Source of the DNA: Planococcus sp. MB-3u-03
Lineage (GTDB): Bacteria > Bacillota > Bacilli > Bacillales_A > Planococcaceae
NCBI RefSeq assembly: GCF_002833405.1
Contig: NZ_CP025135.1
Span: 3,267,501 to 3,331,500 of the forward strand
Reading direction: 5' to 3'
DNA: 64,000 nt
Below, piece after piece: positions 1-64,000 of the stretch. Made by a program: the position numbers and the translations under genes. The notes beneath the pieces were generated by a model that ran no database searches, was not told where the DNA came from, and saw only the letters and a program-made list of their open reading frames with translations. Within the stretch, counting starts at the first letter, position 1, and each line of letters starts with the position of its first letter.

Positions 1-93
1 TTAGCTCTATCATGAAGGATTTTTCTGGAAAATTCAATACAATAATCTGATTATTCTAATATTGAAATCCACTTTGGTTCCCTCTTTCTACGA

Positions 94-133
94 CAAAACC
101 CGGCTGTCTGGTCAACAGCCGGGTTTTGTTTCT
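94..133. terminator. Intrinsic terminator, probably bidirectional
   Basis: A perfect 14-bp stem (CAAAACCCGGCTGT and its complement) with a 7-nt loop is followed by a T-rich stretch on the plus strand. It lies just beyond the stop codon of the minus-strand lipoprotein gene. The first 90 bases of the window hold no gene I can support. Confidence 0.8.
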
Positions 134-154
134 TCTATTGAAACAGATGCTTCA

Positions 155-790
155 TCAATCGAGCTTGATCGTGATGGTTTGTGCGGGTGCGAGCAGCTCT
201 CCATCCGCAGCGAATAACTTGCTGGTGGTCAATTTAATTTCTTGTGCCCCATCTTCCACGATGAAGCCGACATTTCCTGATTTTACTTCTCCGGGTTTCA
301 GCCCTTCATTCAACGATTCCAAATACACGTCATCTTCCCAAGTCTTCACTTCGCCGCTTTCTGTCTCGATCAATGCGACTGGCGCAAAGTTCACTTCTTC
401 ACTAGAGGCATTGTTGATTTCGACAAAAAACTTCGCCAGTTCGAATTCCTGGTCGTGCGTATAGGAATGATAGAAATCGATCAAGCTGTAATCCGGCGTG
501 TACTGCAGCAGCTTTGTTTCATGGATGGTCAGCTCGACATCGCCGATCTGCACCTTCTGAGGCTCCATATTGGCCGCCAACAGCTCCAAACCGCCTTTTG
601 CATCACGCGCTTTATGGCCAGGCTCCTGCAAGCGGCGGTCATCACTCACTTGTGGGCTGAGGACATATTGTTCCGTGTACTCGGGCGCTTCCGACAAAGA
701 CGCCGCAGTCGCCGTGCCTTGCGTTGTCTCGTTCTGGCAGCCCCATAATAATGCCAATGGGACGAGCAGCCATGCTAATCTCGCTTTCAT
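155..790 (-). CDS. Putative lipoprotein (DUF4352-like fold suspected)
   Basis: The 211-residue product starts with a short signal peptide ending in the lipobox LLWGC, so it should be lipid-anchored on the outer face of the membrane. The mature part has a Thr/Ala/Ser-rich linker, then a beta-rich region of about 130 residues in which a phrase of the type 'FVEINNASSEEVNFAP' resembles the telokin-like DUF4352 family of extracellular proteins. That family guess is inferred, not proven. The ATG has a GGGAG ribosome binding site eight bases upstream. It is transcribed alone between the alkaline phosphatase gene and a strong terminator, and shares the direction of the phosphatase 22 bp upstream, so the two may be co-transcribed. 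Function unknown. Confidence 0.75.
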   Translation of the reverse strand: MKARLAWLLVPLALLWGCQNETTQGTATAASLSEAPEYTEQYVLSPQVSDDRRLQEPGHKARDAKGGLELLAANMEPQKVQIGDVELTIHETKLLQYTPDYSLIDFYHSYTHDQEFELAKFFVEINNASSEEVNFAPVALIETESGEVKTWEDDVYLESLNEGLKPGEVKSGNVGFIVEDGAQEIKLTTSKLFAADGELLAPAQTITIKLD

Positions 791-812
791 CCAATCCGCT
801 CCCTGTTATCGT

Positions 813-2249
813 TTATTGTTTATCGTCGATCGTTACGTCCGCGCCCATCAAGTCGAAGATGATGCCGGCATGATCCGTATTGTCCAGTTGCCCTGCAAAT
901 TTCTGGCTGGCTGGCCCGTAAGCATAAACCGGCACGTCTTCTCCCGTATGGCCGCCAGTTGTCCAGCCTGTGTGCGAACGCTTATCGAAGATGCGCTCGA
1001 TGGCATTGTCGATGTCCAAGTATTCGCCCTCGTCGGCCGCTTTCTTCACAGAAGCGATTTCTTCCTCAGTCAAATCCAAGTCGATATAGCGTTCCAATGT
1101 TTCCTCCACGCCGGCACCTCCCGTAATCTCAGAAGCCATGAAATCCGGTGTGCGCTGTGCAGCAAGGATCGGCTCGGCGAACCAATTGTATATGCCGTCT
1201 GCACCGATCGAGAAGCCGCCTGTCGAGTGGTCGGCTGTCGCTACGACCAATGTATTTTCATCTTGCTTGGCGAATTCGATTGCCGCCTGGAATGCACGGT
1301 CGTAATCCTCCATCTCGCTCATCGCTGCGACGATATCGTTGTCATGTCCTGCCCAGTCAACCTGGCTGCCTTCGATCATCAGGAAGAATCCGTCCTCGTC
1401 CTGCTTCAAGCGATCGATCGCAGAACGCGTCATGTCTTCAAGAGACGGCACGCTGTCTTCGCGGTCGATCATTTTCGGCAAGCCGCCTTCTGCGAACAGG
1501 CCGAGCACTTGACCGTCGTCATTGGCGCGCAGCTCTTCTTTCGATGTTACATAGCCATAGCCGGACTCCTGGAATTCCTCCGTCAAATCGCGATCTGTGC
1601 GGTCGAATAGTTTGGTGCCTCCACCGAGCAAGACGTCGATTTTATGTTCGCCGTCGATGCGCTCATCGAAATAATCATCAGCGATGGCGTTCATATTACG
1701 GCGACTGATATCGTGCGCGCCGAATGATGCTGGTGTCGCGTGGGTGATTTCAGAGCTAGCCACAAGCCCGGTCGCTTTACCTTTTTCTTTCGCCGCTTCA
1801 AGTACGGTTTTCACTTCCGATTCATCGTTGTCGACCGCGATGGCATTGTTATAGGTTTTGATGCCTGCTGCCATGGCAGTGGCGGCCGACGCTGAATCGG
1901 TGACATTTTGTTGCGCATCTTCCGGATAGGTCATTTGCTGTCCAACCAAATAGGAATCGAACGACATTTCATCCGCGAAACGCGCAGATGGATCGTCCTG
2001 CAAATAACGGTAAGCGGATGTATAGGACGTGCCGACGCCATCACCGATCAGGAAAATGACGTTTTTCGGTGCATCCTTGTCTTTGCCCTTCTCTTTCCCT
2101 TTCCCTTTTCCAGGATTTTTGTGTTCTTTATGTACTTCGGCTTTGCCATTCCCGTGCGCTTCAGCTGGCGCGGACGGGGTAAAGCTCGTCACGGCGACTG
2201 CTGCCACCACTGCGGCTGGAACAATTTTTTTCATTGATTTTCGGATCAT
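813..2249 (-). CDS. Secreted alkaline phosphatase (PhoA family)
   Basis: A 478-residue alkaline phosphatase that releases inorganic phosphate from phosphomonoesters outside the cell. A Sec signal peptide (about residues 1-31, ending ...PSAPAEA) precedes a Lys/Gly-rich linker. FLIGDGVG carries the first metal-binding Asp (about residue 70). VTDSASAATA contains the catalytic serine (about residue 119), and HTGWTTGGHTGEDVP near the C-terminus holds the metal-binding histidines. I chose the ATG at 2249 because GAGGAGG lies eight bases upstream, while the start ten codons earlier has no ribosome binding site. Five 11-bp-spaced Pho-box-like hexamers lie directly upstream, so control by PhoP under phosphate limitation is likely. 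Orthology to phoA versus phoB of Bacillus cannot be settled here, so no symbol is given. Confidence 0.93.
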   Translation of the reverse strand: MIRKSMKKIVPAAVVAAVAVTSFTPSAPAEAHGNGKAEVHKEHKNPGKGKGKEKGKDKDAPKNVIFLIGDGVGTSYTSAYRYLQDDPSARFADEMSFDSYLVGQQMTYPEDAQQNVTDSASAATAMAAGIKTYNNAIAVDNDESEVKTVLEAAKEKGKATGLVASSEITHATPASFGAHDISRRNMNAIADDYFDERIDGEHKIDVLLGGGTKLFDRTDRDLTEEFQESGYGYVTSKEELRANDDGQVLGLFAEGGLPKMIDREDSVPSLEDMTRSAIDRLKQDEDGFFLMIEGSQVDWAGHDNDIVAAMSEMEDYDRAFQAAIEFAKQDENTLVVATADHSTGGFSIGADGIYNWFAEPILAAQRTPDFMASEITGGAGVEETLERYIDLDLTEEEIASVKKAADEGEYLDIDNAIERIFDKRSHTGWTTGGHTGEDVPVYAYGPASQKFAGQLDNTDHAGIIFDLMGADVTIDDKQ

Positions 2250-2287
2250 CTGGCATTCCTCCTCGTGTTTGTTGACCATCGCCAGTG

Positions 2288-2337
2288 TATCGAAGGAATA
2301 TTAAGGAATTGTTGAGGGCATGTATGGAATTTGTTAA
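2288..2337 (-). promoter_or_regulatory. Pho box: five hexamers at 11-bp spacing
   Basis: Read on the minus strand the hexamers TTAACA, CATACA, TCAACA, TTAATA and TCGATA are each separated by exactly five bases. This matches the TT(A/C/T)A(C/T)A-N5 tandem pattern of PhoP sites in Bacillus. They end about 39 bp before the alkaline phosphatase start codon. Confidence 0.75.
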
Positions 2338-2345
2338 AGAAATCC

Positions 2346-2361
2346 TATTTCCCGGGAAATA
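2346..2361. promoter_or_regulatory. 16-bp perfect palindrome TATTTCCCGGGAAATA
   Basis: A perfect palindrome upstream of the Pho box. Its 12-bp core TTTCCCGGGAAA recurs at 51546-51557 upstream of ahpC. It may be an operator of an unidentified regulator. Confidence 0.4.
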
Positions 2362-2383
2362 ATTTCGGGGGGATTTCCAAATT

Positions 2384-2418
2384 AAAAACCGGCCTCCATT
2401 AAGGAAGCCGGTTTTTGG
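2384..2418 (-). terminator. Terminator of the RND pump gene
   Basis: An AAAAACCGGC...GCCGGTTTTT stem lies just past the stop codon of the RND transporter gene, with T runs on both sides. Confidence 0.8.
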
Positions 2419-2422
2419 CCGA

Positions 2423-5400
2423 TCAATCTTCGCGATCGACGAGTGATTTGTTTTTCTGGAATTTACGGAGTATTTCATAGACGACCGGCACGACCACGAG
2501 TGTCAGCAAGGTCGAGGACAATAAGCCGCCGATGACGGTGATCGCCAAGTCTTGGGAGACGAGGCCACCGCCACCGCTTGAGAGAGCCATCGGAATCATG
2601 GCACCAATCGTAGCGATTGCCGTCATCAGGATCGGCCGCAGACGCGTCGTTCCTGCTTCAAGCAAGGCATTGCGCACCGTCATGCCTTCGCGTTCCATAT
2701 GGATGACGCGGTCGACAAGGACGATGGCGTTCGTTACGACGATCCCGATGAGCATGAGCAGCCCCATCATGACCGATACGGAAATTGTCTGGCCTGTGAC
2801 ATATAGGCCGACAAATGCACCGATGACCGCAAACGGCAGCGAGAATAGGATGGCGAATGGCGCAAGCCCGCCGCCGAACGTCACGACCAGGATAAAGTAA
2901 ACGATCGCGATTGCCGCTGCCATCGCCAGGCCAAGCTGTGTGAAGGTTTCATTGATATCCGCCGTCACGCCGCCGGTTTCTACCGTCACGCCTGTCGGAA
3001 GATCCAGTTGATCCACATTTTCCTGGACGGCCGCACTTGGCGCAGATACGTCATTGCCCGTCACCGTGCCGGAAACAGTCGCATAATAAGCGCCTTCCGA
3101 ACGGCTCAAGGTATTCAAGGTGGTGCCTTCTTCGACTTCGACCAATTCGCCGACAGTCATCATGGTACCTGCAGCTGTTGGCACAGGCGTCTCCAGAAGC
3201 TCTTCAAAAGTCGCTGCGTCTTGCTGGGCATCGCGCTGGACAATGACTTCAAGTTCGCCGCCGTCTGTATTGACGGTCGTCAGCACTTCATTTTGGCCCC
3301 CGCCGGACAAAGCCATCGCGACTTGTCCCGCCGTCAGGCCATATTGGAGAATTTCCTGCTGTTCGATGCGTAAAGTATGTTCGACATAAGGATCTTCCGC
3401 ATCGGAGGTCACTTCTTCCAAGCCGTCGACTTCGCTCATCGCGCCTTCGACTTGTGCAACGGTATCCATCAAGTCATCGAGGTCTTCGCTGTACAAGGTG
3501 TACGCGACTTCACTCGATGCCGCCATGCCGCCGCCCATCATATCCTGCTCGCCCCACTCGCCTGACTGGTCGAGTCCTGCAAGATAGTCCGTAACTTGGC
3601 TGCGGGCTTCTTCGAATTCATCGACTGAAATCGAATCATCAAAGATCAAATACAATAATGCACCGTCTCCGCCGCCCATCATCATCTGGGCCATATCGGC
3701 ATTGGCTGAATCGTTGATCGATAATTGAAGAACGTCGATGTCTTCGCGTTCAAGCAAGTCTTGCTCGACCGCTTCGATGTTCTCGACAGTCTCTTCCTGC
3801 AACTCTCCGGCTGAAGGGGAATACGTGATGTACATCATTTTCTCGGTTTGCGAGCCGAGGAACGAGAAGCCGATCAACGGTGTCAGCGCCAAAGACCCCG
3901 CGAGCAACACGACTGCAATGATCGATGTGATCCACTTATGGTTCAAGGACTTCTCAAGGAATGAACGGAACCAAAGCGCCATCTTTCCGACTTCTTGATG
4001 CTTCGATGCTGTTTTCTTGCCGTATAATTTCTTTTTGAAGAAACTATGCGACATCGCCGGCACGATGCTGACTGCCACTGCAAGCGACGCAAGCAAAGCA
4101 AACGACATTGTCAGTGCGAACGGCAAGAACAATTCGCCGACCATTCCACCGACAAAGACCAGTGGCGCAAAGACTGCAATCGTTACAAGCGTTGATGATA
4201 AGATCGGCTTGAACATTTCGATCGTCGCCGATTGGATCAATTTGCGGCCGGATAATTTCTCTTCTTTCAAATGCATGCGCCGGTAAATATTCTCGACGAC
4301 GACAATCGAGTCATCGATGACCCGGCCGATCGACACGGTAATGGCACCGAGCGTCATGATGTTCAAGGTGATATCGAGCCGGTTCAACAGGAGCAATGCC
4401 ACGAAAATGGATACTGGGATCGAGACGATGGCAATGAGCGTCGAACGGAGATCACGCAAGAACACCAAAATGATCAGCACGGCAATCAAGCCGCCAAACA
4501 AGGCTTTTTCCACCATTGCAAAGACCGATTCCTCGATCGGCTCGCCTTGATCAAGCGTAATGTCGACGATCAAGCCGTCCACTTCGCTTTCCAAATCCGC
4601 CATCAAGTCTTTTACTTCATTGACCACGGTGACCGTATTGGCTTCCTGGCCTTTGACGATTTGGATGGCAATGGCATCTTCGCCGTTGGTGCGGGAAATC
4701 GACTGCACTTTCCCGACCAGTTCCACGTCGGCCAGTTCAGACAGGGCAACAAATGGTTCCGGATTGTCTTCTGAAGGCGTCACTGGAATCAATAATTCCT
4801 CAAATTCTTCAATAGAAGCGACCGAACCGTCGATATAGACCGCTTCTTCGCCTTCTTCAAATTCGCGGAGGCCGAGCGACAAAGCAATATTGCTCGCTTC
4901 GATCATCTGCTGGATGTCTTCTTCCGTCACTTCACGGGCAGCCATTGCCGCTTCATCGTATGTCAGATGAATTTCTTCGACATGCTGTCCGGTGACAGTA
5001 GCAGACGCGACGCCATCAATTTTTTCGATCTCCGGCAAAATCGTCGTTTGGACACGGTCCGTCAATTCGACGATCGATTCCGTGTCACTGCTGACAGACA
5101 GTGCAACCACCGGGAACATATTGAGGCCGATCGACATGATCGACGGAGTCTCCACTTCCTCAGGCAAGTTTACGCCATCGACTGCGGATTCAAGTTCCCG
5201 CTTTTTCTCATCCATATCGACTCCGTAATCGTATTCGATCTGGATTTGGGAGACATTCGAAGAGGAATTTGAATAAACTGCTTTGACATCCTCCAGGCTT
5301 TCGACTGCCTGTTCCACAGGTATCGATACTTCTTCCATCACCTGTTCAGGTGCAGCCCCCGGGTAGACCCCCGAGACGATTAAGTAGGGAATCGAAATAT

Positions 5401-5518
5401 CAGGGATCGACTCCATCTTCATTTGGGTTGTTGAATAAATGCCGGCAAAGGTTACAATTAAAGTCAACAGCCACACGGCAAATTTGTTTTTCAGCACAAA
5501 ACGCACGAATCCTTGCAC
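2423..5518 (-). CDS. swrC: RND family efflux transporter, SwrC/AcrB type
   Basis: The 1031-residue product has the full length and layout of a hydrophobe/amphiphile RND pump: a transmembrane helix at about residues 13-30, a large extracytoplasmic porter loop, a six-helix bundle, then the same arrangement repeated. The motif GRVIDDSIVVVENIYRR holds the conserved acidic residues of the proton-relay helix. The N-terminus (FVLKNKFAVWLLTLIVT) closely recalls Bacillus SwrC/YerP, which confers resistance to surfactin and other amphiphiles. The substrate here is inferred only. The start codon is GTG with AAAGGAAG upstream. A TetR-family gene is divergent, and a palindrome in the shared 98-bp gap is the likely operator. 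No membrane-fusion partner gene adjoins it, as is usual for monoderm RND pumps. Confidence 0.9.
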   Translation of the reverse strand: MQGFVRFVLKNKFAVWLLTLIVTFAGIYSTTQMKMESIPDISIPYLIVSGVYPGAAPEQVMEEVSIPVEQAVESLEDVKAVYSNSSSNVSQIQIEYDYGVDMDEKKRELESAVDGVNLPEEVETPSIMSIGLNMFPVVALSVSSDTESIVELTDRVQTTILPEIEKIDGVASATVTGQHVEEIHLTYDEAAMAAREVTEEDIQQMIEASNIALSLGLREFEEGEEAVYIDGSVASIEEFEELLIPVTPSEDNPEPFVALSELADVELVGKVQSISRTNGEDAIAIQIVKGQEANTVTVVNEVKDLMADLESEVDGLIVDITLDQGEPIEESVFAMVEKALFGGLIAVLIILVFLRDLRSTLIAIVSIPVSIFVALLLLNRLDITLNIMTLGAITVSIGRVIDDSIVVVENIYRRMHLKEEKLSGRKLIQSATIEMFKPILSSTLVTIAVFAPLVFVGGMVGELFLPFALTMSFALLASLAVAVSIVPAMSHSFFKKKLYGKKTASKHQEVGKMALWFRSFLEKSLNHKWITSIIAVVLLAGSLALTPLIGFSFLGSQTEKMMYITYSPSAGELQEETVENIEAVEQDLLEREDIDVLQLSINDSANADMAQMMMGGGDGALLYLIFDDSISVDEFEEARSQVTDYLAGLDQSGEWGEQDMMGGGMAASSEVAYTLYSEDLDDLMDTVAQVEGAMSEVDGLEEVTSDAEDPYVEHTLRIEQQEILQYGLTAGQVAMALSGGGQNEVLTTVNTDGGELEVIVQRDAQQDAATFEELLETPVPTAAGTMMTVGELVEVEEGTTLNTLSRSEGAYYATVSGTVTGNDVSAPSAAVQENVDQLDLPTGVTVETGGVTADINETFTQLGLAMAAAIAIVYFILVVTFGGGLAPFAILFSLPFAVIGAFVGLYVTGQTISVSVMMGLLMLIGIVVTNAIVLVDRVIHMEREGMTVRNALLEAGTTRLRPILMTAIATIGAMIPMALSSGGGGLVSQDLAITVIGGLLSSTLLTLVVVPVVYEILRKFQKNKSLVDRED

Positions 5519-5566
5519 ACAAATTCTTCCTTTCTTTGACGAAATCCATTTACTACTCTATAGTAA

Positions 5567-5580
5567 TGACCGATTGGTCA
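5567..5580. promoter_or_regulatory. Likely TetR operator TGACCGATTGGTCA
   Basis: An inverted repeat TGACC-N4-GGTCA lies in the divergent gap between the RND pump and the TetR gene, 36 bp from the regulator start. Short symmetrical sites of this kind are typical TetR-family operators. Assignment by position and symmetry. Confidence 0.6.
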
Positions 5581-5616
5581 AGCGTCAAACAAGTAAGGGG
5601 AAAAGAGGAATCAAAT

Positions 5617-6468
5617 ATGTCAAAAAAGCAACAGATCCTGGAATCAGCGCTTCAACTCTTTGCTGAAAACGGCATTGAAGCTACATCTGTCCAGCACATC
5701 ACCCAAGAAGCAGGCATATCAAAAGGCGCGTTCTACTTGTCTTTCCCTTCAAAGGAGTCATTGATCAAAGAAATCATCGATTCATTCATGAAAGGCTTTG
5801 TCGCTGATATTGACCGAGTAGTCAACAGCTTGCAAAAACCTGATGAAAAACTGCGCCTCTATTTTCTTGCCCATCTGGCATTGCTCGAAAAGCATGCGGA
5901 TTTCGCCAAGATCTACGCACAGGAGCCGATGCATGCCCTAAACGAGGAAATTTTGGAGAAACTCATCCATTACGATACGTGGATTGACCGTTCGCTGCTG
6001 TCGTTATTGGACGAGTTGTATGGGGAGCAGCTGCGAGGCCGCCGCTATGACTTGCTCATTTCCATCAAAGGCTTCGTGCGCATTTATTCGCAGCTGGTGT
6101 TGTTCCATCCATATCCACACGATATCGAAAAAATTGCAGAGCTTCTCGTCGAAAAGACCAACGTCCTGGCCGCCTACTCCACTACGGCTTACCTGACAGA
6201 AGAAATGGTCGAATTGCCGATGCCTGGTCCCGAGGAAGTGACCACCGAAGAAAAATTGCTGTCGGTAATCGCCGAGTTACTGGAAGACGGACAGCACCCG
6301 CCGCTCATGGCCGAATCGTTCTCGCTGCTTGCCGAAGAGCTCCAGTTGGAAACGCCAAGACGCGCGATCCTCCACGGCTTGCAGGCCAATATCTACGATT
6401 ACGCTCCTGCCAAATGGCTATCATATCTATTAAAGAAATACGAACAGAAAAAAAGCCCAGACAATTGA
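5617..6468 (+). CDS. TetR/AcrR family transcriptional regulator
   Basis: A 283-residue repressor. The N-terminal 50 residues (QQILESALQLFAENGIEATSVQHITQEAGISKGAFYLSFPSKESLI is the region) form the standard TetR helix-turn-helix. The rest is a helical ligand-binding domain, longer than the usual 190-210 residues. The extra C-terminal 80-90 residues (from about residue 195) are acidic and helical and resemble a second small ligand or dimer module. The ATG at 5617 has an AGAGGAA ribosome binding site, and longer upstream readings run into the pump gene. It is divergent to the RND pump and probably represses it and itself through the palindrome between them. The inducing ligand is unknown. Confidence 0.9.
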   Translation: MSKKQQILESALQLFAENGIEATSVQHITQEAGISKGAFYLSFPSKESLIKEIIDSFMKGFVADIDRVVNSLQKPDEKLRLYFLAHLALLEKHADFAKIYAQEPMHALNEEILEKLIHYDTWIDRSLLSLLDELYGEQLRGRRYDLLISIKGFVRIYSQLVLFHPYPHDIEKIAELLVEKTNVLAAYSTTAYLTEEMVELPMPGPEEVTTEEKLLSVIAELLEDGQHPPLMAESFSLLAEELQLETPRRAILHGLQANIYDYAPAKWLSYLLKKYEQKKSPDN

Positions 6469-6482
6469 TGTCTGGGCTTTTT
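6448..6482. terminator. Bidirectional terminator between tetR and ilvE
   Basis: A 14-bp stem AAAAAGCCCAGACA with a 5-nt loop has A and T runs on either side. It overlaps the stop codon of the TetR gene and lies between convergent genes. Confidence 0.85.
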
Positions 6483-6494
6483 ACATGCGGTGAT

Positions 6495-7568
6495 TTACTT
6501 GATTTCCACGGTCCAGTCCAGTGTGTCTTCGACTTTTCCTGTCTGGATGCCAGTAATCGTGTCGTACAGCTTTTGCGACAATTCACCGATTTCGTGGTTG
6601 TTGATGATCATTTTCTGGCCTTGCCAGTTGAGTTCACCGACCGGGGAAATGACCGCAGCCGTTCCCGTCCCGAAGACTTCTTCGACTTTTCCAGCTTGGT
6701 ACGCTTCGTAAAGTTCATCGATGGCCATGCGTTTTTCCGTTACCGGAACGCCCCATGAATTCAACAATTCAATGATCGACATACGCGTGATGCCTTTTAA
6801 GATGCTACCGTTGAGCTCAGGTGTGAATACTTCCCCATCGATCTTAAAGAAGATGTTCATGCTGCCGACTTCTTCAATATAGCGCTTCTCGACGCCATCG
6901 AGCCACAACACGTCCGCATTTCCTTCTTTCTTGGCATTCGCTTGCGCCTGGTAGCCGGAAGAATAGTTCCCGGCCGTTTTTGCCATTCCCGTGCCGCCTT
7001 TGACTGCGCGCGTGAACTTGTCTTCGACATGGATGACAACTGGTTGCAATCCGCCTGGGAAATAGGAGCCGACAGGAGACAGGATGACCATATACTTATA
7101 TGTAGATGATGGCCCTACTGCCAAATTGGCATCCGTCGAGATAATGTACGGGCGGATATAAAGTGATGTGCCCGGTGTTTTCGGCACCCAGTCTTTTTCA
7201 AGCTTGATCAATTGCTTCAGGTGCTCAAGCGCCAAGTCTTCGTCGATCGGCGGAATGCTGAGGCGCTCACTCGACAAGTTGAGGCGTTCAAAGTTCTTCT
7301 CAGGACGGAACAGCAATACGCGCCCGTCTTCTGTGCGGTATGCTTTCATGCCTTCAAAAACCGTCTGCCCGTAATGGAAAATCATCGCTGCCGGATCCAA
7401 GGAAATCGGACCGTATGGAACGATCTTCGGTTCATGCCAGCCTTTCTCCGTTTCGTATTCCATGATGTACATATGGTCAGTGAAAGTTTGGCCGAATGGA
7501 ATCTGGTCTTGCGCCGGCTTGTCTTTCTTCGCAGTATTCTCGATTACTTCCAATTGATAAGTCGTCAT
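6495..7568 (-). CDS. ilvE: Branched-chain amino acid aminotransferase
   Basis: A 357-residue PLP enzyme of fold type IV that interconverts branched-chain amino acids and their 2-oxo acids with glutamate/2-oxoglutarate. The region GGTGMAKTAGNYSSG carries the PLP-binding lysine (about residue 196). IEEVGSMNIFF and GTGTAAVISPV match the cofactor-phosphate and substrate loops of the long (group II) bacterial form. Two in-frame ATGs lie six bases apart. The second (7568) is preferred because AAGGGG is eight bases upstream of it and only two from the first. A sigma-A-like promoter (TTTTCA-N17-TATAAT) lies at 7617-7645. I saw no convincing CodY box. Confidence 0.93.
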   Translation of the reverse strand: MTTYQLEVIENTAKKDKPAQDQIPFGQTFTDHMYIMEYETEKGWHEPKIVPYGPISLDPAAMIFHYGQTVFEGMKAYRTEDGRVLLFRPEKNFERLNLSSERLSIPPIDEDLALEHLKQLIKLEKDWVPKTPGTSLYIRPYIISTDANLAVGPSSTYKYMVILSPVGSYFPGGLQPVVIHVEDKFTRAVKGGTGMAKTAGNYSSGYQAQANAKKEGNADVLWLDGVEKRYIEEVGSMNIFFKIDGEVFTPELNGSILKGITRMSIIELLNSWGVPVTEKRMAIDELYEAYQAGKVEEVFGTGTAAVISPVGELNWQGQKMIINNHEIGELSQKLYDTITGIQTGKVEDTLDWTVEIK

Positions 7569-7616
7569 GGTCATGTCCCCTTCTATGCAGCAATTTTATT
7601 TTCACAATTTCGAATA

Positions 7617-7645
7617 ATTATACACACATTTCCACGTACTGAAAA
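7617..7645 (-). promoter_or_regulatory. Putative sigma-A promoter of ilvE
   Basis: On the minus strand TTTTCA and a perfect TATAAT are separated by 17 bp, about 50 bp ahead of the ilvE start. Confidence 0.5.
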
Positions 7646-7683
7646 GGCTGTTCATCAAATTCGCCAAATATCGGCCAATCGGC

Positions 7684-8298
7684 TCAGCGGATCAATTCCA
7701 TGAAATGCATGAGAATCTTTGCCGTTAATCCCCAAATGACGCGGTCTTCGTATAAATAGAAGAATTCATCCACTTGCCGCGCACGCCAGCTGTAGTTTTC
7801 GCCGCCGGCAATCAAGTCATACGGAAAACTTTCCTCCGGCTGAATATCGAAATCAATGCGGTACACGCGCGGCTCGTTTTCAAGGAAAAACTTCAGCGGC
7901 ACCGTGAAGACGCTGTCGACTTCAGGCGGATTCGGCTTAAAATCCGTGTCAGGATCGATAAAGCCCGCAAACGAATAGACAATCATGCCAAACGGCGAGA
8001 CGATGTAATCGAGCGGAAACACATTGCTGATCGCCTCTTTGCGGATGCCAAGCTCTTCCATCGTTTCACGCAAAGCTGTTTCTTCCTCATCTTCATCCCC
8101 GTGATCGATGCGCCCACCCGGAAAACAAATCTCCCCAGGCTGGCGCCTCATTTCAAACGAACGCACTTCAAACAGGATATGGACGCCGTCTTCTTTTTCA
8201 ATCAATGGGAGAAGAATCGCATATTTCGAGAAATCCCGGTTGCCGAGTACTTCAGGCACCCGCCCTTTGACTTTTTCCAAAATCTTTTCCGGTTCCAT
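7684..8298 (-). CDS. Nudix hydrolase, probable CoA pyrophosphatase
   Basis: The 204-residue protein has a complete Nudix box (from GGRIDHGDEDEEE to RETMEELGI, about residues 60-82), which binds the divalent metal and cleaves a nucleoside diphosphate linked to another group. The preceding LFEVRSFEMRRQPGEICFPGG matches the sequence that marks the CoA/NudL subgroup, so coenzyme A or its oxidised or acylated forms are the likely substrate. The ATG has AGGTG five bases upstream. It precedes ilvE on the same strand, about 115 bp away, with a separate promoter in between. Cytosolic housekeeping enzyme. Confidence 0.88.
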   Translation of the reverse strand: MEPEKILEKVKGRVPEVLGNRDFSKYAILLPLIEKEDGVHILFEVRSFEMRRQPGEICFPGGRIDHGDEDEEETALRETMEELGIRKEAISNVFPLDYIVSPFGMIVYSFAGFIDPDTDFKPNPPEVDSVFTVPLKFFLENEPRVYRIDFDIQPEESFPYDLIAGGENYSWRARQVDEFFYLYEDRVIWGLTAKILMHFMELIR

Positions 8299-8402
8299 GC
8301 CATCACCTCGACTTTCTTTCTTCCTATCTTACCAAATAATCGAAGTGCCCGGCCTTTCAATCGCTCCGGAAAGATGAAAAATCCGAATTCCCTTGCCATC
8401 TA

Positions 8403-8432
8403 TTGGCGAACGCACTGCGCCTTCGCTACAAT
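8403..8432 (+). promoter_or_regulatory. Promoter of the laccase-domain gene
   Basis: TTGGCG-N18-TACAAT on the plus strand. The -10 box overlaps the upstream ATG at 8431, which argues for the downstream TTG start at 8452. Confidence 0.55.
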
Positions 8433-8451
8433 GGGAGCGGAGGGGATAGAC

Positions 8452-9210
8452 TTGAACCGAAAAACATATATCGACAACGATTCCTATATCGCGGGCATGA
8501 CCATAAAAGACCCGCAAACGAGCGGCGATAATAACTTGGCGCTCCACGCCGGAACCCATCGCGAGCATTCACTCGAAAACCGGGAAGCTTTGCTTGCTTC
8601 ACTTGGCCACACCCTCGATGAACTTGTCTGCGCCAATCAAACCCACAGCAAGCATTTCCGAAAAGTGACCCGTGCAGATGCAGGCAAAGGCGCCCGCATT
8701 CTAGACGATGCGATTGCGGATACCGATGCGCTCTATACGCGCGATACAGGACTCGTGCTCTCGAGTTTTGCCGCTGATTGCGTGCCCGTAACTTTCTATC
8801 ACGTAACGGAAGAGTTGGTCGGTGCCGTACATTCCGGATGGCAAGGAACCGTAAAGGAACTCGTGCCGCACTTGTTTGCCCATTTAACCGCCAATGAAAA
8901 CTGCGCGCCGGAAGGATTCCGCGTCCAGATCGGCATGTCGCTCAGCCAGGAGAAATTTGAAGTGGATGAAGACGTCTACGTGAAATTCAAAGCACTCGGC
9001 TATGCCGACCCGTTCATCGAATTCAACGAAGAAACCGGGAAATACCATATCGACAATCAACTCACGGTCAAAACCCAGCTGGAACGCGCAGGCATTCCAG
9101 CCGAATATATCGACATCGACCGAAGCTGCACCTTCAAGAGTCCAGACGGCTTTTCCTACCGCGAAGACAGACAATGCGGCCGCCATATGGCTTATATCGT
9201 CAAGAAATAG
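8452..9210 (+). CDS. Laccase-domain protein (YfiH/PgeF family), purine nucleoside phosphorylase type
   Basis: A 252-residue protein of the family once called multicopper polyphenol oxidase and now known to include purine nucleoside phosphorylase/adenosine deaminase activity; the family also acts in muropeptide editing in enteric bacteria. The family motifs are present: CANQTHS (about residue 62), SSFAADCVPV with the metal-binding Cys, GAVHSGWQGT with the metal-binding His, and a late Cys (RSCTFKS). Start choice: TTG at 8452 has GGAGGGG six bases upstream, and a -10 box covers the alternative ATG at 8431. A much longer open frame upstream is antisense to the Nudix gene and is not credible. Monocistronic, ended by a hairpin at 9211. 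Confidence 0.88.
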   Translation: MNRKTYIDNDSYIAGMTIKDPQTSGDNNLALHAGTHREHSLENREALLASLGHTLDELVCANQTHSKHFRKVTRADAGKGARILDDAIADTDALYTRDTGLVLSSFAADCVPVTFYHVTEELVGAVHSGWQGTVKELVPHLFAHLTANENCAPEGFRVQIGMSLSQEKFEVDEDVYVKFKALGYADPFIEFNEETGKYHIDNQLTVKTQLERAGIPAEYIDIDRSCTFKSPDGFSYREDRQCGRHMAYIVKK

Positions 9211-9243
9211 CAAAAAGCTCTTCCGCATAGGGAGAGCTTTTTA
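9211..9243 (+). terminator. Terminator after the laccase-domain gene
   Basis: An AAAAAGCTCTTCC/GGAGAGCTTTTT hairpin begins right after the stop codon and is followed by T-rich sequence. Confidence 0.75.
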
Positions 9244-9329
9244 TAATAACTATTTGAACTGACGATCGACTGGATTATCGGTTTTTACATCCTGCTTTAA
9301 GAGAGATACAATAACTTCCTACTCTTAAA

Positions 9330-9510
9330 CTAGAGACGGAGCGGAAATGGCTGACTCCTGGGGGACCGTGCGGGCTGGCGAGACAAATGTGCCATGCTCT
9401 TCGGCACATTGGCTCAACACCCGCCCCATTCCCGGGCAGCTGAAAACGCGACGTCCTGTCGCATCAGCTGCATGACTCGCATCCTGCGAGCCCAAAGCAG
9501 CCATTGAAGC
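9330..9510. repeat. GC-rich intergenic element with three small hairpins
   Basis: A non-coding block between the laccase-domain gene and the helicase gene. It contains three perfect short hairpins: TGTGCC...GGCACA at 9388-9408, GCGACGTCCTGTCGC at 9448-9462, and CTCGCATCCTGCGAG at 9476-9490. Its start (GACTCCTGGGG) resembles the start of the element at 44294-44400 (GACTCCTGTGG). This looks like a diverged member of the dispersed intergenic repeats of Planococcaceae. The rest of the gap to 9579 shows nothing recognisable. Confidence 0.5.
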
Positions 9511-9579
9511 GCAGTCTATTAGCACTGGCTATGCACACTGGCTTCAACTACCAGACGGTATAATTCATCAATTATATCT

Positions 9580-12500
9580 TCAAATCATCAAAATCTCCCG
9601 AATGTCCTCTTCACTCATCGATTGCACGGCTTCTGAACCGGATTGGATCATCTCATCCACCAAATCCTGCTTGCGCAGCTGCAGGTCGTACATCTTCTCT
9701 TCAATCGTTCCTTTCGCCACTAAACGCAGCACTTGCACTTCCCGCTTCTGCCCCATCCGGTGTGCTCGGTCCGCTGCCTGCTGTTCGACGGCCGGGTTCC
9801 ACCACAAATCATACAGGATGACCGTATCGGCCCCCGTCAAATTGAGCCCGGTCCCGCCCGCTTTCAAGGAAATCAAAAACAGGTCCTCCTCGCCTTCGTT
9901 AAAGCGGTCGCATAATTCCACGCGCTCTTTTGGCGGCGTCGAGCCATCTAAATAGAAATACGACCTTCCTGAGCGCAAGAGCGACTGGCCGATGATATTG
10001 AGCATGCCCGTAAACTGTGAGAACACCAGCACACGGCGGCCGGTCAAGCGCGCCTCTTCCAGGATTTCCAGCAATTGCTCGAACTTCGCCGAGCCACCGG
10101 AGTAGTCTTCCACAAACAATGATGGGTGGCAGCATAATTGCCGCAGACGCGTCAGTCCCGCAAGAATGCGGATGCGGTTTTTGCGCATGCTATTGTCGCG
10201 CAGATGCTTCAAGGCTTCATGACGCAGTTCCGCGAGATACGCCGTGTACAGTTTCTTCTGCTCTTCGTGGAGTTCGGAATGTTCGATGCGCTCGATCTTT
10301 TGCGGCACTTCCCCAAGCACTTCCGCTTTCGTCCGGCGCAACAGGAACGGCCGCACGCGCTTGGCGATATCGGCGTTGCGCAGTTCCGCAAACTGGCTGC
10401 GGTCCGGAAGCAGCGCCGGAAAGACGACGTGGAAAATCGACCACAATTCATCGAGCGAGTTTTCAATCGGCGTCCCAGTGAGCGCGAACCGATGCCGTGC
10501 GTTCAGCTCTTTCACGGCTTTGGCGGTTTGAGTCGCCGGATTTTTAAAAGCTTGCGCTTCATCGAAGAAAATCGTATGGAAGGTCCAATCTTTATATGCC
10601 CCCCGGTCCATCCGCAGCGCCGGATAAGAAGTGATATACACATCACCGGGCTCTTTCAAGGCTTGCGTCCGCTTTGCTTTCGGGCCGTCGACGATGACCG
10701 TCTGGATCTCCGGTGCAAAGCGCTCGAATTCGGCTTGCCAATTGTACATGAGCGAAGAAGGCGCAACGATCAGCGCCGGTTCATCGCTCTTGCGGATGTC
10801 TTCCAGCACCGATTGCACAAAAGCGATGCTCTGGACGGTTTTTCCGAGTCCCATCTCATCTGCCAATATGCCGCCGAATCCGTACTTCGCCAGCAAACGG
10901 AACCAGCTGAAGCCGCGTTTTTGATAATCCCTTAAAATGCCTTCAAAATGCGCCGGCAATTGTTGTGATTGCGTCCACGGATGGTGCAGCTCTTTCAGCA
11001 AGCGCGCAAATTCCGTCCCTGTCTCCGATAATTCGTGCTGTTCGAGGCTCCCGGCAAGCCGCATGCCTTCCAGCAGCGGAATGCGCTGAACGCGTTCAAA
11101 ATTATCTTCATCGATGTTCATGACAGCCAAATACTCCTCAAACGCCGCCATGCCCGGAGTTTCAAGCGACATTAACGTACCGTTAGGGATGCGAAAATAG
11201 CGCTTTTTCTCCCGAATGGCGCGGATAATCCCCCGTAATTCTTCTTCCGGTATGCCCCCGAGATCAAAGCGGAACTCCAGCCAATCGGTCCGGTCTTTCG
11301 GCAGATTGACACGGATTTTCGGCCCCGGCAAGGTTTTTTGGATGCGCATTTTCACCGAAGTTGTCGCATAGACCTCGAGCCATTCTTCGAGCAGCGGCAC
11401 CGTATCGTAAAGGAAATCATATTCCGCTTCTTCGTCCTGGAGATAGAAACCGCCGTCCGTTTTCGTCAGCCGCCCCGACGCCATCAAGTCCATGATGGCC
11501 CGTTCTTTTTCGAGCTGGCGGAACACACCAGGATACTGCCGGTATGTTCCGTCGGGCTCTTCGCACGGATTGATGATGAGCTGTCCGTAATGAAATTCAA
11601 GTCCTGCAAGCAGTCGGCTGCGCACGCGATCGAGATACAGTTTCGCGCGCAGCGGCGTTTCCCCGATTTTCTCAATCGCCTTTTCAGTCACGATGACCGG
11701 CCCGAGCTTTTCCAGCCCCGGCAAGACGACTTTCATCATATGGGCGACTTGGCTTTCCTCGACCGCCAGCTCCTCGCCTGCCCCTTGCATCAATTCCTGC
11801 AAGCCTGAGAGACGCTTCATATCGGCACTGGCCGGCTGGACAATCGATTCTTCCGTCAAGGCGACGCCGTACTTCGGAAAAATTTGAAAACGCTCCAAAC
11901 CACGGACGATCAAGCGGTATCCGCTAGTGCCGTGGTCTAGTCGAAACGACACTGGCAGTGTATCCGTTACGTGAAATGGCAGCACTTCCCCGAGTGGATT
12001 TTCAAATTTGGCATGCGTTATTTCGCGCAACAATGGCAACAAGCGCTCCCAATCGCTTGCGGAAACGAGCAATTTTCCGTTTTCATCCGGCTGGGGATTG
12101 CTTTTATCGAGCACTTGAAGCAGCTCCAGGACCGGTTGTTCGAGTGCATGGCGGCTTGGGTCGTATGGAATCGCTGCGGTCTCCTCGTATTGGCCATTCG
12201 ACAGGGCCGAGACGAAACGCAGGGGATCCCTTACATTTTTCAAGATGGCCGTGCCGCTCCGGAACGTCAGTACCAATTGCTCTTTGCCTCCACTGCGTAT
12301 GGCTGCTTCCACGTGATACGGCACGCGCCGGTCGAAGCGATGCAGCCGGGCAGAAGGCTTGTCGTCTTCTTCAAACAAGCCGAACATCTGCTCAGCTAGT
12401 GGACGCTCCCGTTGGCCAAGCTCTTCCGCGGCGATCATCACCGCTGCAATGTGATGGCAATATGTATGGATGAATCCGACAGGCGGGCAGCTGCATTCTG

Positions 12501-12693
12501 CATGAATGGTCCCGGCTTGTGAACGGGTTAGCTCGACGTAGAATGAGCTGCGCCCTTCGACAATAGCTGTTATGGACTGGTCATTGGCTTCTGTGATATT
12601 GACTTTTCCGGCCATTTGAAACGCTTGGCCTTTTTTATAGGCAGCCTGGCCGCATAATTTGCGGATATGTTTATCGCTGATCCAAAATTCCAT
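9580..12693 (-). CDS. SNF2-family ATPase/helicase with SWIM zinc finger (YwqA-like)
   Basis: A 1037-residue cytosolic DNA-dependent ATPase. An N-terminal SWIM zinc finger (CxC...CHH at about residues 67-85) and an SNF2-associated region of about 450 residues precede the motor. Motor motifs: Walker A DEMGLGKT (about residue 611), Walker B/DEAQ box FFDEAQAFKNP (about 713), LTGTPIENSLDELW, and the arginine-finger motif ADRAHRMGQKREVQV (about 976). Such proteins remodel protein-DNA or RNA polymerase complexes; the close relatives are Bacillus YwqA and RapA-like enzymes. Start at 12693 because AAAGGGG is seven bases upstream and the earlier ATG lacks a site. No methyltransferase or nuclease neighbour suggests a defence island. 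Confidence 0.92.
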   Translation of the reverse strand: MEFWISDKHIRKLCGQAAYKKGQAFQMAGKVNITEANDQSITAIVEGRSSFYVELTRSQAGTIHAECSCPPVGFIHTYCHHIAAVMIAAEELGQRERPLAEQMFGLFEEDDKPSARLHRFDRRVPYHVEAAIRSGGKEQLVLTFRSGTAILKNVRDPLRFVSALSNGQYEETAAIPYDPSRHALEQPVLELLQVLDKSNPQPDENGKLLVSASDWERLLPLLREITHAKFENPLGEVLPFHVTDTLPVSFRLDHGTSGYRLIVRGLERFQIFPKYGVALTEESIVQPASADMKRLSGLQELMQGAGEELAVEESQVAHMMKVVLPGLEKLGPVIVTEKAIEKIGETPLRAKLYLDRVRSRLLAGLEFHYGQLIINPCEEPDGTYRQYPGVFRQLEKERAIMDLMASGRLTKTDGGFYLQDEEAEYDFLYDTVPLLEEWLEVYATTSVKMRIQKTLPGPKIRVNLPKDRTDWLEFRFDLGGIPEEELRGIIRAIREKKRYFRIPNGTLMSLETPGMAAFEEYLAVMNIDEDNFERVQRIPLLEGMRLAGSLEQHELSETGTEFARLLKELHHPWTQSQQLPAHFEGILRDYQKRGFSWFRLLAKYGFGGILADEMGLGKTVQSIAFVQSVLEDIRKSDEPALIVAPSSLMYNWQAEFERFAPEIQTVIVDGPKAKRTQALKEPGDVYITSYPALRMDRGAYKDWTFHTIFFDEAQAFKNPATQTAKAVKELNARHRFALTGTPIENSLDELWSIFHVVFPALLPDRSQFAELRNADIAKRVRPFLLRRTKAEVLGEVPQKIERIEHSELHEEQKKLYTAYLAELRHEALKHLRDNSMRKNRIRILAGLTRLRQLCCHPSLFVEDYSGGSAKFEQLLEILEEARLTGRRVLVFSQFTGMLNIIGQSLLRSGRSYFYLDGSTPPKERVELCDRFNEGEEDLFLISLKAGGTGLNLTGADTVILYDLWWNPAVEQQAADRAHRMGQKREVQVLRLVAKGTIEEKMYDLQLRKQDLVDEMIQSGSEAVQSMSEEDIREILMI

Positions 12694-12770
12694 AGCGGCC
12701 CCTTTCTTCTGCGTGATGATGTCGTACATTCATTATCCGGCATGCCGCGTTCGTCTTCAAGCGGAGGCGC

Positions 12771-12800
12771 TTTACATAGCATGTGCTTTCAACTTATAAT
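12771..12800 (+). promoter_or_regulatory. Promoter of the SRPBCC gene
   Basis: TTTACA-N18-TATAAT on the plus strand, about 54 bp before the start codon. Confidence 0.6.
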
Positions 12801-12853
12801 AGACTTAATTTTCAGATATTAATTGATAGCTTGATTCCAAGGGGGAGATAGCA

Positions 12854-13303
12854 ATGGCTCGTGCCCATCAAAGCATATTCATCCAAGCGCCGATCGACGA
12901 AGTGTTCCAGTTCGCCAAGAAACCCGGAAACTGGACGAGTTTTTACAATCATTTATCTAAACCGGAAAGAATCGAAGGCACCGGCGAAGCAGGCACTGAA
13001 GTCGAGACGGTATTTTCCATTGTCGGCTTGCGCTTCCCGGTGACAATCAATGTGGTGCGCTGTGAACGCAGTGGCGAGGAAGGATTTTGGGAAGGCATCA
13101 TCACCGGCAGCTTTATCGCCCACCAAAAGAGCCATTACCGTTCGATGGAAGGCGGAACGGAAGCGGTCTTCGAACTGGAAATCGATCTGCCCGACAGCGC
13201 TTTCGACCGTTTTACCGAGCGATTGGTCTACGACCGGCTGGAGAAGAACACACTTCGCCATACGCTTGAAAATCTCAAAGCGACTTGTGAATTGGAGCGG
13301 TGA
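12854..13303 (+). CDS. SRPBCC (START-like) family protein
   Basis: A 149-residue protein with the START/Bet v1-like ligand-binding fold pattern: an N-terminal strand with 'IFIQAPIDEVFQFAKKPGNW' as its hallmark, a beta sheet, and a long C-terminal helix (about residues 115-145). The family binds hydrophobic ligands or acts as polyketide cyclase/dehydrase. No catalytic assignment is possible here. The ATG has GGGGGAG nine bases upstream and a clear sigma-A promoter. It stands alone, divergent from the SNF2 gene and ended by a strong terminator at 13385. Confidence 0.8.
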   Translation: MARAHQSIFIQAPIDEVFQFAKKPGNWTSFYNHLSKPERIEGTGEAGTEVETVFSIVGLRFPVTINVVRCERSGEEGFWEGIITGSFIAHQKSHYRSMEGGTEAVFELEIDLPDSAFDRFTERLVYDRLEKNTLRHTLENLKATCELER

Positions 13304-13384
13304 ACCCTAGTTGCCCAAAGGATAAATCAACTGAGCTTGGAAAGAAACTAGCGATCATCACTGGCTCGCTTATTGAACTAATTG

Positions 13385-13421
13385 AAAACCCGTATGCTAA
13401 ATTCCGGCATACGGGTTTTTT
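13385..13421 (+). terminator. Terminator of the SRPBCC gene
   Basis: A perfect 13-bp stem AAAACCCGTATGC with a 9-nt loop and a T6 tail. Confidence 0.85.
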
Positions 13422-13429
13422 GGGCATTA

Positions 13430-13544
13430 AAAAACACCCCGCATAAATGCGGGATGTATCGATAGCTGCGGCGTATCAGGCCACGCTCCACAACGTGTTC
13501 CATAAAGGAATGCCTGTCCGTCTTATGCAGCTTAGCTCATCGCG
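13430..13544 (-). ncRNA. Unidentified structured small RNA (about 115 nt)
   Basis: On the minus strand a sigma-A promoter (TTGACA-N17-TATTGT, 13551-13579) points at a compact foldable sequence ending in the terminator CCCGCA-TAAA-type hairpin plus T6 (13429-13454). Predicted fold: an outer stem AGCTGC/GCAGCT, an internal loop, a stem CAGGC/GCCTG, then a three-way junction with hairpins TTCC/GGAA and CACG/CGTG. There is no ORF in it. The next gene downstream on this strand is beyond a convergent gene, so it is more likely a stand-alone RNA than a leader. I do not recognise the class. It lacks the core sequences of SAM, TPP, FMN, purine, lysine, T-box, SRP, 6S or tmRNA as I know them. Confidence 0.6.
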
Positions 13545-13550
13545 TAGTTA

Positions 13551-13579
13551 ACAATAGCCTATACACCATGCCCTGTCAA
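13551..13579 (-). promoter_or_regulatory. Sigma-A promoter of the small RNA
   Basis: TTGACA (perfect) and TATTGT spaced by 17 bp on the minus strand, with the expected start near 13544. Confidence 0.65.
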
Positions 13580-13747
13580 CTCCAAAAATCCGAAGCCTCT
13601 ACCTCTTCCTTTAAAACTGACCCCTAAAAATTATTCAGAATTGATACTTTTAACTAGGTCAATTACTTGCTACAGTAGTTCAAAACTACACGGCATTGCT
13701 GGAGGGCCTTGCGCCTGGCGGATGTCCAAGAAAGAAGGAATCGTTTC

Positions 13748-14284
13748 ATGCAAAAAACTACGACTTATTCCAGTTCCAAAACCTATGATTTGATCATCAC
13801 TTCGATGCTCATCGCACTTGTTTTTGTGGCAACGATGTTGCTCAACATCCGCCTGCCGATTGCGGCAAATGGCGGACTGGTCCACCTTGGCACGACGATG
13901 CTGTTCACGGCAGCCCTGTTGTTCGGGCCGAAAAAAGGCGCCATCGCCGGAGCAGTCGGAATGGGGCTCTTCGATTTAGTATCAGGCTGGACGCTATGGG
14001 CACCGATCACCATCATCGCACGCGGCTTGCAAGGCTACCTGGTCGGGAAAATCGCCTGGTCGGGCGGGCGCGGCGGCGAAAGCCTTGGATTCAACATCCT
14101 GGCTGCGGCGCTTTCCATTCCGGTCATGGTCGCTATCTACTATATCGGTGAAGCGATTATCTTCAGCAGCTGGATCATTCCGGCAGCCTCCATTCCAGGA
14201 AACCTGGTGCAAAACGCAGTCGGATTGGCACTCGCCATTCCAGTTGTTGCAGCGTTGAAGAAAACACCTTACTTCAGAAATTAA
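13748..14284 (+). CDS. ECF transporter S component (COG4720-like)
   Basis: A 178-residue integral membrane protein with about five to six hydrophobic helices, glycine-rich loops (GPKKGAIAGAVGMGLFD) and the C-terminal GNLVQNAVGLALAIPV pattern of substrate-binding S components of energy-coupling-factor vitamin transporters. The subgroup imports vitamins or precursors such as riboflavin-like compounds or thiamine pyrimidines. The substrate cannot be told from sequence alone, and no known riboswitch is visible in the 170-bp leader. The shared EcfA/EcfT module is not in this window. The start at 13748 has AAGGA seven bases upstream; an ATG 13 codons earlier lacks a site. A bidirectional terminator follows. 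Confidence 0.85.
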   Translation: MQKTTTYSSSKTYDLIITSMLIALVFVATMLLNIRLPIAANGGLVHLGTTMLFTAALLFGPKKGAIAGAVGMGLFDLVSGWTLWAPITIIARGLQGYLVGKIAWSGGRGGESLGFNILAAALSIPVMVAIYYIGEAIIFSSWIIPAASIPGNLVQNAVGLALAIPVVAALKKTPYFRN

Positions 14285-14285
14285 T

Positions 14286-14327
14286 AAAATGCCACTCCTG
14301 ACATTTCAGGAGCGGCATTTTTTATTT
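14286..14327. terminator. Bidirectional terminator between the ECF and GNAT genes
   Basis: An AAAATGCC-CTCCTG/CAGGAG-GGCATTTTTT hairpin between convergent genes. It overlaps the last codons of the GNAT gene. Confidence 0.8.
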
Positions 14328-14738
14328 GCGAAGTGATTTTCTGAATCCATAAAAAGGCTGGAACCCATTGCCTTCGTAAAAAGAACTCGACGAGCTGGAG
14401 GCTAGAAGATCGATTCTTGTATCTGGGTGCAACGCGTGCACAAAATCCAGTAACTTTTTCCCAGCCCCGCATCCTCTAAAGGGTTGAGCTACAAGCAGTT
14501 CGCTAATATACGTGCTGACAGAGCCGTCGGTGACTCCTCTTATATAAGCTATGAGCCCCTGGTCTTGTGATTCTGCCACATAAGCGATGTTCAAGTTTTT
14601 CCACGCTTCTTTTGTTTGGATATTTTTCTCCACCAGACCTGTCCATCCTTGTTGTTGGTTCAACCGTTGGATGTGCTCCAAATCTTTTTCTTCGTAGCTT
14701 CGGATCGTAATCTCCAGCGCATCCCCTGCCTGTGCCAT
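14322..14738 (-). CDS. GNAT family N-acetyltransferase
   Basis: A 138-residue acetyltransferase-fold protein. The acetyl-CoA loop is visible as QPFRGCGAGKKLLDFVHAL (about residues 86-104), preceded by the strand VSTYISELLV. The C-terminal SSSSSFYEGNGFQPFYGF is the usual GNAT end motif. The substrate is unknown. The ATG has AGGAGG eight bases upstream. It stands downstream of no obvious operon partner: mqo, upstream on the same strand, has its own terminator. Confidence 0.85.
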   Translation of the reverse strand: MAQAGDALEITIRSYEEKDLEHIQRLNQQQGWTGLVEKNIQTKEAWKNLNIAYVAESQDQGLIAYIRGVTDGSVSTYISELLVAQPFRGCGAGKKLLDFVHALHPDTRIDLLASSSSSSFYEGNGFQPFYGFRKSLRK

Positions 14739-14783
14739 ATAAATGCCTCCTGCCGAAATAGTTTAATTGCTTTTCAAAGCTTG

Positions 14784-14817
14784 CAAAAAAACCGCCAAGA
14801 TTGCTCTCGGCGGTTTT
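14784..14817 (-). terminator. Terminator of mqo
   Basis: An AAAACCGCC/GGCGGTTTTTTT hairpin immediately beyond the mqo stop codon, with the T run on the minus strand. Confidence 0.8.
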
Positions 14818-14824
14818 CTCTTCA

Positions 14825-16354
14825 TTAAATTTGCGGTGTTAAATCTTCCGGCGCATGGTCGGCCGGTTTCACTTCATTCAAATCCAGCGTTTCTGCTGTG
14901 TATTTATGCACATGTTTCAATAGCTCTTCGTTGTTCATCAAGGATTTGCCGTAGGACGGAATCATTTCCTTGATCTGTGGCTCCCATTTTGCAAGGTCTT
15001 CAGGGAAGCAGCGTGCGAGCACGTCGAGCATGACATGGACCGCTGTCGATGCACCCGGAGATGCACCAAGAAGCGCAGAGATCGTGCCGTCTGCTGAGCT
15101 GACGACTTCCGTGCCGAATTGCAGCGTGCCTTTGCCGCCTGCGTCGGTATCTTTGATGACCTGAACGCGTTGTCCTGCGACAACGAGCTCCCAGTCATCG
15201 CTTTTCGCAGCCGGAATGAATTCGCGCAGTTCTTCCATGCGCTGTTCTTTCGACTGGATGACTTGCTGGATCAGGTATTGTGTCAGCGACAAGTTTTTCG
15301 CTCCGCCTGACAGCATCGTCAATACGTTATTCGGCTTGACGGATGCCACCAAGTCCATATAAGAGCCGGTTTTCAGGAACTTCGGCGTAAAGCCTGCGAA
15401 CGGCCCGAACAACAAGGATTTCTTGTCGTCGATAAAGCGGGTATCCAAGTGAGGCACGGACATCGGCGGTGCGCCGACTTTCGCTTTGCCGTAAACTTTC
15501 GCGTGATGCTGTTCGATGACTTCCGGGTTTTTGCAGACCATGAACAGGCCGCTGACCGGGAATCCGCCGATATGCTTGGATTCCGGGATGCCGGATTTTT
15601 GGAGCAAGTGGATGCTTGCACCGCCGCCGCCAATAAAGACGAACTTCGCTGTGTGTACATCGAGTTTGCCGGTCTCCAAGTTTTTAACTTTCAGCAACCA
15701 ACGGCCATCTTTCATTTGTTTCAAATCCTGCACCACGTGGCGGTAATGGACATTAACGTCTTCTTTTACGAGACGGTCGAACAGCATGCGCGTCAAAGCG
15801 CCGAAGTTTACGTCCGTGCCCGTATCGATTTTCGTCGCAGCGATCGGCTCATTGTCCTGGCGGTTCGCCATGATCAATGGCATCCATTCTTTCAGCACTT
15901 CCGGGTCGTCGGAAAATTCCATGCCTGTAAAGAGCGGGTTTTCAATCATTGCGTCAAAACGTTTTTTCAGGAAACGGATATTGTCTTCGCCTTGCACCAT
16001 GCTGATGTGCGGAAGCGGGCGAATGAAGTCTTCCGGGTTTTTCAACAATCCGGTTTTCACGAGATGGGACCAGAACTGGGCCGATACCTGGAATTGTTCG
16101 TTGACGTCAATGGCTTTGCTGATATCCATCGTGCCGTCCGGTTTTTCTTTCGTATAGTTCAATTCACAAAGGGCTGCGTGGCCAGTACCGGCATTGTTCC
16201 ATTCGTTTGAACTTTCTTCGCCTGGGCTCGACAATTTCTCGAACACATTGATTTTCATGTCTGGAGATAATTCTTTTAGGAGAATCCCCAGAGTCGCACT
16301 CATAATACCAGCACCGATTAAGATTACATCTGTATCAGTTTCTCTATTGCTCAT
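14825..16354 (-). CDS. mqo: Malate:quinone oxidoreductase
   Basis: A 509-residue FAD-dependent, membrane-associated enzyme that oxidises malate to oxaloacetate and passes electrons to the quinone pool, bypassing NAD-malate dehydrogenase in the TCA cycle. The N-terminal dinucleotide fold [18 protein letters not shown] is followed by the family-specific [23 protein letters not shown], and the C-terminal half contains [19 protein letters not shown]. The length is the usual 490-510. It is monocistronic with its own terminator. The upstream 310-bp gap (16355-16665) is A/T-rich near mqo and otherwise shows no gene. Confidence 0.95.
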
Positions 16355-16611
16355 GTATACCTTCCTTTTCTACGCAAGTATTAGCGGCTTTCGAGTCCAC
16401 CGCTTCCGTGTTAAATCCATCATCTATTGTATGCCTGTGTGACACAAAATTTCTACTACTAACGGACAATTATAAACCATTTTGCGTAAGGATTAAAGAA
16501 AATAAGCCTTTTGTGCAAAGCCATGAGATGAAAAAGCAGATTCCTGCACTGAAGGCGCGTAATCCCCCTTCGAACGAGCAGCTTAGTCTATTCCGCAATC
16601 TGCGCCCATGC

Positions 16612-16640
16612 AAAAAGAGACCGTCATTGCGACGGTCTCT
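16612..16640 (-). terminator. Terminator of the small membrane protein gene
   Basis: AGAGACCGTC-ATTGC-GACGGTCTCT stem followed by T5 on the minus strand. Confidence 0.8.
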
Positions 16641-16665
16641 ACAGAGTCTTCGTTGCCATTGAATT

Positions 16666-16923
16666 TCACCAGCTTGGCTTGGAAGCGAATTTCTTGTAAA
16701 GGGCAAGCAGGCACCAGAACAGCAGGGCCGTGGCGAGAAAACTGGCCACGTACCCGATCGGGGAAACGGCATAACCGAATGATACTTCCGACTGCAGCAC
16801 ATGCTCATTCGCCCATAACGCTTCGATATTCGGCTGGTACAGCATCGTTTTCGCATATCCGACCGTAAATGTAATAACCCAATACAAAAGATGGACCATT
16901 ACGGCCCCGCTGCTGCCTGGCAT
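16666..16923 (-). CDS. Small membrane protein of unknown function
   Basis: About 85 residues with two hydrophobic helices (around VHLLYWVITFTVGYAKTM and IGYVASFLATALLFWCLLALY), joined by an extracytoplasmic loop, and a basic C-terminus. I do not recognise the family. The start is uncertain: in-frame ATGs at 16965, 16923 and 16899 all have weak ribosome binding sites, and I chose the one that keeps the first helix with a short lead. A terminator follows. The gene lies downstream of tag on the same strand, with a 93-bp gap. Confidence 0.5.
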   Translation of the reverse strand: MPGSSGAVMVHLLYWVITFTVGYAKTMLYQPNIEALWANEHVLQSEVSFGYAVSPIGYVASFLATALLFWCLLALYKKFASKPSW

Positions 16924-17016
16924 ATCAGCTTCATCCCGCTCACCCCTTTTTCCATATTTTAGCATAAAAATGGAAGTGCGCCTATATAGAATTCCAACTG
17001 TTCCCAATTTTTTTAT

Positions 17017-17580
17017 TTATGTTCGGTTCGCGCTGTGGAACGGGCAGCTGATTATATGATCGTCGACCATTCCTATTGCCTGAAGAAACGAATAGCTCGT
17101 GACCGGGCCGACGAATTTAAAGCCGCGTTTTTTCAAATCTTTGCTGAGCTTTACCGACAATTCCGATTGGGCGGGAATCTGCCCGTCTGATTGCCATTCG
17201 TTGATCACCGCTTGGCCGTCTGTGAAACTCCATAGATACTCGGCAAAACTCGCGAATTCGGATTGGATTTCCTTCACCGCCCGTGCATTCGTGCGCACGG
17301 ATTGGAGCTTGGCACCGTGTTTGATCACGCCGTATTGCTCCTTGATCTCAGCAAGCGCTTCATCCGTCAATGCGGCGCAATAATCTATATCGAAATTGTG
17401 AAAAGCGTCTTTGTAGCTATCGCGTTTTGACAGCACGATCTGCCAGGACAAGCCTGCTTGGGCGCCTTCCAAGCTCAGCATTTCAAATAAATAACGTTCA
17501 TCGCGGCTCGGCCGGCACCATTCTTCGTTGTGGTAGGCTTGCATCCGTTCGTCGCTTTTTGGCCATTCGCATTGCGCCAT
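17017..17580 (-). CDS. tag: DNA-3-methyladenine glycosylase I
   Basis: A 187-residue base-excision repair enzyme that removes N3-methyladenine from DNA. The zinc-binding residues of the E. coli enzyme are all present at the right spacing: Cys4, His17, and near the C-terminus His and Cys four apart in DDHIISC. The motif EGAQAGLSWQIVLSKRDSYKDAFHNFD is the helix-hairpin-helix region with the base-recognition aromatic residues. Start at 17580 (AAGAGGTG five bases upstream); the in-frame ATG 16 codons earlier lacks a site. Confidence 0.94.
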   Translation of the reverse strand: MAQCEWPKSDERMQAYHNEEWCRPSRDERYLFEMLSLEGAQAGLSWQIVLSKRDSYKDAFHNFDIDYCAALTDEALAEIKEQYGVIKHGAKLQSVRTNARAVKEIQSEFASFAEYLWSFTDGQAVINEWQSDGQIPAQSELSVKLSKDLKKRGFKFVGPVTSYSFLQAIGMVDDHIISCPFHSANRT

Positions 17581-17642
17581 TGGAGCACCTCTTCCTGTTT
17601 TTTTTATGATGAAAAAAAGAAGCGGCAATCCTTCCCGCTTCT

Positions 17643-17843
17643 TTACCGATGATCGTCTTCCGGCGTTTCCCGGTCCTCTACTTTGACGCTTTTTACAGGC
17701 GTTTGTTGATTCGGCACATCATCCACTTTATTGGACTTGCTCTTTTTCAGCATCACAAGGATACTGCCGACCAAAAGCCCGGTAATGAGCAGAAAAAGGC
17801 CAAAGATGATGAGCGCCACCGTAATCCCACCAGGCATTTCCAT
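17643..17843 (-). CDS. Small single-pass membrane protein
   Basis: 66 residues: a 25-residue N-terminal hydrophobic helix (about residues 7-31) followed by a Lys-rich then acidic soluble tail (VDDVPNQQTPVKSV...). Good ribosome binding site (AAAGGGGG seven bases upstream). It belongs to a run of four short membrane-protein genes on the same strand (17643-18776) of unknown role. No family recognised. Confidence 0.6.
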   Translation of the reverse strand: MEMPGGITVALIIFGLFLLITGLLVGSILVMLKKSKSNKVDDVPNQQTPVKSVKVEDRETPEDDHR

Positions 17844-17882
17844 TTTTATTTCCCCCTTTCGCTATCGTTCCTTAGGTTCTGT

Positions 17883-18089
17883 TCATTGTTCATTCTCCAG
17901 TTTTTTAACGCGCAATTCCAGTGCCTTGATGCGCTTTTGCAAATCCGTTTCATCCGACTGCAGCTTTTTGTTCTTGTTGGCCGCTGATTTTACGGCAGCT
18001 ACTACCAGCACGATCGCCAAAATGAAAAAGCCCAGAAGGAAGAACGTTGCAATGATATCGCCTATATTGAACATCATCATATTATCCAC
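17883..18089 (-). CDS. Small membrane protein with coiled coil (DUF4083-like)
   Basis: 68 residues: one transmembrane helix (about residues 13-35) followed by a heptad-like, Lys/Glu-rich coiled coil (QKRIKALELRVKKLENE). The layout recalls DUF4083 proteins of Bacillus; the family link is tentative. A weak ribosome binding site (AAGGGGATATGAATT) precedes the ATG. Confidence 0.6.
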   Translation of the reverse strand: MDNMMMFNIGDIIATFFLLGFFILAIVLVVAAVKSAANKNKKLQSDETDLQKRIKALELRVKKLENEQ

Positions 18090-18217
18090 AATTCATATCC
18101 CCTTCCAATCTTGGTGTAAACTTCTACAAACTTTACAGAAAACCCTTTTATCGCGGCATGCAGTCAATATTAAAAGCCGCTTTCATAAATCCCCTTGAAA
18201 TTAAAATTCATTCAACT

Positions 18218-18262
18218 CACTAAAAAGCCGAAACCCTCACGAAGGGCTTCGGCTTTTTAGTG
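18218..18262 (-). terminator. Terminator downstream of the small membrane protein gene
   Basis: CTAAAAAGCCGAA-CCCT...AGGG-TTCGGCTTTTTAG, a strong symmetrical hairpin with A and T runs on both sides. Confidence 0.8.
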
Positions 18263-18276
18263 TTCAAGCGACGTGT

Positions 18277-18501
18277 CTATCGCATCATTTCGTTAACGAA
18301 ATACAGCTGATAAACAGCAGGCAGCAATAACGCGACGGTTAAACAAATCACGGCCGCGATTTTCGATTGTTTGCGTACGCGCCCATCTTCCGATTTCAAT
18401 TGCTCGAAAAACGTTAACGTAAAGTAAAAGCTGGCCACAAACAAAAGGGCTGAAACGATGCCCATCCAACTGCCCATTCCAAACATCCCAATATTCGACA
18501 T
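18277..18501 (-). CDS. Small two-helix membrane protein
   Basis: 74 residues with two hydrophobic segments (about 9-30 and 47-66) separated by a charged cytoplasmic loop (EQLKSEDGRVRKQSK). I chose the ATG at 18501 because GGGGGAGC lies four bases upstream; six codons earlier there is an ATG without a site. Unknown family. It lies 35 bp downstream of the DUF3953 gene and is likely co-transcribed with it. Confidence 0.6.
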   Translation of the reverse strand: MSNIGMFGMGSWMGIVSALLFVASFYFTLTFFEQLKSEDGRVRKQSKIAAVICLTVALLLPAVYQLYFVNEMMR

Positions 18502-18536
18502 CCCGCTCCCCCATTTCATACCTGATTAGGCCTTCG

Positions 18537-18776
18537 TTAAGTCGCCAAGAACAAGTTTTGCCATGAGACAGTCAATAAAAACAGCGAAATGACCACGAAA
18601 GCATAACCCCAGAATTCTTTTTGGTTTTTCTCGATCCGTTCGAATCCTGCAACGAGCATGAACAATCCCGCGAGCAGCATGACGAGCGGCGTCAAAACCA
18701 ATTTTTCGGTAAATAATGTATAGCTTCCTATTCCGATAACACTTAATTGAAGGATAATCCGAATTATTTTCAGCAT
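18537..18776 (-). CDS. DUF3953-like membrane protein
   Basis: 79 residues with two or three hydrophobic helices and the central FMLVAGFERIEKNQKEFWGYAFV pattern that I associate with DUF3953 proteins of Bacillus. Function unknown. It is the first of the small-membrane-protein genes in transcription order. Confidence 0.65.
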   Translation of the reverse strand: MLKIIRIILQLSVIGIGSYTLFTEKLVLTPLVMLLAGLFMLVAGFERIEKNQKEFWGYAFVVISLFLLTVSWQNLFLAT

Positions 18777-18955
18777 CGCTATTCCCCATTCTTACGCAAC
18801 TGCTCCAATGCGTATTGGCGCATCCGGGCAGTCTATAAATTCCCATTTTTTTCATCCTATCATTTTTAAGGAATCAAAGGAATATGAAGATGGAAATTTG
18901 AGGAAATAGATAGTCGTTTTCATAAAAAAGAACGCGGCTCCTGCTTTAGCCCGCC

Positions 18956-19300
18956 TTATTTCATATGATTTCGGATATGGCGGGGAATCATGACCGCTTC
19001 GACCGATAAATCGACCGCTTCGAAGTCTGGATCGATGCATTCCTGCCAGTACGCCATGTGTTTTTCGTCAATCCAATGCGTTGAGGTTTCCACCGCCTGC
19101 CCGCCTTCCCCCTGCACCGAATACCAATACAAATACTCAGCCCCATCCAGCGTTTCCCGGAAAATGGTCTCGACGTACATGTTCTCCCCTTCCAAGGTCA
19201 CAAGGACTTCCTCCATATGATTGTTCAAGAACTTTAGCCATTCATCTACCACTTCCGACTTTCCTTTTTTCACGCGAAACCGCGTCAATTCAACATTCAC
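18956..19300 (-). CDS. DUF6176 family protein
   Basis: A 114-residue soluble protein with a ferredoxin-like, dimeric alpha/beta-barrel look: ELTRFRVKKGKSEVVDEWLKFL at the start, and a strand with YVETIFRETLDGAEYLYWYSVQG. The family is common in Bacillota and has no known function. Monocistronic, divergent from the siderophore-binding protein gene. Confidence 0.7.
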   Translation of the reverse strand: MNVELTRFRVKKGKSEVVDEWLKFLNNHMEEVLVTLEGENMYVETIFRETLDGAEYLYWYSVQGEGGQAVETSTHWIDEKHMAYWQECIDPDFEAVDLSVEAVMIPRHIRNHMK

Positions 19301-19385
19301 CTAAACCACTTCCTTCGAAGTTTTTTAAAATTGCTCAAGATGGCAGAAAACAACAAGCTTGGCGAAATTATCTTCCATAAGTTTA

Positions 19386-19414
19386 TTGACAATACACGAG
19401 TAGCGAAGTAGGAT
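19386..19414 (+). promoter_or_regulatory. Promoter of the siderophore-binding protein gene
   Basis: TTGACA-N17-TAGGAT on the plus strand, just upstream of the Fur box. Confidence 0.6.
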
Positions 19415-19431
19415 AAAACAAGAATCTAATT

Positions 19432-19450
19432 GAAAATGATTATCATTATT
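19432..19450 (+). promoter_or_regulatory. Fur box
   Basis: GAAAATGATTATCATTATT matches the 19-bp Fur consensus (GATAATGATTATCATTATC) at 17 of 19 positions. It lies just after the expected transcription start, so iron-loaded Fur would block transcription. Confidence 0.85.
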
Positions 19451-19484
19451 GATTGATCATTCTCGATCAAAGGAGAAGAAGAAC

Positions 19485-20417
19485 TTGAAAAAATCAGGAT
19501 TATTGTTCGTGCTTTTATTGTTACTGGCCGTACTCGCCGCTTGTGGCTCTGCTGAATCGTCAGAAGATACAGGCGCTGCAGAACCGGAACAAGATGCAGC
19601 AGCGGAGACATTTATATACGAATCGGAAACAGGCGCCGTTGAAGTGCCGACAGACCCGCAGCGCATTATCGCCTTGACGAACGGGCCGAATGTCTTGGCG
19701 CTTGAAGGCAATATCGTCGGCATCGACGAATGGACCAATGCCAACCCGCTTTTTGAAGATATGCTGTCCGATGTGGAAATCGTCACGGAAGACAATCTGG
19801 AGAAAATCATCGAATTGGATCCGGACCTCATCATTGCAGGCACACACATGAAAAATCTCGACAAGATGAGCGAAATTGCACCGACCGTTGCTTTCACGTG
19901 GGGCAAACTCGGTTATTTGGATCAGCAAGTCGAAATCGGCAAATTGCTCAATAAAGAACAGGAAGCGACAGATTGGGTCGCTGATTTCCAAAACCGCGCA
20001 CAAGCTGCCGGTGAAGAAATCCGCGCCAAAATCGGTGAAGACGCCACTGTTTCGGTCATCGAAAGCGGCAATAAGGAATTCTATGTATTCGGTGATAATT
20101 ACGCACGCGGCACCGAAATTCTCTATCAGGAAATGGGCTTGAACATGCCGGAAAAAGTCGAGGAACTTGCCCTTGAAGCAGGCGTCCACACCTTCTCGCT
20201 CGAAGTATTGCCTGACTTTGCAGGGGATTACGTCGTCCTCAGCAAAAATCCGGATGTCGACAACTCATTCATGGAAACCGATGTCTGGAACAATATCCCT
20301 GCCGTAAGCGAAGAGCGCGTCATTGAAATCAATACGAAAGCTTCGACGTACAGCGACCCGATCACCCTGGACCATCTGCTCGGTATCTTTGAAGAAGGAT
20401 TCCTTGCCGGTAATTAA
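19485..20417 (+). CDS. Iron-siderophore ABC transporter substrate-binding lipoprotein
   Basis: A 310-residue lipoprotein of the FhuD/FeuA class (type III helical-backbone binding protein). The signal peptide ends in the lipobox LAAC (about residue 20). The mature part begins with the family phrase VPTDPQRIIALTNGPNVLALEGNIVGIDEW, and IIELDPDLIIAG is the conserved first-lobe motif. It captures a ferric siderophore at the cell surface and delivers it to a permease encoded elsewhere; none is in this window. Which siderophore is unknown. The start is TTG at 19485, with AAGGAG nine bases upstream. An upstream ATG in frame overlaps the Fur box and has no site. A Fur box and sigma-A promoter precede it. 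Confidence 0.92.
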   Translation: MKKSGLLFVLLLLLAVLAACGSAESSEDTGAAEPEQDAAAETFIYESETGAVEVPTDPQRIIALTNGPNVLALEGNIVGIDEWTNANPLFEDMLSDVEIVTEDNLEKIIELDPDLIIAGTHMKNLDKMSEIAPTVAFTWGKLGYLDQQVEIGKLLNKEQEATDWVADFQNRAQAAGEEIRAKIGEDATVSVIESGNKEFYVFGDNYARGTEILYQEMGLNMPEKVEELALEAGVHTFSLEVLPDFAGDYVVLSKNPDVDNSFMETDVWNNIPAVSEERVIEINTKASTYSDPITLDHLLGIFEEGFLAGN

Positions 20418-20424
20418 GCCATTT

Positions 20425-20484
20425 GAAAGCCCCCGTCCGAACGGACTTCCACACCCCCCGGAAGCCGTTCGGACGGGGGCTTTC
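20425..20484. terminator. Strong bidirectional terminator
   Basis: A 20-bp perfect stem starting GAAAGCCCCCGTCCG, with a loop of about 20 nt, between the convergent siderophore-binding protein and zinc-ribbon genes. Confidence 0.85.
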
Positions 20485-20485
20485 G

Positions 20486-20656
20486 TTATGTTTTGCTTTT
20501 GGCGCATGCATCACACGTAAACTTGCCCTCTAGTTTTAAATACGCTTTGACCTCCGCGAACCCTTTGCGCTTCGGATAGCGCATCTGGATATGCACTACT
20601 TCATCGCCTTCGATTTCCCTGCCGCACACTTGGCATTTCGGTGCTTGATTGAACAT
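20486..20656 (-). CDS. Small zinc-ribbon protein
   Basis: 56 residues with two CxxC pairs (CQVCG near the start, CDACA near the end), so a single zinc ribbon is expected. Similar short proteins in Bacillus are often labelled as ferric hydroxamate transporter components, which the sequence does not support. The start is the third of three consecutive ATG codons, because GGGAGGG lies six bases upstream of it. Function unknown. Confidence 0.65.
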   Translation of the reverse strand: MFNQAPKCQVCGREIEGDEVVHIQMRYPKRKGFAEVKAYLKLEGKFTCDACAKSKT

Positions 20657-20678
20657 CATCATCCCTCCCACTTGATGG

Positions 20679-21233
20679 TTATTGTTTTAAGCGTTCCGAT
20701 AAGCCTTGGTCGTCCGTATAAGTGAACTTGCCGATTTTGCCTTCCTGGACAGTCGAGAATAGCACGACGCCTCCCACTTCAGCACGCTGCTCTTTTCCGC
20801 CTTTTTTCTGAAACACCACTTCTGCCGTGAACAGGTAGCGGTTCGCCACCGTCTCGCTCAACTCGATGTCTACATCTTCCAGGCGCAGCTCGTAGCCGTA
20901 AATATCAGCCAACCCCGGAAAATAGGTACCGAATACCCGCATGAACTGATCCAATTCGTTGTCAGTGAAATAGGCTCCGTATTTGTCGTCCACTTGCTGT
21001 TCAAATGCCTCATTCACTTCGACGCCGTCCACGATTTGTTTGTTGGCAGGATTCCACATCGCCTCTAAAAACTCCTCGTCCGGCCCGTTGAATTGCAGCT
21101 CCAATACGCGCTCAATCGTCTCCATTTTTGGGTCGTCCGCTTTCGCCGCCATACACCCGCACACGGTAAACAATGCCGCGAGCACGGCCAGCCCAGCCAA
21201 CGCCAATTTCAGTTTGCTTGCTCCTTTCTGCAT
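20679..21233 (-). CDS. Putative lipoprotein
   Basis: 184 residues with an N-terminal signal helix (KLKLALAGLAVLAALFTVCGC) whose lipobox is VCGC. The mature domain is about 150 residues, mixed alpha/beta, with repeated acidic stretches. Unknown family. Start at 21233, nine bases downstream of AAAGGAG. It ends 22 bp before the zinc-ribbon gene on the same strand, so the two are probably one transcript. Confidence 0.7.
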   Translation of the reverse strand: MQKGASKLKLALAGLAVLAALFTVCGCMAAKADDPKMETIERVLELQFNGPDEEFLEAMWNPANKQIVDGVEVNEAFEQQVDDKYGAYFTDNELDQFMRVFGTYFPGLADIYGYELRLEDVDIELSETVANRYLFTAEVVFQKKGGKEQRAEVGGVVLFSTVQEGKIGKFTYTDDQGLSERLKQ

Positions 21234-21337
21234 TCCGACCATCTCCTTTGTTTATACTACGAAATAACTAGAGTTAAGTTTCAATTTTCTGGCATATAAG
21301 GGAGTTGTTTCGAAATGGCTTTTATATCTAAAAACCG

Positions 21338-21390
21338 AAAAACGCCTTTCAGTCCACTCCCCCTAAGGTTCGCAAGCTGAAAGGCGTTTC
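21338..21390 (-). terminator. Terminator of the M42 peptidase gene
   Basis: A 13-bp stem AAACGCCTTTCAG/CTGAAAGGCGTTT with a 24-nt loop, ending 11 bp from the peptidase stop codon. Confidence 0.75.
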
Positions 21391-21400
21391 TGGAATCCTA

Positions 21401-22480
21401 TTAGGTATCCAGGAAGCTTTTTCCGTTTAATTCATTCGACGATAAAATAAAGTGTTTCACCAACTCCACTGTGTGATCCAAATCTTCCAGGTCCACGATT
21501 TCAATCGGTGTATGCGTATAACGGGAAGGAATGGAGACGACGCCGGACGAGACGCCTTTATGTGTCATATGGATCGCCCCAGCATCTGTGCCGATGCCCA
21601 TAAAGATTTCCTGTTGATACGGGATCGCTTGCTCGGTGGCCACTTTTTCCAACAGCCCCGTCACCAAAGGATGCGAAATCAAAGATTTATCCGTAATCTT
21701 AATGCACGGCCCAGCGCCCAGTTTTCGGGTGCCGGTCATGAGCACATCATTCGTGTCGCTCGTCGGCGTTGTATCGATCGCCAAAGCGAAATCCGGCTGC
21801 AGGTTTGCGCTTAAGACGGAAGCACCGCGCAGCCCGACCTCTTCCTGTACAGTGAAGGCGAAATGGATATCGCCATGGGCCAAATCGGCTGCTTGATGGA
21901 ATTCATTGATCAACTCCATCAAGACGGCACAACCGGCACGGTCATCCAAGGCTTTTCCGACGACGCGGTTTTGCTTGGCATCGCCGATCAGCTTCAATTC
22001 GCTGCCGTAACTCACCGGCTGGCCGACTCTGACGCCCATTTGCGCAACTTCTTCAGGCGAAGCCGCTCCGATATCGATATACAGCTCCCTGTGCGAAGCG
22101 ATGCGCTTCGGGTCGTCCCATTTCACGTAATGGACAGCGAGTGTTCCGATCACGCCTTGAATATAGCCGTCATCGCCTTTGACCGTCACCGGCTGGGCCA
22201 ACAAGGTGCGGTTATCGAATCCGCCGAGCTGTTCAAAGCGCAGCGTGCCATTCGCTTCGACTTTTTTGACGATAAAGCCGACTTCATCCGAATGCGCGGC
22301 AAGCAGAATCGACGGCAAGGAAGCATCCGTCGCCGGAATTGTCGCGATGATGTTGCCGAGCGAGTCCACTTCGCAAGACGCCACTTTCCCTTCTATTTCA
22401 GCCTTGATATAGCGTTGTACATCTTGCTCGAAGCCGCTTGGCCCCACCAATCCACATAAATCCTTCAATACTTTATACAC
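21401..22480 (-). CDS. M42 family metallopeptidase (glutamyl aminopeptidase/endoglucanase-like)
   Basis: A 359-residue di-metal aminopeptidase that trims peptides in the cytosol, usually as a 12-mer. Metal and catalytic residues are in place: AAHSDEVGF (His, Asp), GKALDDRAGC (bridging Asp), VQEEVGLRG (general base Glu), ALAIDTT (Asp) and SRYTHTPIE (His). The start is GTG with GGAG upstream. The gene lies 18 bp downstream of the peptide-binding lipoprotein gene on the same strand, which fits peptide uptake followed by hydrolysis. Confidence 0.93.
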   Translation of the reverse strand: MYKVLKDLCGLVGPSGFEQDVQRYIKAEIEGKVASCEVDSLGNIIATIPATDASLPSILLAAHSDEVGFIVKKVEANGTLRFEQLGGFDNRTLLAQPVTVKGDDGYIQGVIGTLAVHYVKWDDPKRIASHRELYIDIGAASPEEVAQMGVRVGQPVSYGSELKLIGDAKQNRVVGKALDDRAGCAVLMELINEFHQAADLAHGDIHFAFTVQEEVGLRGASVLSANLQPDFALAIDTTPTSDTNDVLMTGTRKLGAGPCIKITDKSLISHPLVTGLLEKVATEQAIPYQQEIFMGIGTDAGAIHMTHKGVSSGVVSIPSRYTHTPIEIVDLEDLDHTVELVKHFILSSNELNGKSFLDT

Positions 22481-22498
22481 AATTGCTCAACTCCATGC

Positions 22499-24127
22499 TT
22501 AGTTTGATAAGTACACATCGGTCATTAAATCGTTGCTCATCGGATGCGGGTTGTAATCTTCCACATAATCACTTTGTGCCAAAGGCGGTGTCGTATAAGC
22601 GAGCATCACCCACGGGGCGTCTTCCTGGAACAATTGCTGGGCTTCCTGGTACAGCTCTGTCCGCTTGTCCTGGTCAATCGTTTCACGTGCTTCTGTAATT
22701 AAGGACGTGAATTCGTCGCTCTTATAAAACGCGATGTTTTGTGCCGGCACTTCGGCGTTTGTTTTGCTGAGGTTCGGATACAGGAAGTTGTCCGGATCGG
22801 CCATAACCCCAGTCCAGCCATACATGGCCATGCTGTGCTTGCCGTTCTTTGTGTCTTCCAAATAAGTGGCCCATTCCGACGACACGATTTCTGCCGTGAT
22901 GCCGATTTCAGCCAAGTCCGATTGGATCGCTTCCGCAATTTTCATCGGTTCTGGCAAATACGGGCGCGGGTTGCTCATCGTATGCAGTTCCGTTGTAAAG
23001 CCGTCTTCGAAGCCAGCTTCCGCCAATAGTTTTTTCGCTTCTTCTATATTGTAATCGTATTTCTCCAGCGATTCGTCGTGGCTCCAGAGAGACGGTGGCA
23101 ACGGGCTTGTTGCCGGGTCTGCCAATCCGTTGTAAAAGGCATCGACAATTTCCTCTTTATCGATGGCCATATTGATGGCTTTTCGCACCAAGGGGTCATC
23201 GAATGGCTCTTTTTCCATATTGAACGCCATATAGCCGATATTGAAACTTGGCCGTTTGATCAGCTCAATGCCTTCCGTGTCTTCAACAATCGTCGTATCG
23301 CTTGCATTCATCCCGTCCACAATATCGATTTCCCCAGTCTGCAAAGCATTCAAGCGAGCAGAGTTCTCGGGAATGACTTGGTAGATGACTTGGTCGAGAT
23401 AAGGCTTCCCTTCCATCCAATAGTCTTCATTTTTGGACAGCGCGATGGTGTTATTGCGGTTCCATTCCTCAAACTTGAACGGGCCGGTTCCGACTGGGTT
23501 CTCGCCGATGCCAGCGCCGTGCTGTTCGATCGCTGCAGGGCTTGCAATCCCGAACATGGAAATCGCCAAATAGCTAAGGAACGGTGCGGTTTTTCTCTTC
23601 AATACAATTTCAAGTTCGTATTCGCCGGTCGCTGTCACTGATTCAATCAGGTGGTTTTCGTCTCCTTTAAACCCGCCGTACAGGAATGGATAATAAGGAA
23701 AATCCCCTTCATGGTACGGGTTTTCCGGATCCATCCAGCGCTCGAAATTAAAGACGACGGCGTCTGCGTTAAAATCGGTGCCGTCATGGAACTTCACGCC
23801 TTCGCGCAACTGGAATGTCCAAGTCAAACCATCCTCGCTCGAACTGTATTCAGTCGCGAGTTTCGGCTGAAGCTCCAAATTATGGTCATACTCCAAGAGT
23901 GTTTCATATATATTGTGCGTGACCCGGATCGATTCGCCGTCTGTCACATTGATCGGATCCAAACTGACCGAATCGGCGCCGCGCCCATAAACCAAGGTCC
24001 CGCCGCTTTTCTCGTCTTCAGATGCAGTGCCGCCACCACTTTCCGTATTGTCGCTGGAACATCCAGCCAATAATACGATTCCGAATGCGATGAAAAAATA
24101 AAATAATTGACGAATTTTCTTTTCCAA
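22499..24127 (-). CDS. Peptide ABC transporter substrate-binding lipoprotein (DppA/OppA type)
   Basis: A 542-residue extracellular lipoprotein of binding-protein family SBP_bac_5. The signal helix ends in the lipobox LLAGC. The mature part carries LRDGVKFHDG-type phrases (here LREGVKFHDGTDFNADAVVF), GTGPFKFEEW and NMAIDKEEIV, all standard for this family. No permease or ATPase gene adjoins; the M42 peptidase gene follows directly. The start is TTG at 24127, where AAAGGAGG is ten bases upstream; longer readings from upstream ATG codons lack a site and would hide the signal peptide. Confidence 0.88.
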   Translation of the reverse strand: MEKKIRQLFYFFIAFGIVLLAGCSSDNTESGGGTASEDEKSGGTLVYGRGADSVSLDPINVTDGESIRVTHNIYETLLEYDHNLELQPKLATEYSSSEDGLTWTFQLREGVKFHDGTDFNADAVVFNFERWMDPENPYHEGDFPYYPFLYGGFKGDENHLIESVTATGEYELEIVLKRKTAPFLSYLAISMFGIASPAAIEQHGAGIGENPVGTGPFKFEEWNRNNTIALSKNEDYWMEGKPYLDQVIYQVIPENSARLNALQTGEIDIVDGMNASDTTIVEDTEGIELIKRPSFNIGYMAFNMEKEPFDDPLVRKAINMAIDKEEIVDAFYNGLADPATSPLPPSLWSHDESLEKYDYNIEEAKKLLAEAGFEDGFTTELHTMSNPRPYLPEPMKIAEAIQSDLAEIGITAEIVSSEWATYLEDTKNGKHSMAMYGWTGVMADPDNFLYPNLSKTNAEVPAQNIAFYKSDEFTSLITEARETIDQDKRTELYQEAQQLFQEDAPWVMLAYTTPPLAQSDYVEDYNPHPMSNDLMTDVYLSN

Positions 24128-24261
24128 CCGGCTTCCGCCTCCTTTTTTTCGCTCTCTTTCTCTAGCACAGTAAAGTTTTAGAGAAAACAAGATACGTCCA
24201 AGTATAAAGTTATTGGAATTGATTTTCAAATCTATTTTTTCAGAATTTTGTTTATATGCAT

Positions 24262-24293
24262 CAAAAAAAACACCCACTTATGCAGTGAGTGTC
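24262..24293 (-). terminator. Terminator of the yxjI-like gene
   Basis: An imperfect CACTCACTGC...GTGGGTG hairpin followed by T8 on the minus strand, about 40 bp beyond the stop codon. Confidence 0.65.
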
Positions 24294-24329
24294 GCAGGCT
24301 ATCATCAACTTAATCATTATAATCGGTCG

Positions 24330-24818
24330 TCAGCTTGAAGCAGCCGCTGCCTGGTCCGCTTTTACGCAATCGATGGCCACGACGAGCGAAATGATCAGAT
24401 GCTCCATCGTTTCATCGAGGATGTCTACTTGATACGTGTCTCCCCAGCTGAGCCATTGCTTGCTTACCGAACCGATGACTTGTCCGTGCCGAAGGATATC
24501 GAAGGTCATTTCCCACCAATTCCCCTGAACATCGATACCTTCCGCTTCAATGGCATAGCGCGGCTTTAAAAAAGTGAACTCTTTCTTGATCATGACTGCT
24601 TCCTGCCCGTCCACTTCCACAAAGAAAGTCGGCAAGAAACTGAAGGTCTTTTTCGTGATAAGCCCGATTTCCTGGTTTTCTGCATCCAAGATCGAAAAGG
24701 TCTTCGGTATTTTCAAAAAACTGCCTTCCACGAAATACTGATCCTGTTCTTGTTCGTCTTTCACTGTGAACTTCTCGCTCAAACTGAACACTTTTTGTTT
24801 GATGTAGAGTTGCTTCAT
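24330..24818 (-). CDS. LURP-one-related protein (YxjI-like)
   Basis: 162 residues with the Tubby-like beta-barrel pattern of the LURP-one family: YIKQKVFSLSEKFTVKDEQ at the start, then alternating strands and WWEMTFDILRHGQVIGSVSKQWLSWGDTY near the C-terminus. Possibly membrane- or lipid-associated; function unknown. The ATG has GGAAG upstream. Monocistronic. Confidence 0.85.
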   Translation of the reverse strand: MKQLYIKQKVFSLSEKFTVKDEQEQDQYFVEGSFLKIPKTFSILDAENQEIGLITKKTFSFLPTFFVEVDGQEAVMIKKEFTFLKPRYAIEAEGIDVQGNWWEMTFDILRHGQVIGSVSKQWLSWGDTYQVDILDETMEHLIISLVVAIDCVKADQAAAASS

Positions 24819-24906
24819 AATAACTTCCTTTCTATTTTTCGCTGTTATGATCTCTACTTACTTCCAAGCCCATCCGTTTTGTTCCACGTGAAACATCTTC
24901 AAATTC

Positions 24907-25473
24907 TTACACTTTTAAAATTCCCCTGAACCCTCTTGCGGCGTAATAGGAATCCGCTCCGTTATGATAAACAAACACCTGACCATACCTGCAATCGCCA
25001 AAAATCGCCCCGCCTCGTTCCCGGATTTCCTGAGGCGTCTCGAGCCAACTCGAAGTCTTCAAATCGAACTCTCCCAATTTCTGAAGGAGCCTGTACTGGT
25101 CTTCTGTCAATAATTCAATGCCGATTTCAGCTGCCCTGTCGACTGCCGAACTTTCGGGTTTGTTCTTTTTACGCGATTCAAGCGCCGCCCGGTCATAGCA
25201 AAGGCTTCTGCGTCCTGCAGGGCTTTCTTTTGAACAATCGCAAAACAAGAACATCCCGGTCTCTGCTTCATAGCCGATCACATCCGGTTCGCCGCCGGTT
25301 TCTTCCATTTGATGCAAAACCTCTAAGTTCTCCGGGTTTTCGTCCAGCTTCAGCAGGACATTGTCCCAGCCCATCTTCTCGTGGCGCTGCTCGTTTTGTT
25401 CAAAGCGCTGTTTCAAGGTTTCGAGCAAATTTCGGCTTTGCTCTTCGGTTAATTGCTTTTTACCGGCACACAT
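24907..25473 (-). CDS. DUF4256 family protein
   Basis: 188 residues matching DUF4256 throughout (LLETLKQRFEQNEQRHEKM..W, ETGGEPDVIGYEAETGMFLFCDCS, GRRSLCYDRAALESRKK, and the end HNGADSYYAARGFRGILKV). Cytosolic; function unknown. AGGAGG eight bases upstream supports the start at 25473. Confidence 0.88.
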   Translation of the reverse strand: MCAGKKQLTEEQSRNLLETLKQRFEQNEQRHEKMGWDNVLLKLDENPENLEVLHQMEETGGEPDVIGYEAETGMFLFCDCSKESPAGRRSLCYDRAALESRKKNKPESSAVDRAAEIGIELLTEDQYRLLQKLGEFDLKTSSWLETPQEIRERGGAIFGDCRYGQVFVYHNGADSYYAARGFRGILKV

Positions 25474-25611
25474 TTGAAAACCTCCTATCCAAAAGTTGAT
25501 GGTTATTGAGAATCCGTTCTATTATCTGTCTTCTTCCTTACTTTTGACATACTGAGTGATTTCTCCTGCTTATCGGGCCTTTCGAGAAGTGCGAATTTTT
25601 AGGGACATCAA

Positions 25612-25655
25612 AAGGCATCGTTTATGAATTCACTTCATAAACGATGCCTTGTTCT
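25612..25655 (-). terminator. Terminator of the diguanylate cyclase gene
   Basis: A 15-bp perfect stem GGCATCGTTTATGAA with a short loop, directly downstream of the stop codon. Confidence 0.85.
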
Positions 25656-25659
25656 TATT

Positions 25660-27222
25660 TCACTTAATGGATTCCATTATTTCTTTGTATACAGCTACTT
25701 GATCTCTTCCGTTTTGCTTTGCTGCATAAAGGGCAAGATCCGCTTTCTTCAAAAGCTGCTGCAAGCTTCCGTCCTTGCTTTGGGCAACGCCTATGCTCAC
25801 TGTGGCTGAAATCATTCCTTCGGCTGTGACGAGTGGATGCGACTGCAAATAGCCCCTTAGTTCATTGCCTACTTGCTCCGCTTGCCCCACTGTAACTCCT
25901 TTCAACGCCAGAACAAACTCCTCGCCGCCGTATCGGGCAAAAATCTGCCCTTGCTGCAATTTGTTTCGGCAAATTCGCGCGATATGGACAAGCACTTGGT
26001 CGCCTATGTCATGTCCATGAGTATCATTGATCGCTTTAAAATGATCGATATCCATGAGAATGACTGAAAAAGGATCGGAACTCCCTTTAGCGGCTGCAAA
26101 ATCCTGTTCGCATTGCCGCAGGAAAGCGCGTCTGTTATAAACTTGTGTCAGTTCGTCGTAAAAGGCTTGATGCTCCAATTGCTGCTGCAGTTTTTTCAAT
26201 TCGGTCACGTCTGTGAAAATAAGCAGTAAGCCTTCACTGCTGCCCCCATGCTTCATGGTCGATGCACTAATTTGGTAGATGCGCTCCGAATGCCCGATTA
26301 CTGCTTGAACTTCCTGGCCATCTGCCATGCTCCCCAATTCAACAGGAAACCGCTCCCCTGTCAGGCGCGGCCATATCCTTTGAAATTCCATGCCATACAT
26401 AGGCTGATCCAAAAGCGGGAAATTGTTTTTCGCAGCCCGGTTAAACTCTATCAACCGGTGGGACTTATCAAGCACAATGACGCCATCTTTGATGTTATTG
26501 AAAATGATGTCTTTCGCCACCGGCATAATCGCAAACAAGGTCGATGAGCTGATCGCCCAAAAATATAAAAGAGACGATAGCCATAGCACCATCGGAACCG
26601 GGTCCAGGCCGCTCGGCGTCACGCCAACCAAATACAGAAAGGAAGTCAGCATCGGCAGCAATTGCCCGAACAATAAAGCGATTAGCTGCCGACGATAGGT
26701 ACGTGCCGTATCCTTCCACTTCGAAAGCAAAAGAATAAAAGCCACGAACATGCAGGAGAAAATATATAGGCCGTGGACAGCATACCAGGTCCCGATTTCC
26801 TGGTAGATAAACGGCATGCCCATTACGGGATCTGCTTCAAATACACGGTAGTGCAGCCCATGCCAATCGTTGGTGATGACCATCAGCAAGGTAATGAACG
26901 GCACGATCAATAAGGACCAAAACCCAGCCCTCGTCACGTTGATTCCCAAGTAGCGCATGATGAACAGCAAACCCAAAGGGGCAGAGAGCGGCATGCCGAT
27001 GTATTGGATAACAGTCCAAAACTTCATCTGACCGAGTGTCGCTGCAGTCAACGCCATACCGGCACCGAAGCAATAGATGCCGATTGCCGCGGTATAGAGC
27101 AGGAAATAACGAGCAATTTCCGGATAATTATGGCGCTTGCGGAAAACGTATATAAGTAAAAACAGGATAAATACAGTCGACATACAAATTAAGGTAAGGT
27201 ATACCATCAGCGGGGAATGCAC
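25660..27222 (-). CDS. Membrane-bound diguanylate cyclase (7TM-PAS-GGDEF)
   Basis: 520 residues. The N-terminal 210 residues hold seven hydrophobic helices of the histidine-kinase N-terminal 7TM type. A PAS-like domain follows (about 215-330: GVIVLDKSHRLIEFNRAAKN), then a coiled linker and a GGDEF domain (about 350-515) with an intact active site YGGEEF (about residue 431). It should make cyclic di-GMP in response to a membrane or ligand signal. I do not see the RxxD inhibitory-site residues just upstream of GGEEF (QQGQ is there). No EAL or PilZ gene is in the window, but the ica-type operon at 58.6 kb is a possible target. The start is GTG at 27222, six bases after GAGGGGTG. Confidence 0.9.
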   Translation of the reverse strand: MHSPLMVYLTLICMSTVFILFLLIYVFRKRHNYPEIARYFLLYTAAIGIYCFGAGMALTAATLGQMKFWTVIQYIGMPLSAPLGLLFIMRYLGINVTRAGFWSLLIVPFITLLMVITNDWHGLHYRVFEADPVMGMPFIYQEIGTWYAVHGLYIFSCMFVAFILLLSKWKDTARTYRRQLIALLFGQLLPMLTSFLYLVGVTPSGLDPVPMVLWLSSLLYFWAISSSTLFAIMPVAKDIIFNNIKDGVIVLDKSHRLIEFNRAAKNNFPLLDQPMYGMEFQRIWPRLTGERFPVELGSMADGQEVQAVIGHSERIYQISASTMKHGGSSEGLLLIFTDVTELKKLQQQLEHQAFYDELTQVYNRRAFLRQCEQDFAAAKGSSDPFSVILMDIDHFKAINDTHGHDIGDQVLVHIARICRNKLQQGQIFARYGGEEFVLALKGVTVGQAEQVGNELRGYLQSHPLVTAEGMISATVSIGVAQSKDGSLQQLLKKADLALYAAKQNGRDQVAVYKEIMESIK

Positions 27223-27422
27223 GGAAGACACCCCTCTTTCACTCTTTTATTCATAATGTAGCATAATCTAACTGAGAAATATTGAAAAATATAACCAAAT
27301 AAAAAGAAATTTTTTACTGCGAACAGAAGAGTTATAAGCGCATAAGTCCACTTCCCTATTTTTCTATTTTCGTTGGATGGACCTGATGATTTCCCGGATC
27401 GTTTTTGGTGAATCTTTTCACT

Positions 27423-27457
27423 AAAAAAAATGACTTCGGCCATTGCCGAAGTCATTT
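27423..27457 (-). terminator. Terminator of the DUF4309-like lipoprotein gene
   Basis: AAATGACTTCGGC/GCCGAAGTCATTT stem with a T8 tail on the minus strand. The rest of the 27223-27534 gap is A/T-rich and probably contains the promoter of the cyclase gene. Confidence 0.8.
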
Positions 27458-27534
27458 CATAGCTGCAAAACACCTTTCTCAAGGCTCTTCAATTGCCATT
27501 GAAGCAGGATTTTTCAGCATTCCTTGAAATTTTC

Positions 27535-28218
27535 TTACTTGCTTCTTATTATCACTATATCCACTACCGGACCATCTTCTGTTTCAGCAGAATACGTGAT
27601 TTTGTAATTCTCGACGTAATAGATATTGAGATAGTATTGGGTTTCCGACTGGTCGTACCCTACCTCTCCTTTCGCCCCCAGTATCTCATCGATTTCTTCG
27701 AAAGTCATGCCAACTCGGGTATCGAAGACCGAGACGTCAGGATTGCCAACCAAAAATCCTTTAGCGTTATTATCATCATCCAGGAAATAACCGTCTTTCT
27801 CTTTAAACATGACGAGCCGGCTCCCGAGGAAGTAGTCATCATAAGTTGGTTCGCCGTAATGGGCAATTAAATCGTCCAGCGGCGTGCCAAGCGGCATCGG
27901 CATGGTGATGCCCTGCTGGTCTTCAGGCACTGCTTGTTCTTCTGCATCAGTCGCAGCAGTTTCAGCTTCCGCCCCTTCTTCTGCTTCTTCCGCTGTCTCT
28001 TCAGTCTCTTCAGTCTCTTCAGCCTCTTCTGTTTCATCTTCCGATTGTTCCGTTTCACCGGATCCATCCGATGCGGTTGTTGTCTGCACTTCGGCTTGTT
28101 CACTTTCTGCTTGCTGTTCGGCGATGGTGTCTGCCGTTCCACACCCCGCTATAAACAAAGCCGAGCCAAGAATCCCTGCACTTAAACTCTTTTTATAGAA
28201 ACTTTTTCTTTTCGGCAA
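27535..28218 (-). CDS. Lipoprotein with acidic repeat linker (DUF4309-like)
   Basis: 227 residues. The signal peptide ends in the lipobox FIAGC. A linker of about 70 residues is almost entirely Glu, Thr, Ala, Ser and Asp, including tandem EET/EEA units encoded by short direct DNA repeats (28000-28030). The C-terminal 120 residues form a compact domain with MPLGTPLDDLIAHYGEPTYDD and GMTFEEIDEILG, which resemble DUF4309 (YjgB-like) proteins. The start codon is TTG, with AAGGAGAGG upstream. Cell-surface location; function unknown. Confidence 0.75.
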   Translation of the reverse strand: MPKRKSFYKKSLSAGILGSALFIAGCGTADTIAEQQAESEQAEVQTTTASDGSGETEQSEDETEEAEETEETEETAEEAEEGAEAETAATDAEEQAVPEDQQGITMPMPLGTPLDDLIAHYGEPTYDDYFLGSRLVMFKEKDGYFLDDDNNAKGFLVGNPDVSVFDTRVGMTFEEIDEILGAKGEVGYDQSETQYYLNIYYVENYKITYSAETEDGPVVDIVIIRSK

Positions 28219-28341
28219 TACAATCCTCTCCTTACCATTTTTGAACTGAATCCAGTGGCTGCGACGCGTCTGGTGTCCAATACCCTGCTCTAAGGTGAGT
28301 GCTCTTATTTCCAGTTTATCATTAAAATAAACAAGAAATTA

Positions 28342-30716
<2,375 letters not shown>

Positions 30717-30770
30717 CTATCCAACACGCATGTTGTTGGGTATTGCCAATTGCATGTAATAATTCTTACA

Positions 30771-30785
30771 TTAGAATTATACTAA
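30771..30785. promoter_or_regulatory. Weak PerR-like box upstream of katG
   Basis: TTAGAATTATACTAA matches TTATAATNATTATAA at 11 of 14 defined positions. It overlaps a longer inverted repeat (ATAATTCT-N6-AGAATTAT) and shares TTAGAATTAT with the ahpC box. Confidence 0.5.
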
Positions 30786-30823
30786 ACTAGAGAACAGCTG
30801 AACAGCAATATAGATAAAAATGA

Positions 30824-30867
30824 GGGCAAATCTTTTTCTGCTTCGTTTAAAACAGCAAGAGTTGCCC
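30824..30867 (-). terminator. Possible terminator of the YIP1 gene
   Basis: GGGCAA-TCTT...AAGA-TTGCCC hairpin with a long loop, followed by CATTTTTA on the minus strand. Confidence 0.45.
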
Positions 30868-30903
30868 GAATTTCTTCCTATAATGTGTTTTCATTTTTCA
30901 ACT

Positions 30904-31545
30904 TCAGAAAAACTCACTGAAGAATGAAGCGAACAGCACAAAGACGATAATCAAAACGATGATCGTAATGATGATTCCCGGCAGCACGACGATAAAAAAA
31001 CCTTTCCAGGACGACACGCGGTGCGCTTCGCCTACCGCCTTACAGACGATAACGAATGTCCAGATAGAGACGACCGCCATCACGATGGACATGATGACGA
31101 CGATTGGGTTTCCTTCCACATCTGTCCGGTCAGCCAGGAAGGTTTCGGGTGATGCCAGCACCCAGATGATGAGAAGCGGCAACAGCCAAATTTGCGGGAT
31201 TTGGGCCGTGACCAGCGCCTTGAACATTTCCTGATACGTCGCCGTCCCTTTAAACAATCGGCCGACAAGCACCAGGATCGCGGCTCCAAGAAAATAGCCG
31301 AACGCGCTGCCGATCGGCCCGGTCACCAACGCCTGTAGAATGGCAGCCCAGGGTGGCATGTCGGAGCTGCGTTCATTCATCATCCCGATCAAACCCGAAG
31401 CAAAGCCCGTGAGGACAATGAGCAGTATAATGAACTTGAATGATTTTCGTTCAATGACGAAACGGACGGTTTCCCGCGTGCGCAGCCAGATATCGGTGAA
31501 TGGGTTCACCCCGCGCTCGCTTCTGATTCGCTCTTCCCTTACCAT
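30904..31545 (-). CDS. YIP1 family membrane protein
   Basis: 213 residues: a cytoplasmic N-terminal segment (NPFTDIWLRTRETVRFVIE, the YIP1 lead-in), then five hydrophobic helices. The family occurs in many Bacillota and its bacterial role is unknown. Start at 31545, with AAAGGAGG eight bases upstream; the ATG 13 codons earlier has no site. Monocistronic. Confidence 0.8.
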   Translation of the reverse strand: MVREERIRSERGVNPFTDIWLRTRETVRFVIERKSFKFIILLIVLTGFASGLIGMMNERSSDMPPWAAILQALVTGPIGSAFGYFLGAAILVLVGRLFKGTATYQEMFKALVTAQIPQIWLLPLLIIWVLASPETFLADRTDVEGNPIVVIMSIVMAVVSIWTFVIVCKAVGEAHRVSSWKGFFIVVLPGIIITIIVLIIVFVLFASFFSEFF

Positions 31546-31699
31546 GATTTCTTCCTCCTTTCTTATCAAAGATCGCAGTGGCACAAAAGACTATCCCCTA
31601 TGTTTCTTCATAACTCCCGAATACCCTTTTTTGACGAAGGGCGTGAAATCGCAGTGGAAATGATAAGCGAACAGCCAATTGAGAAAGGAGTCATGCCGA

Positions 31700-32272
31700 A
31701 TGGAAATTGACAATATGCTTGGCGCGCGTTCCAGGCAGGAATTGAGGGAGTGGCTGGAGAAAAATTCGGCTTCGGCGAAGTTTTGCTGGGTACTGATCGG
31801 GACCAAGGAACGGCCAGAAGGGATCCCTTATTTGGATGCCGTGGAAGAAGCCTTATGCTTTGGCTGGATTGACGGTATCACGAAAAAGACAGCCGATAAT
31901 CGATTGGTCCAGCGGCTTTCACCGCGTCGGAAAAAGAGCAATTGGACCGAATTGAACAAAGAGCGCATCAGAAGGCTGGAGAAGCTGGGTTTGATGACAG
32001 AGCAGGGGTTGAACATCCTCCCCGATATGCGGCCTGAGTCGTTCACTATCGACCCCGAGATTGAAGCGCGCCTGAAGGAAGACCCGCAAGTCTATGAAAA
32101 CTTCTTGAACTTCCCTGAACTATACCGCCGGATCCGTATTGATAATATACAAGGATACAAAAGCTATGACCGCGAGCTTTTCGACAAGCGCCTGGAAAAA
32201 TTCATTGAGAATACACGCGCCAATAAAATGTACGGGCAATGGAACGACAATGGGCGCTTATTGGATGACTGA
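31700..32272 (+). CDS. YdeI/OmpD-associated family protein
   Basis: 190 residues. The N-terminus (LGARSRQELREWLEKNSASAKFCWVLIG, then YLDAVEEALCFGWIDGITKK) and the C-terminal helical section (YRRIRIDNIQGYKSYDRELFDKRLEKFIENT) match the bacteriocin-protection YdeI/OmdA family. The biochemical role is not established. Start at 31700, nine bases after GAAAGGAG. Convergent with the S-box-controlled transporter operon. Confidence 0.82.
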   Translation: MEIDNMLGARSRQELREWLEKNSASAKFCWVLIGTKERPEGIPYLDAVEEALCFGWIDGITKKTADNRLVQRLSPRRKKSNWTELNKERIRRLEKLGLMTEQGLNILPDMRPESFTIDPEIEARLKEDPQVYENFLNFPELYRRIRIDNIQGYKSYDRELFDKRLEKFIENTRANKMYGQWNDNGRLLDD

Positions 32273-32289
32273 AAAGCTTGTCGCATGTT

Positions 32290-32331
32290 TCTACCTTTGT
32301 TAGGTAGATATTTCTACCTTTGCTAGGTAGA
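32290..32331. repeat. Two tandem 19-bp inverted repeats
   Basis: TCTACCTTTGTTAGGTAGA (32290-32308) and TCTACCTTTGCTAGGTAGA (32313-32331) differ at one loop base and repeat with a 23-bp period. They lie between convergent genes, outside the terminator. Their role is unknown. Confidence 0.6.
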
Positions 32332-32360
32332 ACTTTGCGAGGAACGCTGTCATCTCCATC

Positions 32361-32408
32361 GAAAAAAGGCATCCTTCTCAGCACTTGTGCTGGGAAGGAT
32401 GCCTTTTT
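32361..32408. terminator. Terminator of the Opp/Dpp-type operon
   Basis: AAAAAAGGCATCCTTC-CAGCA...TGCTG-GGATGCCTTTTT hairpin just beyond the last ATPase stop codon. Confidence 0.8.
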
Positions 32409-32411
32409 CTT

Positions 32412-33428
32412 CTATACATATAGCGGATCTTTCGGCGCATCAGCCGGCTGTTTTTCGACAAGTGGATAAAAACAGGCGACTTCTTGGCCCGAGAGCCCTC
32501 TCGGTTCGAGTGCCGGCACTTCATTTTTGCAGCGTTCGGTGGCCATGGGACATCTTGTGTGGAATACGCAGCCGCTTGGCGGGTTCGCCGGCGACGGCAG
32601 CTCGCCTTTCAAGACGATGCGTTCCCGGCCGCGCTCGAGCAACGGGTCGGGAACCGGCACTGCCGACAGCAAGGATTGCGTATACGGATGCTGGACTTTT
32701 GTATAGAACGCGCCTTTTTCCGATTTCTCCATCACTTTTCCTAGATACATGACAGCCACACGGTCGGCCAAATGATTGATGACGGATAAATCATGCGCGA
32801 TGAAAACATAGGTCAAGCCCAATTGCTTCTGCAGATCCTGAAGCAAATTGATGACTTGCGCCTGCACCGAAACATCGAGTGCACTGACCGGCTCATCGCA
32901 GATTAGCAGTTCCGGCTCCAGGGCAAGGGCGCGGGCAATGCCGACACGCTGCCGCTGACCGCCAGAAAACTCATGCGGCAGTTTATCGTAATGCGTGTCC
33001 GGGTTCAATCCGACGAGTTCAAGCAATTCCTTGACCCTCGATTCCAGCCGCTCGGTCTTTTTATAGGCTTTCAACGGCGCCGCTATGCTATCCCCGATCT
33101 TCATGCGCGGATTCAAACTGGTGTAGGGATCCTGGAAAATCATCTGGACATTGCGCCGCATATCATGAAGTTCTTTGGCGCTCGCATCTGCGTAATCTTT
33201 TCCATGGAATAGGATTTCACCCGCTGTCGGTTGCTGCAGGCCGACAATGCTTCTCGCGAGTGTGCTTTTTCCGCAGCCCGATTCGCCGACGATGCCGAGT
33301 GTCTCGCCTTTTTGGACTTGGAGGTCGATGCCGTTCAGCGCTTTGACGTAGCTTTTCTCGCGCTGCAACAAGCCTTTTTTGACGGGGAAATGGACATGCA
33401 GCCCTTTGATATCCAATAATGCGCTCAT
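32412..33428 (-). CDS. Oligopeptide-type ABC transporter ATP-binding protein (DppF/OppF-like)
   Basis: 338 residues. The N-terminal ABC domain has Walker A GESGCGKST, signature HEFSGGQRQRVGIARAL, Walker B LLICDEPVSALD and the H-loop IAHDLSV. The C-terminal extension (CVFHTRCPMATERCKNEVPAL) holds the Cys motif of the oligo/dipeptide ATPases, which may bind an iron-sulfur cluster. Its ATG overlaps the previous stop codon (ATGA), so translation is coupled. Last gene of the S-box-controlled operon. It powers import together with the sister ATPase. Confidence 0.93.
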   Translation of the reverse strand: MSALLDIKGLHVHFPVKKGLLQREKSYVKALNGIDLQVQKGETLGIVGESGCGKSTLARSIVGLQQPTAGEILFHGKDYADASAKELHDMRRNVQMIFQDPYTSLNPRMKIGDSIAAPLKAYKKTERLESRVKELLELVGLNPDTHYDKLPHEFSGGQRQRVGIARALALEPELLICDEPVSALDVSVQAQVINLLQDLQKQLGLTYVFIAHDLSVINHLADRVAVMYLGKVMEKSEKGAFYTKVQHPYTQSLLSAVPVPDPLLERGRERIVLKGELPSPANPPSGCVFHTRCPMATERCKNEVPALEPRGLSGQEVACFYPLVEKQPADAPKDPLYV

Positions 33429-34432
33429 GTTATCAGCACCCCTTCCAATTGCTTTTTCTGTTCTTCGAATTCATTACTTGAAAGAATGCACGCTGCCGAA
33501 TGATTGCCTTCGCGATGCTCCAGCGGCGGATCAACTTGCCGGCATGCGTCCCGTGCGAATGGGCATCTCGGTTCGAACGCGCATCCCGCCGGCCGGTCGA
33601 TCAAACTCGGCGGCTGCCCGTCGATCGGGATGAGCCGCTCCGGGCCGCCTTCCCGGATGACCGGGACCGAACGCAAGAGCGACCACGTATATGGCATCGA
33701 AGTCCTGTAGAAGATATCTTCAGCACTTCCCGATTCGACGATTTTCCCGGCATACATGACCAGGATGCGGTCAGCCAAGTGGGCAACGACGCCGAGGTCG
33801 TGGGTGATGACGAGAATGGCCGTGCCGTATTTTTCCTGGATGCCCTTCAGCAAATCCAAAACTTGCGCCTGTATGGTGACATCGAGCGCCGTCGTCGGCT
33901 CATCCGCAATCAATAATTTCGGGTTGGAAGCAAGCGCCATCGCGATCAAGACACGCTGGCGCATCCCACCCGAGAATTGATGCGGGTAGCTGTTCATGCG
34001 TGCTTTGGCATCGGCAATGCCGACGTCTTCCAATAACTCAATCGCTTTTTCGCGGGCTTGCTGTTTCGGCCGTTTTTGATGGGCTTGAATGGCTTCGATC
34101 AATTGCTTGCCGATTTTGGAGACGGGATTCAAACTCGACATCGGATCCTGAAAGATCATGGCGATGTCATTGCCCCGCAGTTTCCTAAGTTCCGTTTTGC
34201 CCATTTCCAACACCGATTGGCCTTCAAAATGGATTGTGCCTTCCGGATACTTTGCAGGCGGTTCCGGATTGAGCTTCATCAAGGAATGGGCAAGCACGCT
34301 TTTGCCGCTCCCCGACTCCCCGACGATGCCGATGGTCTCCCCTTTCTGGATGGAAAAGGACACGCCGTCGACTGCTTTCACGAGGCCGCCCGGTGTATCA
34401 AGATGGACATGAAGATTTTCTACTTGCAACAT
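33425..34432 (-). CDS. Oligopeptide-type ABC transporter ATP-binding protein (DppD/OppD-like)
   Basis: 335 residues. Walker [10 protein letters not shown], signature [17 protein letters not shown], Walker [14 protein letters not shown]-loop ITHDLGVV, and the C-terminal Cys-containing extension ([14 protein letters not shown]). I chose the ATG at 34432 because AAAGGGGG lies seven bases upstream, seven codons inside the longest open frame. It overlaps the next gene by four bases. Cytosolic partner of the two permeases. Confidence 0.92.
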
Positions 34433-34445
34433 TCGAGTGCCCCCT

Positions 34446-35276
34446 TTAGGCAAGTTTGGTTTTGCGCTTGCGTTTCGCTTGATGTGGATTAAAACTGTCC
34501 CTCAGCCCATCGCCGAGCAAATTCAAAGCCAGAACAGTGATGACGATCGCAAGGCCTGGGAAAATGGAATACCAAGGCGCGATGGTCACGTAGATCTGTG
34601 CTTCCTGCAGCATATTGCCCCAGGTCGGCGTTGACGGGTTAACCCCCACGCCGAGAAAGCTGAGCGCCGCTTCCGCTAAAATCGCTTTCGCGAAAATGAA
34701 GGTGCTTTGGACGATAACCGGGGACAGAATATTCGGCAATACGTATTTGGCGATGATCACCGCATGGCTCGATCCGGTCGTCTGGGCCGCTTCGATATAG
34801 GATTGGTTTTTCACTTGCAGCGTCGCCGAACGGACGACTCTCGCCATGACCGGGAAAAACGCCAGCGTCAAAGCGATGATGATATTGGTGATGCTGCCGC
34901 CAAGTGCTGCAACCAGCGCAAGCGCAAGGATGAGTGCCGGAAACGCCAGAAAGCCGTCAATGATTCTCATCAGCACGAAATCCACTTTGCGGAAATAGCC
35001 GGAGATTAAGCCGATCACTGTGCCGATTACCGTTGACAGCACCGCAACGATGACGCCGACAGACAAGGACACCCGGGCCGCGACGATGGTCCGCGAGAAA
35101 ATGTCGCGGCCAAAATCATCCGTGCCGAACCAATGCGCCCCTGAAGGGCCGGTCAAGCGCTGTTCCGGGGAAATCGCGGCCGGCGAGAAAGGCAGCCAGA
35201 AACTTGCGGTGATGGCCGCAAGCGCGACGATCAATAGCATCGCCAGCGCCAGCAAATTCGTTTTCTTAGTAAACAT
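34446..35276 (-). CDS. Oligopeptide-type ABC transporter permease (DppC/OppC-like)
   Basis: 276 residues, six predicted transmembrane helices. The N-terminal extracytoplasmic loop has GPSGAHWFGTDDFGRDIFSR (HWxGTDxxGRD is the DppC hallmark). The EAA loop that docks the ATPases is YIEAAQTTGSSHAVIIAKYVLPN. Start at 35276, nine bases after GAAGGAG. Confidence 0.92.
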   Translation of the reverse strand: MFTKKTNLLALAMLLIVALAAITASFWLPFSPAAISPEQRLTGPSGAHWFGTDDFGRDIFSRTIVAARVSLSVGVIVAVLSTVIGTVIGLISGYFRKVDFVLMRIIDGFLAFPALILALALVAALGGSITNIIIALTLAFFPVMARVVRSATLQVKNQSYIEAAQTTGSSHAVIIAKYVLPNILSPVIVQSTFIFAKAILAEAALSFLGVGVNPSTPTWGNMLQEAQIYVTIAPWYSIFPGLAIVITVLALNLLGDGLRDSFNPHQAKRKRKTKLA

Positions 35277-35299
35277 CGGTTTCGTCTCCTTCCAAATGG

Positions 35300-36244
35300 T
35301 CAATCATAGCGGATGCGTGGATCGAGGAATGTGTACAGCAGATCTACCAATAGATTGACGAACACATAAATGCCGGCAATGAACAACACAATTCCCTGTA
35401 CGACCGGGTAATCGCGGCGGTGGATGGAATCGACCAAGAGCTGGCCGATGCCCGGAATCGTGAACAAAGTTTCGATGATGACTGTGCCGCCGAGCAAGCC
35501 GGCCACTGTAGCGCCGAGCACCGTGGTCGTTGGGATCAAGGCATTGATGAAGACATGGCGCATCAATACTTCACGTTCCTTTACGCCTTTCGCGCGCGCC
35601 GTTTTGATGTAATCCTGATTGACCGAATCGAGCATGCTGTCGCGCAGCATCCGGGCGATGATGCCCACCTCAACGATCGCCAGTACAAACGATGGCAGCA
35701 AAATATGGTGAAGCCATGCATCCGCCCCTTCCGCAAACGGCACATAACCGGCCACCGGAAAGATCGGCAGCGCGACGCCGAAGCCGAGCACCAATAGCGT
35801 CGCGAGCCAGAATTCCGGGACCGATACGCCGAACAAGGAAACCGATGTGAAAATCGGGTCCAAGACAGTCTTGCGCAACGCGACGATGAGGATCGCCACC
35901 GGAATGGCAATGACGAGCAAAATCACCGTCGACAGCGCCATCAAGCTGAAGGTCGGCCCGAAATTCTCGGCGATCAGCGAGGTCACCGATTGCGAAGAGT
36001 AAACGGAGGTTCCGAGATCCCCCGTGATGACTTGTGCAAACCAATTGAAGAATTGGACATAAAGCGCTTGGTCTAAGCCCAGTTCACGCTCCAAATCAGC
36101 AATCGCTTCCGGTGAACTGTCCTCCCCTAAAATGAGGAACGCCGGGTTGCCGGGAGTCAGATGCACGATCATAAAGACGATTACACTGACGACCAGCATG
36201 ACGGGAATCACCGACAACAGCCGGCGAATCGTGTAGTTCAGCAT
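35300..36244 (-). CDS. Oligopeptide-type ABC transporter permease (DppB/OppB-like)
   Basis: 314 residues, six predicted helices, starting with YTIRRLLSVIPVMLVVSVIVF, the standard DppB N-terminus. The EAA loop is YIKTARAKGVKEREVLMRHVFINAL. GDLGTSVYSSQSV is the family loop after helix 1. Start at 36244, after AGAAGGGGG. A hairpin between the binding-protein gene and this gene may lower expression of the membrane and ATPase parts. Confidence 0.92.
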   Translation of the reverse strand: MLNYTIRRLLSVIPVMLVVSVIVFMIVHLTPGNPAFLILGEDSSPEAIADLERELGLDQALYVQFFNWFAQVITGDLGTSVYSSQSVTSLIAENFGPTFSLMALSTVILLVIAIPVAILIVALRKTVLDPIFTSVSLFGVSVPEFWLATLLVLGFGVALPIFPVAGYVPFAEGADAWLHHILLPSFVLAIVEVGIIARMLRDSMLDSVNQDYIKTARAKGVKEREVLMRHVFINALIPTTTVLGATVAGLLGGTVIIETLFTIPGIGQLLVDSIHRRDYPVVQGIVLFIAGIYVFVNLLVDLLYTFLDPRIRYD

Positions 36245-36270
36245 TGCTTGTTCCCCCTTCTCCATAAAAG

Positions 36271-36307
36271 GAAGAAAATCGCCAGCATCGTTCCTGACGA
36301 TTTTCTT
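36271..36307 (-). terminator. Intra-operon hairpin (partial terminator or processing site)
   Basis: GAAAATCG-CAG...CTG-CGATTTTC followed by TTCC on the minus strand, lying between the binding-protein gene and the first permease gene. Confidence 0.6.
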
Positions 36308-36337
36308 CTCTTAGTTATCCTGTTTGATGGCTCGTCG

Positions 36338-37918
36338 TTAATTTGTTTTATACGTATTCCAGAAGCGCGGGCCATACCATTCGCTATAGTCGTGGATATC
36401 GGTTGTGCGCGCATTCAAGTTCGAGATGTTCGTCACTTTTTCAAACGGCAATTCTTCATACAGCGTTTCGTTCAAGCCGGCGAGGATCTGCTGTCGTTCT
36501 TCCTCGGATTCCGCTTGTGCCCACTGGGCGATTTGCTCCTGCCATTTCTCACTGTTATACCAGCCACTGCTGTTCGAATCCTGGCTCAACATGCCTGCCT
36601 GGTTCGGCGAGAAGAACGGGGACCATCCGACGACAACGAGATCCCAATTGGAAGCCTCTCCCCATTTCTCAAGGTATGTTGCCCATTCATAGGATTCCAG
36701 CTCGACCGCAAAGCCGGCTGCTTCAAGCTGCTGTTCAGCGATCTCGGCAATTTTCTTATAGTCGTTGGAATCGCTCGAGAAGATAATTTTGATCGGCTCG
36801 CCGTCGTAGCTGCTTTCTTCCAATAAGCGTTTCGCTTCATCCACATCGTAGGACAGGAAGCCGTCTGTGTTTTCTTCCGAATACAGGGCGGTTTGGTTCG
36901 GCGTGAACAAAGCGCCGTCCAATTCGTAAAATTCCTCGTTGCCGTATGTTGCTTTGGCAATCGCTTCTTTATCGAGTGCAGCGTTCAATGCCTGGCGTAC
37001 TTGCAAGTCATCGAAAGGCGCTTCCGATTTATCCGGCGTCAACACCGTATAGCCGTTAGTGGCGGTGCCAGCTTCGATATTCGGCGTGCTTTCGATCACT
37101 TCGTACAAATCGAGCGGAACTTCATCGCCGAAATCGTAAAGTCCGGTTTTCAAGCCATTGACCACCACTTGAGGGTCTTTGACGATCTTGAAATGGACCG
37201 AATCCACATACGCTTTTTTCTCTCCCGTCAAACCGCTTGTCTCATCGGTTCTAGATGCATAGTCGTCGTATTTGGCCAAGACGATTTCATCGCCGCGCTT
37301 CCACGAATCAAACTGGAATGGCCCGGTGCCGATATACTGGTCATGGTCGAGCGGCTTTTCGCCGGCCGCTTCAGCGATTGCTTTCGGTAAGACGACTGCA
37401 GCCGATTTCGGGGCAGCCAAGTCAGAAAGCAGAGAACTGTATGCTTTGTTCAATTGAATGGTCAATTGCGAGCCGTCTGCTTCCACGGACTCCACGTGGT
37501 CGTTGGTGATCTTGCCGACAGATGACACTTTCAGCCAACGTTCGATGGACGCTTTGGCATCTTCTGCCGTTACTGGTTCCCCGTTATGGAAGCTTACGCC
37601 TTCACGCAAGGTAATTGTGTAGGTTTTTCCGTCTTCGCTCACTTCATAATCTTCAGCGAGCAACGGCACTGCTTCAAAATCCTGGTTTAAGGCAAACAAA
37701 CCTTCATAAATATGCCAGCCGATTTTGCGTGCGGCACTTTCTCCCGTATACATCCAGTCCAGCGTGTTCGGATCTGCGCCGATCGCCACGTTCAGCTCCC
37801 CGCCTTCCACTGGTTCTGAATCTCCGTCAGCATTGGACGAACTCGCTTCGCCGCCGGAACAACCGGCCAAGCCGATAAGTGCAATTAAACTGATAAGTAA
37901 AAAGATGATATTTTTCAC
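36338..37918 (-). CDS. S-box-controlled peptide-type ABC substrate-binding lipoprotein
   Basis: 526 residues, SBP_bac_5 family. The signal peptide ends in the lipobox LAGC, followed by a Ser/Gly/Asp linker. Family phrases include LREGVSFHNGEPVTAEDAKAS, GTGPFQFDSWKRGDEIVLA and ALNAALDKEAIAKATYG. It captures the substrate outside the cell for the permeases and ATPases encoded after it. Because the operon is under a SAM-I riboswitch, the cargo is likely a sulfur-related compound or methionine-containing peptide, which is inference. The start is GTG at 37918, six bases after AAGGAGG; readings further upstream have no site. Confidence 0.92.
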   Translation of the reverse strand: MKNIIFLLISLIALIGLAGCSGGEASSSNADGDSEPVEGGELNVAIGADPNTLDWMYTGESAARKIGWHIYEGLFALNQDFEAVPLLAEDYEVSEDGKTYTITLREGVSFHNGEPVTAEDAKASIERWLKVSSVGKITNDHVESVEADGSQLTIQLNKAYSSLLSDLAAPKSAAVVLPKAIAEAAGEKPLDHDQYIGTGPFQFDSWKRGDEIVLAKYDDYASRTDETSGLTGEKKAYVDSVHFKIVKDPQVVVNGLKTGLYDFGDEVPLDLYEVIESTPNIEAGTATNGYTVLTPDKSEAPFDDLQVRQALNAALDKEAIAKATYGNEEFYELDGALFTPNQTALYSEENTDGFLSYDVDEAKRLLEESSYDGEPIKIIFSSDSNDYKKIAEIAEQQLEAAGFAVELESYEWATYLEKWGEASNWDLVVVGWSPFFSPNQAGMLSQDSNSSGWYNSEKWQEQIAQWAQAESEEERQQILAGLNETLYEELPFEKVTNISNLNARTTDIHDYSEWYGPRFWNTYKTN

Positions 37919-37982
37919 GATGTTCCTCCTTATGATTGAAAAAATGATGTTGCCTCGATTATGTATGCAACTGCCTAAAAGC

Positions 37983-38078
37983 CTATCCAAGTTCCCAGAT
38001 TTTCAATGAAGCGTCGAAGTGTTGATGCGCCAATCTGCCGCTCAAGCTCCGACGGTATTTCGAAAACCATTTGTCCAT
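37983..38078 (-). CDS. 31-codon ORF between the S-box terminator and the binding-protein gene
   Basis: ATG at 38078 has a very good ribosome binding site (GAAGGAGGTG, spaced six bases). It opens a 31-residue reading frame (starts MDKWFSKYRR, ends KIWELG) that stops at TAG 37985-37983, about 65 bp before the binding-protein start. It is basic with scattered aromatic residues and has no transmembrane helix. It would be translated only when the riboswitch terminator is bypassed. It could be a leader peptide coupling translation, a real small protein, or chance. No similarity recognised. Confidence 0.45.
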   Translation of the reverse strand: MDKWFSKYRRSLSGRLAHQHFDASLKIWELG

Positions 38079-38141
38079 TGAAGGCACCTCCTTCGCCAAA
38101 AAAATAATTTATCTTACCTGTTTACTTGGTTTTAACGTAAT

Positions 38142-38303
38142 AAAAAAACCCCTTCTTCTTTTCGACAAGAAGAGGAGTGGTTTCGTACGTTCGATCGCCT
38201 CTCTTATCTCTGTACGCGCAGTACAAGGAATTAGCACAGTGCCGCGTTGCGGTCTGCTGCTTTGACGTCTCAGGGCCAGTCCCTCAGTCAATCTCGATAA
38301 GAT
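38142..38303 (-). promoter_or_regulatory. SAM-I riboswitch (S-box) controlling the Opp/Dpp-type operon
   Basis: On the minus strand the aptamer (38303 to 38201) shows the S-box core: CTTATCGAGA, GACTGAGGGACTGGCCC, GACGTCAAAGCAGCA, GCTAATTCC and the closing AGAGATAAGAG. A terminator follows (about 38142-38176: CTTCTT/AAGAAG stem, then T7). High S-adenosylmethionine should stop transcription of the operon. Confidence 0.95.
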
Positions 38304-38403
38304 GATTAAATTGTAAAGTTCATGTTACGGCCCTTGATCCGGCTTGTCAACATTATTTTGAAGAAATTGAATTTATTTACATGATGCTAAAATTCGATTT
38401 GGT

Positions 38404-39171
38404 TTACGCTTGCCCTCCAGCCGGCAAGACCTGCGCCTGTTCGATCCATTCAATGGATTTGGCGACGATGAAATCCAATTCATGGTCCATGGAAGCGATG
38501 TGATAGGAATTATGGAGTTCGTGCTTGAACGCGTAATCCGAACCGACCTTGCCGAGAATATAGTCGGTGTTGGCTGGCGGCACGACATGGTCTTCAAGCG
38601 ACTGGAAACAAACGACCGGGCAGCGGACTTCGGCGAGCTTTGCGCGGACAGCATCCATATAGCCAAGCAATTGCTGATACGCTTTGACCGGTGCTTGCCC
38701 GTAAGTGATTTCCACCGCATCCGCTTTTTTGATATCGGGCGCATCTTCTGTAACGTAAGCATGGGCCGGGCGGCTGCGGTAAGTTTCAAACTGCGGGATG
38801 TCGATCGCCGGATTGATCAACGCGATGCCCTGGATTTCAGGATGGCGGCTGGCCAGATCCAAGCTCAAGGTGCCGCCCATCGATTGCCCGATGACAAAGA
38901 CCGATGTGCACGCTTGTTTGAGTTCTAAATAAGCCTGCTCAACACTCTGGAACCAGTCTTCATAAGAAAATTGTTCCAACTCCTTGAAATGGGTGCCATG
39001 GCCCGGCAGCCGCGGACAGGAAACCGTATAGCCTTGTTCGCCGAGCGCTTCGCCTAATTCCCTGACGCTTTGCGGCGTGCCGAGAAACCCGTGGCACAAT
39101 AGGATGCCGGTGCTGCCGCCTTTCAGAAAGAAGGCTTCCGCCCCTTGGATGACAGGATATTGTTCGTTCAT
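38404..39171 (-). CDS. Alpha/beta-hydrolase, carboxylesterase/monoacylglycerol lipase type
   Basis: 255 residues. Nucleophile elbow GQSMGG (Ser about residue 95), oxyanion region LLCHGFLGTPQSVRELG, acid Asp in SLEDHVVPP (about 199) and catalytic His in NSYHIASMDHE (about 229). This closely follows Est30-type esterases of Geobacillus that hydrolyse short- to medium-chain esters. The ATG has GAAGGAGG seven bases upstream. It has its own promoter with a palindrome over the -35 box, so it is not part of either flanking S-box operon. Confidence 0.9.
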   Translation of the reverse strand: MNEQYPVIQGAEAFFLKGGSTGILLCHGFLGTPQSVRELGEALGEQGYTVSCPRLPGHGTHFKELEQFSYEDWFQSVEQAYLELKQACTSVFVIGQSMGGTLSLDLASRHPEIQGIALINPAIDIPQFETYRSRPAHAYVTEDAPDIKKADAVEITYGQAPVKAYQQLLGYMDAVRAKLAEVRCPVVCFQSLEDHVVPPANTDYILGKVGSDYAFKHELHNSYHIASMDHELDFIVAKSIEWIEQAQVLPAGGQA

Positions 39172-39254
39172 GCAATCCCTCCTTCAGCTGTTTAAAAATC
39201 AGGAGGCCCACTAGCTGCCCCTAATGTGAAGTAATGCGAAAAAAGCTTATTCAC

Positions 39255-39293
39255 ATTAGACTATATTCAAAACCTACTTGTCAACTAGGTTTT
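39255..39293 (-). promoter_or_regulatory. Esterase promoter with overlapping palindrome
   Basis: TTGACA (39279-39284) and TCTAAT (39255-39260) on the minus strand are 18 bp apart. A perfect inverted repeat AAAACCTA-N9-TAGGTTTT (39269-39293) covers the -35 box, as expected of a repressor operator. Confidence 0.6.
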
Positions 39294-39327
39294 ATAAAAT
39301 GAACGATCACCCGCACCAGGCGCTGCC

Positions 39328-40281
39328 TTAAACTTCCGAAGCTTTCCCTTGGCGCGCCCACGAGGCGATCGCTGCAATATCATCGGGAGTCGTGCTGCAA
39401 CAGCCGCCGATGATATCTGCTCCTGCTTTATGCCAGGCTTTCGAATTGGCTGAAAACGCACCAACTGACGGTTCTTCGCTCCAGGTTTTGCTTACCGGGT
39501 CGTAAGTGGCGCCGGAATTTGGATAGACGATGACCGGTTTGGAAGATGCGCTTTTCACTTCCTGGATCAAGGATTCGATAAACTGCGGAGCTGTGCAATT
39601 AATGCCGATTGCCGCCACTTGCGATTGCTGCTCGAGCCATTTTGCACAATCCGCGATCCGCTCCCCATCACTGATATGGAACTCATCTTTCGCACTGAAT
39701 GTAAACCAGGCAGACACCTGCGGAAATTCTTCCAGCACGCTCACAATCGCTTTCGCTTCCGCAAGGCACGGCAAAGTTTCGCACGCCAAAATATCCGCTC
39801 CTGCTTCCACCAGCACCCGGATTCGCTCTCTATGAAATGCGGCCAATTGCTCTTCGCCAATCGCATAGCCGCCGCGGTATTCAGACCCGTCCGATAAAAA
39901 TGCGCCGTACGGGCCGACTGATGCCGCCACTAAAGGCTTCGGCCTGTCCGAGCGATCCGCTGCAGCGCCCCAAAACTCGTCGCGCGCTTGTGTTGCCAAC
40001 TCGACAGACTTCGTGATCAATGCGATCGCTTGTGATTCTGTCAGCCCTCTCTCCTGATAGCCTTCAATGGTCGCCTGGTAACTGGCCGTAATGGCACAAT
40101 CCGCCCCAGCCTGGAAATAATCCACATGCACTTTCTTGATCAACTCCGGATTTTCCATCAATATTTTCGCTGACCATAAAGAATCATTTAAATTGCATCC
40201 ATAGTTTTCAAGTTCTGTCGCCATAGCCCCGTCCACGATCAGGACCGGGAACTCGTTCAATATCTGTTCAATCGGGTTCAT
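39328..40281 (-). CDS. mmuM: Homocysteine S-methyltransferase
   Basis: 317 residues of the zinc-dependent homocysteine S-methyltransferase family. It transfers a methyl group from S-methylmethionine (or S-adenosylmethionine) to homocysteine, making methionine. Zinc ligands: the Cys of GINCTAPQF (about residue 227) and the paired Cys of GGCCSTTPDDI (about 293-294). Also present: VDGAMATELENYGCNLNDSLWSAK at the start. It is the last gene of the S-box operon, 42 bp after the ATPase gene, which links it to methionine metabolism. Confidence 0.93.
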   Translation of the reverse strand: MNPIEQILNEFPVLIVDGAMATELENYGCNLNDSLWSAKILMENPELIKKVHVDYFQAGADCAITASYQATIEGYQERGLTESQAIALITKSVELATQARDEFWGAAADRSDRPKPLVAASVGPYGAFLSDGSEYRGGYAIGEEQLAAFHRERIRVLVEAGADILACETLPCLAEAKAIVSVLEEFPQVSAWFTFSAKDEFHISDGERIADCAKWLEQQSQVAAIGINCTAPQFIESLIQEVKSASSKPVIVYPNSGATYDPVSKTWSEEPSVGAFSANSKAWHKAGADIIGGCCSTTPDDIAAIASWARQGKASEV

Positions 40282-40323
40282 TCCAAACCATCCTTCCGCT
40301 CTCAGTCGTTACACTTTATTCCC

Positions 40324-41061
40324 TCAGCCTTGGACGGCTTTTCCTAAAAATTGTTTCGTTCTTTCGACGGCAGGCTCGGTGAAAATTTGCTCAGCCGTGC
40401 CTTGCTCGATAATGACGCCGTCTTCCATAAAGATGACGCGGTCCGAAATTTCCCGCGCGAAACTCAATTCATGGGTCACGATGAACATCGTTTTTCCGGT
40501 GTCCGCGACGCGGCGTATGGTGGCCAATACTTCATCGACCAGTTCAGGGTCCAATGAAGAAGTCGGTTCGTCGAATAACAGCACTTCCGGGTCCAAAGCA
40601 AGCGCACGGGCGATGCCGACACGCTGTTGCTGGCCGCCGGACAATTGCGCAGGGTAATGGCTCAATTTAGAAGACAAGCCGACCCGCTCGAGCATCTCGA
40701 TGCCTTTCTTGTCAGCAGCGTCTTTTTTCATCCGCTTGACGCTCGTCAAACCGACGGAGACATTTTGCAGCACAGTCAGATTCTTGAACAGGTTGTATTG
40801 CTGGAAGACCATGCCAGTTGCAGTCCTGAGCGCGAAGATCTCCTTTTTCTTGGCGGTGGCCGCATCCACCCGCTTTCCGCCGATTTCCACGATGCCGCTC
40901 GTCGGCTCTTCGAGAAAATTGATGCAACGCAACAGCGTCGATTTCCCGGAACCGCTTGGCCCGAGGACCGCCACCACTTCGCCTTTTTCGACGGTTAAAT
41001 CGATTCCTTTCAAAACATGCTGGCGGTCGTAATATTTATGCAGCTTCTCCAATTTGATCAT
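40324..41061 (-). CDS. Amino-acid ABC transporter ATP-binding protein
   Basis: 245 residues, polar amino acid uptake type: Walker A GPSGSGKST, Q-loop MVFQQYNLFKNLTVLQNV, signature AQLSGGQQQRVGIARAL, Walker B VLLFDEPTSSLDPELV, H-loop VTHELSFA. Its start codon overlaps the permease stop codon by one base (TGATG). With the S-box leader and mmuM beside it, the transporter probably carries S-methylmethionine, methionine or a related amino acid. The assignment is by context only. Confidence 0.93.
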   Translation of the reverse strand: MIKLEKLHKYYDRQHVLKGIDLTVEKGEVVAVLGPSGSGKSTLLRCINFLEEPTSGIVEIGGKRVDAATAKKKEIFALRTATGMVFQQYNLFKNLTVLQNVSVGLTSVKRMKKDAADKKGIEMLERVGLSSKLSHYPAQLSGGQQQRVGIARALALDPEVLLFDEPTSSLDPELVDEVLATIRRVADTGKTMFIVTHELSFAREISDRVIFMEDGVIIEQGTAEQIFTEPAVERTKQFLGKAVQG

Positions 41062-41780
41062 CAGGCAATCCCTCTTTCATATCTGCGTGCACGCTTCTCG
41101 ATCTTCACCAATAAGCGCTCGACGGCAATGCATAAGATCCAATAGACGATCGAGACGGCGATATACACTTCAAAGAACGCCAAGCCACGGGAGCCGAGGA
41201 TTTTTGCCTGCCCCATGATATCGATGACGCCGATGATAAACACGAGCGAGGTGTCTTTGATCGTGCTGATGAACATATTGCCGAGGTTCGGGATCGCTAC
41301 CGTCAAGGCCTGCGGGAAGACGATCTTCAGCATCATCTGCACAGGCGTCATGCCGATCGCTTTGGCGGCTTCGAACTGCCCGCGGTCGACCGATTCGATC
41401 GCCGAACGGATCGTTTCGGATAAATACGCGCCCAAATTGATGGAAAAGGCCATCAAGGCATAGAATTCCGGTGCGATGCTATTGACGTCCGCCGACTGAA
41501 GCCAGCCGTATTCGCTCTGAAGAAAATAAATGATTTTCGGAATCCCGTAAAACACCAGGTAAATCTGCACCAATAACGGCGTCCCCCGGATAAAGGAGAT
41601 ATAGATCGACGTGATGACGCTGAGCACAGGTACTTTGTAGATTTTGATCAATGCCGCAGCCACGCCGATGATTAAACTCAAAAGCAGTGAGCCGACTGCT
41701 ATGCCGATCGTGATTGGCAGCCTGGAAATAATGGCAGGAAAGCTCTCGATCAAGAAATTCAAGTCCAGTAAATTTTCCAT
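41061..41780 (-). CDS. Amino-acid ABC transporter permease
   Basis: 239 residues of the HisM/GlnP type: five or so helices, FIRGTPLLVQIYLVFYGIP as the family motif, and the EAA loop QFEAAKAIGMTPVQMMLKIVFPQAL. A single permease gene suggests a homodimer. The ATG has GGAAGGAC upstream; 21 bp separate it from the binding-protein gene. Confidence 0.93.
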   Translation of the reverse strand: MENLLDLNFLIESFPAIISRLPITIGIAVGSLLLSLIIGVAAALIKIYKVPVLSVITSIYISFIRGTPLLVQIYLVFYGIPKIIYFLQSEYGWLQSADVNSIAPEFYALMAFSINLGAYLSETIRSAIESVDRGQFEAAKAIGMTPVQMMLKIVFPQALTVAIPNLGNMFISTIKDTSLVFIIGVIDIMGQAKILGSRGLAFFEVYIAVSIVYWILCIAVERLLVKIEKRARRYERGIA

Positions 41781-41801
41781 TGTCTCTGTCCTTCCGCTAG
41801 C

Positions 41802-42614
41802 TTATTCAGGGATGTAGTCGCCGCCGGTCCATTTCTCGGACAGTTCGGACAAGGTGCCGTCTTCTTTCAGCTGTTTCAAAATCGGGTCGATCAAGGCTTT
41901 CAACTCTTCGCCTTTTTCTTCATCTTTCAAGACGATGCCCATATCGTCATTGACCAAAGGCTGCCCGACAATCTCCACGCCGAGTTCATTCTTTTCCAAC
42001 ACCGCGTTCATCATGATCGGGTCATTGACGTAAGCGTCGACGCGCCCGTTCTGCACATCCTGCAGAATTTCCGACGGGTTGCCGCTTTCGCTGTATTTCA
42101 GTTCGATCGGCTCGGCGGCGGTTTCGTTGTACTCCTCAAGCAATAAAGTATAGGAATCGCCTGCCAAAGCCCCGACCGCTTTTCCTTCCAAATCTTCAAT
42201 CGTCTGAATGTCTTCTCGGCCTTCTTTCACCGCGATGACCGTTTCCGCTGCGAAATACGATTCATCGGTGAACAAATACTTTTCTTGGCGTTCCGGCGTT
42301 TTCGCTACTTGGTCGGCAATGGCCTGAATTTTATTCGACTCGAGCGCGAGGAACATGCTGTCCCACGGTACGGCGACGTATTCGAACGTATAGCCGTCCA
42401 ATTGTTCATCGACGGCTTTCATCATGTCCACGTCATAGCCCGTCAGCTGGTTGGCATCATCCGCGAAAGCGAAAGGCGGATAGTCGTTTTGCGTTCCGAC
42501 GCGGATCACTTGGTCTCCTGTAGCGTTCGCCGTCTCTTCCGATGAACAGCCGGCAAGTGTTCCGGCAAGACCTACTAAACAGGCAGTAGCGAATAGATAA
42601 GCGTTTCTTTTCAT
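41802..42614 (-). CDS. Amino-acid ABC transporter substrate-binding lipoprotein
   Basis: 270 residues, SBP_bac_3 family. Lipobox LAGC (about residue 23). The mature part starts IRVGTQNDYPPFAFADDANQLTGYDVDMMKAV, and the hinge region has DSMFLALESNKIQAIADQVAKTPER. First gene of the operon under the second S-box. AAAAGGAG eight bases upstream of the ATG. Confidence 0.93.
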   Translation of the reverse strand: MKRNAYLFATACLVGLAGTLAGCSSEETANATGDQVIRVGTQNDYPPFAFADDANQLTGYDVDMMKAVDEQLDGYTFEYVAVPWDSMFLALESNKIQAIADQVAKTPERQEKYLFTDESYFAAETVIAVKEGREDIQTIEDLEGKAVGALAGDSYTLLLEEYNETAAEPIELKYSESGNPSEILQDVQNGRVDAYVNDPIMMNAVLEKNELGVEIVGQPLVNDDMGIVLKDEEKGEELKALIDPILKQLKEDGTLSELSEKWTGGDYIPE

Positions 42615-42700
42615 AATTCAAGCTCCTTTTGGTGTGTAGTTTTTTTATGATAGGGCTGGACTTTCCGCCTTGTGTAGAGTGCCTGCCCTCCTTTTGGATG

Positions 42701-42847
42701 CAAAAAAGCCTCTTTCAATAGGAAAGAGGCTTCGACCAATTTCTTATCTCTCAGAATGAACACATTCTGCAGGAATTAGCACCTCTCATGAACATGATGG
42801 TTGCTGGACGTCATAGGGCCTGTCCCTCAGTCTCTCTGGATAAGTTA
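42701..42847 (-). promoter_or_regulatory. SAM-I riboswitch (S-box) controlling the amino-acid ABC/mmuM operon
   Basis: Minus-strand aptamer (42847 to 42741) with CTTATCCAGAGAGACTGAGGG, GGCCCTATGACGTCCAGCAACC, GGTGCTAATTCCTGCAG and the closing GAGAGATAAG. The terminator hairpin GCCTCTTT/AAAGAGGC plus T6 is at 42701-42730. All S-box core elements are recognisable. Confidence 0.96.
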
Positions 42848-43052
42848 TTTAATTTTTTTAACATATTAACGATAGTATTTGAGATAGCCCCTGCTGTCAA
42901 ACCCTTTTTTGAAAATAAATCAAAATTTCGTATAAAAATTCAGGAGGAAATTGACAAAGCCTGCCATATTGCATACCATCAATTTAATATTCCATTGCTG
43001 CCGGGTTCCACCGGGCGGCATGCATCCAATACAAGAGCGGAGTGAACACAAG

Positions 43053-44192
43053 ATGAGCGAGGAAACTGTTTTTGATGTCGCCATCGTCGGTGCCGGCACG
43101 ATGGGCATGGCCGCCGGCGCCTTTTTGGCACAGCAAGGCAAGAAGACATTGGTGATCGATGCATTCGACCCGCCCCATGCGAACGGCAGCCATCACGGAG
43201 ATACCCGGTTGATCCGCCACGCCTACGGGGAAGGCAGGCATTACGTTAGGTTAGTGTTGCGCGCGCAGCAATTATGGGAAGACTTGGAGAAGCAGACCGG
43301 CTACAAAGTGTTCGATAAGACCGGTGTTATCGGGCTTGGCCCGGAAGACTCCCCTTTTCTGCTCGAAAGCATTGCAGCCGCCAATAGCTACGGCTTGCCG
43401 CTCGAAATATTAAGCAGCGGCGCGATTCAAGAAAGATGGCCGGGCTTCACAGTGCCCGAGCATTTCATCGGCTGCTTTGAAGCACAAGCAGGCGTGTTGT
43501 ACAGCGAAAATGCCATCCGTGCCTATAAGAAACTGGCGCTCGAAAACGGCGTTCACTATGTGCCGAATACACCCGTCCAACACATCGATATACAGGACGG
43601 GGATCGCGTGAAAATCTCGACCGCGCAAGGTGTTTTCTATGCTGAAAAAGTGATCGTCACAGCCGGTGCATGGGCGAAGAAGCTGCTACCAGACCTGCAA
43701 TTGCCGATCCAACCGACGCGCAAAGCGGTCGGCTGGTTTGAAGCACCGGAGATGTACAATGCCGATCAATTTCCCGGTTTTTTTGTGGAAGGTCCCGAGA
43801 TGATGTTCTACGGCTTCCCGAGCATCGACGGCGCTGGCGTAAAAGTCGGACGCTCGGATGGCGGGCAGCCAATCGACCCGGACGAACAAACCCAGAACTT
43901 CGGGCAATACGAATTTGATGAGGGCGACCTAAGAAGATTCCTGGACCTGTATATGCCAGAAGCGAGCGGAGAATTGAAACAAGGCAAAACTTGTTTATAC
44001 ACCGTCTCGGACGACCATAACTTCATCATCGACCGCCATCCGGACAACGAGCACGTCATTTTCGCCTGCGGCTTTACCGGCCACGGCTTTAAATTCGGCA
44101 GCGTCATGGGCGAAGTGTTGAGCCAATTGGCAATAGACGGCCACACCGAATTCGACATCGCTCCCTTCTCACTCAACCGTTTCAAACCATGA
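43053..44192 (+). CDS. soxA: Monomeric sarcosine oxidase / N-methyl amino acid oxidase
   Basis: 379-residue FAD enzyme that oxidatively demethylates sarcosine or other N-methyl amino acids to the amine, formaldehyde and H2O2. The N-terminal dinucleotide fold VAIVGAGTMGMAAG is followed by the sarcosine-oxidase stretch GDTRLIRHAYGEGRHYVRL. The Cys that covalently binds FAD is kept in GKTCLYT (about residue 312), and the C-terminal CGFTGHGFKF is present. N-methyltryptophan oxidase is a close alternative. Start at 43053, with GGAG upstream; longer readings lack a site. Divergent from the S-box operon, no co-transcribed partner. Confidence 0.88.
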   Translation: MSEETVFDVAIVGAGTMGMAAGAFLAQQGKKTLVIDAFDPPHANGSHHGDTRLIRHAYGEGRHYVRLVLRAQQLWEDLEKQTGYKVFDKTGVIGLGPEDSPFLLESIAAANSYGLPLEILSSGAIQERWPGFTVPEHFIGCFEAQAGVLYSENAIRAYKKLALENGVHYVPNTPVQHIDIQDGDRVKISTAQGVFYAEKVIVTAGAWAKKLLPDLQLPIQPTRKAVGWFEAPEMYNADQFPGFFVEGPEMMFYGFPSIDGAGVKVGRSDGGQPIDPDEQTQNFGQYEFDEGDLRRFLDLYMPEASGELKQGKTCLYTVSDDHNFIIDRHPDNEHVIFACGFTGHGFKFGSVMGEVLSQLAIDGHTEFDIAPFSLNRFKP

Positions 44193-44293
44193 GCGAAATG
44201 AAAGAAGAGTGTTGAAGAAATTAGTGATTCACTATGCATAAAAAGAAAATCACTTATTCTACATTTTAAGATCAATGTTCTACCTAAGTATTT

Positions 44294-44400
44294 GGAGAAG
44301 CGTTTGCTCGACTCCTGTGGATCAGCGAGACGACCGAGACCCCGCAAGGAGCACAGCGACTGAGGAGGCTTGAACGCGAGCCCACGGAAAGCGAGCGATA
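44294..44400. repeat. Dispersed GC-rich intergenic repeat
   Basis: A non-coding block starting with CGTTTGCTCGACTCCTGTGG, including GAGACCCCGCAAGGAGC and ending near CACGGAAAGCGAGCG. I recognise it as a widespread intergenic element of Bacillaceae/Planococcaceae (from memory). A shortened inverted piece of the same element is at 53984-54015. The rest of the 44193-44451 gap shows no gene. Confidence 0.6.
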
Positions 44401-44440
44401 AGCTTCGGAAAATACGGCTTTAACTTTCTCGACAAACTAA

Positions 44441-44476
44441 AGAGTCTCTCCTTATTGATAAAGGAGAGACTCTTTT
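44441..44476 (-). terminator. Terminator overlapping the end of the Gfo/Idh gene
   Basis: AAAGAGTCTCTCCTTATTGATAA-type hairpin: GAGTCTCTCCTT pairs with AAGGAGAGACTC. The left arm on the minus strand encodes the last residues (ESLLYQ) of the oxidoreductase. Confidence 0.75.
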
Positions 44477-45510
44477 TCGATAGTGACCACTTGCTTGGTG
44501 TCGGCTGCTTCCATGATGCCCAAAATGACTTTCAGTGATTTCAAGGCATCTTCTCCCGTAACGATCGGCTCCTGGTCCAGGCGGATGGAATCGACGAATG
44601 CATCAATGACGCCGCTCGGAGTCTGGTTGTCATTCGTTTGGATCGCTTCCAGCTGGTAGTTCACTTTCTCGCCGGATTCCATGATGAGTTCCAGCTGATA
44701 CTCGTCATCATGGTAGATTTTCATGATGCCTTTCTCACAATAAACAACGGTGCTGTTGTCCTCTTCCCCGTAATAGGTCCAGGAGAAGGCGGCGTTTCCG
44801 AGACGCCCTTTTTGCGTCGCCAAGCTGCAGACAAGATTGTCGCATACTTCAATCGACTCGCCGTTTTCATCCGTTTTATGCAAAGCTCCCTGAAAGGCGC
44901 TCACTTGAATGATTTCATCATCGAGCAGGTAATGCAGCAAATCGATTTTATGGATGCCAAGGTCGCCGCCGACACCGAAGCCCGAGCGCTCCTTTTTGAA
45001 GAACCATGTTGATTTCGTTTTATTGATGCCCCAGGATTCTGGGCCCGAATGCCCGAAAGCAGTGCGGAAAGTCAAGACTTTCCCGAGCTCTCCGCTAGCG
45101 AGGATTTCGCGTGCTTTTTGATGCGCGCGCGTAAAGCGCTGATTGTGGTCGACCATCAATTTCTTGCCGGATTTTTTCTGTGCCGCTAAAATTTCCTTGG
45201 CATGATCGACCGTCAAGGAAATCGGTTTTTCACACAGCACGTGCTTACCGCTCAACAGCGCTTGTGTCGAGAACAAATGATGGTGTTCATTCGAAGAGCA
45301 GTCACTGATGGCTGTAATCTCGGGGTCGTTGAACAATTCCTCGACGCTTTCCACATTCCGCCCGCCGAACAATTCGACCATCGCTTCGGAACGGTGGAGA
45401 TTGCGGTCGTAAAAGACGATTTCATCCACATATGGATTCGCTGTATATTCCGGCGCGTGGCGCATTTTCGTAATGGCCCCGCAGCCAATGATGCCTACCT
45501 TGATGCCCAT
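44452..45510 (-). CDS. Gfo/Idh/MocA family oxidoreductase
   Basis: 352 residues. The NAD(P)-binding fold starts VGIIGCGAITKMRHAPEY. The family motif is VLCEKPISL (about residues 92-100), and the catalytic region is GVGGDLGIHKIDLLHYLL. Enzymes of this family oxidise hydroxyl groups on sugars, inositols or related compounds. The substrate is likely the sugar imported by the adjoining ABC transporter. AGGAGG upstream, 11 bp behind the permease gene. Last gene of the LacI-linked operon. Confidence 0.9.
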   Translation of the reverse strand: MGIKVGIIGCGAITKMRHAPEYTANPYVDEIVFYDRNLHRSEAMVELFGGRNVESVEELFNDPEITAISDCSSNEHHHLFSTQALLSGKHVLCEKPISLTVDHAKEILAAQKKSGKKLMVDHNQRFTRAHQKAREILASGELGKVLTFRTAFGHSGPESWGINKTKSTWFFKKERSGFGVGGDLGIHKIDLLHYLLDDEIIQVSAFQGALHKTDENGESIEVCDNLVCSLATQKGRLGNAAFSWTYYGEEDNSTVVYCEKGIMKIYHDDEYQLELIMESGEKVNYQLEAIQTNDNQTPSGVIDAFVDSIRLDQEPIVTGEDALKSLKVILGIMEAADTKQVVTIEKESLLYQ

Positions 45511-45521
45511 GCAATCTCCTC

Positions 45522-46496
45522 CTATTCTCTTTTTTGGAACACGACGGCAATGATGATGATCAAGCCTTTGACAAAGCCCTGCAGATGGGGCGAAACATTC
45601 ATCAAGTTCATCATATTGTTGAGGATGCCCAAGATCAAGATGCCGAAAATCGTGCCGATGATTTTGCCGCGCCCGCCTGTCATGCGCGTGCCGCCGATGA
45701 TGACAGCTGCAATGGCGTCAAGTTCATATTGCGCCCCGGAACTTGAAGACGAAATCGAGTTCAACCGGGACGTTTCAATGACCGCCGCGACTCCGACAAG
45801 CATCCCGATCAGCGTATAGACGCCGATTTTGATGCGGTCCACACGGATAGCGGACAGCATCGCCGCTTTTTCATTCGACCCGAGCGCATAGACGTACCTG
45901 CCGAACCGTGTTTTGTGCATGACGATATAAATCAGCACGGCCATGGCGAAGAAAATGAGCACCGGCAAATCAAAAATCCATACATTGTTATTGGCGATGG
46001 CGGTGAATCCGCTCACTTCGCCCGAGACGCTGCCGCCTTCTGCAATATACAGTGCGATCGAACGGGCCGCGGCCATCATGCCGAGCGTAGCGATAAACGA
46101 CGCGATCCTGCCTTTCGCGACCATCAGGCCATTCAGGAATCCGGCGAATGCCCCGACCAATAAGGCCGTGAACACGCCGATTAAAATACTGCCGGATGCG
46201 TTCAATGCCAAGACGGAAATGACGCCGGCGAGCGCCAGGACAGAGCCGACCGATAAATCAATGCCGCCTGACAGCATGACGACCGTCATCCCAAGCGCAA
46301 TGATGCCGATGATCGACACTTGCATGAGGATGTTCAATTGGTTGTTGATATCGAGAAATCTTGGATTCATCACGGAAGCAGCGATGAAAATGATGATGAA
46401 CGCAATGATGACGCTGTATTCCGACCATAGCCAGGACAGCCTGCTTTTCATGCTTGGAGATTCAGGGCTGTATTCCTTTGTGTTGATATTATCCAA
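45522..46496 (-). CDS. Sugar ABC transporter permease (RbsC type)
   Basis: 324 residues with eight or more hydrophobic helices. The family phrases IALGMTVVMLSGGIDLSVGSVLALAGV and AVIIGGTRMTGGRGKIIGTIFGILILGILNNMMNLMNV identify the ribose/galactose class (CUT2). The start is TTG at 46496 with AGGGAGGG upstream, overlapping the ATPase stop by eight bases. A longer open reading frame upstream has no ribosome binding site and overlaps the ATPase gene by 120 bp. Confidence 0.9.
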   Translation of the reverse strand: MDNINTKEYSPESPSMKSRLSWLWSEYSVIIAFIIIFIAASVMNPRFLDINNQLNILMQVSIIGIIALGMTVVMLSGGIDLSVGSVLALAGVISVLALNASGSILIGVFTALLVGAFAGFLNGLMVAKGRIASFIATLGMMAAARSIALYIAEGGSVSGEVSGFTAIANNNVWIFDLPVLIFFAMAVLIYIVMHKTRFGRYVYALGSNEKAAMLSAIRVDRIKIGVYTLIGMLVGVAAVIETSRLNSISSSSSGAQYELDAIAAVIIGGTRMTGGRGKIIGTIFGILILGILNNMMNLMNVSPHLQGFVKGLIIIIAVVFQKRE

Positions 46497-48003
46497 TGTG
46501 CTCTCCCTCCCTTTTCGCGCCTGTGGCATAATGCATGATTTCTTCTTCGTTTGTCTCATCGCCCATAAACCTGGCCGTGATTTCCCCGTGGTACATGACG
46601 TTGATGACATGGCATATGCGCAACACTTCAGGGGCTTCTGATGACAGGATGATGATCGCTTTGCCCAGTTTTGCGAGTTCTAGGATCTCCTGATAGATTT
46701 CCTGTTTTGCGCCGACGTCGATGCCTTGTGTCGGGTTGTCGAAAATCAAGATATCGGTATCCGCTTCAAGCCATTTGGCGATGATCACTTTCTGCTGGTT
46801 GCCGCCGCTCAATTTGTCGATGGTGATGCGTGGATTAGCTACTTTGATGTTCAAGGCTTTTTTATAGCTGCTGAACTTTTCCAGCTCCCGCTTGTCTTGG
46901 ATGAAACCCAATCGCTCAAAATTGCCCATCGATGACAAGCTCATATTATGGACGACGCTCAAATCTTTGATGATGGCATTTTCTTTACGGTCTTTCGGCA
47001 CATAGCCCATGCCAGCCTGCAGCGCCGTTCGCGGATGGGTGATTTTCATCGCTTTGCCCTTCACTTTGATGGTGCCCGTGTATTTTTTGCGGTAGCCGAA
47101 TAAACTTTCAAACAGCTCCGTCCGGCCGTCTCCCGCAAGCCCGGTAAACCCGACAATCTGGCCTTTTCGGACGGTAAAGTCGATGTCCTGGAATAAGCCA
47201 GGGCTGCTTAAGCGCTCGACTTCCAGAGCCATTTCGCCAAATTCGTGCTCATGGACAAAGCGCTCCTGTGAAATCGCTTTGCCGACCATCAGCTTGGTGA
47301 TTTCCTCTAAATTTCCGCTCTGCATGCCATCCGTCTTCACTAGCTGGCCGTCGCGCAGCACGGTGTAGCGGTCGCATACCGCTTGGATTTCCTTTAATTT
47401 ATGGGAAATATAAATGATGGATACGCCCGATTTCTTCAAGTTGCGCATCAATTCGAACAGCCGGCCCACTTCATGTTCCGCGAGCGATGTCGTCGGTTCA
47501 TCCATGATGATCAGCTTCGATTTATGCAGCAGCGCTTTTGAAATCTCGATCAATTGCTTATAGGACGTGGCGAGATTGCGCACATATTCTTTCGGATTGA
47601 GGAACACGCCCAGTTCCGCCAAGATCTCACGCGTTTGGCGGCACATTTCTTCCACGTTCAAAAATCCGGCCTTGTTGCGAATTTCTGAACCTAGAAACAT
47701 GTTTTCATACACTTTCAAATCATTGACCATATTCAGCTCCTGATGGATGAAGCTGATGCCATGCGCCTGGGAAATATGCGGGTTCGCCATATTTACCTGT
47801 TTGCCTTCAATGAAAATCTGCCCGCTGTCCGGTTGGTGGACGCCGCCTAAAATATTCATCAGCGTCGATTTGCCGGCGCCGTTTTCCCCAAGCAAGGCAT
47901 GAATCTCCCCTTTTTCTACTTCCAGCGTCACTTTCTTTAAAACTGGGACGCCGTTAAATGATTTCTCGATTTGGTTCATCGCCACAAAAGGCTGCGAAGT
48001 CAT
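46489..48003 (-). CDS. Sugar ABC transporter ATP-binding protein (RbsA type, duplicated ATPase)
   Basis: 504 residues with two ABC domains, as in CUT2 transporters. The first (about 1-240) has Walker A GENGAGKST, ATSYKQLIEISKALLHKSKLIIMDEPTTSLAE as the signature/Walker B region, and an H-loop ISHKLKEI. The second (about 250-495) has GLAGDGRTELF as the degenerate Walker A and LSGGNQQKVIIAKWL as the signature. AAGGAGG seven bases upstream of the ATG. Confidence 0.93.
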   Translation of the reverse strand: MTSQPFVAMNQIEKSFNGVPVLKKVTLEVEKGEIHALLGENGAGKSTLMNILGGVHQPDSGQIFIEGKQVNMANPHISQAHGISFIHQELNMVNDLKVYENMFLGSEIRNKAGFLNVEEMCRQTREILAELGVFLNPKEYVRNLATSYKQLIEISKALLHKSKLIIMDEPTTSLAEHEVGRLFELMRNLKKSGVSIIYISHKLKEIQAVCDRYTVLRDGQLVKTDGMQSGNLEEITKLMVGKAISQERFVHEHEFGEMALEVERLSSPGLFQDIDFTVRKGQIVGFTGLAGDGRTELFESLFGYRKKYTGTIKVKGKAMKITHPRTALQAGMGYVPKDRKENAIIKDLSVVHNMSLSSMGNFERLGFIQDKRELEKFSSYKKALNIKVANPRITIDKLSGGNQQKVIIAKWLEADTDILIFDNPTQGIDVGAKQEIYQEILELAKLGKAIIILSSEAPEVLRICHVINVMYHGEITARFMGDETNEEEIMHYATGAKREGEHIG

Positions 48004-48067
48004 GTCTTAACCTCCTTATAGGAAAAGAGGAAATGCAATGGCTCCACTGCATTTCCCGGCTATTAGC

Positions 48068-49048
48068 TTAGAATTTCGATTCCGGATCGTAATACTCATC
48101 CACATTTTCTTTGGTCACTTGCGTCGCTTCCTTGACGACCATCGATTCAGCCGGCTCCTCACCTTGCGCCAAATCACCAGCGATCGTCACTGCATCTTCG
48201 ACCATGGTCGGTGAATACAAGAACGTCGCTTTCATCAGCCCGTCGTTTTGGATGTCTTCGAATACGCCTTTCGCGCCGCCTGCCCCTGTGACAAATTGGA
48301 TATCCGTCCGGCCTGCTTCTTTAATAGCCTGCATGACGCCTAATGCCATGCCATCATCTTGAGTGAAAACGGCATCGATTTCAGGATTGGCTTGCAAAAT
48401 GTTTTGCATGACTTCCAATGATTTCTCAGTGGAAAAGTCGCCGCTTTGCGAAGCGATGATTTCCATGCCTTCCTGCCCTTCAACTGCTTCTTTAAATCCG
48501 GATCCCCGCTGTTCCGTTACCGAACTCGGCGGCCCAGTGATTTCAACGATTTTCCCTTCGCCATTCAATTGCTCAACGAAGTATTTGCCGGCATTGACGC
48601 CGATTCCTTCGTTATCCCCTTTGACAACCACTGTCGCTGCATCGTTTTCCAGTTCGCGGTCAACGATGACGAGCGGGATGCCTGCATCTTTGATTTTCTG
48701 GCCGACTGGGCTCAGCGCTGCGGATTCAATCGGCAGCATGACAATGACGTCCACACCTTGTGCGATCAAATCATCCACGTCATTCGCTTGTTTGTTCGGG
48801 TCTGCTGCGTTGGTCATGACGTAATCAATGCCTTCTGATTCCTTCAACTCCATCGCCTGTTTCTCGGCACTGTCGATCAAGGCACCCATCCAACCGTGTG
48901 TTGCCGAAGGAAGCGAGATGCCGATCGTCATATCCCCGTCGCCTGAACCTTCATCCGTTGAACCCGAACTTTCGTTTTCCGTGCTGCCGCATGCCGCGAG
49001 TCCAAAAATCGTTACGAAAGACAATAAAATGAGCAATAGTTTTTTCAC
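48068..49048 (-). CDS. Sugar ABC transporter substrate-binding lipoprotein (RbsB type)
   Basis: 326 residues, Peripla_BP_4 family. Lipobox LAAC (about residue 19), then a Ser/Glu/Gly/Asp linker. MTIGISLPSATHGWMGALIDSAEKQA starts the mature domain, and DAVFTQDDGMALGVMQAI marks the second lobe. The start codon is GTG at 49048, eight bases after AAGGGG; a GTG three codons earlier overlaps the ribosome binding site. A LacI-type operator lies 35 bp upstream. The sugar cannot be told from sequence. Confidence 0.9.
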   Translation of the reverse strand: MKKLLLILLSFVTIFGLAACGSTENESSGSTDEGSGDGDMTIGISLPSATHGWMGALIDSAEKQAMELKESEGIDYVMTNAADPNKQANDVDDLIAQGVDVIVMLPIESAALSPVGQKIKDAGIPLVIVDRELENDAATVVVKGDNEGIGVNAGKYFVEQLNGEGKIVEITGPPSSVTEQRGSGFKEAVEGQEGMEIIASQSGDFSTEKSLEVMQNILQANPEIDAVFTQDDGMALGVMQAIKEAGRTDIQFVTGAGGAKGVFEDIQNDGLMKATFLYSPTMVEDAVTIAGDLAQGEEPAESMVVKEATQVTKENVDEYYDPESKF

Positions 49049-49082
49049 TTTATTCACCCCTTAATTTTTTATGGATCTGTTA

Positions 49083-49100
49083 AATGTAATCGATTACATT
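49083..49100. promoter_or_regulatory. LacI-type operator upstream of the sugar ABC genes
   Basis: AATGTAATCGATTACATT is an 18-bp perfect palindrome with the central CG step typical of LacI-family sites. Two near copies lie upstream of the lacI gene and of the isomerase gene. Confidence 0.8.
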
Positions 49101-49162
49101 AATGCTCAGGACCAGCGCTCTTTCTACCATCCCCATGTTCATGAAGCGCTGGGCCAAGCCAT

Positions 49163-50152
49163 TTAGCCGGTGGTCGATTCCCGGATGACCAGTTCATGGC
49201 CCAGCACTACGCTGTCGACGGTTTTTCCTTGGATCTTCTCGATCAGCATACGCGCTGCGACCGTTCCCATTTTGTACATCGGCTGGGCGACGGTAGTCAA
49301 TGCCGGATTGGTCATATTGGAGAAATCGATCTTGTCGAACCCGACGACCGCGACATCATTCGGCACGTGCAAACCGGCGGCAGTGATTTCTTTCAAGGCG
49401 CCGATCGCCAGTAAATCCGATACCGCAAATACGGCAGTCGGCCGGTCTTCGAGGCGCAGTATTTTCTTCATCGCCATCTGGCCCTGCTCGAAACCGAGCT
49501 CATGCGTGTAGAAAATATAATCGCCATTCACTGGAATGTCGTGTTCACGCAATGCCCGTTCATAGCCCATCCGCCGCTCCCTGGCATACAGGAATTTTTC
49601 ATCGGAATTCATCAATGCGATTTTTTTGTGGCCGATCTGGATCAAATGCTTCACGGCGCGGTAAGACGCTTCCTCGCTGTCGATCGTGACATACGGGATG
49701 CCGATGCCGCCCCCGTATTCGCTGCACTGGATGATGGCGTAGTGTTCTGCGAGTTCTTTCAAGGTCTCGACATTCACTGCCGGGTCCATCGAAATGATGC
49801 CATCCGCCATTTTCTTGCGAACCAAATCGAAATATATCTCCTCCTTTTCAGGCTTGGAATCCGTTTCGCACAACAGGATGCTGTAATTCTGGCTGAGCGC
49901 CATATTCTCGATTCCTTTGATGATTTCAAAATAAAACGGGTTGGAGATCGTCGGGATCAAGATCAGCACAATACGGCTTTCCGAATTTCGCAAATTCCGG
50001 CCGAGCATGCTCGGCTCGTAGTTCAAGTACTGGATCGCCTCCTCCACTTTCAGTTTCGTTTTGGCCGTTACTTTGTCGTGGCCGTTCAATACCCGGGATA
50101 CCGTGGCGACTGAAACCCCTGCATGCTTCGCTACTTGTTGTATGTTTGCCAT
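49163..50152 (-). CDS. LacI family transcriptional regulator
   Basis: 329 residues: helix-turn-helix and hinge helix at the N-terminus (ANIQQVAKHAGVSVATVSRVLNGHDKVTAKTKLKVEEAI), then a periplasmic-binding-protein-like effector domain with the family phrases LILIPTISNPFYFEIIKGIE and AVFAVSDLLAIGALKEI. It likely represses the downstream sugar transporter genes, itself and the divergent isomerase through three matching palindromes. The inducer is unknown. AAGAAGGAAAAG precedes the ATG. Confidence 0.93.
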   Translation of the reverse strand: MANIQQVAKHAGVSVATVSRVLNGHDKVTAKTKLKVEEAIQYLNYEPSMLGRNLRNSESRIVLILIPTISNPFYFEIIKGIENMALSQNYSILLCETDSKPEKEEIYFDLVRKKMADGIISMDPAVNVETLKELAEHYAIIQCSEYGGGIGIPYVTIDSEEASYRAVKHLIQIGHKKIALMNSDEKFLYARERRMGYERALREHDIPVNGDYIFYTHELGFEQGQMAMKKILRLEDRPTAVFAVSDLLAIGALKEITAAGLHVPNDVAVVGFDKIDFSNMTNPALTTVAQPMYKMGTVAARMLIEKIQGKTVDSVVLGHELVIRESTTG

Positions 50153-50192
50153 ATGCTTTTCCTTCTTTCTGACGCGACACTTCTGTTGTGAA

Positions 50193-50208
50193 ATGAAATC
50201 GTTTACAT
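50193..50208. promoter_or_regulatory. LacI-type operator upstream of lacI
   Basis: ATGAAATCGTTTACAT differs from the perfect site at 49083 in two positions and lies 40 bp before the lacI start codon. Confidence 0.65.
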
Positions 50209-50299
50209 TTTCATCATAATTTGTTCAGAATTATCTGTCAATAACTATTTTATTGCATGAAATATATTGATTTACATCGTTTTATTCTATATGTTAAGA

Positions 50300-50315
50300 A
50301 TGTAACGGTTTACAT
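50300..50315. promoter_or_regulatory. LacI-type operator upstream of the isomerase
   Basis: ATGTAACGGTTTACAT, six bases before a TATAAT -10 box (50321-50326). Bound repressor would cover the promoter spacer. Confidence 0.65.
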
Positions 50316-50352
50316 GTCAGTATAATCTGAAAACTTGAATGGAGGAATTTTC

Positions 50353-51319
50353 ATGAAATTGGGGTTTTACCGTCTTATTTTCTGATCGGAATTTTGAAGA
50401 TATGCTGGCTTATGTGGCCTCAAAAGGCATTGAAGCGATCGAACTGGGCACCGGTGGATATCCGGGCGATGCCCATTGCAAATTGGACGAACTGCTTGAA
50501 GACGCAGACCAGCAGCAAGTCTTCCTGAAACAAATCGACGATGCCGGCCTCTTCATCAGCGCGCTCAGCTGCCACGCCAATCCGCTGCATCCCCAAAAAG
50601 ACATTTCCGGAGCGGCTGATGAGCTGCTCGTCAAGACGATGCAGCTCGCTTCCAAGCTCAAGGTGCCGGTCGTCAATACCTTCTCGGGCTGCCCGGGCGA
50701 CCACGAGAACGCGTTATACCCAAACTGGCCCGTCGCCGCCTGGCCGAACGATTTCCAGGAAGTGCTCGCCTGGCAATGGGAACAGAAATTGATTCCTTAT
50801 TGGAAAGAAAAAAACGCTTTGGCGGAATCGCTTGGCGTCAAGATCGGCTTAGAGCTGCACGGCGGCTTTTCCGTCCATACGCCCGCGACCATGCTGCGCT
50901 TGCGTGAAGCATGCGGCCCGTATATCGGCGCGAATCTCGACCCGAGCCATATGTGGTGGCAAGGCATCGACCCGGTTGAAGCGATCAAGATTCTCGGGCG
51001 GGAAAACGCCATCCATCATTTCCACGCGAAAGACACCATCATCGACCAGGAAAACACCAACCGCAATGGCTTGACTGATATGACCGACTACTCTGAGATG
51101 AAAGACCGCGCTTGGTATTTCCGCACCGTCGGATTCGGCCACGGCCAAAAAACCTGGGCTGACATCATCAGCACCTTGCGCCTCTACGGCTATGATTACG
51201 TCGTCAGCATCGAGCATGAAGACGGCTTGATGTCGATCAACGAAGGCTTCACAAAAGCAGTGGAGAACCTGAAGCCGGTCATGGTCAAGGAATCGGTCAA
51301 TGAGATGTGGTGGGTGTAG
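50353..51319 (+). pseudogene. Sugar phosphate isomerase/epimerase (TIM barrel), frame broken after codon 4
   Basis: A xylose-isomerase-like TIM-barrel enzyme of about 320 residues that probably acts on the sugar handled by this cluster. An ATG at 50353 with GGAGG seven bases upstream starts MKLG, but the frame then stops at TGA. The family sequence resumes in another frame (FTVLFSDRNFEDM) and stays open to 51319 with the expected metal-site motifs (GLELHGG, NLDPSHMWWQGIDP, HFHAKDT, SIEHED). One extra base each in the adjoining G4 and T4 tracts would give the family N-terminus MKLGVFTVLF; deleting one G would also restore the frame. The internal ATG at 50402 has no good site and would lose the first barrel strand. 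Confidence 0.85.
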
Positions 51320-51351
51320 CTTTAGGATGCATCGTGGCTTATCGTGCAATA

Positions 51352-51387
51352 GAAAGCGGACCTCTTAAGCGGATCCCGCTTTTTTTT
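51352..51387 (+). terminator. Terminator of the isomerase gene
   Basis: AAAGCGG...CCGCTTTTTTTT hairpin 30 bp past the stop codon. Confidence 0.75.
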
Positions 51388-51545
51388 GCGTCTTTATCAC
51401 TCAACTCCCCTTTTTCACCTTCCTGCCCTTCTATCAGTTGGCGCTCGCCATTGAGAAATTCTCTCTCCAATTTATGGTTAACCCTATTCTGAAATATTTA
51501 ATAATTATTAACTTCACAATCTTTCCCGTTCTTTCTCTTTGTTTA

Positions 51546-51557
51546 TTTCCCGGGAAA
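51546..51557. promoter_or_regulatory. Palindrome TTTCCCGGGAAA upstream of ahpC
   Basis: Second copy of the palindrome seen at 2346-2361, 64 bp upstream of the ahpC -35 box. Confidence 0.4.
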
Positions 51558-51620
51558 ACTACTTGTTTCTAAGATTTCAATGAGTGTTTACTAGAAAGCG
51601 TTTACACCTTAGGGTTCTCT

Positions 51621-51649
51621 TTGACAAAATTCTCGTTTCATATGACAAT
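51621..51649 (+). promoter_or_regulatory. Promoter of ahpCF
   Basis: TTGACA-N17-GACAAT on the plus strand, with the PerR box placed over the expected start site. Confidence 0.6.
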
Positions 51650-51659
51650 AGAAATAGAA

Positions 51660-51674
51660 TTAGAATTATTATAA
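51660..51674. promoter_or_regulatory. PerR box of ahpCF
   Basis: TTAGAATTATTATAA matches the PerR consensus TTATAATNATTATAA at 13 of 14 defined positions, just downstream of the promoter. Confidence 0.85.
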
Positions 51675-51773
51675 TCAGATAACGATATTAATTGAAGCCA
51701 CCCACTTTGATTATTTTTTTTGGCGTTATCGATTATGGTCATTCTAAAAAAACATTCAGGAGGTAATTATTTT

Positions 51774-52343
51774 ATGTCTTTGATCGGAAAAGAAATCCAA
51801 CCATTTAACGCGTCAGCTTACCAGGCGGCGAGCGGCGAATTTATCGAGGTCACGGAAGAAAACATGAAAGGCCAATGGAGCGTCGTGTGCTTCTACCCAG
51901 CAGATTTCACGTTCGTTTGCCCAACTGAACTTGAAGACCTCCAAAGCCAATACGCAACATTGAAAGAGCTTGGCGTTGAAGTATACTCTGTTTCTACAGA
52001 CACTCACTTCACTCACAAAGCTTGGCACGACCATTCAGATGCAATCGGCAAAATCGAATACACCATGATCGGTGACCCATCGCAGCGCATTTCACGCGGA
52101 TTCGATGTTCTTAACGAAGAAGAAGGCCTTGCACAGCGCGGCACATTCATCGTTGACCCAGAAGGCATCGTCCAAGCTGCAGAAATCAACGCAGACGGCA
52201 TCGGCCGCGACGCAAGCACGCTTGTCGGCAAAATCAAAGCAGCACAATATGTGCGCAACAACCCAGGCGAAGTATGCCCGGCTAAATGGGAAGAAGGCGG
52301 CGACACATTGAAGCCAAGCCTTGACCTTGTAGGCAAAATTTAA
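51774..52343 (+). CDS. ahpC: Alkyl hydroperoxide reductase, peroxiredoxin subunit
   Basis: A 189-residue typical 2-Cys peroxiredoxin that reduces H2O2 and organic peroxides. The peroxidatic Cys is in [10 protein letters not shown] (about residue 48) and the resolving Cys in GEVCPAKW (about 167). It is recycled by AhpF, encoded 12 bp downstream. The start at 51774 has AGGAGG nine bases upstream. A PerR box and sigma-A promoter precede it. Codon use is strongly biased (many GCA/GGC/ATC), as expected of a highly expressed gene. Confidence 0.97.
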
Positions 52344-52355
52344 GGAGTTTTGACA

Positions 52356-53903
52356 ATGATACTAGATGCGCAAATCAAATCTCAATTAGAGCAATACTTG
52401 CAGCTATTGGAAGGCGACGTGCTGCTCCAAGTGAGCGCCGGATCCGATAAGGTATCAACAGATATGGTCGATTTGGTGGAAGAACTGTCCGCCATGTCCC
52501 CGCGCATTCAAATGGAGCGCACGGAGCTTGAGAGAACCCCGAGCTTCAGCGTCACCCGTCCTGGAGAAGAAATCGGCATCACTTTCGCCGGCATCCCGCT
52601 TGGCCATGAGTTCACTTCGCTCGTCCTTGCCCTGTTGCAAGTGAGCGGACGCGCGCCAAAAGCCGACCCGAAAACGATGGACCAGATCAAAAACCTGGAA
52701 GGTTCTTATCATTTTGAATCCTATATCAGCTTGAGCTGCCAGAACTGCCCGGAAGTCGTGCAATCACTTAATTTGATGAGCGTCCTCAACCCGAACATCA
52801 CGCACACGATGATCGACGGCGCTGCCTTCAAAGAAGAAGTCGAACGCAAAGACATCATGGCTGTTCCAACCGTTTTCTTGAACGGCGAATCGTTCGCAAG
52901 CGGACGCATGTCGCTTGAAGAATTGCTCGCAAAACTTGGCAGCGCACCGGATGCATCCGAATTCGAAGACAAAGAGCCGTTTGACGTGCTCGTCGTCGGC
53001 GGCGGCCCGGCTGGAGCCAGCGCAGCGATCTATGCGGCACGTAAAGGCATCCGCACAGGCATCGTCGCGGAGCGTTTCGGTGGCCAGGTGATGGATACCT
53101 TAAGCATCGAGAACTTCGTCAGCGTTAAGCATACAGAAGGCCCGAAATTTGCGGCAAGCCTCGAAGAGCATGTGAAAGAATACGATATCGAGCTGATGAA
53201 CTTGCAGCGTGCGAAACGCTTGGAGAAAAAAGAGCTGTTCGAGCTTGAACTCGAAAACGGCGCTGTCGTCAAAGGCAAGACCGTCATTCTTTCAACAGGT
53301 GCCCGCTGGCGCAATATCGGCGTTCCTGGCGAAGAGGAATTCAAGAACAAAGGCGTGGCGTACTGCCCGCATTGCGACGGCCCGTTATTTGCCGGCAAAG
53401 ACGTCGCGGTCATCGGCGGCGGCAATTCCGGCGTCGAAGCGGCGATCGACCTTGCAGGCATCACGAATCACGTGACGGTGCTGGAATACAACGCAGAGCT
53501 TAAAGCGGATTCCGTTTTGCAGGACCGCCTGAAGAGCCTGCCGAATGTCACGGTGCTGACGAATGCACGCACACAGGAAATTACCGGCACCGATAAAGTG
53601 AACGGCCTTTCCTATATCGACCTTCAAACCGGCGAAGAAAAGCATGTCGAACTATCCGGCGTCTTCGTCCAAATCGGCCTCGTGCCAAACACCGACTGGC
53701 TCGGTGACTTCGTCGAGCGCACAGCGCACGGCGAGATCATCATCGACCAGCGCGGCGCAACGAATATGCCGGGCGTGTTTGCGGCAGGCGACTGCACGAA
53801 CATCCCGTACAAACAGATCATCATTTCGATGGGCTCTGGCGCAACGGCTTCACTGAGCGCGTTCGACCACCTTATCCGAAGCGATATCCCTGTTTTGGTG
53901 TAA
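52356..53903 (+). CDS. ahpF: Alkyl hydroperoxide reductase subunit F
   Basis: A 515-residue flavoprotein disulfide reductase that passes electrons from NADH to AhpC. The N-terminal double thioredoxin-like domain has the redox pair SCQNC (about 128-131). The FAD site is [16 protein letters not shown] (about 213), the thioredoxin-reductase-like redox pair is YCPHC (about 336-339), and the NADH site is [12 protein letters not shown]. The C-terminal GVFAAGDCT and [16 protein letters not shown] complete the family pattern. The start is ATG at 52356, eight bases after AAGGAG. Confidence 0.97.
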
Positions 53904-53910
53904 TAAAAGA

Positions 53911-53953
53911 TAAAAGGACTGCGGAGAGATTTTTCTCTTCGCAGTCCTTTTTG
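53911..53953 (+). terminator. Terminator of ahpCF
   Basis: AAAAGGACTGCG...CGCAGTCCTTTTT hairpin directly after ahpF. Confidence 0.85.
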
Positions 53954-53983
53954 TATTCAAAAGAAATGGCAGATGTCCATCGC

Positions 53984-54015
53984 GACGGACGCTTTCCGCG
54001 GGCACGGCTTCAGCC
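53984..54015. repeat. Truncated copy of the dispersed intergenic repeat
   Basis: CGCTTTCCGCGGGCACGG followed by CTTCAGCC aligns to the reverse complement of the right end of the 44294-44400 element (CGCTTTCCGTGGGCTCG, then CAAGCC). The rest of the element is missing. Confidence 0.5.
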
Positions 54016-54031
54016 TTTTCATTTTGACCAC

Positions 54032-54514
54032 TTACTGTTTCGATTTGTGCAAACGCCGGTGAAGCTGGTGCACTTGTTCCGCCAGCTCCGGTACTGGCCC
54101 GTCGACGTTCGGGTCTTTCAGGATTTCAGGGATGGACAAATTGCGGACAGGCGAAGGTTCCGCGCCCAGCTCTTGCATCCACTCGCCTAATTGCTTCGAC
54201 GAACTCGCGTAGACGATGCGGCCGAGCCCGACCCAGCCATGCGCAGCCGCACACATCGGGCAATGCTCGCCTGATGTATAGACGATTGCCTCGGCCCGTT
54301 CATGTGGCGCCATGTGTTCTGCCGCCCAGCGCGCAATCGCGAATTCTGGATGCTGCGTATGGTCGCCGCCTGCCACGTGGTTATGGTCTTCGAACAGCAC
54401 CTCTCCCTGTGCTGATACGAGAACTGAACCAAACGGCTCGTCCCCTTTTCCCAGTGCTTGTTCGGCGAGTTCTACGCAGCGCTGCAAATACTGTAAATCT
54501 TTTTCAGTTATCAT
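54032..54514 (-). CDS. Nucleoside/guanine deaminase family protein
   Basis: 160-residue zinc-dependent deaminase of the cytidine-deaminase superfamily. Zinc and catalytic motifs: HPEFAIARWA (His and Glu, about residues 56-58) and EHCPMCAAA (two Cys, about 83-86). The length and the late segment IPEILKDPNVDGPVPELAEQ fit guanine deaminase (GuaD)-like enzymes better than tRNA adenosine deaminase. The substrate is inferred. AAAGGAGG upstream of the ATG. Monocistronic. Confidence 0.85.
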   Translation of the reverse strand: MITEKDLQYLQRCVELAEQALGKGDEPFGSVLVSAQGEVLFEDHNHVAGGDHTQHPEFAIARWAAEHMAPHERAEAIVYTSGEHCPMCAAAHGWVGLGRIVYASSSKQLGEWMQELGAEPSPVRNLSIPEILKDPNVDGPVPELAEQVHQLHRRLHKSKQ

Positions 54515-54585
54515 AGTGGTCCTCCTTTAAATGCTTCTCACCAAGTATATCCAACCTGTATAAAAATTTTGATCCACCCTGCTCT

Positions 54586-55242
54586 TCATTTATAAACATC
54601 TTTTAAATTCTCTAACTCGCTCTTTGGAATGGCCACTTCTTGCGTCCCCATAGATCCTGCAGTGATTTCGTATTGGTCAAACACTAGAACTAACTCTTGT
54701 TCGGTTAAATAGAATTGCTGCTCTTCTTTAACTTGGTCGAACGGAAAAGACAGGTTCTCCTTTAGGCCACTTGCCTCCATCTCTAGATTCGTTGCAGCCA
54801 AAAGATCGTCTTCGTAATTCTCTTCTTCAAACAACTCAGCTATTCCTATAGCTGAACCCGACTGCAATTCATAGTTTAGAGTCTCTTTGTAGTGCACCGT
54901 ACGAGGAATGCCAGCCAGGGAATAAAAGCCGTCGAACAATATACTGATGACTTTTTCATTAAGGAGTTTCGTCTCAAAACTCAGCACGCCTTCTGCATGT
55001 AAGTCGGCCTCTCCTTCCTCTACCGCTTGCTCAGACTGTCTGATTTGCCCCTCCAACTGTTCACCAAGCCTCATCGCCTGTTCGTTGAATCCATCCAGCC
55101 CTTCCACTTGCGGCACCGTGATATCCAAAACCATTCCGTCGTCTTCCTGAGCCACCACGATCTCTTCCACTTCCACAGGCTCTGCACAGCCCGTCACAAC
55201 CGCAACTGAGACTATACCGATTATGGACAATTTGCTCGCCAT
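54586..55242 (-). CDS. DUF3298-containing lipoprotein
   Basis: 218 residues with lipobox VVTGC (about residue 19). The C-terminal part (about 110-215) matches DUF3298, the domain of the anti-sigma factor RsiV and PdaC-like proteins: LNYELQSGSAIGIAELF, then FYLTEQELVLVFDQYEITAGSMGTQEVAIP. There is no transmembrane anti-sigma segment, so it is not RsiV itself. It may bind a lysozyme-like or cell-wall ligand; that is only a family-level guess. AGGAGGGAG upstream of the start. The upstream gap 55243-55445 holds a possible gene remnant and a terminator. Confidence 0.78.
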   Translation of the reverse strand: MASKLSIIGIVSVAVVTGCAEPVEVEEIVVAQEDDGMVLDITVPQVEGLDGFNEQAMRLGEQLEGQIRQSEQAVEEGEADLHAEGVLSFETKLLNEKVISILFDGFYSLAGIPRTVHYKETLNYELQSGSAIGIAELFEEENYEDDLLAATNLEMEASGLKENLSFPFDQVKEEQQFYLTEQELVLVFDQYEITAGSMGTQEVAIPKSELENLKDVYK

Positions 55243-55390
55243 CTTGCTCCCTCCTCTTTTAAATTCTGCGAATCGTATGTAAGGTGAACAAGGGGCTGAT
55301 CCTGCTTTATTCGTATTGTATCTTCTCTATTTCAATTCTAGCGCCAAAGGAATAGTCCTCTTTATCTGAAGCTGTTGTTTCTAAAATGAG

Positions 55391-55426
55391 AAAGGCGCCG
55401 CAATGCATATGCACTGCAGCGCCTGC
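55391..55426 (-). terminator. Terminator of the DUF4317 gene
   Basis: GGCGC-GCAGTGCATATGCATTGC-GCGCC, a long hairpin followed by TTTCTCATTTT on the minus strand. Confidence 0.65.
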
Positions 55427-55445
55427 TGTTTCTGACAGGCCTGTC

Positions 55446-56633
55446 CTATTCCAACTCTTCCTCCGCCAATAACTTAAACCCTTCCACGACCGTATCCTCT
55501 TCAACTTCGATCAGGATGCAGCGCCGGCCATTGTAATTGACTTGTTTGACGTAACGTAAGTCTTCGGGGCCGATCTTGATTTCCGCGACTTTCGTGTTGA
55601 TCTTGATCGATTTGGCCCCGTATTTCGGCACGATGTGGCTCGCTTTCATCTCGTACTGGCGGTCATCGGTCACTTGCTGGAAAGCCTGTTCCACTTTCTC
55701 CGTGCTGATGTCTTTGATGCCGCTCGCCTTCAAGACGCGCTCGACTTCCTTGGAATCCAGCATCGGTGCCGGCTCGTCCTCGTCTTCCGCTTCCACTTCA
55801 AGCATGCTGTTGATCTCGTCGTAGACACCCGCGAGCGTTCTCGAATTGACCTCATCGCCGATGACGTGCTTAACGATTTCTTCGAACACCACTTTATCGT
55901 CTTCTGCGGTGGTGATTTCGTCGCCGTTCAGCACGTTTTCGATAAACTGGAAATCCGGCTTATTGGCTTTCGCCGCTGAATACAAAATGCGGTTGACGTC
56001 TGCTGCATTGTTCGTGAAGCTCGGGAACAAGAACCCACCAACCGGAGACGACAGCTTAATGACCGGATCCGCCATGATATTCGACTTGAATTCCTTTTCG
56101 ATAAAATCAAACACCAGCGACGATTTCGGCAGCTCGGTCTGGTTCATGCTGCTGAGGACGAACGGCGTCGTGTACACTTCGTCGCGCATTGCGGCTTCCG
56201 TCTCATCGGGCTCGCGCTTCGTCGTCTTGAAATACGTGCCGCGGATGAAGGTGATGACCATGTCCTTCTCGTATGGCGTTTCTTCGACCATCTTCAAAGC
56301 GACGCGCTGCATATTGTCTTTCCAGCCTTCTGCATCGTCCGCATGAAGCCCTTCGTACAACAAATGCTGCGTATGGTCGGCTTGCCCTTCTTCCGGGCGC
56401 TGGAACTTCACTTCGAACAGCTTGATGTCGAGCTTGCCCGCGAGCACTTTCTTGAAATTGGCCAAAAACAGCTCTTGCTGCTCCCGGTCGAGCAAGGAAA
56501 ACGAACGGCTCTCCTCGTGAAATATTTCACTTGTGTCCTGCTTGATATATACGTTGTAAATTTCGGCGATTTTCAGTAAATCCGTCTCCAGCTTGAACTG
56601 CTTGCGGATCTCGGCAATATCTTTTTTGTTCAT
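55446..56633 (-). CDS. DUF4317 family protein
   Basis: 395 residues matching DUF4317 from MNKKDIAEIRKQFKLETDLLKIAEIYNVYI onward, with the conserved GVYDEINSMLEVE and the C-terminal strand region IKINTKVAEIKIGPEDL. A cytosolic protein of unknown function found across Bacillota and Clostridia. The start at 56633 agrees with the family N-terminus; 41 further codons upstream are open but would give an atypical leader. Monocistronic. Confidence 0.88.
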   Translation of the reverse strand: MNKKDIAEIRKQFKLETDLLKIAEIYNVYIKQDTSEIFHEESRSFSLLDREQQELFLANFKKVLAGKLDIKLFEVKFQRPEEGQADHTQHLLYEGLHADDAEGWKDNMQRVALKMVEETPYEKDMVITFIRGTYFKTTKREPDETEAAMRDEVYTTPFVLSSMNQTELPKSSLVFDFIEKEFKSNIMADPVIKLSSPVGGFLFPSFTNNAADVNRILYSAAKANKPDFQFIENVLNGDEITTAEDDKVVFEEIVKHVIGDEVNSRTLAGVYDEINSMLEVEAEDEDEPAPMLDSKEVERVLKASGIKDISTEKVEQAFQQVTDDRQYEMKASHIVPKYGAKSIKINTKVAEIKIGPEDLRYVKQVNYNGRRCILIEVEEDTVVEGFKLLAEEELE

Positions 56634-56887
56634 CTCTATTTCCAACTCCCAGCTAATAAAATCCATGTTTCTGCAAAAAAAGAGCATCGAAAGCCTGCGC
56701 TTTTGACACTGCTCCATTATACCAGTTGAAGGGGGATGCATGTACGATGCCTGCACGAATGGCTGGCCCGCAATTCAGAAACCGCCTTTCACACAGCAGC
56801 TTTGGCAGAAATCATTTGGATCTCCTGCGCAATAAGCTATGATGTCTGGAAGGCGGATCAACAAGAAACCAATGTGGAGTGAGGAGC

Positions 56888-58273
56888 ATGCAGAATATGG
56901 GCAAACGAATTGAGCATGAAATCTTATGGCAAGTCAAAACAGGCGACGAACCGATCTATTCCACTCCCATCTTCGCCATTTTCAGCAAGGGCCAGCGAGT
57001 CGTCATCTATCAATCCTGGGATTGGTATATCTACGTCCGAGAAGTGGAAACCGGGCGATTGGTTTGGCGCTATCTCTTCGGCGCGCCGAATTACGGGCGC
57101 CCTCAAGCTGCGGATGTGGACGGCGATGGCAAAATCGAAATTTTTGGCGCTTCCCACGATGGCCATGTTTACTGCTTGAATGAACAAGGCGAAAGGATTT
57201 GGTTCCACTCAAATCTCTATTACCGGGAAGGCAACGGCCAAGTCACTTCGGCAAGCGAATGGGGAATCACCGATTCAACGAAAGAGTGGGCAGCCAATTC
57301 TTTCCTGAGGATGGATGGCAACCACGCCGAGCTCGCTATTGTTTCCGGAACCGGCGCAGGGCAAAGGCGGAAAATCAGCGGAGTCGAAACGGATACCCTT
57401 TGGATCGAAGAAGCGTTCGATACCTTGCCCGATGCCACATCGACTTACGAGATCCACCCTTTTCACGAATCCGATGTGTATTACCAGCATGCCGGCCAGC
57501 TGGTGAAAGAGCCGGATGCTTGGTACCTGTATACAACTTCCTTCGATAATCAATGCGTCAAACTGAAAGCAAGCACGGGGGAATTGATATGGAAATTCAG
57601 CTCGCTCGAACAGAACGAACCGTTTCCAGCAGTCGTGGATATCGATGGGGACGGAAAACTCGAATGCCTCTTCAATAGCATCGATGAGCATGTCTATTGC
57701 CTGGACGCAGAAACCGGGTCGCTGAAATGGCACAACCATGCCGGATTTGGCATCGACTGTTTCGGGAGCTATGCGGATATGGATAATGACGGAGTGATGG
57801 AATACATCATCAACGGCCGCGGCGGCAGGACGCTTTACCTGGACGGCGTAACCGGCGAGACGAAATACAAATCGACGGATTGGTCGGTTTGGGCGACTAG
57901 CGAAACCAATTCAAGAGCGACAGTCTTCCATTACGAACCGGGCCAAAAAGCGGTGGTGTTCGGCGGCTTGGCGGGATTCGTCTATTGCTTGGACGGCCAG
58001 GCAAATACCATTTGGCGGACATTTCTCGCTGCGAATATGCGCGGGTCGACAAGTGTCTTGGATATCAATTCAGACGGAGAGCAGGAAATTCTGGTCCCTG
58101 ATATGATGGGCACCTTGACGATTCTCGATCAATACGGGAAAGAAATCGGCCAAGTTCACGTCAAGGGCGGCATTGAAGGCACGCCGCTTGCCGGTGATTT
58201 GGACGGAGACGGGAAAACTGAAGTATTGTTGACGAGCCTTGACGGCTATGTGAGCCTAAGCCGATTCAGATGA
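56888..58273 (+). CDS. Beta-propeller protein with FG-GAP/PQQ-like repeats
   Basis: 461 residues forming a probable seven- or eight-bladed beta-propeller. Blades alternate a PQQ-like phrase (VYCLNEQGERIWF, VYCLDAETGSLKWH, VYCLDGQANTIWR) with a calcium-type FG-GAP loop (DVDGDGKIE, DIDGDGKLE, DMDNDGVME, DINSDGEQE, DLDGDGKTE). There is no signal peptide or transmembrane helix, which is unusual because such FG-GAP proteins are normally exported. The start is ATG at 56888, with GGAG eight bases upstream. Function unknown. A terminator follows at 58310. Confidence 0.82.
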   Translation: MQNMGKRIEHEILWQVKTGDEPIYSTPIFAIFSKGQRVVIYQSWDWYIYVREVETGRLVWRYLFGAPNYGRPQAADVDGDGKIEIFGASHDGHVYCLNEQGERIWFHSNLYYREGNGQVTSASEWGITDSTKEWAANSFLRMDGNHAELAIVSGTGAGQRRKISGVETDTLWIEEAFDTLPDATSTYEIHPFHESDVYYQHAGQLVKEPDAWYLYTTSFDNQCVKLKASTGELIWKFSSLEQNEPFPAVVDIDGDGKLECLFNSIDEHVYCLDAETGSLKWHNHAGFGIDCFGSYADMDNDGVMEYIINGRGGRTLYLDGVTGETKYKSTDWSVWATSETNSRATVFHYEPGQKAVVFGGLAGFVYCLDGQANTIWRTFLAANMRGSTSVLDINSDGEQEILVPDMMGTLTILDQYGKEIGQVHVKGGIEGTPLAGDLDGDGKTEVLLTSLDGYVSLSRFR

Positions 58274-58309
58274 ATATCAGATCTTTCCTATTGAATAGTC
58301 ATTCATATT

Positions 58310-58350
58310 AAATAGCCTGGACCCGACAGCCACTCGGGTCCAGGCTATTT
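58310..58350 (+). terminator. Terminator of the beta-propeller gene
   Basis: A 17-bp perfect stem starting AAATAGCCTGGACCCGA with a 7-nt loop. Beyond it, 58351-58605 is A/T-rich leader DNA of the ica-type operon. Confidence 0.85.
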
Positions 58351-58517
58351 CCGTTTTTACCATTGATATTTGGCTGCTTTTTTATCGATAAAGCATCGAC
58401 GCATGAAGTGATTCGATATAAAAAGGACATTAAATTGATAATATTTTATTTTAAATGAATAAATAGTAATCATATTTACCTATTTGTAAATTAAATATTA
58501 ATTATTACGAAATCTTA

Positions 58518-58547
58518 TTGACACTTTACGACCATGAAAGTTATACT
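58518..58547 (+). promoter_or_regulatory. Promoter of the icaA-pgaD-icaB operon
   Basis: TTGACA-N18-TATACT on the plus strand, about 60 bp before the icaA start, in strongly A/T-rich DNA. Confidence 0.65.
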
Positions 58548-58605
58548 CACAACTAAATTATTTAAATATTTGATAAAATCAAACATTTTTGTTAGGAGGC
58601 GCATC

Positions 58606-59865
58606 ATGGATTTTTCACAACTTTTATCTGGACCTTATAGTTTCATCACTGGATATGTTTTTGTGTATCCCTTCGCAATGGCCTTGTTTTGGATAGCCGG
58701 TTCTATCCTTTTCCTCAGGACTAAAGAGTTAAAAAGCGAGCCTTTGGATATTGAAGCATTCGACTGGCCCATGATCAGTATATTGGTTCCTTGCTATAAC
58801 GAAGAGGAAACCATCGAAGAAACGGTCCGCAACTTGGTTGGGCTGTCTTATCCGAAAAAAGAAATCATTTTAATTAATGACGGCTCTAAAGACGGGACGA
58901 GCGATATCCTCAGGAGATTGTCGGAGCAGTACGGCGACGTGCGGGCTATCCAGCTGCATGAAAACCGCGGCAAGGCGAACGCGTTGCAAGTCGGCTTGTT
59001 CGCTTCTAGAGCCGAATACCTCGTATGTGTCGATTCGGATGCCATGCTGGCCGATACCGCTCCTTATTATTTGATCCATCAGTTCTTCAAGCAAGGAGAA
59101 CGGGTCGGCGCTGTCACCGGCAACCCCACGATCCGCAACCGCAACAATTTGCTGAGCCGGATGCAGCTGGTCGAATACGCTTCGATCATCGGGGCTATCA
59201 AGCGGACGCAAAGGCTACTCGGAAAAGTGATGACCGTTTCCGGCGTCGTCGTTGCCTACCGCAAAAAAGCACTCGTCGATGTCGGCTTATGGGACCGCGA
59301 CATGATCACTGAAGACATCGCGGTCAGCTGGAAACTCCAAAAGCGTTTCTGGGATATCCGCTATGAACCCCGTGCGCTGTGCTGGATGCTGGTGCCAGAA
59401 ACAGTATCGGGCATTTGGAAACAACGGGTTCGCTGGGCGCAAGGCGGGCAGGAAGTCATCCTGCGCCATTGGAAAGTATTGTTCAACTGGAAACAACGCA
59501 GAATCTGGCTTGTGTATCTCGAGCAATGGTTCAGCATCCTATGGGCTTTCTGCTGGCTGTTCATCACGCTATTGTTATTGTTCACGGCTACTACGCTGCA
59601 GGAAATGCTGTTCTGGTTCACCTTCAGTTCCTTCGCCTTGGTGTTCATCAGCCTCATTCAATTATTCATCGCCCTGTCCATCGACTCCCGCTATAACGGG
59701 AAATTAAAATACTATTTCTGGGCCGCTTGGTATCCGGCCATTTATTGGATGATCAATACCGCTGTCGTCATCGCAGCCATCCCAAAAACAATCTCATCTC
59801 GCCTTAAAGGAGGTTACGCAGTATGGAACAGCCCAGACCGCGGTATGAAGAAGAAAGTTTCCTAA
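58606..59865 (+). CDS. icaA: Poly-beta-1,6-N-acetylglucosamine synthase (IcaA/PgaC-type family 2 glycosyltransferase)
   Basis: 419-residue membrane glycosyltransferase that polymerises UDP-GlcNAc into biofilm exopolysaccharide. Transmembrane helices lie at the N-terminus (about 15-40), with three at the C-terminus. The GT-A domain starts ISILVPCYNEEETIEETV. Catalytic motifs: INDGSKDGT, DSDAML, ITEDIAVSW (TED) and QRVRWAQGG (QxxRW, about residue 275). The start at 58606 has TTAGGAGG six bases upstream, 24 codons inside the longest frame. First gene of a three-gene operon. It may be activated by cyclic di-GMP through PgaD. Confidence 0.92.
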   Translation: MDFSQLLSGPYSFITGYVFVYPFAMALFWIAGSILFLRTKELKSEPLDIEAFDWPMISILVPCYNEEETIEETVRNLVGLSYPKKEIILINDGSKDGTSDILRRLSEQYGDVRAIQLHENRGKANALQVGLFASRAEYLVCVDSDAMLADTAPYYLIHQFFKQGERVGAVTGNPTIRNRNNLLSRMQLVEYASIIGAIKRTQRLLGKVMTVSGVVVAYRKKALVDVGLWDRDMITEDIAVSWKLQKRFWDIRYEPRALCWMLVPETVSGIWKQRVRWAQGGQEVILRHWKVLFNWKQRRIWLVYLEQWFSILWAFCWLFITLLLLFTATTLQEMLFWFTFSSFALVFISLIQLFIALSIDSRYNGKLKYYFWAAWYPAIYWMINTAVVIAAIPKTISSRLKGGYAVWNSPDRGMKKKVS

Positions 59866-60323
59866 TCGTCGTCAAGCGTCCCTGGCTCTACGCCACCATC
59901 GATTTCATCTTTTCGATGCTGTGCTGGCTTTATAGTGTATTGGTGGTCTCGTTTATCGTATCGGCCACTTTCGGCTTCAATAACATCCTGACACGGGTCA
60001 TGAATTCTTCCTTTAATATGATCAATCAAGATATCCGCTTGTTCATTGCCGCAGCCCTTGGCGTCTTCCTGCTGTTCTACACATTGCTGTATTTGAATCA
60101 TGTCTACAATAAAAAGAGATTCGGCACCTTAAGAAGACGGCGCTACCCCGCCCCGGCAAGCAATGCCGAACTCAAGTCGTTGGGGTTGATGAAAATAGAA
60201 GCAATCGAGAAACTGCAAAGCGAAGACTATGCCGTTTTTGAAACAAACCCGATTGTCCCTCTTGGAGGTGAGAGCGTTGATCAAAAAGATCTTTATTTGG
60301 ACGACCATTATCGCATTAATTAG
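59823..60323 (+). CDS. PgaD/IcaD-like accessory membrane protein
   Basis: 166 residues with two transmembrane helices (about 25-50 and 72-95), a basic stretch after the second (KKRFGTLRRRRYPAPAS) and an acidic soluble tail. The position directly after the synthase, overlapping it by 43 bp, and the two-helix layout fit PgaD/IcaD, which the synthase needs for full activity. It is longer than staphylococcal IcaD (about 100 residues). AAAGGAGG nine bases upstream of the ATG. Confidence 0.8.
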   Translation: MEQPRPRYEEESFLIVVKRPWLYATIDFIFSMLCWLYSVLVVSFIVSATFGFNNILTRVMNSSFNMINQDIRLFIAAALGVFLLFYTLLYLNHVYNKKRFGTLRRRRYPAPASNAELKSLGLMKIEAIEKLQSEDYAVFETNPIVPLGGESVDQKDLYLDDHYRIN

Positions 60324-61149
60324 CCTGTTTTTCTTGTCGCGGAAAGAGCTGTTCGCCGAAGCTTTCTCAGCTGACAAGCCCGCTATGTCCTTTCCGGAAA
60401 AATTGATTAGCGATGGCTGCCTCGGATTGAATTATCACCGCGTCCAAGACGATGCTTTAATCGTCAAATCAGCGCGCAGCGTGTTGCAATCCAACGAACT
60501 GGTGCAATACAGCGTGCTGAAAAGCGAATTTCAATCGCAAATCGATGCTTTAGTCGAAGCGGGCGCCAACTTCTTGAACGAAGAGCAATTATTGAAGGCG
60601 AAAGCGGACGGCGACTTCCCGGAAAAATGCGTATGGATTTCATTTGACGATATCGACGTGTCGGTTTATGACAATGCTTTTCCTGTTTTAAAAGAAGCGA
60701 ATGTGCCATTCACCCTGTTCGTTATTGCCGGGCAAGTCGGCAATAAGGACTTCAGCAACCTGGAGATGTCCACATGGGATCAGCTGAGGGAAATGAAAGA
60801 CAGCGGCTTGGCTGACTTCGGCTCCCATACCTTTGATATGCATCGCTTCGAAGGCGAAACGCCTGTCTTTTTGATTCCCGGGCAAGCGGACGCATTCAGG
60901 GAAGACCTGAAAAAAAGCGTCGAAACGATTGAGTCGGAACTGGATGTCACGGTGAAAAGTTTTGCCTATCCTTACGGCAACACCAACGAACGGGTCACCC
61001 GCATCTTGAAAGAGCAAGGCCTTGAAGCTGGCCATATCTTAGCCCCTCAAGTCATTCGGCCGGCAGATGATAATTATTGGATCAACCGGGTCATCGTCAA
61101 CCAGACAACTTTCGATGACGTGCTGCTTCCTTATCTGGAAAAAAACTAA
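60277..61149 (+). CDS. icaB: Poly-GlcNAc N-deacetylase (IcaB-type polysaccharide deacetylase)
   Basis: 290 residues: an N-terminal membrane anchor or signal helix (IKKIFIWTTIIALISLFFLS), then a NodB-type carbohydrate esterase 4 domain. WISFDDIDVSVYDNAFPVLKEANVPFTLFVI (FDD about residue 124) and GSHTFDMHRF (metal His) match IcaB closely. FAYPYGNTNERV is the third motif. It removes some acetyl groups from the exported polymer outside the cell. The start is TTG at 60277, with TTGGAGG nine bases upstream, overlapping pgaD by 47 bp. No icaC follows: a terminator comes 27 bp later. Confidence 0.9.
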   Translation: MIKKIFIWTTIIALISLFFLSRKELFAEAFSADKPAMSFPEKLISDGCLGLNYHRVQDDALIVKSARSVLQSNELVQYSVLKSEFQSQIDALVEAGANFLNEEQLLKAKADGDFPEKCVWISFDDIDVSVYDNAFPVLKEANVPFTLFVIAGQVGNKDFSNLEMSTWDQLREMKDSGLADFGSHTFDMHRFEGETPVFLIPGQADAFREDLKKSVETIESELDVTVKSFAYPYGNTNERVTRILKEQGLEAGHILAPQVIRPADDNYWINRVIVNQTTFDDVLLPYLEKN

Positions 61150-61175
61150 GAGTTCAACCCGATCTCAAGCTCTAT

Positions 61176-61214
61176 AAGGAAGCTCCTTTCTATAGGGGAG
61201 CTTTCCTTTTTTAT
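61176..61214 (+). terminator. Terminator of the ica-type operon
   Basis: AAGGAAGCTCC...GGAGCTTTCCTTTTTT hairpin. The following 61215-61345 holds no gene. Confidence 0.8.
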
Positions 61215-61345
61215 TCAATGAATGGACTTCAAGGCCTCTATAGTTAATTCCGGCAATCTAGCACCGGTCCCCGCTGATCTACCGGGCCGTTCCACTACCC
61301 GCTTCTCCCGCCACGCAGAAAACGTATCGTAAAGGCGGAATGATA

Positions 61346-62442
61346 ATGAAAAATGGCTTCCACTAACAGCCACCCTCCTGCTGTCAGGCTGTTCCATGCA
61401 GTCTGCCCAGCCAACTGAGGATACAAGGAAATATGCGCATGGCGTGTCCATCGTCGGAAATACGGTGCTATGGTCTGAAAAAAGTGGGGAGCAGCGCAAA
61501 GATGGCTGGATCCATGATATTTATAAAAAAGAAATCGGTGAAAACCAGTTCGACACACTCGTTTCCAATCCGGAAGCACAAGAACCGGTCAGCGCCAGTT
61601 CAACCGATGAAACCAGCATCATCACTTACGAGGACGGCTATAATTCAAACAATAATGTTTCCCAGCGCTATAAGCTCTATGATGACAATTGGCAGCCATT
61701 GCATGAAGGCACCTTGCTCGACGGGGGGCATTCCGGGCATGCAGCTTCGACAAATGCGCATCACGTCCTTTTTTGGTCCCACGGCTGGGTCAACGGCGGC
61801 GGTGTAAACGACCTCGGCTCGGGCAAGGAAGTCATCGTCTCAACCGTTTCAAATGAAGGCGAAGTTTTGCATGACATCAAACTATCGCAAGCAGATGACC
61901 GCGACAGCTGGCCGATGCTTGCCGCTTCCGACGATAATGCGCTGCTCGTTTGGCAGCAATTCAATGACGATGCCAGCGAAGCCTCCCTCCGTTTCGCTGT
62001 TTATGATCCGGTTGCAAATGAACTGACTGTCACGCCGTCCGAATTATTACCGCAAGTGAATTTTTATATTTACAGCGTCTCTTATGTGCCAGCGGCGAGC
62101 CAGTATGTCGTCGCGGCCCAGACGAATAGAGGCGGCACCTTGTTATTGCTTTCAAAAGAAGGAGAAGTCCTCGACCAAATCGATGCACCCCGCCTGGTCC
62201 GGGAAGCCGCCCCGGCCATAGAAGGAAATACATTGGTGTTCCCGCAGCTGCCCGCGAATTATTTCACCGTCCACGTTTCGGATGACCAGCTCCAGCTGAA
62301 TTCTTCCGATTCATTGGATATCAACTGGGGAACGTCCGGCACCACCGGCGTGTTCCTCGATGAACGCCATGTGTATTTTGCGACTTTGGACAAAGAAGGC
62401 TTGCAAGAAGTGACGGTGGAGTTGGACGAAGCAGCTCAGTAA
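61346..62442 (+). CDS. Putative surface lipoprotein, start region frame-shifted
   Basis: About 365 residues of unknown family, beta-rich, with repeated strands and Asn/Asp turns that look like a beta-propeller. The ATG at 61346 (after GGCGG) reads only MKNGFH then stop. With one more A in the A5 run at 61349-61353 it becomes MKKWLPLTATLLLSGCS, a proper lipoprotein signal peptide with lipobox LSGC, in frame with the 349 codons from ATG 61396. The internal ATG at 61396 directly follows the lipobox Cys and has no ribosome binding site, so the longer form is more likely the real gene. It lies after, but outside, the ica-type transcript. Confidence 0.75.
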
Positions 62443-62455
62443 TTCTACGTACAAA

Positions 62456-62508
62456 AATAAGGAGTCATCCCTAAGCAACTCAGGGATGACTCCTTATTTA
62501 TTTTTTTC
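62456..62508. terminator. Bidirectional terminator
   Basis: AATAAGGAGTCATCCCT and its complement with an 8-nt loop, plus a T-rich tail, between convergent genes. Confidence 0.85.
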
Positions 62509-62522
62509 AGACACTTGCCGTT

Positions 62523-63428
62523 TTAAAGAATCAGCAGCAATGCCGGAATGGTAACGATGCTCGCCAAGGTGCTGACGAACATTGCGCTCGATACCATGTC
62601 CGGGTTCATATTGAATTTGATGGCCAAAAGCGTCGTCGTGGCAGCCGCCGGAGTTGCCGCAGAAATGAGCAACACCTTCGCTTCCAGCGACCCTCCCGGA
62701 TACAGCCAGGCCAGCAGCACGAACGCGATCGCCGGGAACGCAGCCAATTTCAACACAGCCGCCGTCCCGATAAACTTCAGCACGGTCTTGATCTGAATCG
62801 ATGCCAAGGTAATTCCGAGCAGCGTCAATAGCACCGGCACCGCCGCCTGCCCGAGCAATCCCGTGGCATTGCCGAGCGCCTCAGGCACCCCGATGCCCGC
62901 TATTTTCAGAACCAGCCCGATCGTGATGGCAATAAATCCTGGCATACGGATGATGGTAATGAAAATCGCCTTCTTGGACACATCCGCATGATTCGAAGCA
63001 TAAAAAATGCCAGCTGAATTCATCAGCAAAGACTGCATGACGACGTAAATAATGGCGATCGCCATCCCTTCGTCCCCAAAGGCGAACAACACAATCGGCA
63101 AGCCGTAATTCCCGGTGTTCGGAAAAGCGCTCGCAAGCATCATCGTGTTGCGGTACGACAGATTCCACCCAAACACGATGCCAAGAAGCTTAATCAGCAC
63201 CGCAAATAGGACGAACAACAACACGGCAAACAGCACAATCCGCCCTAAATCCCCCAAATCCAGCGAAGACGTCGTGACGGAATGGAAAAATAAGGCCGGG
63301 CTGAACACGTAGATGCATAAATCCGACACCGGTTTCGTCTGGATGTCCATGAATCTGCCGACAAAAAAGCCGATGCCGAGCAAGATAAAGACCGGCAAAA
63401 TGACATTGATGATTTCACTGACAATCAC
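62523..63428 (-). CDS. AEC family transporter
   Basis: 301 residues, about ten transmembrane helices in two five-helix repeats. Family marks: LPVFILLGIGFFVGR at the start, SAFPNTGNYGLPIVLFAFG in the first repeat, and the related SAATPAAATTTLLA in the second. AEC carriers move malate, malonate or auxin-like organic acids. The 2-hydroxycarboxylate transporter gene 60 bp upstream on the same strand supports an organic-acid role. The start is probably GTG at 63428, after TGGAGAG; a GTG three codons earlier lies too close to that site. Confidence 0.88.
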   Translation of the reverse strand: MIVSEIINVILPVFILLGIGFFVGRFMDIQTKPVSDLCIYVFSPALFFHSVTTSSLDLGDLGRIVLFAVLLFVLFAVLIKLLGIVFGWNLSYRNTMMLASAFPNTGNYGLPIVLFAFGDEGMAIAIIYVVMQSLLMNSAGIFYASNHADVSKKAIFITIIRMPGFIAITIGLVLKIAGIGVPEALGNATGLLGQAAVPVLLTLLGITLASIQIKTVLKFIGTAAVLKLAAFPAIAFVLLAWLYPGGSLEAKVLLISAATPAAATTTLLAIKFNMNPDMVSSAMFVSTLASIVTIPALLLIL

Positions 63429-63489
63429 GGCGTTCACTCTCCATCAGAAAGAGGGAAAGGATTTCTCCCCTCCCCCAAAGTTTAATTTA

Positions 63490-64000
63490 TTAAATGAAAA
63501 ACGGGATAAACACACTGGCGAGTAATAAGATCAACGCGCCGCCGAGACGGGAGGAAATTTGCGCAAATGGCATCAATTCCATGCGTCTTGCCGCAGACAA
63601 CACCGCGACATCGCCCGTTCCGCCCATATTCGCCATACACAACCCTGCGGTGATCGCCGCTTCGATCGGGTAGAAGCCCATGAACTTCCCGACCACGCCA
63701 GCACCGATGACAGCACCGATGACAACCGCCAAGACGATGAGCACGTATTGGATGCTCAAGGCATTCAGCACGGCTTCAAGATCCGTATACGCGACCCCAA
63801 TGCCTACTAGCAAGGCGTTGGTCCAGTTGCGCGCCACGAACTCATACCACTGGCTCGCGCCTTCTACGATAATCTCCGGCATGACATTCGCCACTTTCAG
63901 TGCTGCCACCAAAATGATCATGATGGCGTACGGATGAAGTGGGATAAAATCACCCAATAAATTCCCTAAAATATAGAACGATACCGCAGCCAAGACGCCG
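63490..64000 (-). CDS. 2-hydroxycarboxylate transporter family protein (partial, 5' end outside window)
   Basis: The C-terminal 170 residues of a sodium:citrate/malate symporter of the 2HCT (CitS/CimH/MaeN) family. The re-entrant loop motif GLCMANMGGTGDVAVLSAARRMELMPFAQISSRLGGAL and the last helix ILLLASVFIPFFI are diagnostic. The frame is open to the window edge, so the N-terminal half and start are not seen. Imports a di- or tricarboxylate with sodium or protons. Probably co-transcribed with the AEC gene: the 61-bp gap has no terminator. Confidence 0.88.
   Translation of the reverse strand, partial: GVLAAVSFYILGNLLGDFIPLHPYAIMIILVAALKVANVMPEIIVEGASQWYEFVARNWTNALLVGIGVAYTDLEAVLNALSIQYVLIVLAVVIGAVIGAGVVGKFMGFYPIEAAITAGLCMANMGGTGDVAVLSAARRMELMPFAQISSRLGGALILLLASVFIPFFI

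What the first reader, a model, noticed from the sequence alone, without database searches (positions are those of the whole stretch)
13430..13544. Stand-alone structured small RNA of unknown class
The minus strand shows a full transcription unit with no gene: a consensus TTGACA/TATTGT promoter, a compact fold with nested stems and a three-way junction, and a terminator with T6. I cannot match it to any riboswitch or housekeeping RNA I know. The nested stems involve GC-rich complementary arms, so the fold is unlikely to be chance.
Basis: partly seen in the sequence, partly recalled or inferred. Interest (0 to 1): 0.72.

Follow-up and report, generated by a model that had tools for sequence, protein, structure and literature searches.

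The report
Known small RNA BsrF, conserved copy
The stretch is a real, free-standing small RNA gene, but it is not of unknown class: it is the Planococcus copy of BsrF, a small RNA first described in Bacillus subtilis, whose molecular targets I could not find.

Summary
Window 13434-13543 on the minus strand matches Rfam family RF01411 (BsrF) over its full length, 61.8 bits against a gathering score of 50, the only copy in this genome. Promoter-like site, three-way-junction fold and intrinsic terminator are as described. The fold beats 200 of 200 shuffles and is supported by covariation over 89 distinct relatives (0.576 against 0.183 in shuffles). Relatives lie beside unrelated genes (12 loci incl. 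the window), which points to a trans-acting RNA and not a leader. In B. subtilis, BsrF is reported as CodY-activated and Hfq-associated (PMC3574147, passages). I found no CodY-box enrichment upstream and no shared start-proximal complement of the invariant 5' tail in six genomes. Best reading: an ordinary member of a known sRNA family, acting in trans through its invariant unpaired segments. The tail carries an AUG with a stop within six codons (149 of 149, partly fixed by my pattern): curious, untested. Interest is low.

The parts
13574..13579 (-). -35 hexamer TTGACA
   Evidence: sequence
13551..13556 (-). -10 hexamer TATTGT
   Evidence: sequence
13434..13543 (-). BsrF small RNA (RF01411, model positions 1-113 of 113)
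13534..13543 (-). 5' tail GCGAUGAGCU, unpaired in the Rfam model; first nine bases identical in 47 of 47 distinct Rfam-found relatives; holds an AUG at its 4th base, followed here by AGC UAA
13464..13532 (-). outer and inner stems enclosing a three-way junction with two hairpins (extent read from the minimum-energy fold)
   Evidence: fold; covariation
13482..13497 (-). second junction hairpin with the conserved UGUG at its tip (in this copy the minimum-energy fold pairs the first U and leaves the loop GUGG)
   Evidence: fold
13434..13457 (-). intrinsic terminator hairpin, 10 pairs, loop of 4
13429..13433 (-). T run after the terminator stem (five T, a sixth at 13434 is in the stem)

Best explanation
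It is the Planococcus copy of BsrF (RF01411), a free-standing small RNA of about 110 nt with its own promoter and terminator. It acts in trans. SHOWN here: family match, conserved fold, single copy, unrelated neighbours at different loci. REPORTED in print for B. subtilis, not tested here: activation by CodY and co-purification with Hfq. INFERRED: the RNA touches its partners (mRNAs, or a protein) through the invariant unpaired parts, namely the 5' tail GCGAUGAGC, the UAAG internal-loop segment and the UGUG hairpin tip, while the covarying stems hold these in place. I put pairing with mRNAs at about 55% and a mainly protein-binding role at about 35%. The confidence below is for 'a real BsrF-family sRNA that acts in trans', not for either of those two modes.
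For: Rfam full-length match 61.8 bits, cut-off 50, E 6.6e-9 in the 64-kb window. One copy in the genome; of 14 control genomes only B. subtilis rings. Matches in 52 of 261 genomes of the family, 4 of 19 genera; the 46 own-genus rows printed all have one, but 189 unmatched rows were not printed. In a draw from the class, 54 of 398 genomes and 17 of 145 genera. Covariation on 26 representatives: 0.380 against 0.179 shuffled and at most 0.159 when slid. On 89 distinct model-aligned rows: 0.576 against 0.183 and at most 0.133 when slid (that alignment leans towards the structure). Tip-hairpin stem score 5.23 against 2.86, sd 0.09, with shuffled partner arms (149 sequences; relatedness is not kept by that shuffle). 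Neighbours differ over the window and 11 loci scanned, and in 15 of the 21 loci the nearest ORF of 90 aa or more downstream of the RNA is on the opposite strand. PMC3574147 (passages and part 1 of section 9 seen) lists SR2/BsrF in yobO-csaA, 7.75-fold enriched with Hfq, and calls it CodY-activated.
Against: No transcript data for this organism. CodY-box matches upstream of 147 relatives follow the shuffled control, apart from two sequences with 2 mismatches against 0.5 expected, so CodY control is not supported by motif. No shared start-proximal complement of the 5' tail in six genomes. The Rfam score is modest (61.8 bits, against up to 110.6 elsewhere in the class). RNAalifold's own consensus on the 26 representatives did not include the second junction hairpin; I put it in by hand, and there its cells pair in only 51.3%, 79.0% in the model alignment.
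Confidence: 0.93

Rival explanations
1. A cis-acting leader or riboswitch that controls the next gene on the same strand.
For: A compact junction fold followed by a terminator resembles a riboswitch platform. In 6 of the 21 loci the next ORF downstream is on the same strand.
Against: Here the next long minus-strand ORF (9580-12729) begins about 700 nt past the terminator with a convergent plus-strand gene between; only mechanical minus-strand ORFs of 50 and 102 aa lie nearer. In the other 15 of 21 loci the next ORF downstream is on the opposite strand. Neighbours share no Pfam family and differ even within the own genus (window, L002, L020).
Confidence: 0.02
2. Its function lies in very short translation at the 5' end: AUG at base 4, then a stop at codon 3 or codon 6, perhaps engaging ribosomes as a start-stop element.
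For: 149 of 149 distinct sequences read Met-Ser from base 4; 112 then stop, and 37 read a 5-residue peptide closed by UAA. Codon 3 was left free in the search pattern.
Against: No room for a Shine-Dalgarno sequence. AUG and UAAG were fixed by my pattern for the named loci. L046, outside this set, has a shifted frame. Stops at codon 3 may follow ancestry only; I made no test against that.
Confidence: 0.03
3. An antisense RNA to the neighbouring genes.
For: It lies between two plus-strand genes on the opposite strand.
Against: It overlaps neither (12854-13303, and the ECF gene starting at 13709 or 13748), and the fold is kept where other genes flank it.
Confidence: 0.02

Closest known systems
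BsrF / SR2 small RNA, Rfam RF01411
   Same: Full-length covariance-model match above the gathering score; the same 5' tail and junction fold as the relatives; free-standing, with its own terminator.
   Different: Own-genus copies printed mostly have TTGACA or TTGACT as -35 box, while B. subtilis-like copies have TTGCAT or TTGCAA before an extended -10 (TGnTATATT); both read by eye. Locus differs: SRPBCC-type and ECF riboflavin S-component genes here, a tRNA_bind-domain gene (csaA-like) in B. inaquosorum.
trpB ncRNA motif, Rfam RF04312
   Same: Sub-threshold match 31.4 bits at 13378-13451(-).
   Different: Far below its cut-off of 59; the match only joins two adjacent terminator-like hairpins, so it was rejected.

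Membership tests
BsrF (RF01411) | Covariance-model score at or above the curated gathering score of 50 bits, full length | tested here: met
   61.8 bits, model positions 1-113 of 113
BsrF (RF01411) | Conserved secondary structure shared with the family | tested here: met
   Covariation over 26 and over 89 distinct relatives that include the window copy L001
BsrF (RF01411) | Independent transcription unit (own promoter and terminator) | tested here: met
   Sequence features only: promoter-like site and intrinsic terminator; no transcript data
BsrF (RF01411) | Transcription activated by CodY (reported for B. subtilis) | tested here: inconclusive
   Best CodY-box match upstream of the window copy has 5 mismatches; the distribution over 147 relatives follows the shuffled control, and four B. 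subtilis-like copies have 4 to 6 mismatches, so the motif test has little power
BsrF (RF01411) | Association with Hfq (reported for B. subtilis, PMC3574147) | not testable with these tools
   Needs co-immunoprecipitation
Cis-regulatory leader / riboswitch | Conserved position upstream of one gene family on the same strand | tested here: not met
   Next ORF downstream is on the opposite strand in 15 of 21 loci and in the window. 20 flanking proteins scanned, from the window and 11 loci: 18 have Pfam hits and share no family, 2 have none; only 2 of the 6 same-strand downstream ORFs were among them

The most novel reading that the evidence does not exclude
The invariant 5' tail is not an mRNA seed but a contact for the translation machinery or for a dedicated protein: an AUG at base 4 closed by an in-frame stop within six codons, presented by a rigid three-way junction with an invariant UGUG tip, making BsrF a ribosome- or protein-directed RNA and not a classical antisense regulator.
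Probability: 0.06. Interest if true: 0.55.

Novelty: already known. Interest (0 to 1): 0.13.

Why it matters
It closes the finding: the RNA gene is real and belongs to a described family. The side result is a set of 149 distinct relatives with a covariation-supported structure and a short list of invariant unpaired segments, which tells an experimenter which bases to study in B. subtilis 168 if the targets of BsrF are to be found.

Tried and rejected
CodY box upstream (15-letter consensus recalled from memory): 147 of 149 distinct sequences had at least 120 nt upstream; best-mismatch counts follow a control of block-shuffled dinucleotides (2 or fewer mismatches 2 against 0.5; 3: 4 against 5.1; 4: 30 against 25.3). 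Rejected as evidence.

Exact complement of the 5' tail in six genomes: 59 sites, 6 of them the sRNA gene itself, against 12 for the pattern read backwards. I have no test for this excess; I suppose it comes from common codons (the site reads Glu-Leu-Ile-Ala in one frame), and an excess of real targets is not excluded. I looked at 56 of the 59 sites (three of the sRNA copies were not fetched). 4 of 56 lie near a candidate start with a Shine-Dalgarno-like stretch (L178, L179, L203, L219); three of them look like starts inside a longer ORF or antisense to one, and L203 (one Exiguobacterium genome, 32 nt before a start) is the best. No gene family seen in more than one genome was established, but I did not compare the proteins. 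Shorter or mismatched seeds were not tested.

Pairing of the 5' tail with the linker before the terminator: 87 distinct linkers from 145 of 149 sequences beat their own shuffles (3.11 against 2.80, sd 0.08), but shuffled tail blocks do as well in 71 of 300 cases. Not supported.

Conserved peptide inside the RNA: longest closed ORFs vary widely, 46 of 149 have one of 18 or more codons. Rejected, apart from the start-stop remark.

trpB and STnc430 Rfam matches are below their cut-offs and were rejected.

Rows dropped: 3 of 29 representatives (L102, L112, L151) were left out of alignment A1; 6 of 149 sequences lacked a 3' anchor; L046 did not match my pattern and was added back by hand; 91 of 173 loci were given; of the 21 loci, proteins of 11 were scanned. 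The model R1 was built and not used. The 'order' search gave the same 261-genome tally as the family search and adds nothing. The start of the ECF gene was set to 13748; the mechanical ORF starts at 13709.

Full report
OBSERVATION. On the minus strand there is a TTGACA-17-TATTGT promoter-like site and a 10-pair terminator hairpin with a T run, and between them an RNA that folds into nested stems with a three-way junction. The 110-nt RNA folds better than 200 of 200 dinucleotide shuffles, z -3.36. Promoter-like and terminator-like sites are about twice as common in this 5-kb stretch as in shuffles (7 against 3.9, 12 against 6.4), so those two features alone prove little. Two plus-strand genes lie on either side, an SRPBCC-type protein (Pfam PF10604; the fold-class name is recalled) at 12854-13303 and an ECF riboflavin transporter S component (PF07155) from 13709 or 13748 to 14284.

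IDENTITY. A covariance search against Rfam gives RF01411, BsrF, at 13434-13543(-), 61.8 bits against a gathering score of 50, all 113 model positions, E 6.6e-9 for the window. The genome has one copy.

DISTRIBUTION. In the family of the window's genome, 52 of 261 genomes and 4 of 19 genera have a match, 49 of the 261 over the cut-off. The 46 own-genus rows printed all match; 189 unmatched genomes were not printed, so I cannot exclude own-genus genomes without it. In a draw from the class, 54 of 398 genomes and 17 of 145 genera match, 53 over the cut-off. Both searches used stricter filters that lose weak matches. I name the window's genus from own-genus contigs whose lengths equal those of named records: G100 contig of 102796 bases, Planococcus salinarum; G108 contig of 197009, Planomicrobium; G116 contig of 3513248, Planococcus sp. 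107-1. In the same way G471 (318658 bases) is Exiguobacterium sp. s124, so I call its genus g34, with L050 and L203, Exiguobacterium.

STRUCTURE. Of 173 loci, 172 gave a pattern match, 149 distinct over the first 100 bases. On 26 of 29 representatives the structure scores 0.380 for covariation, shuffled mean 0.179, best slid version 0.159, with 24 of 28 pairs showing a change on both sides against 15.2 in shuffles. RNAalifold's own consensus on these 26 (23 pairs, 17 with both sides changed) has the outer and inner stems and the terminator but not the second junction hairpin; I placed that hairpin by hand, and its cells pair in 51.3% because its register shifts between lineages. On 89 distinct rows aligned by the model the score is 0.576 against 0.183, 89.4% of cells paired, that hairpin 79.0%; this alignment was fitted to the structure and leans towards it. 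Tested without the model, by anchoring on its TGTG, the hairpin pairs far better with its own partner arm than with shuffled ones (5.23 against 2.86, sd 0.09, 149 sequences); that shuffle does not keep relatedness.

INVARIANT UNPAIRED PARTS. In 47 distinct sequences found by the Rfam model, not by my pattern, bases 1-9 (GCGAUGAGC) are identical in 47 of 47 and base 10 is U in 46 of 47; the Rfam model itself rewards these bases. The Rfam model shows this tail as unpaired. The UAAG segment (each base in 46 or 47 of 47; the exception is L046, shifted by two bases) and the UGUG hairpin tip (26 of 26) are the other fixed elements. I infer that these are contact surfaces. A minimum-energy fold of the window copy pairs bases 2-5 with a stretch before the terminator, but a control did not support this across relatives.

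CONTEXT AND MODE OF ACTION. In 15 of 21 loci the nearest ORF of 90 aa or more downstream of the RNA lies on the opposite strand, in 6 on the same strand (ORFs chosen mechanically). Twenty flanking proteins from the window and 11 loci were scanned, 18 with Pfam hits: TENA/THI-4 (L002) and NlpC/P60 and Na/H exchanger (L020), both in own-genus genomes; pseudouridine synthase and HSP90 (Exiguobacterium, L050); a tRNA-binding domain protein (B. inaquosorum, L120); AIM24 and sulfate permease (L058), and others. This argues for a trans-acting RNA. PMC3574147 (passages and part 1 of section 9 seen) places SR2/BsrF between yobO and csaA in B. subtilis, reports 7.75-fold enrichment with Hfq, and describes it as activated by CodY; its wording also counts BsrF among sRNAs with identified targets, but names none in what I saw. 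PMC4634765 (passages) lists a BsrF homologue in B. amyloliquefaciens FZB42; it equates SR1 with BsrF and gives AhrC as the target of that RNA, whereas PMC2784878 (passages) lists bsrF and SR1 as separate RNAs and PMC3574147 does the same. PMC5848175 (passages) only uses the bsrF terminator in vectors. The original CodY paper (Preis et al. 2009) was not held; I know it only through citations. My searches were 579 papers, 30 listed, an acronym shared with a synchrotron; 1153, 5 listed; BsrF with sRNA: 7 of 7 listed; 26, 20 listed; 8 of 8; none; RF01411: none. In them I saw no named mRNA target that is clearly of BsrF; papers outside this open-licence library may name one.

TESTS THAT DID NOT SUPPORT A MECHANISM. 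CodY boxes are not enriched upstream. Exact 10-nt complements of the 5' tail number 59 in six genomes, six of them the gene itself, against 12 for the reversed control pattern; 4 of the 56 sites examined lie near a candidate start, one of them convincingly (L203), and none was shown to be shared. So which partner the tail meets stays open.

A CURIOSITY. AUG at base 4 is followed by AGC and then by a stop at codon 3 in 112 of 149 distinct sequences and at codon 6 in the other 37. Much of this was fixed by my search pattern; codon 3 was not. L046, outside the 149, does not fit. It may be a by-product of ancestry and of the UAAG segment.

VERDICT. A true, well-conserved small RNA gene, an ordinary member of BsrF. 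Low interest as a discovery.

Noticed in passing
38201-38303 (-) and 42741-42846 (-): Two SAM riboswitches (RF00162), 69.8 and 86.8 bits.
   Followed up: no
9428-9490 (+): A Bacillaceae-1 RNA (RF01690), 42 bits against a cut-off of 35, between the long ORFs 7774-9210(+) and 9580-12729(-).
   Followed up: no
13388-13421: A second hairpin (ACCCGTATGC...GCATACGGGT with a T run on the plus strand) lies just beyond the sRNA terminator, probably the terminator of the SRPBCC-type gene; together the two hairpins give a sub-threshold Rfam trpB match.
   Followed up: partly
L074, L058, L083: Records titled Chryseobacterium sp. ISL-80, Paenibacillus sp. BSR1-1 and Paenibacillus bovis carry the BsrF pattern; the Chryseobacterium label in particular may be a misnamed Bacillales genome.
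   Followed up: no
L203, 1501-1510: In one Exiguobacterium genome the exact complement of the sRNA 5' tail lies 32 nt before a start codon with a good ribosome-binding site; a single case, possibly chance.
   Followed up: no
13535-13540 (-): AUG-AGC, then an in-frame stop at codon 3 or 6, at the 5' end of 149 of 149 distinct BsrF sequences collected by pattern.
   Followed up: partly
G000, G410, G493, G351, G310, G612: The 10-mer AGCTCATCGC occurs 59 times in six genomes against 12 for its reversed control; unexplained, perhaps codon usage.
   Followed up: partly
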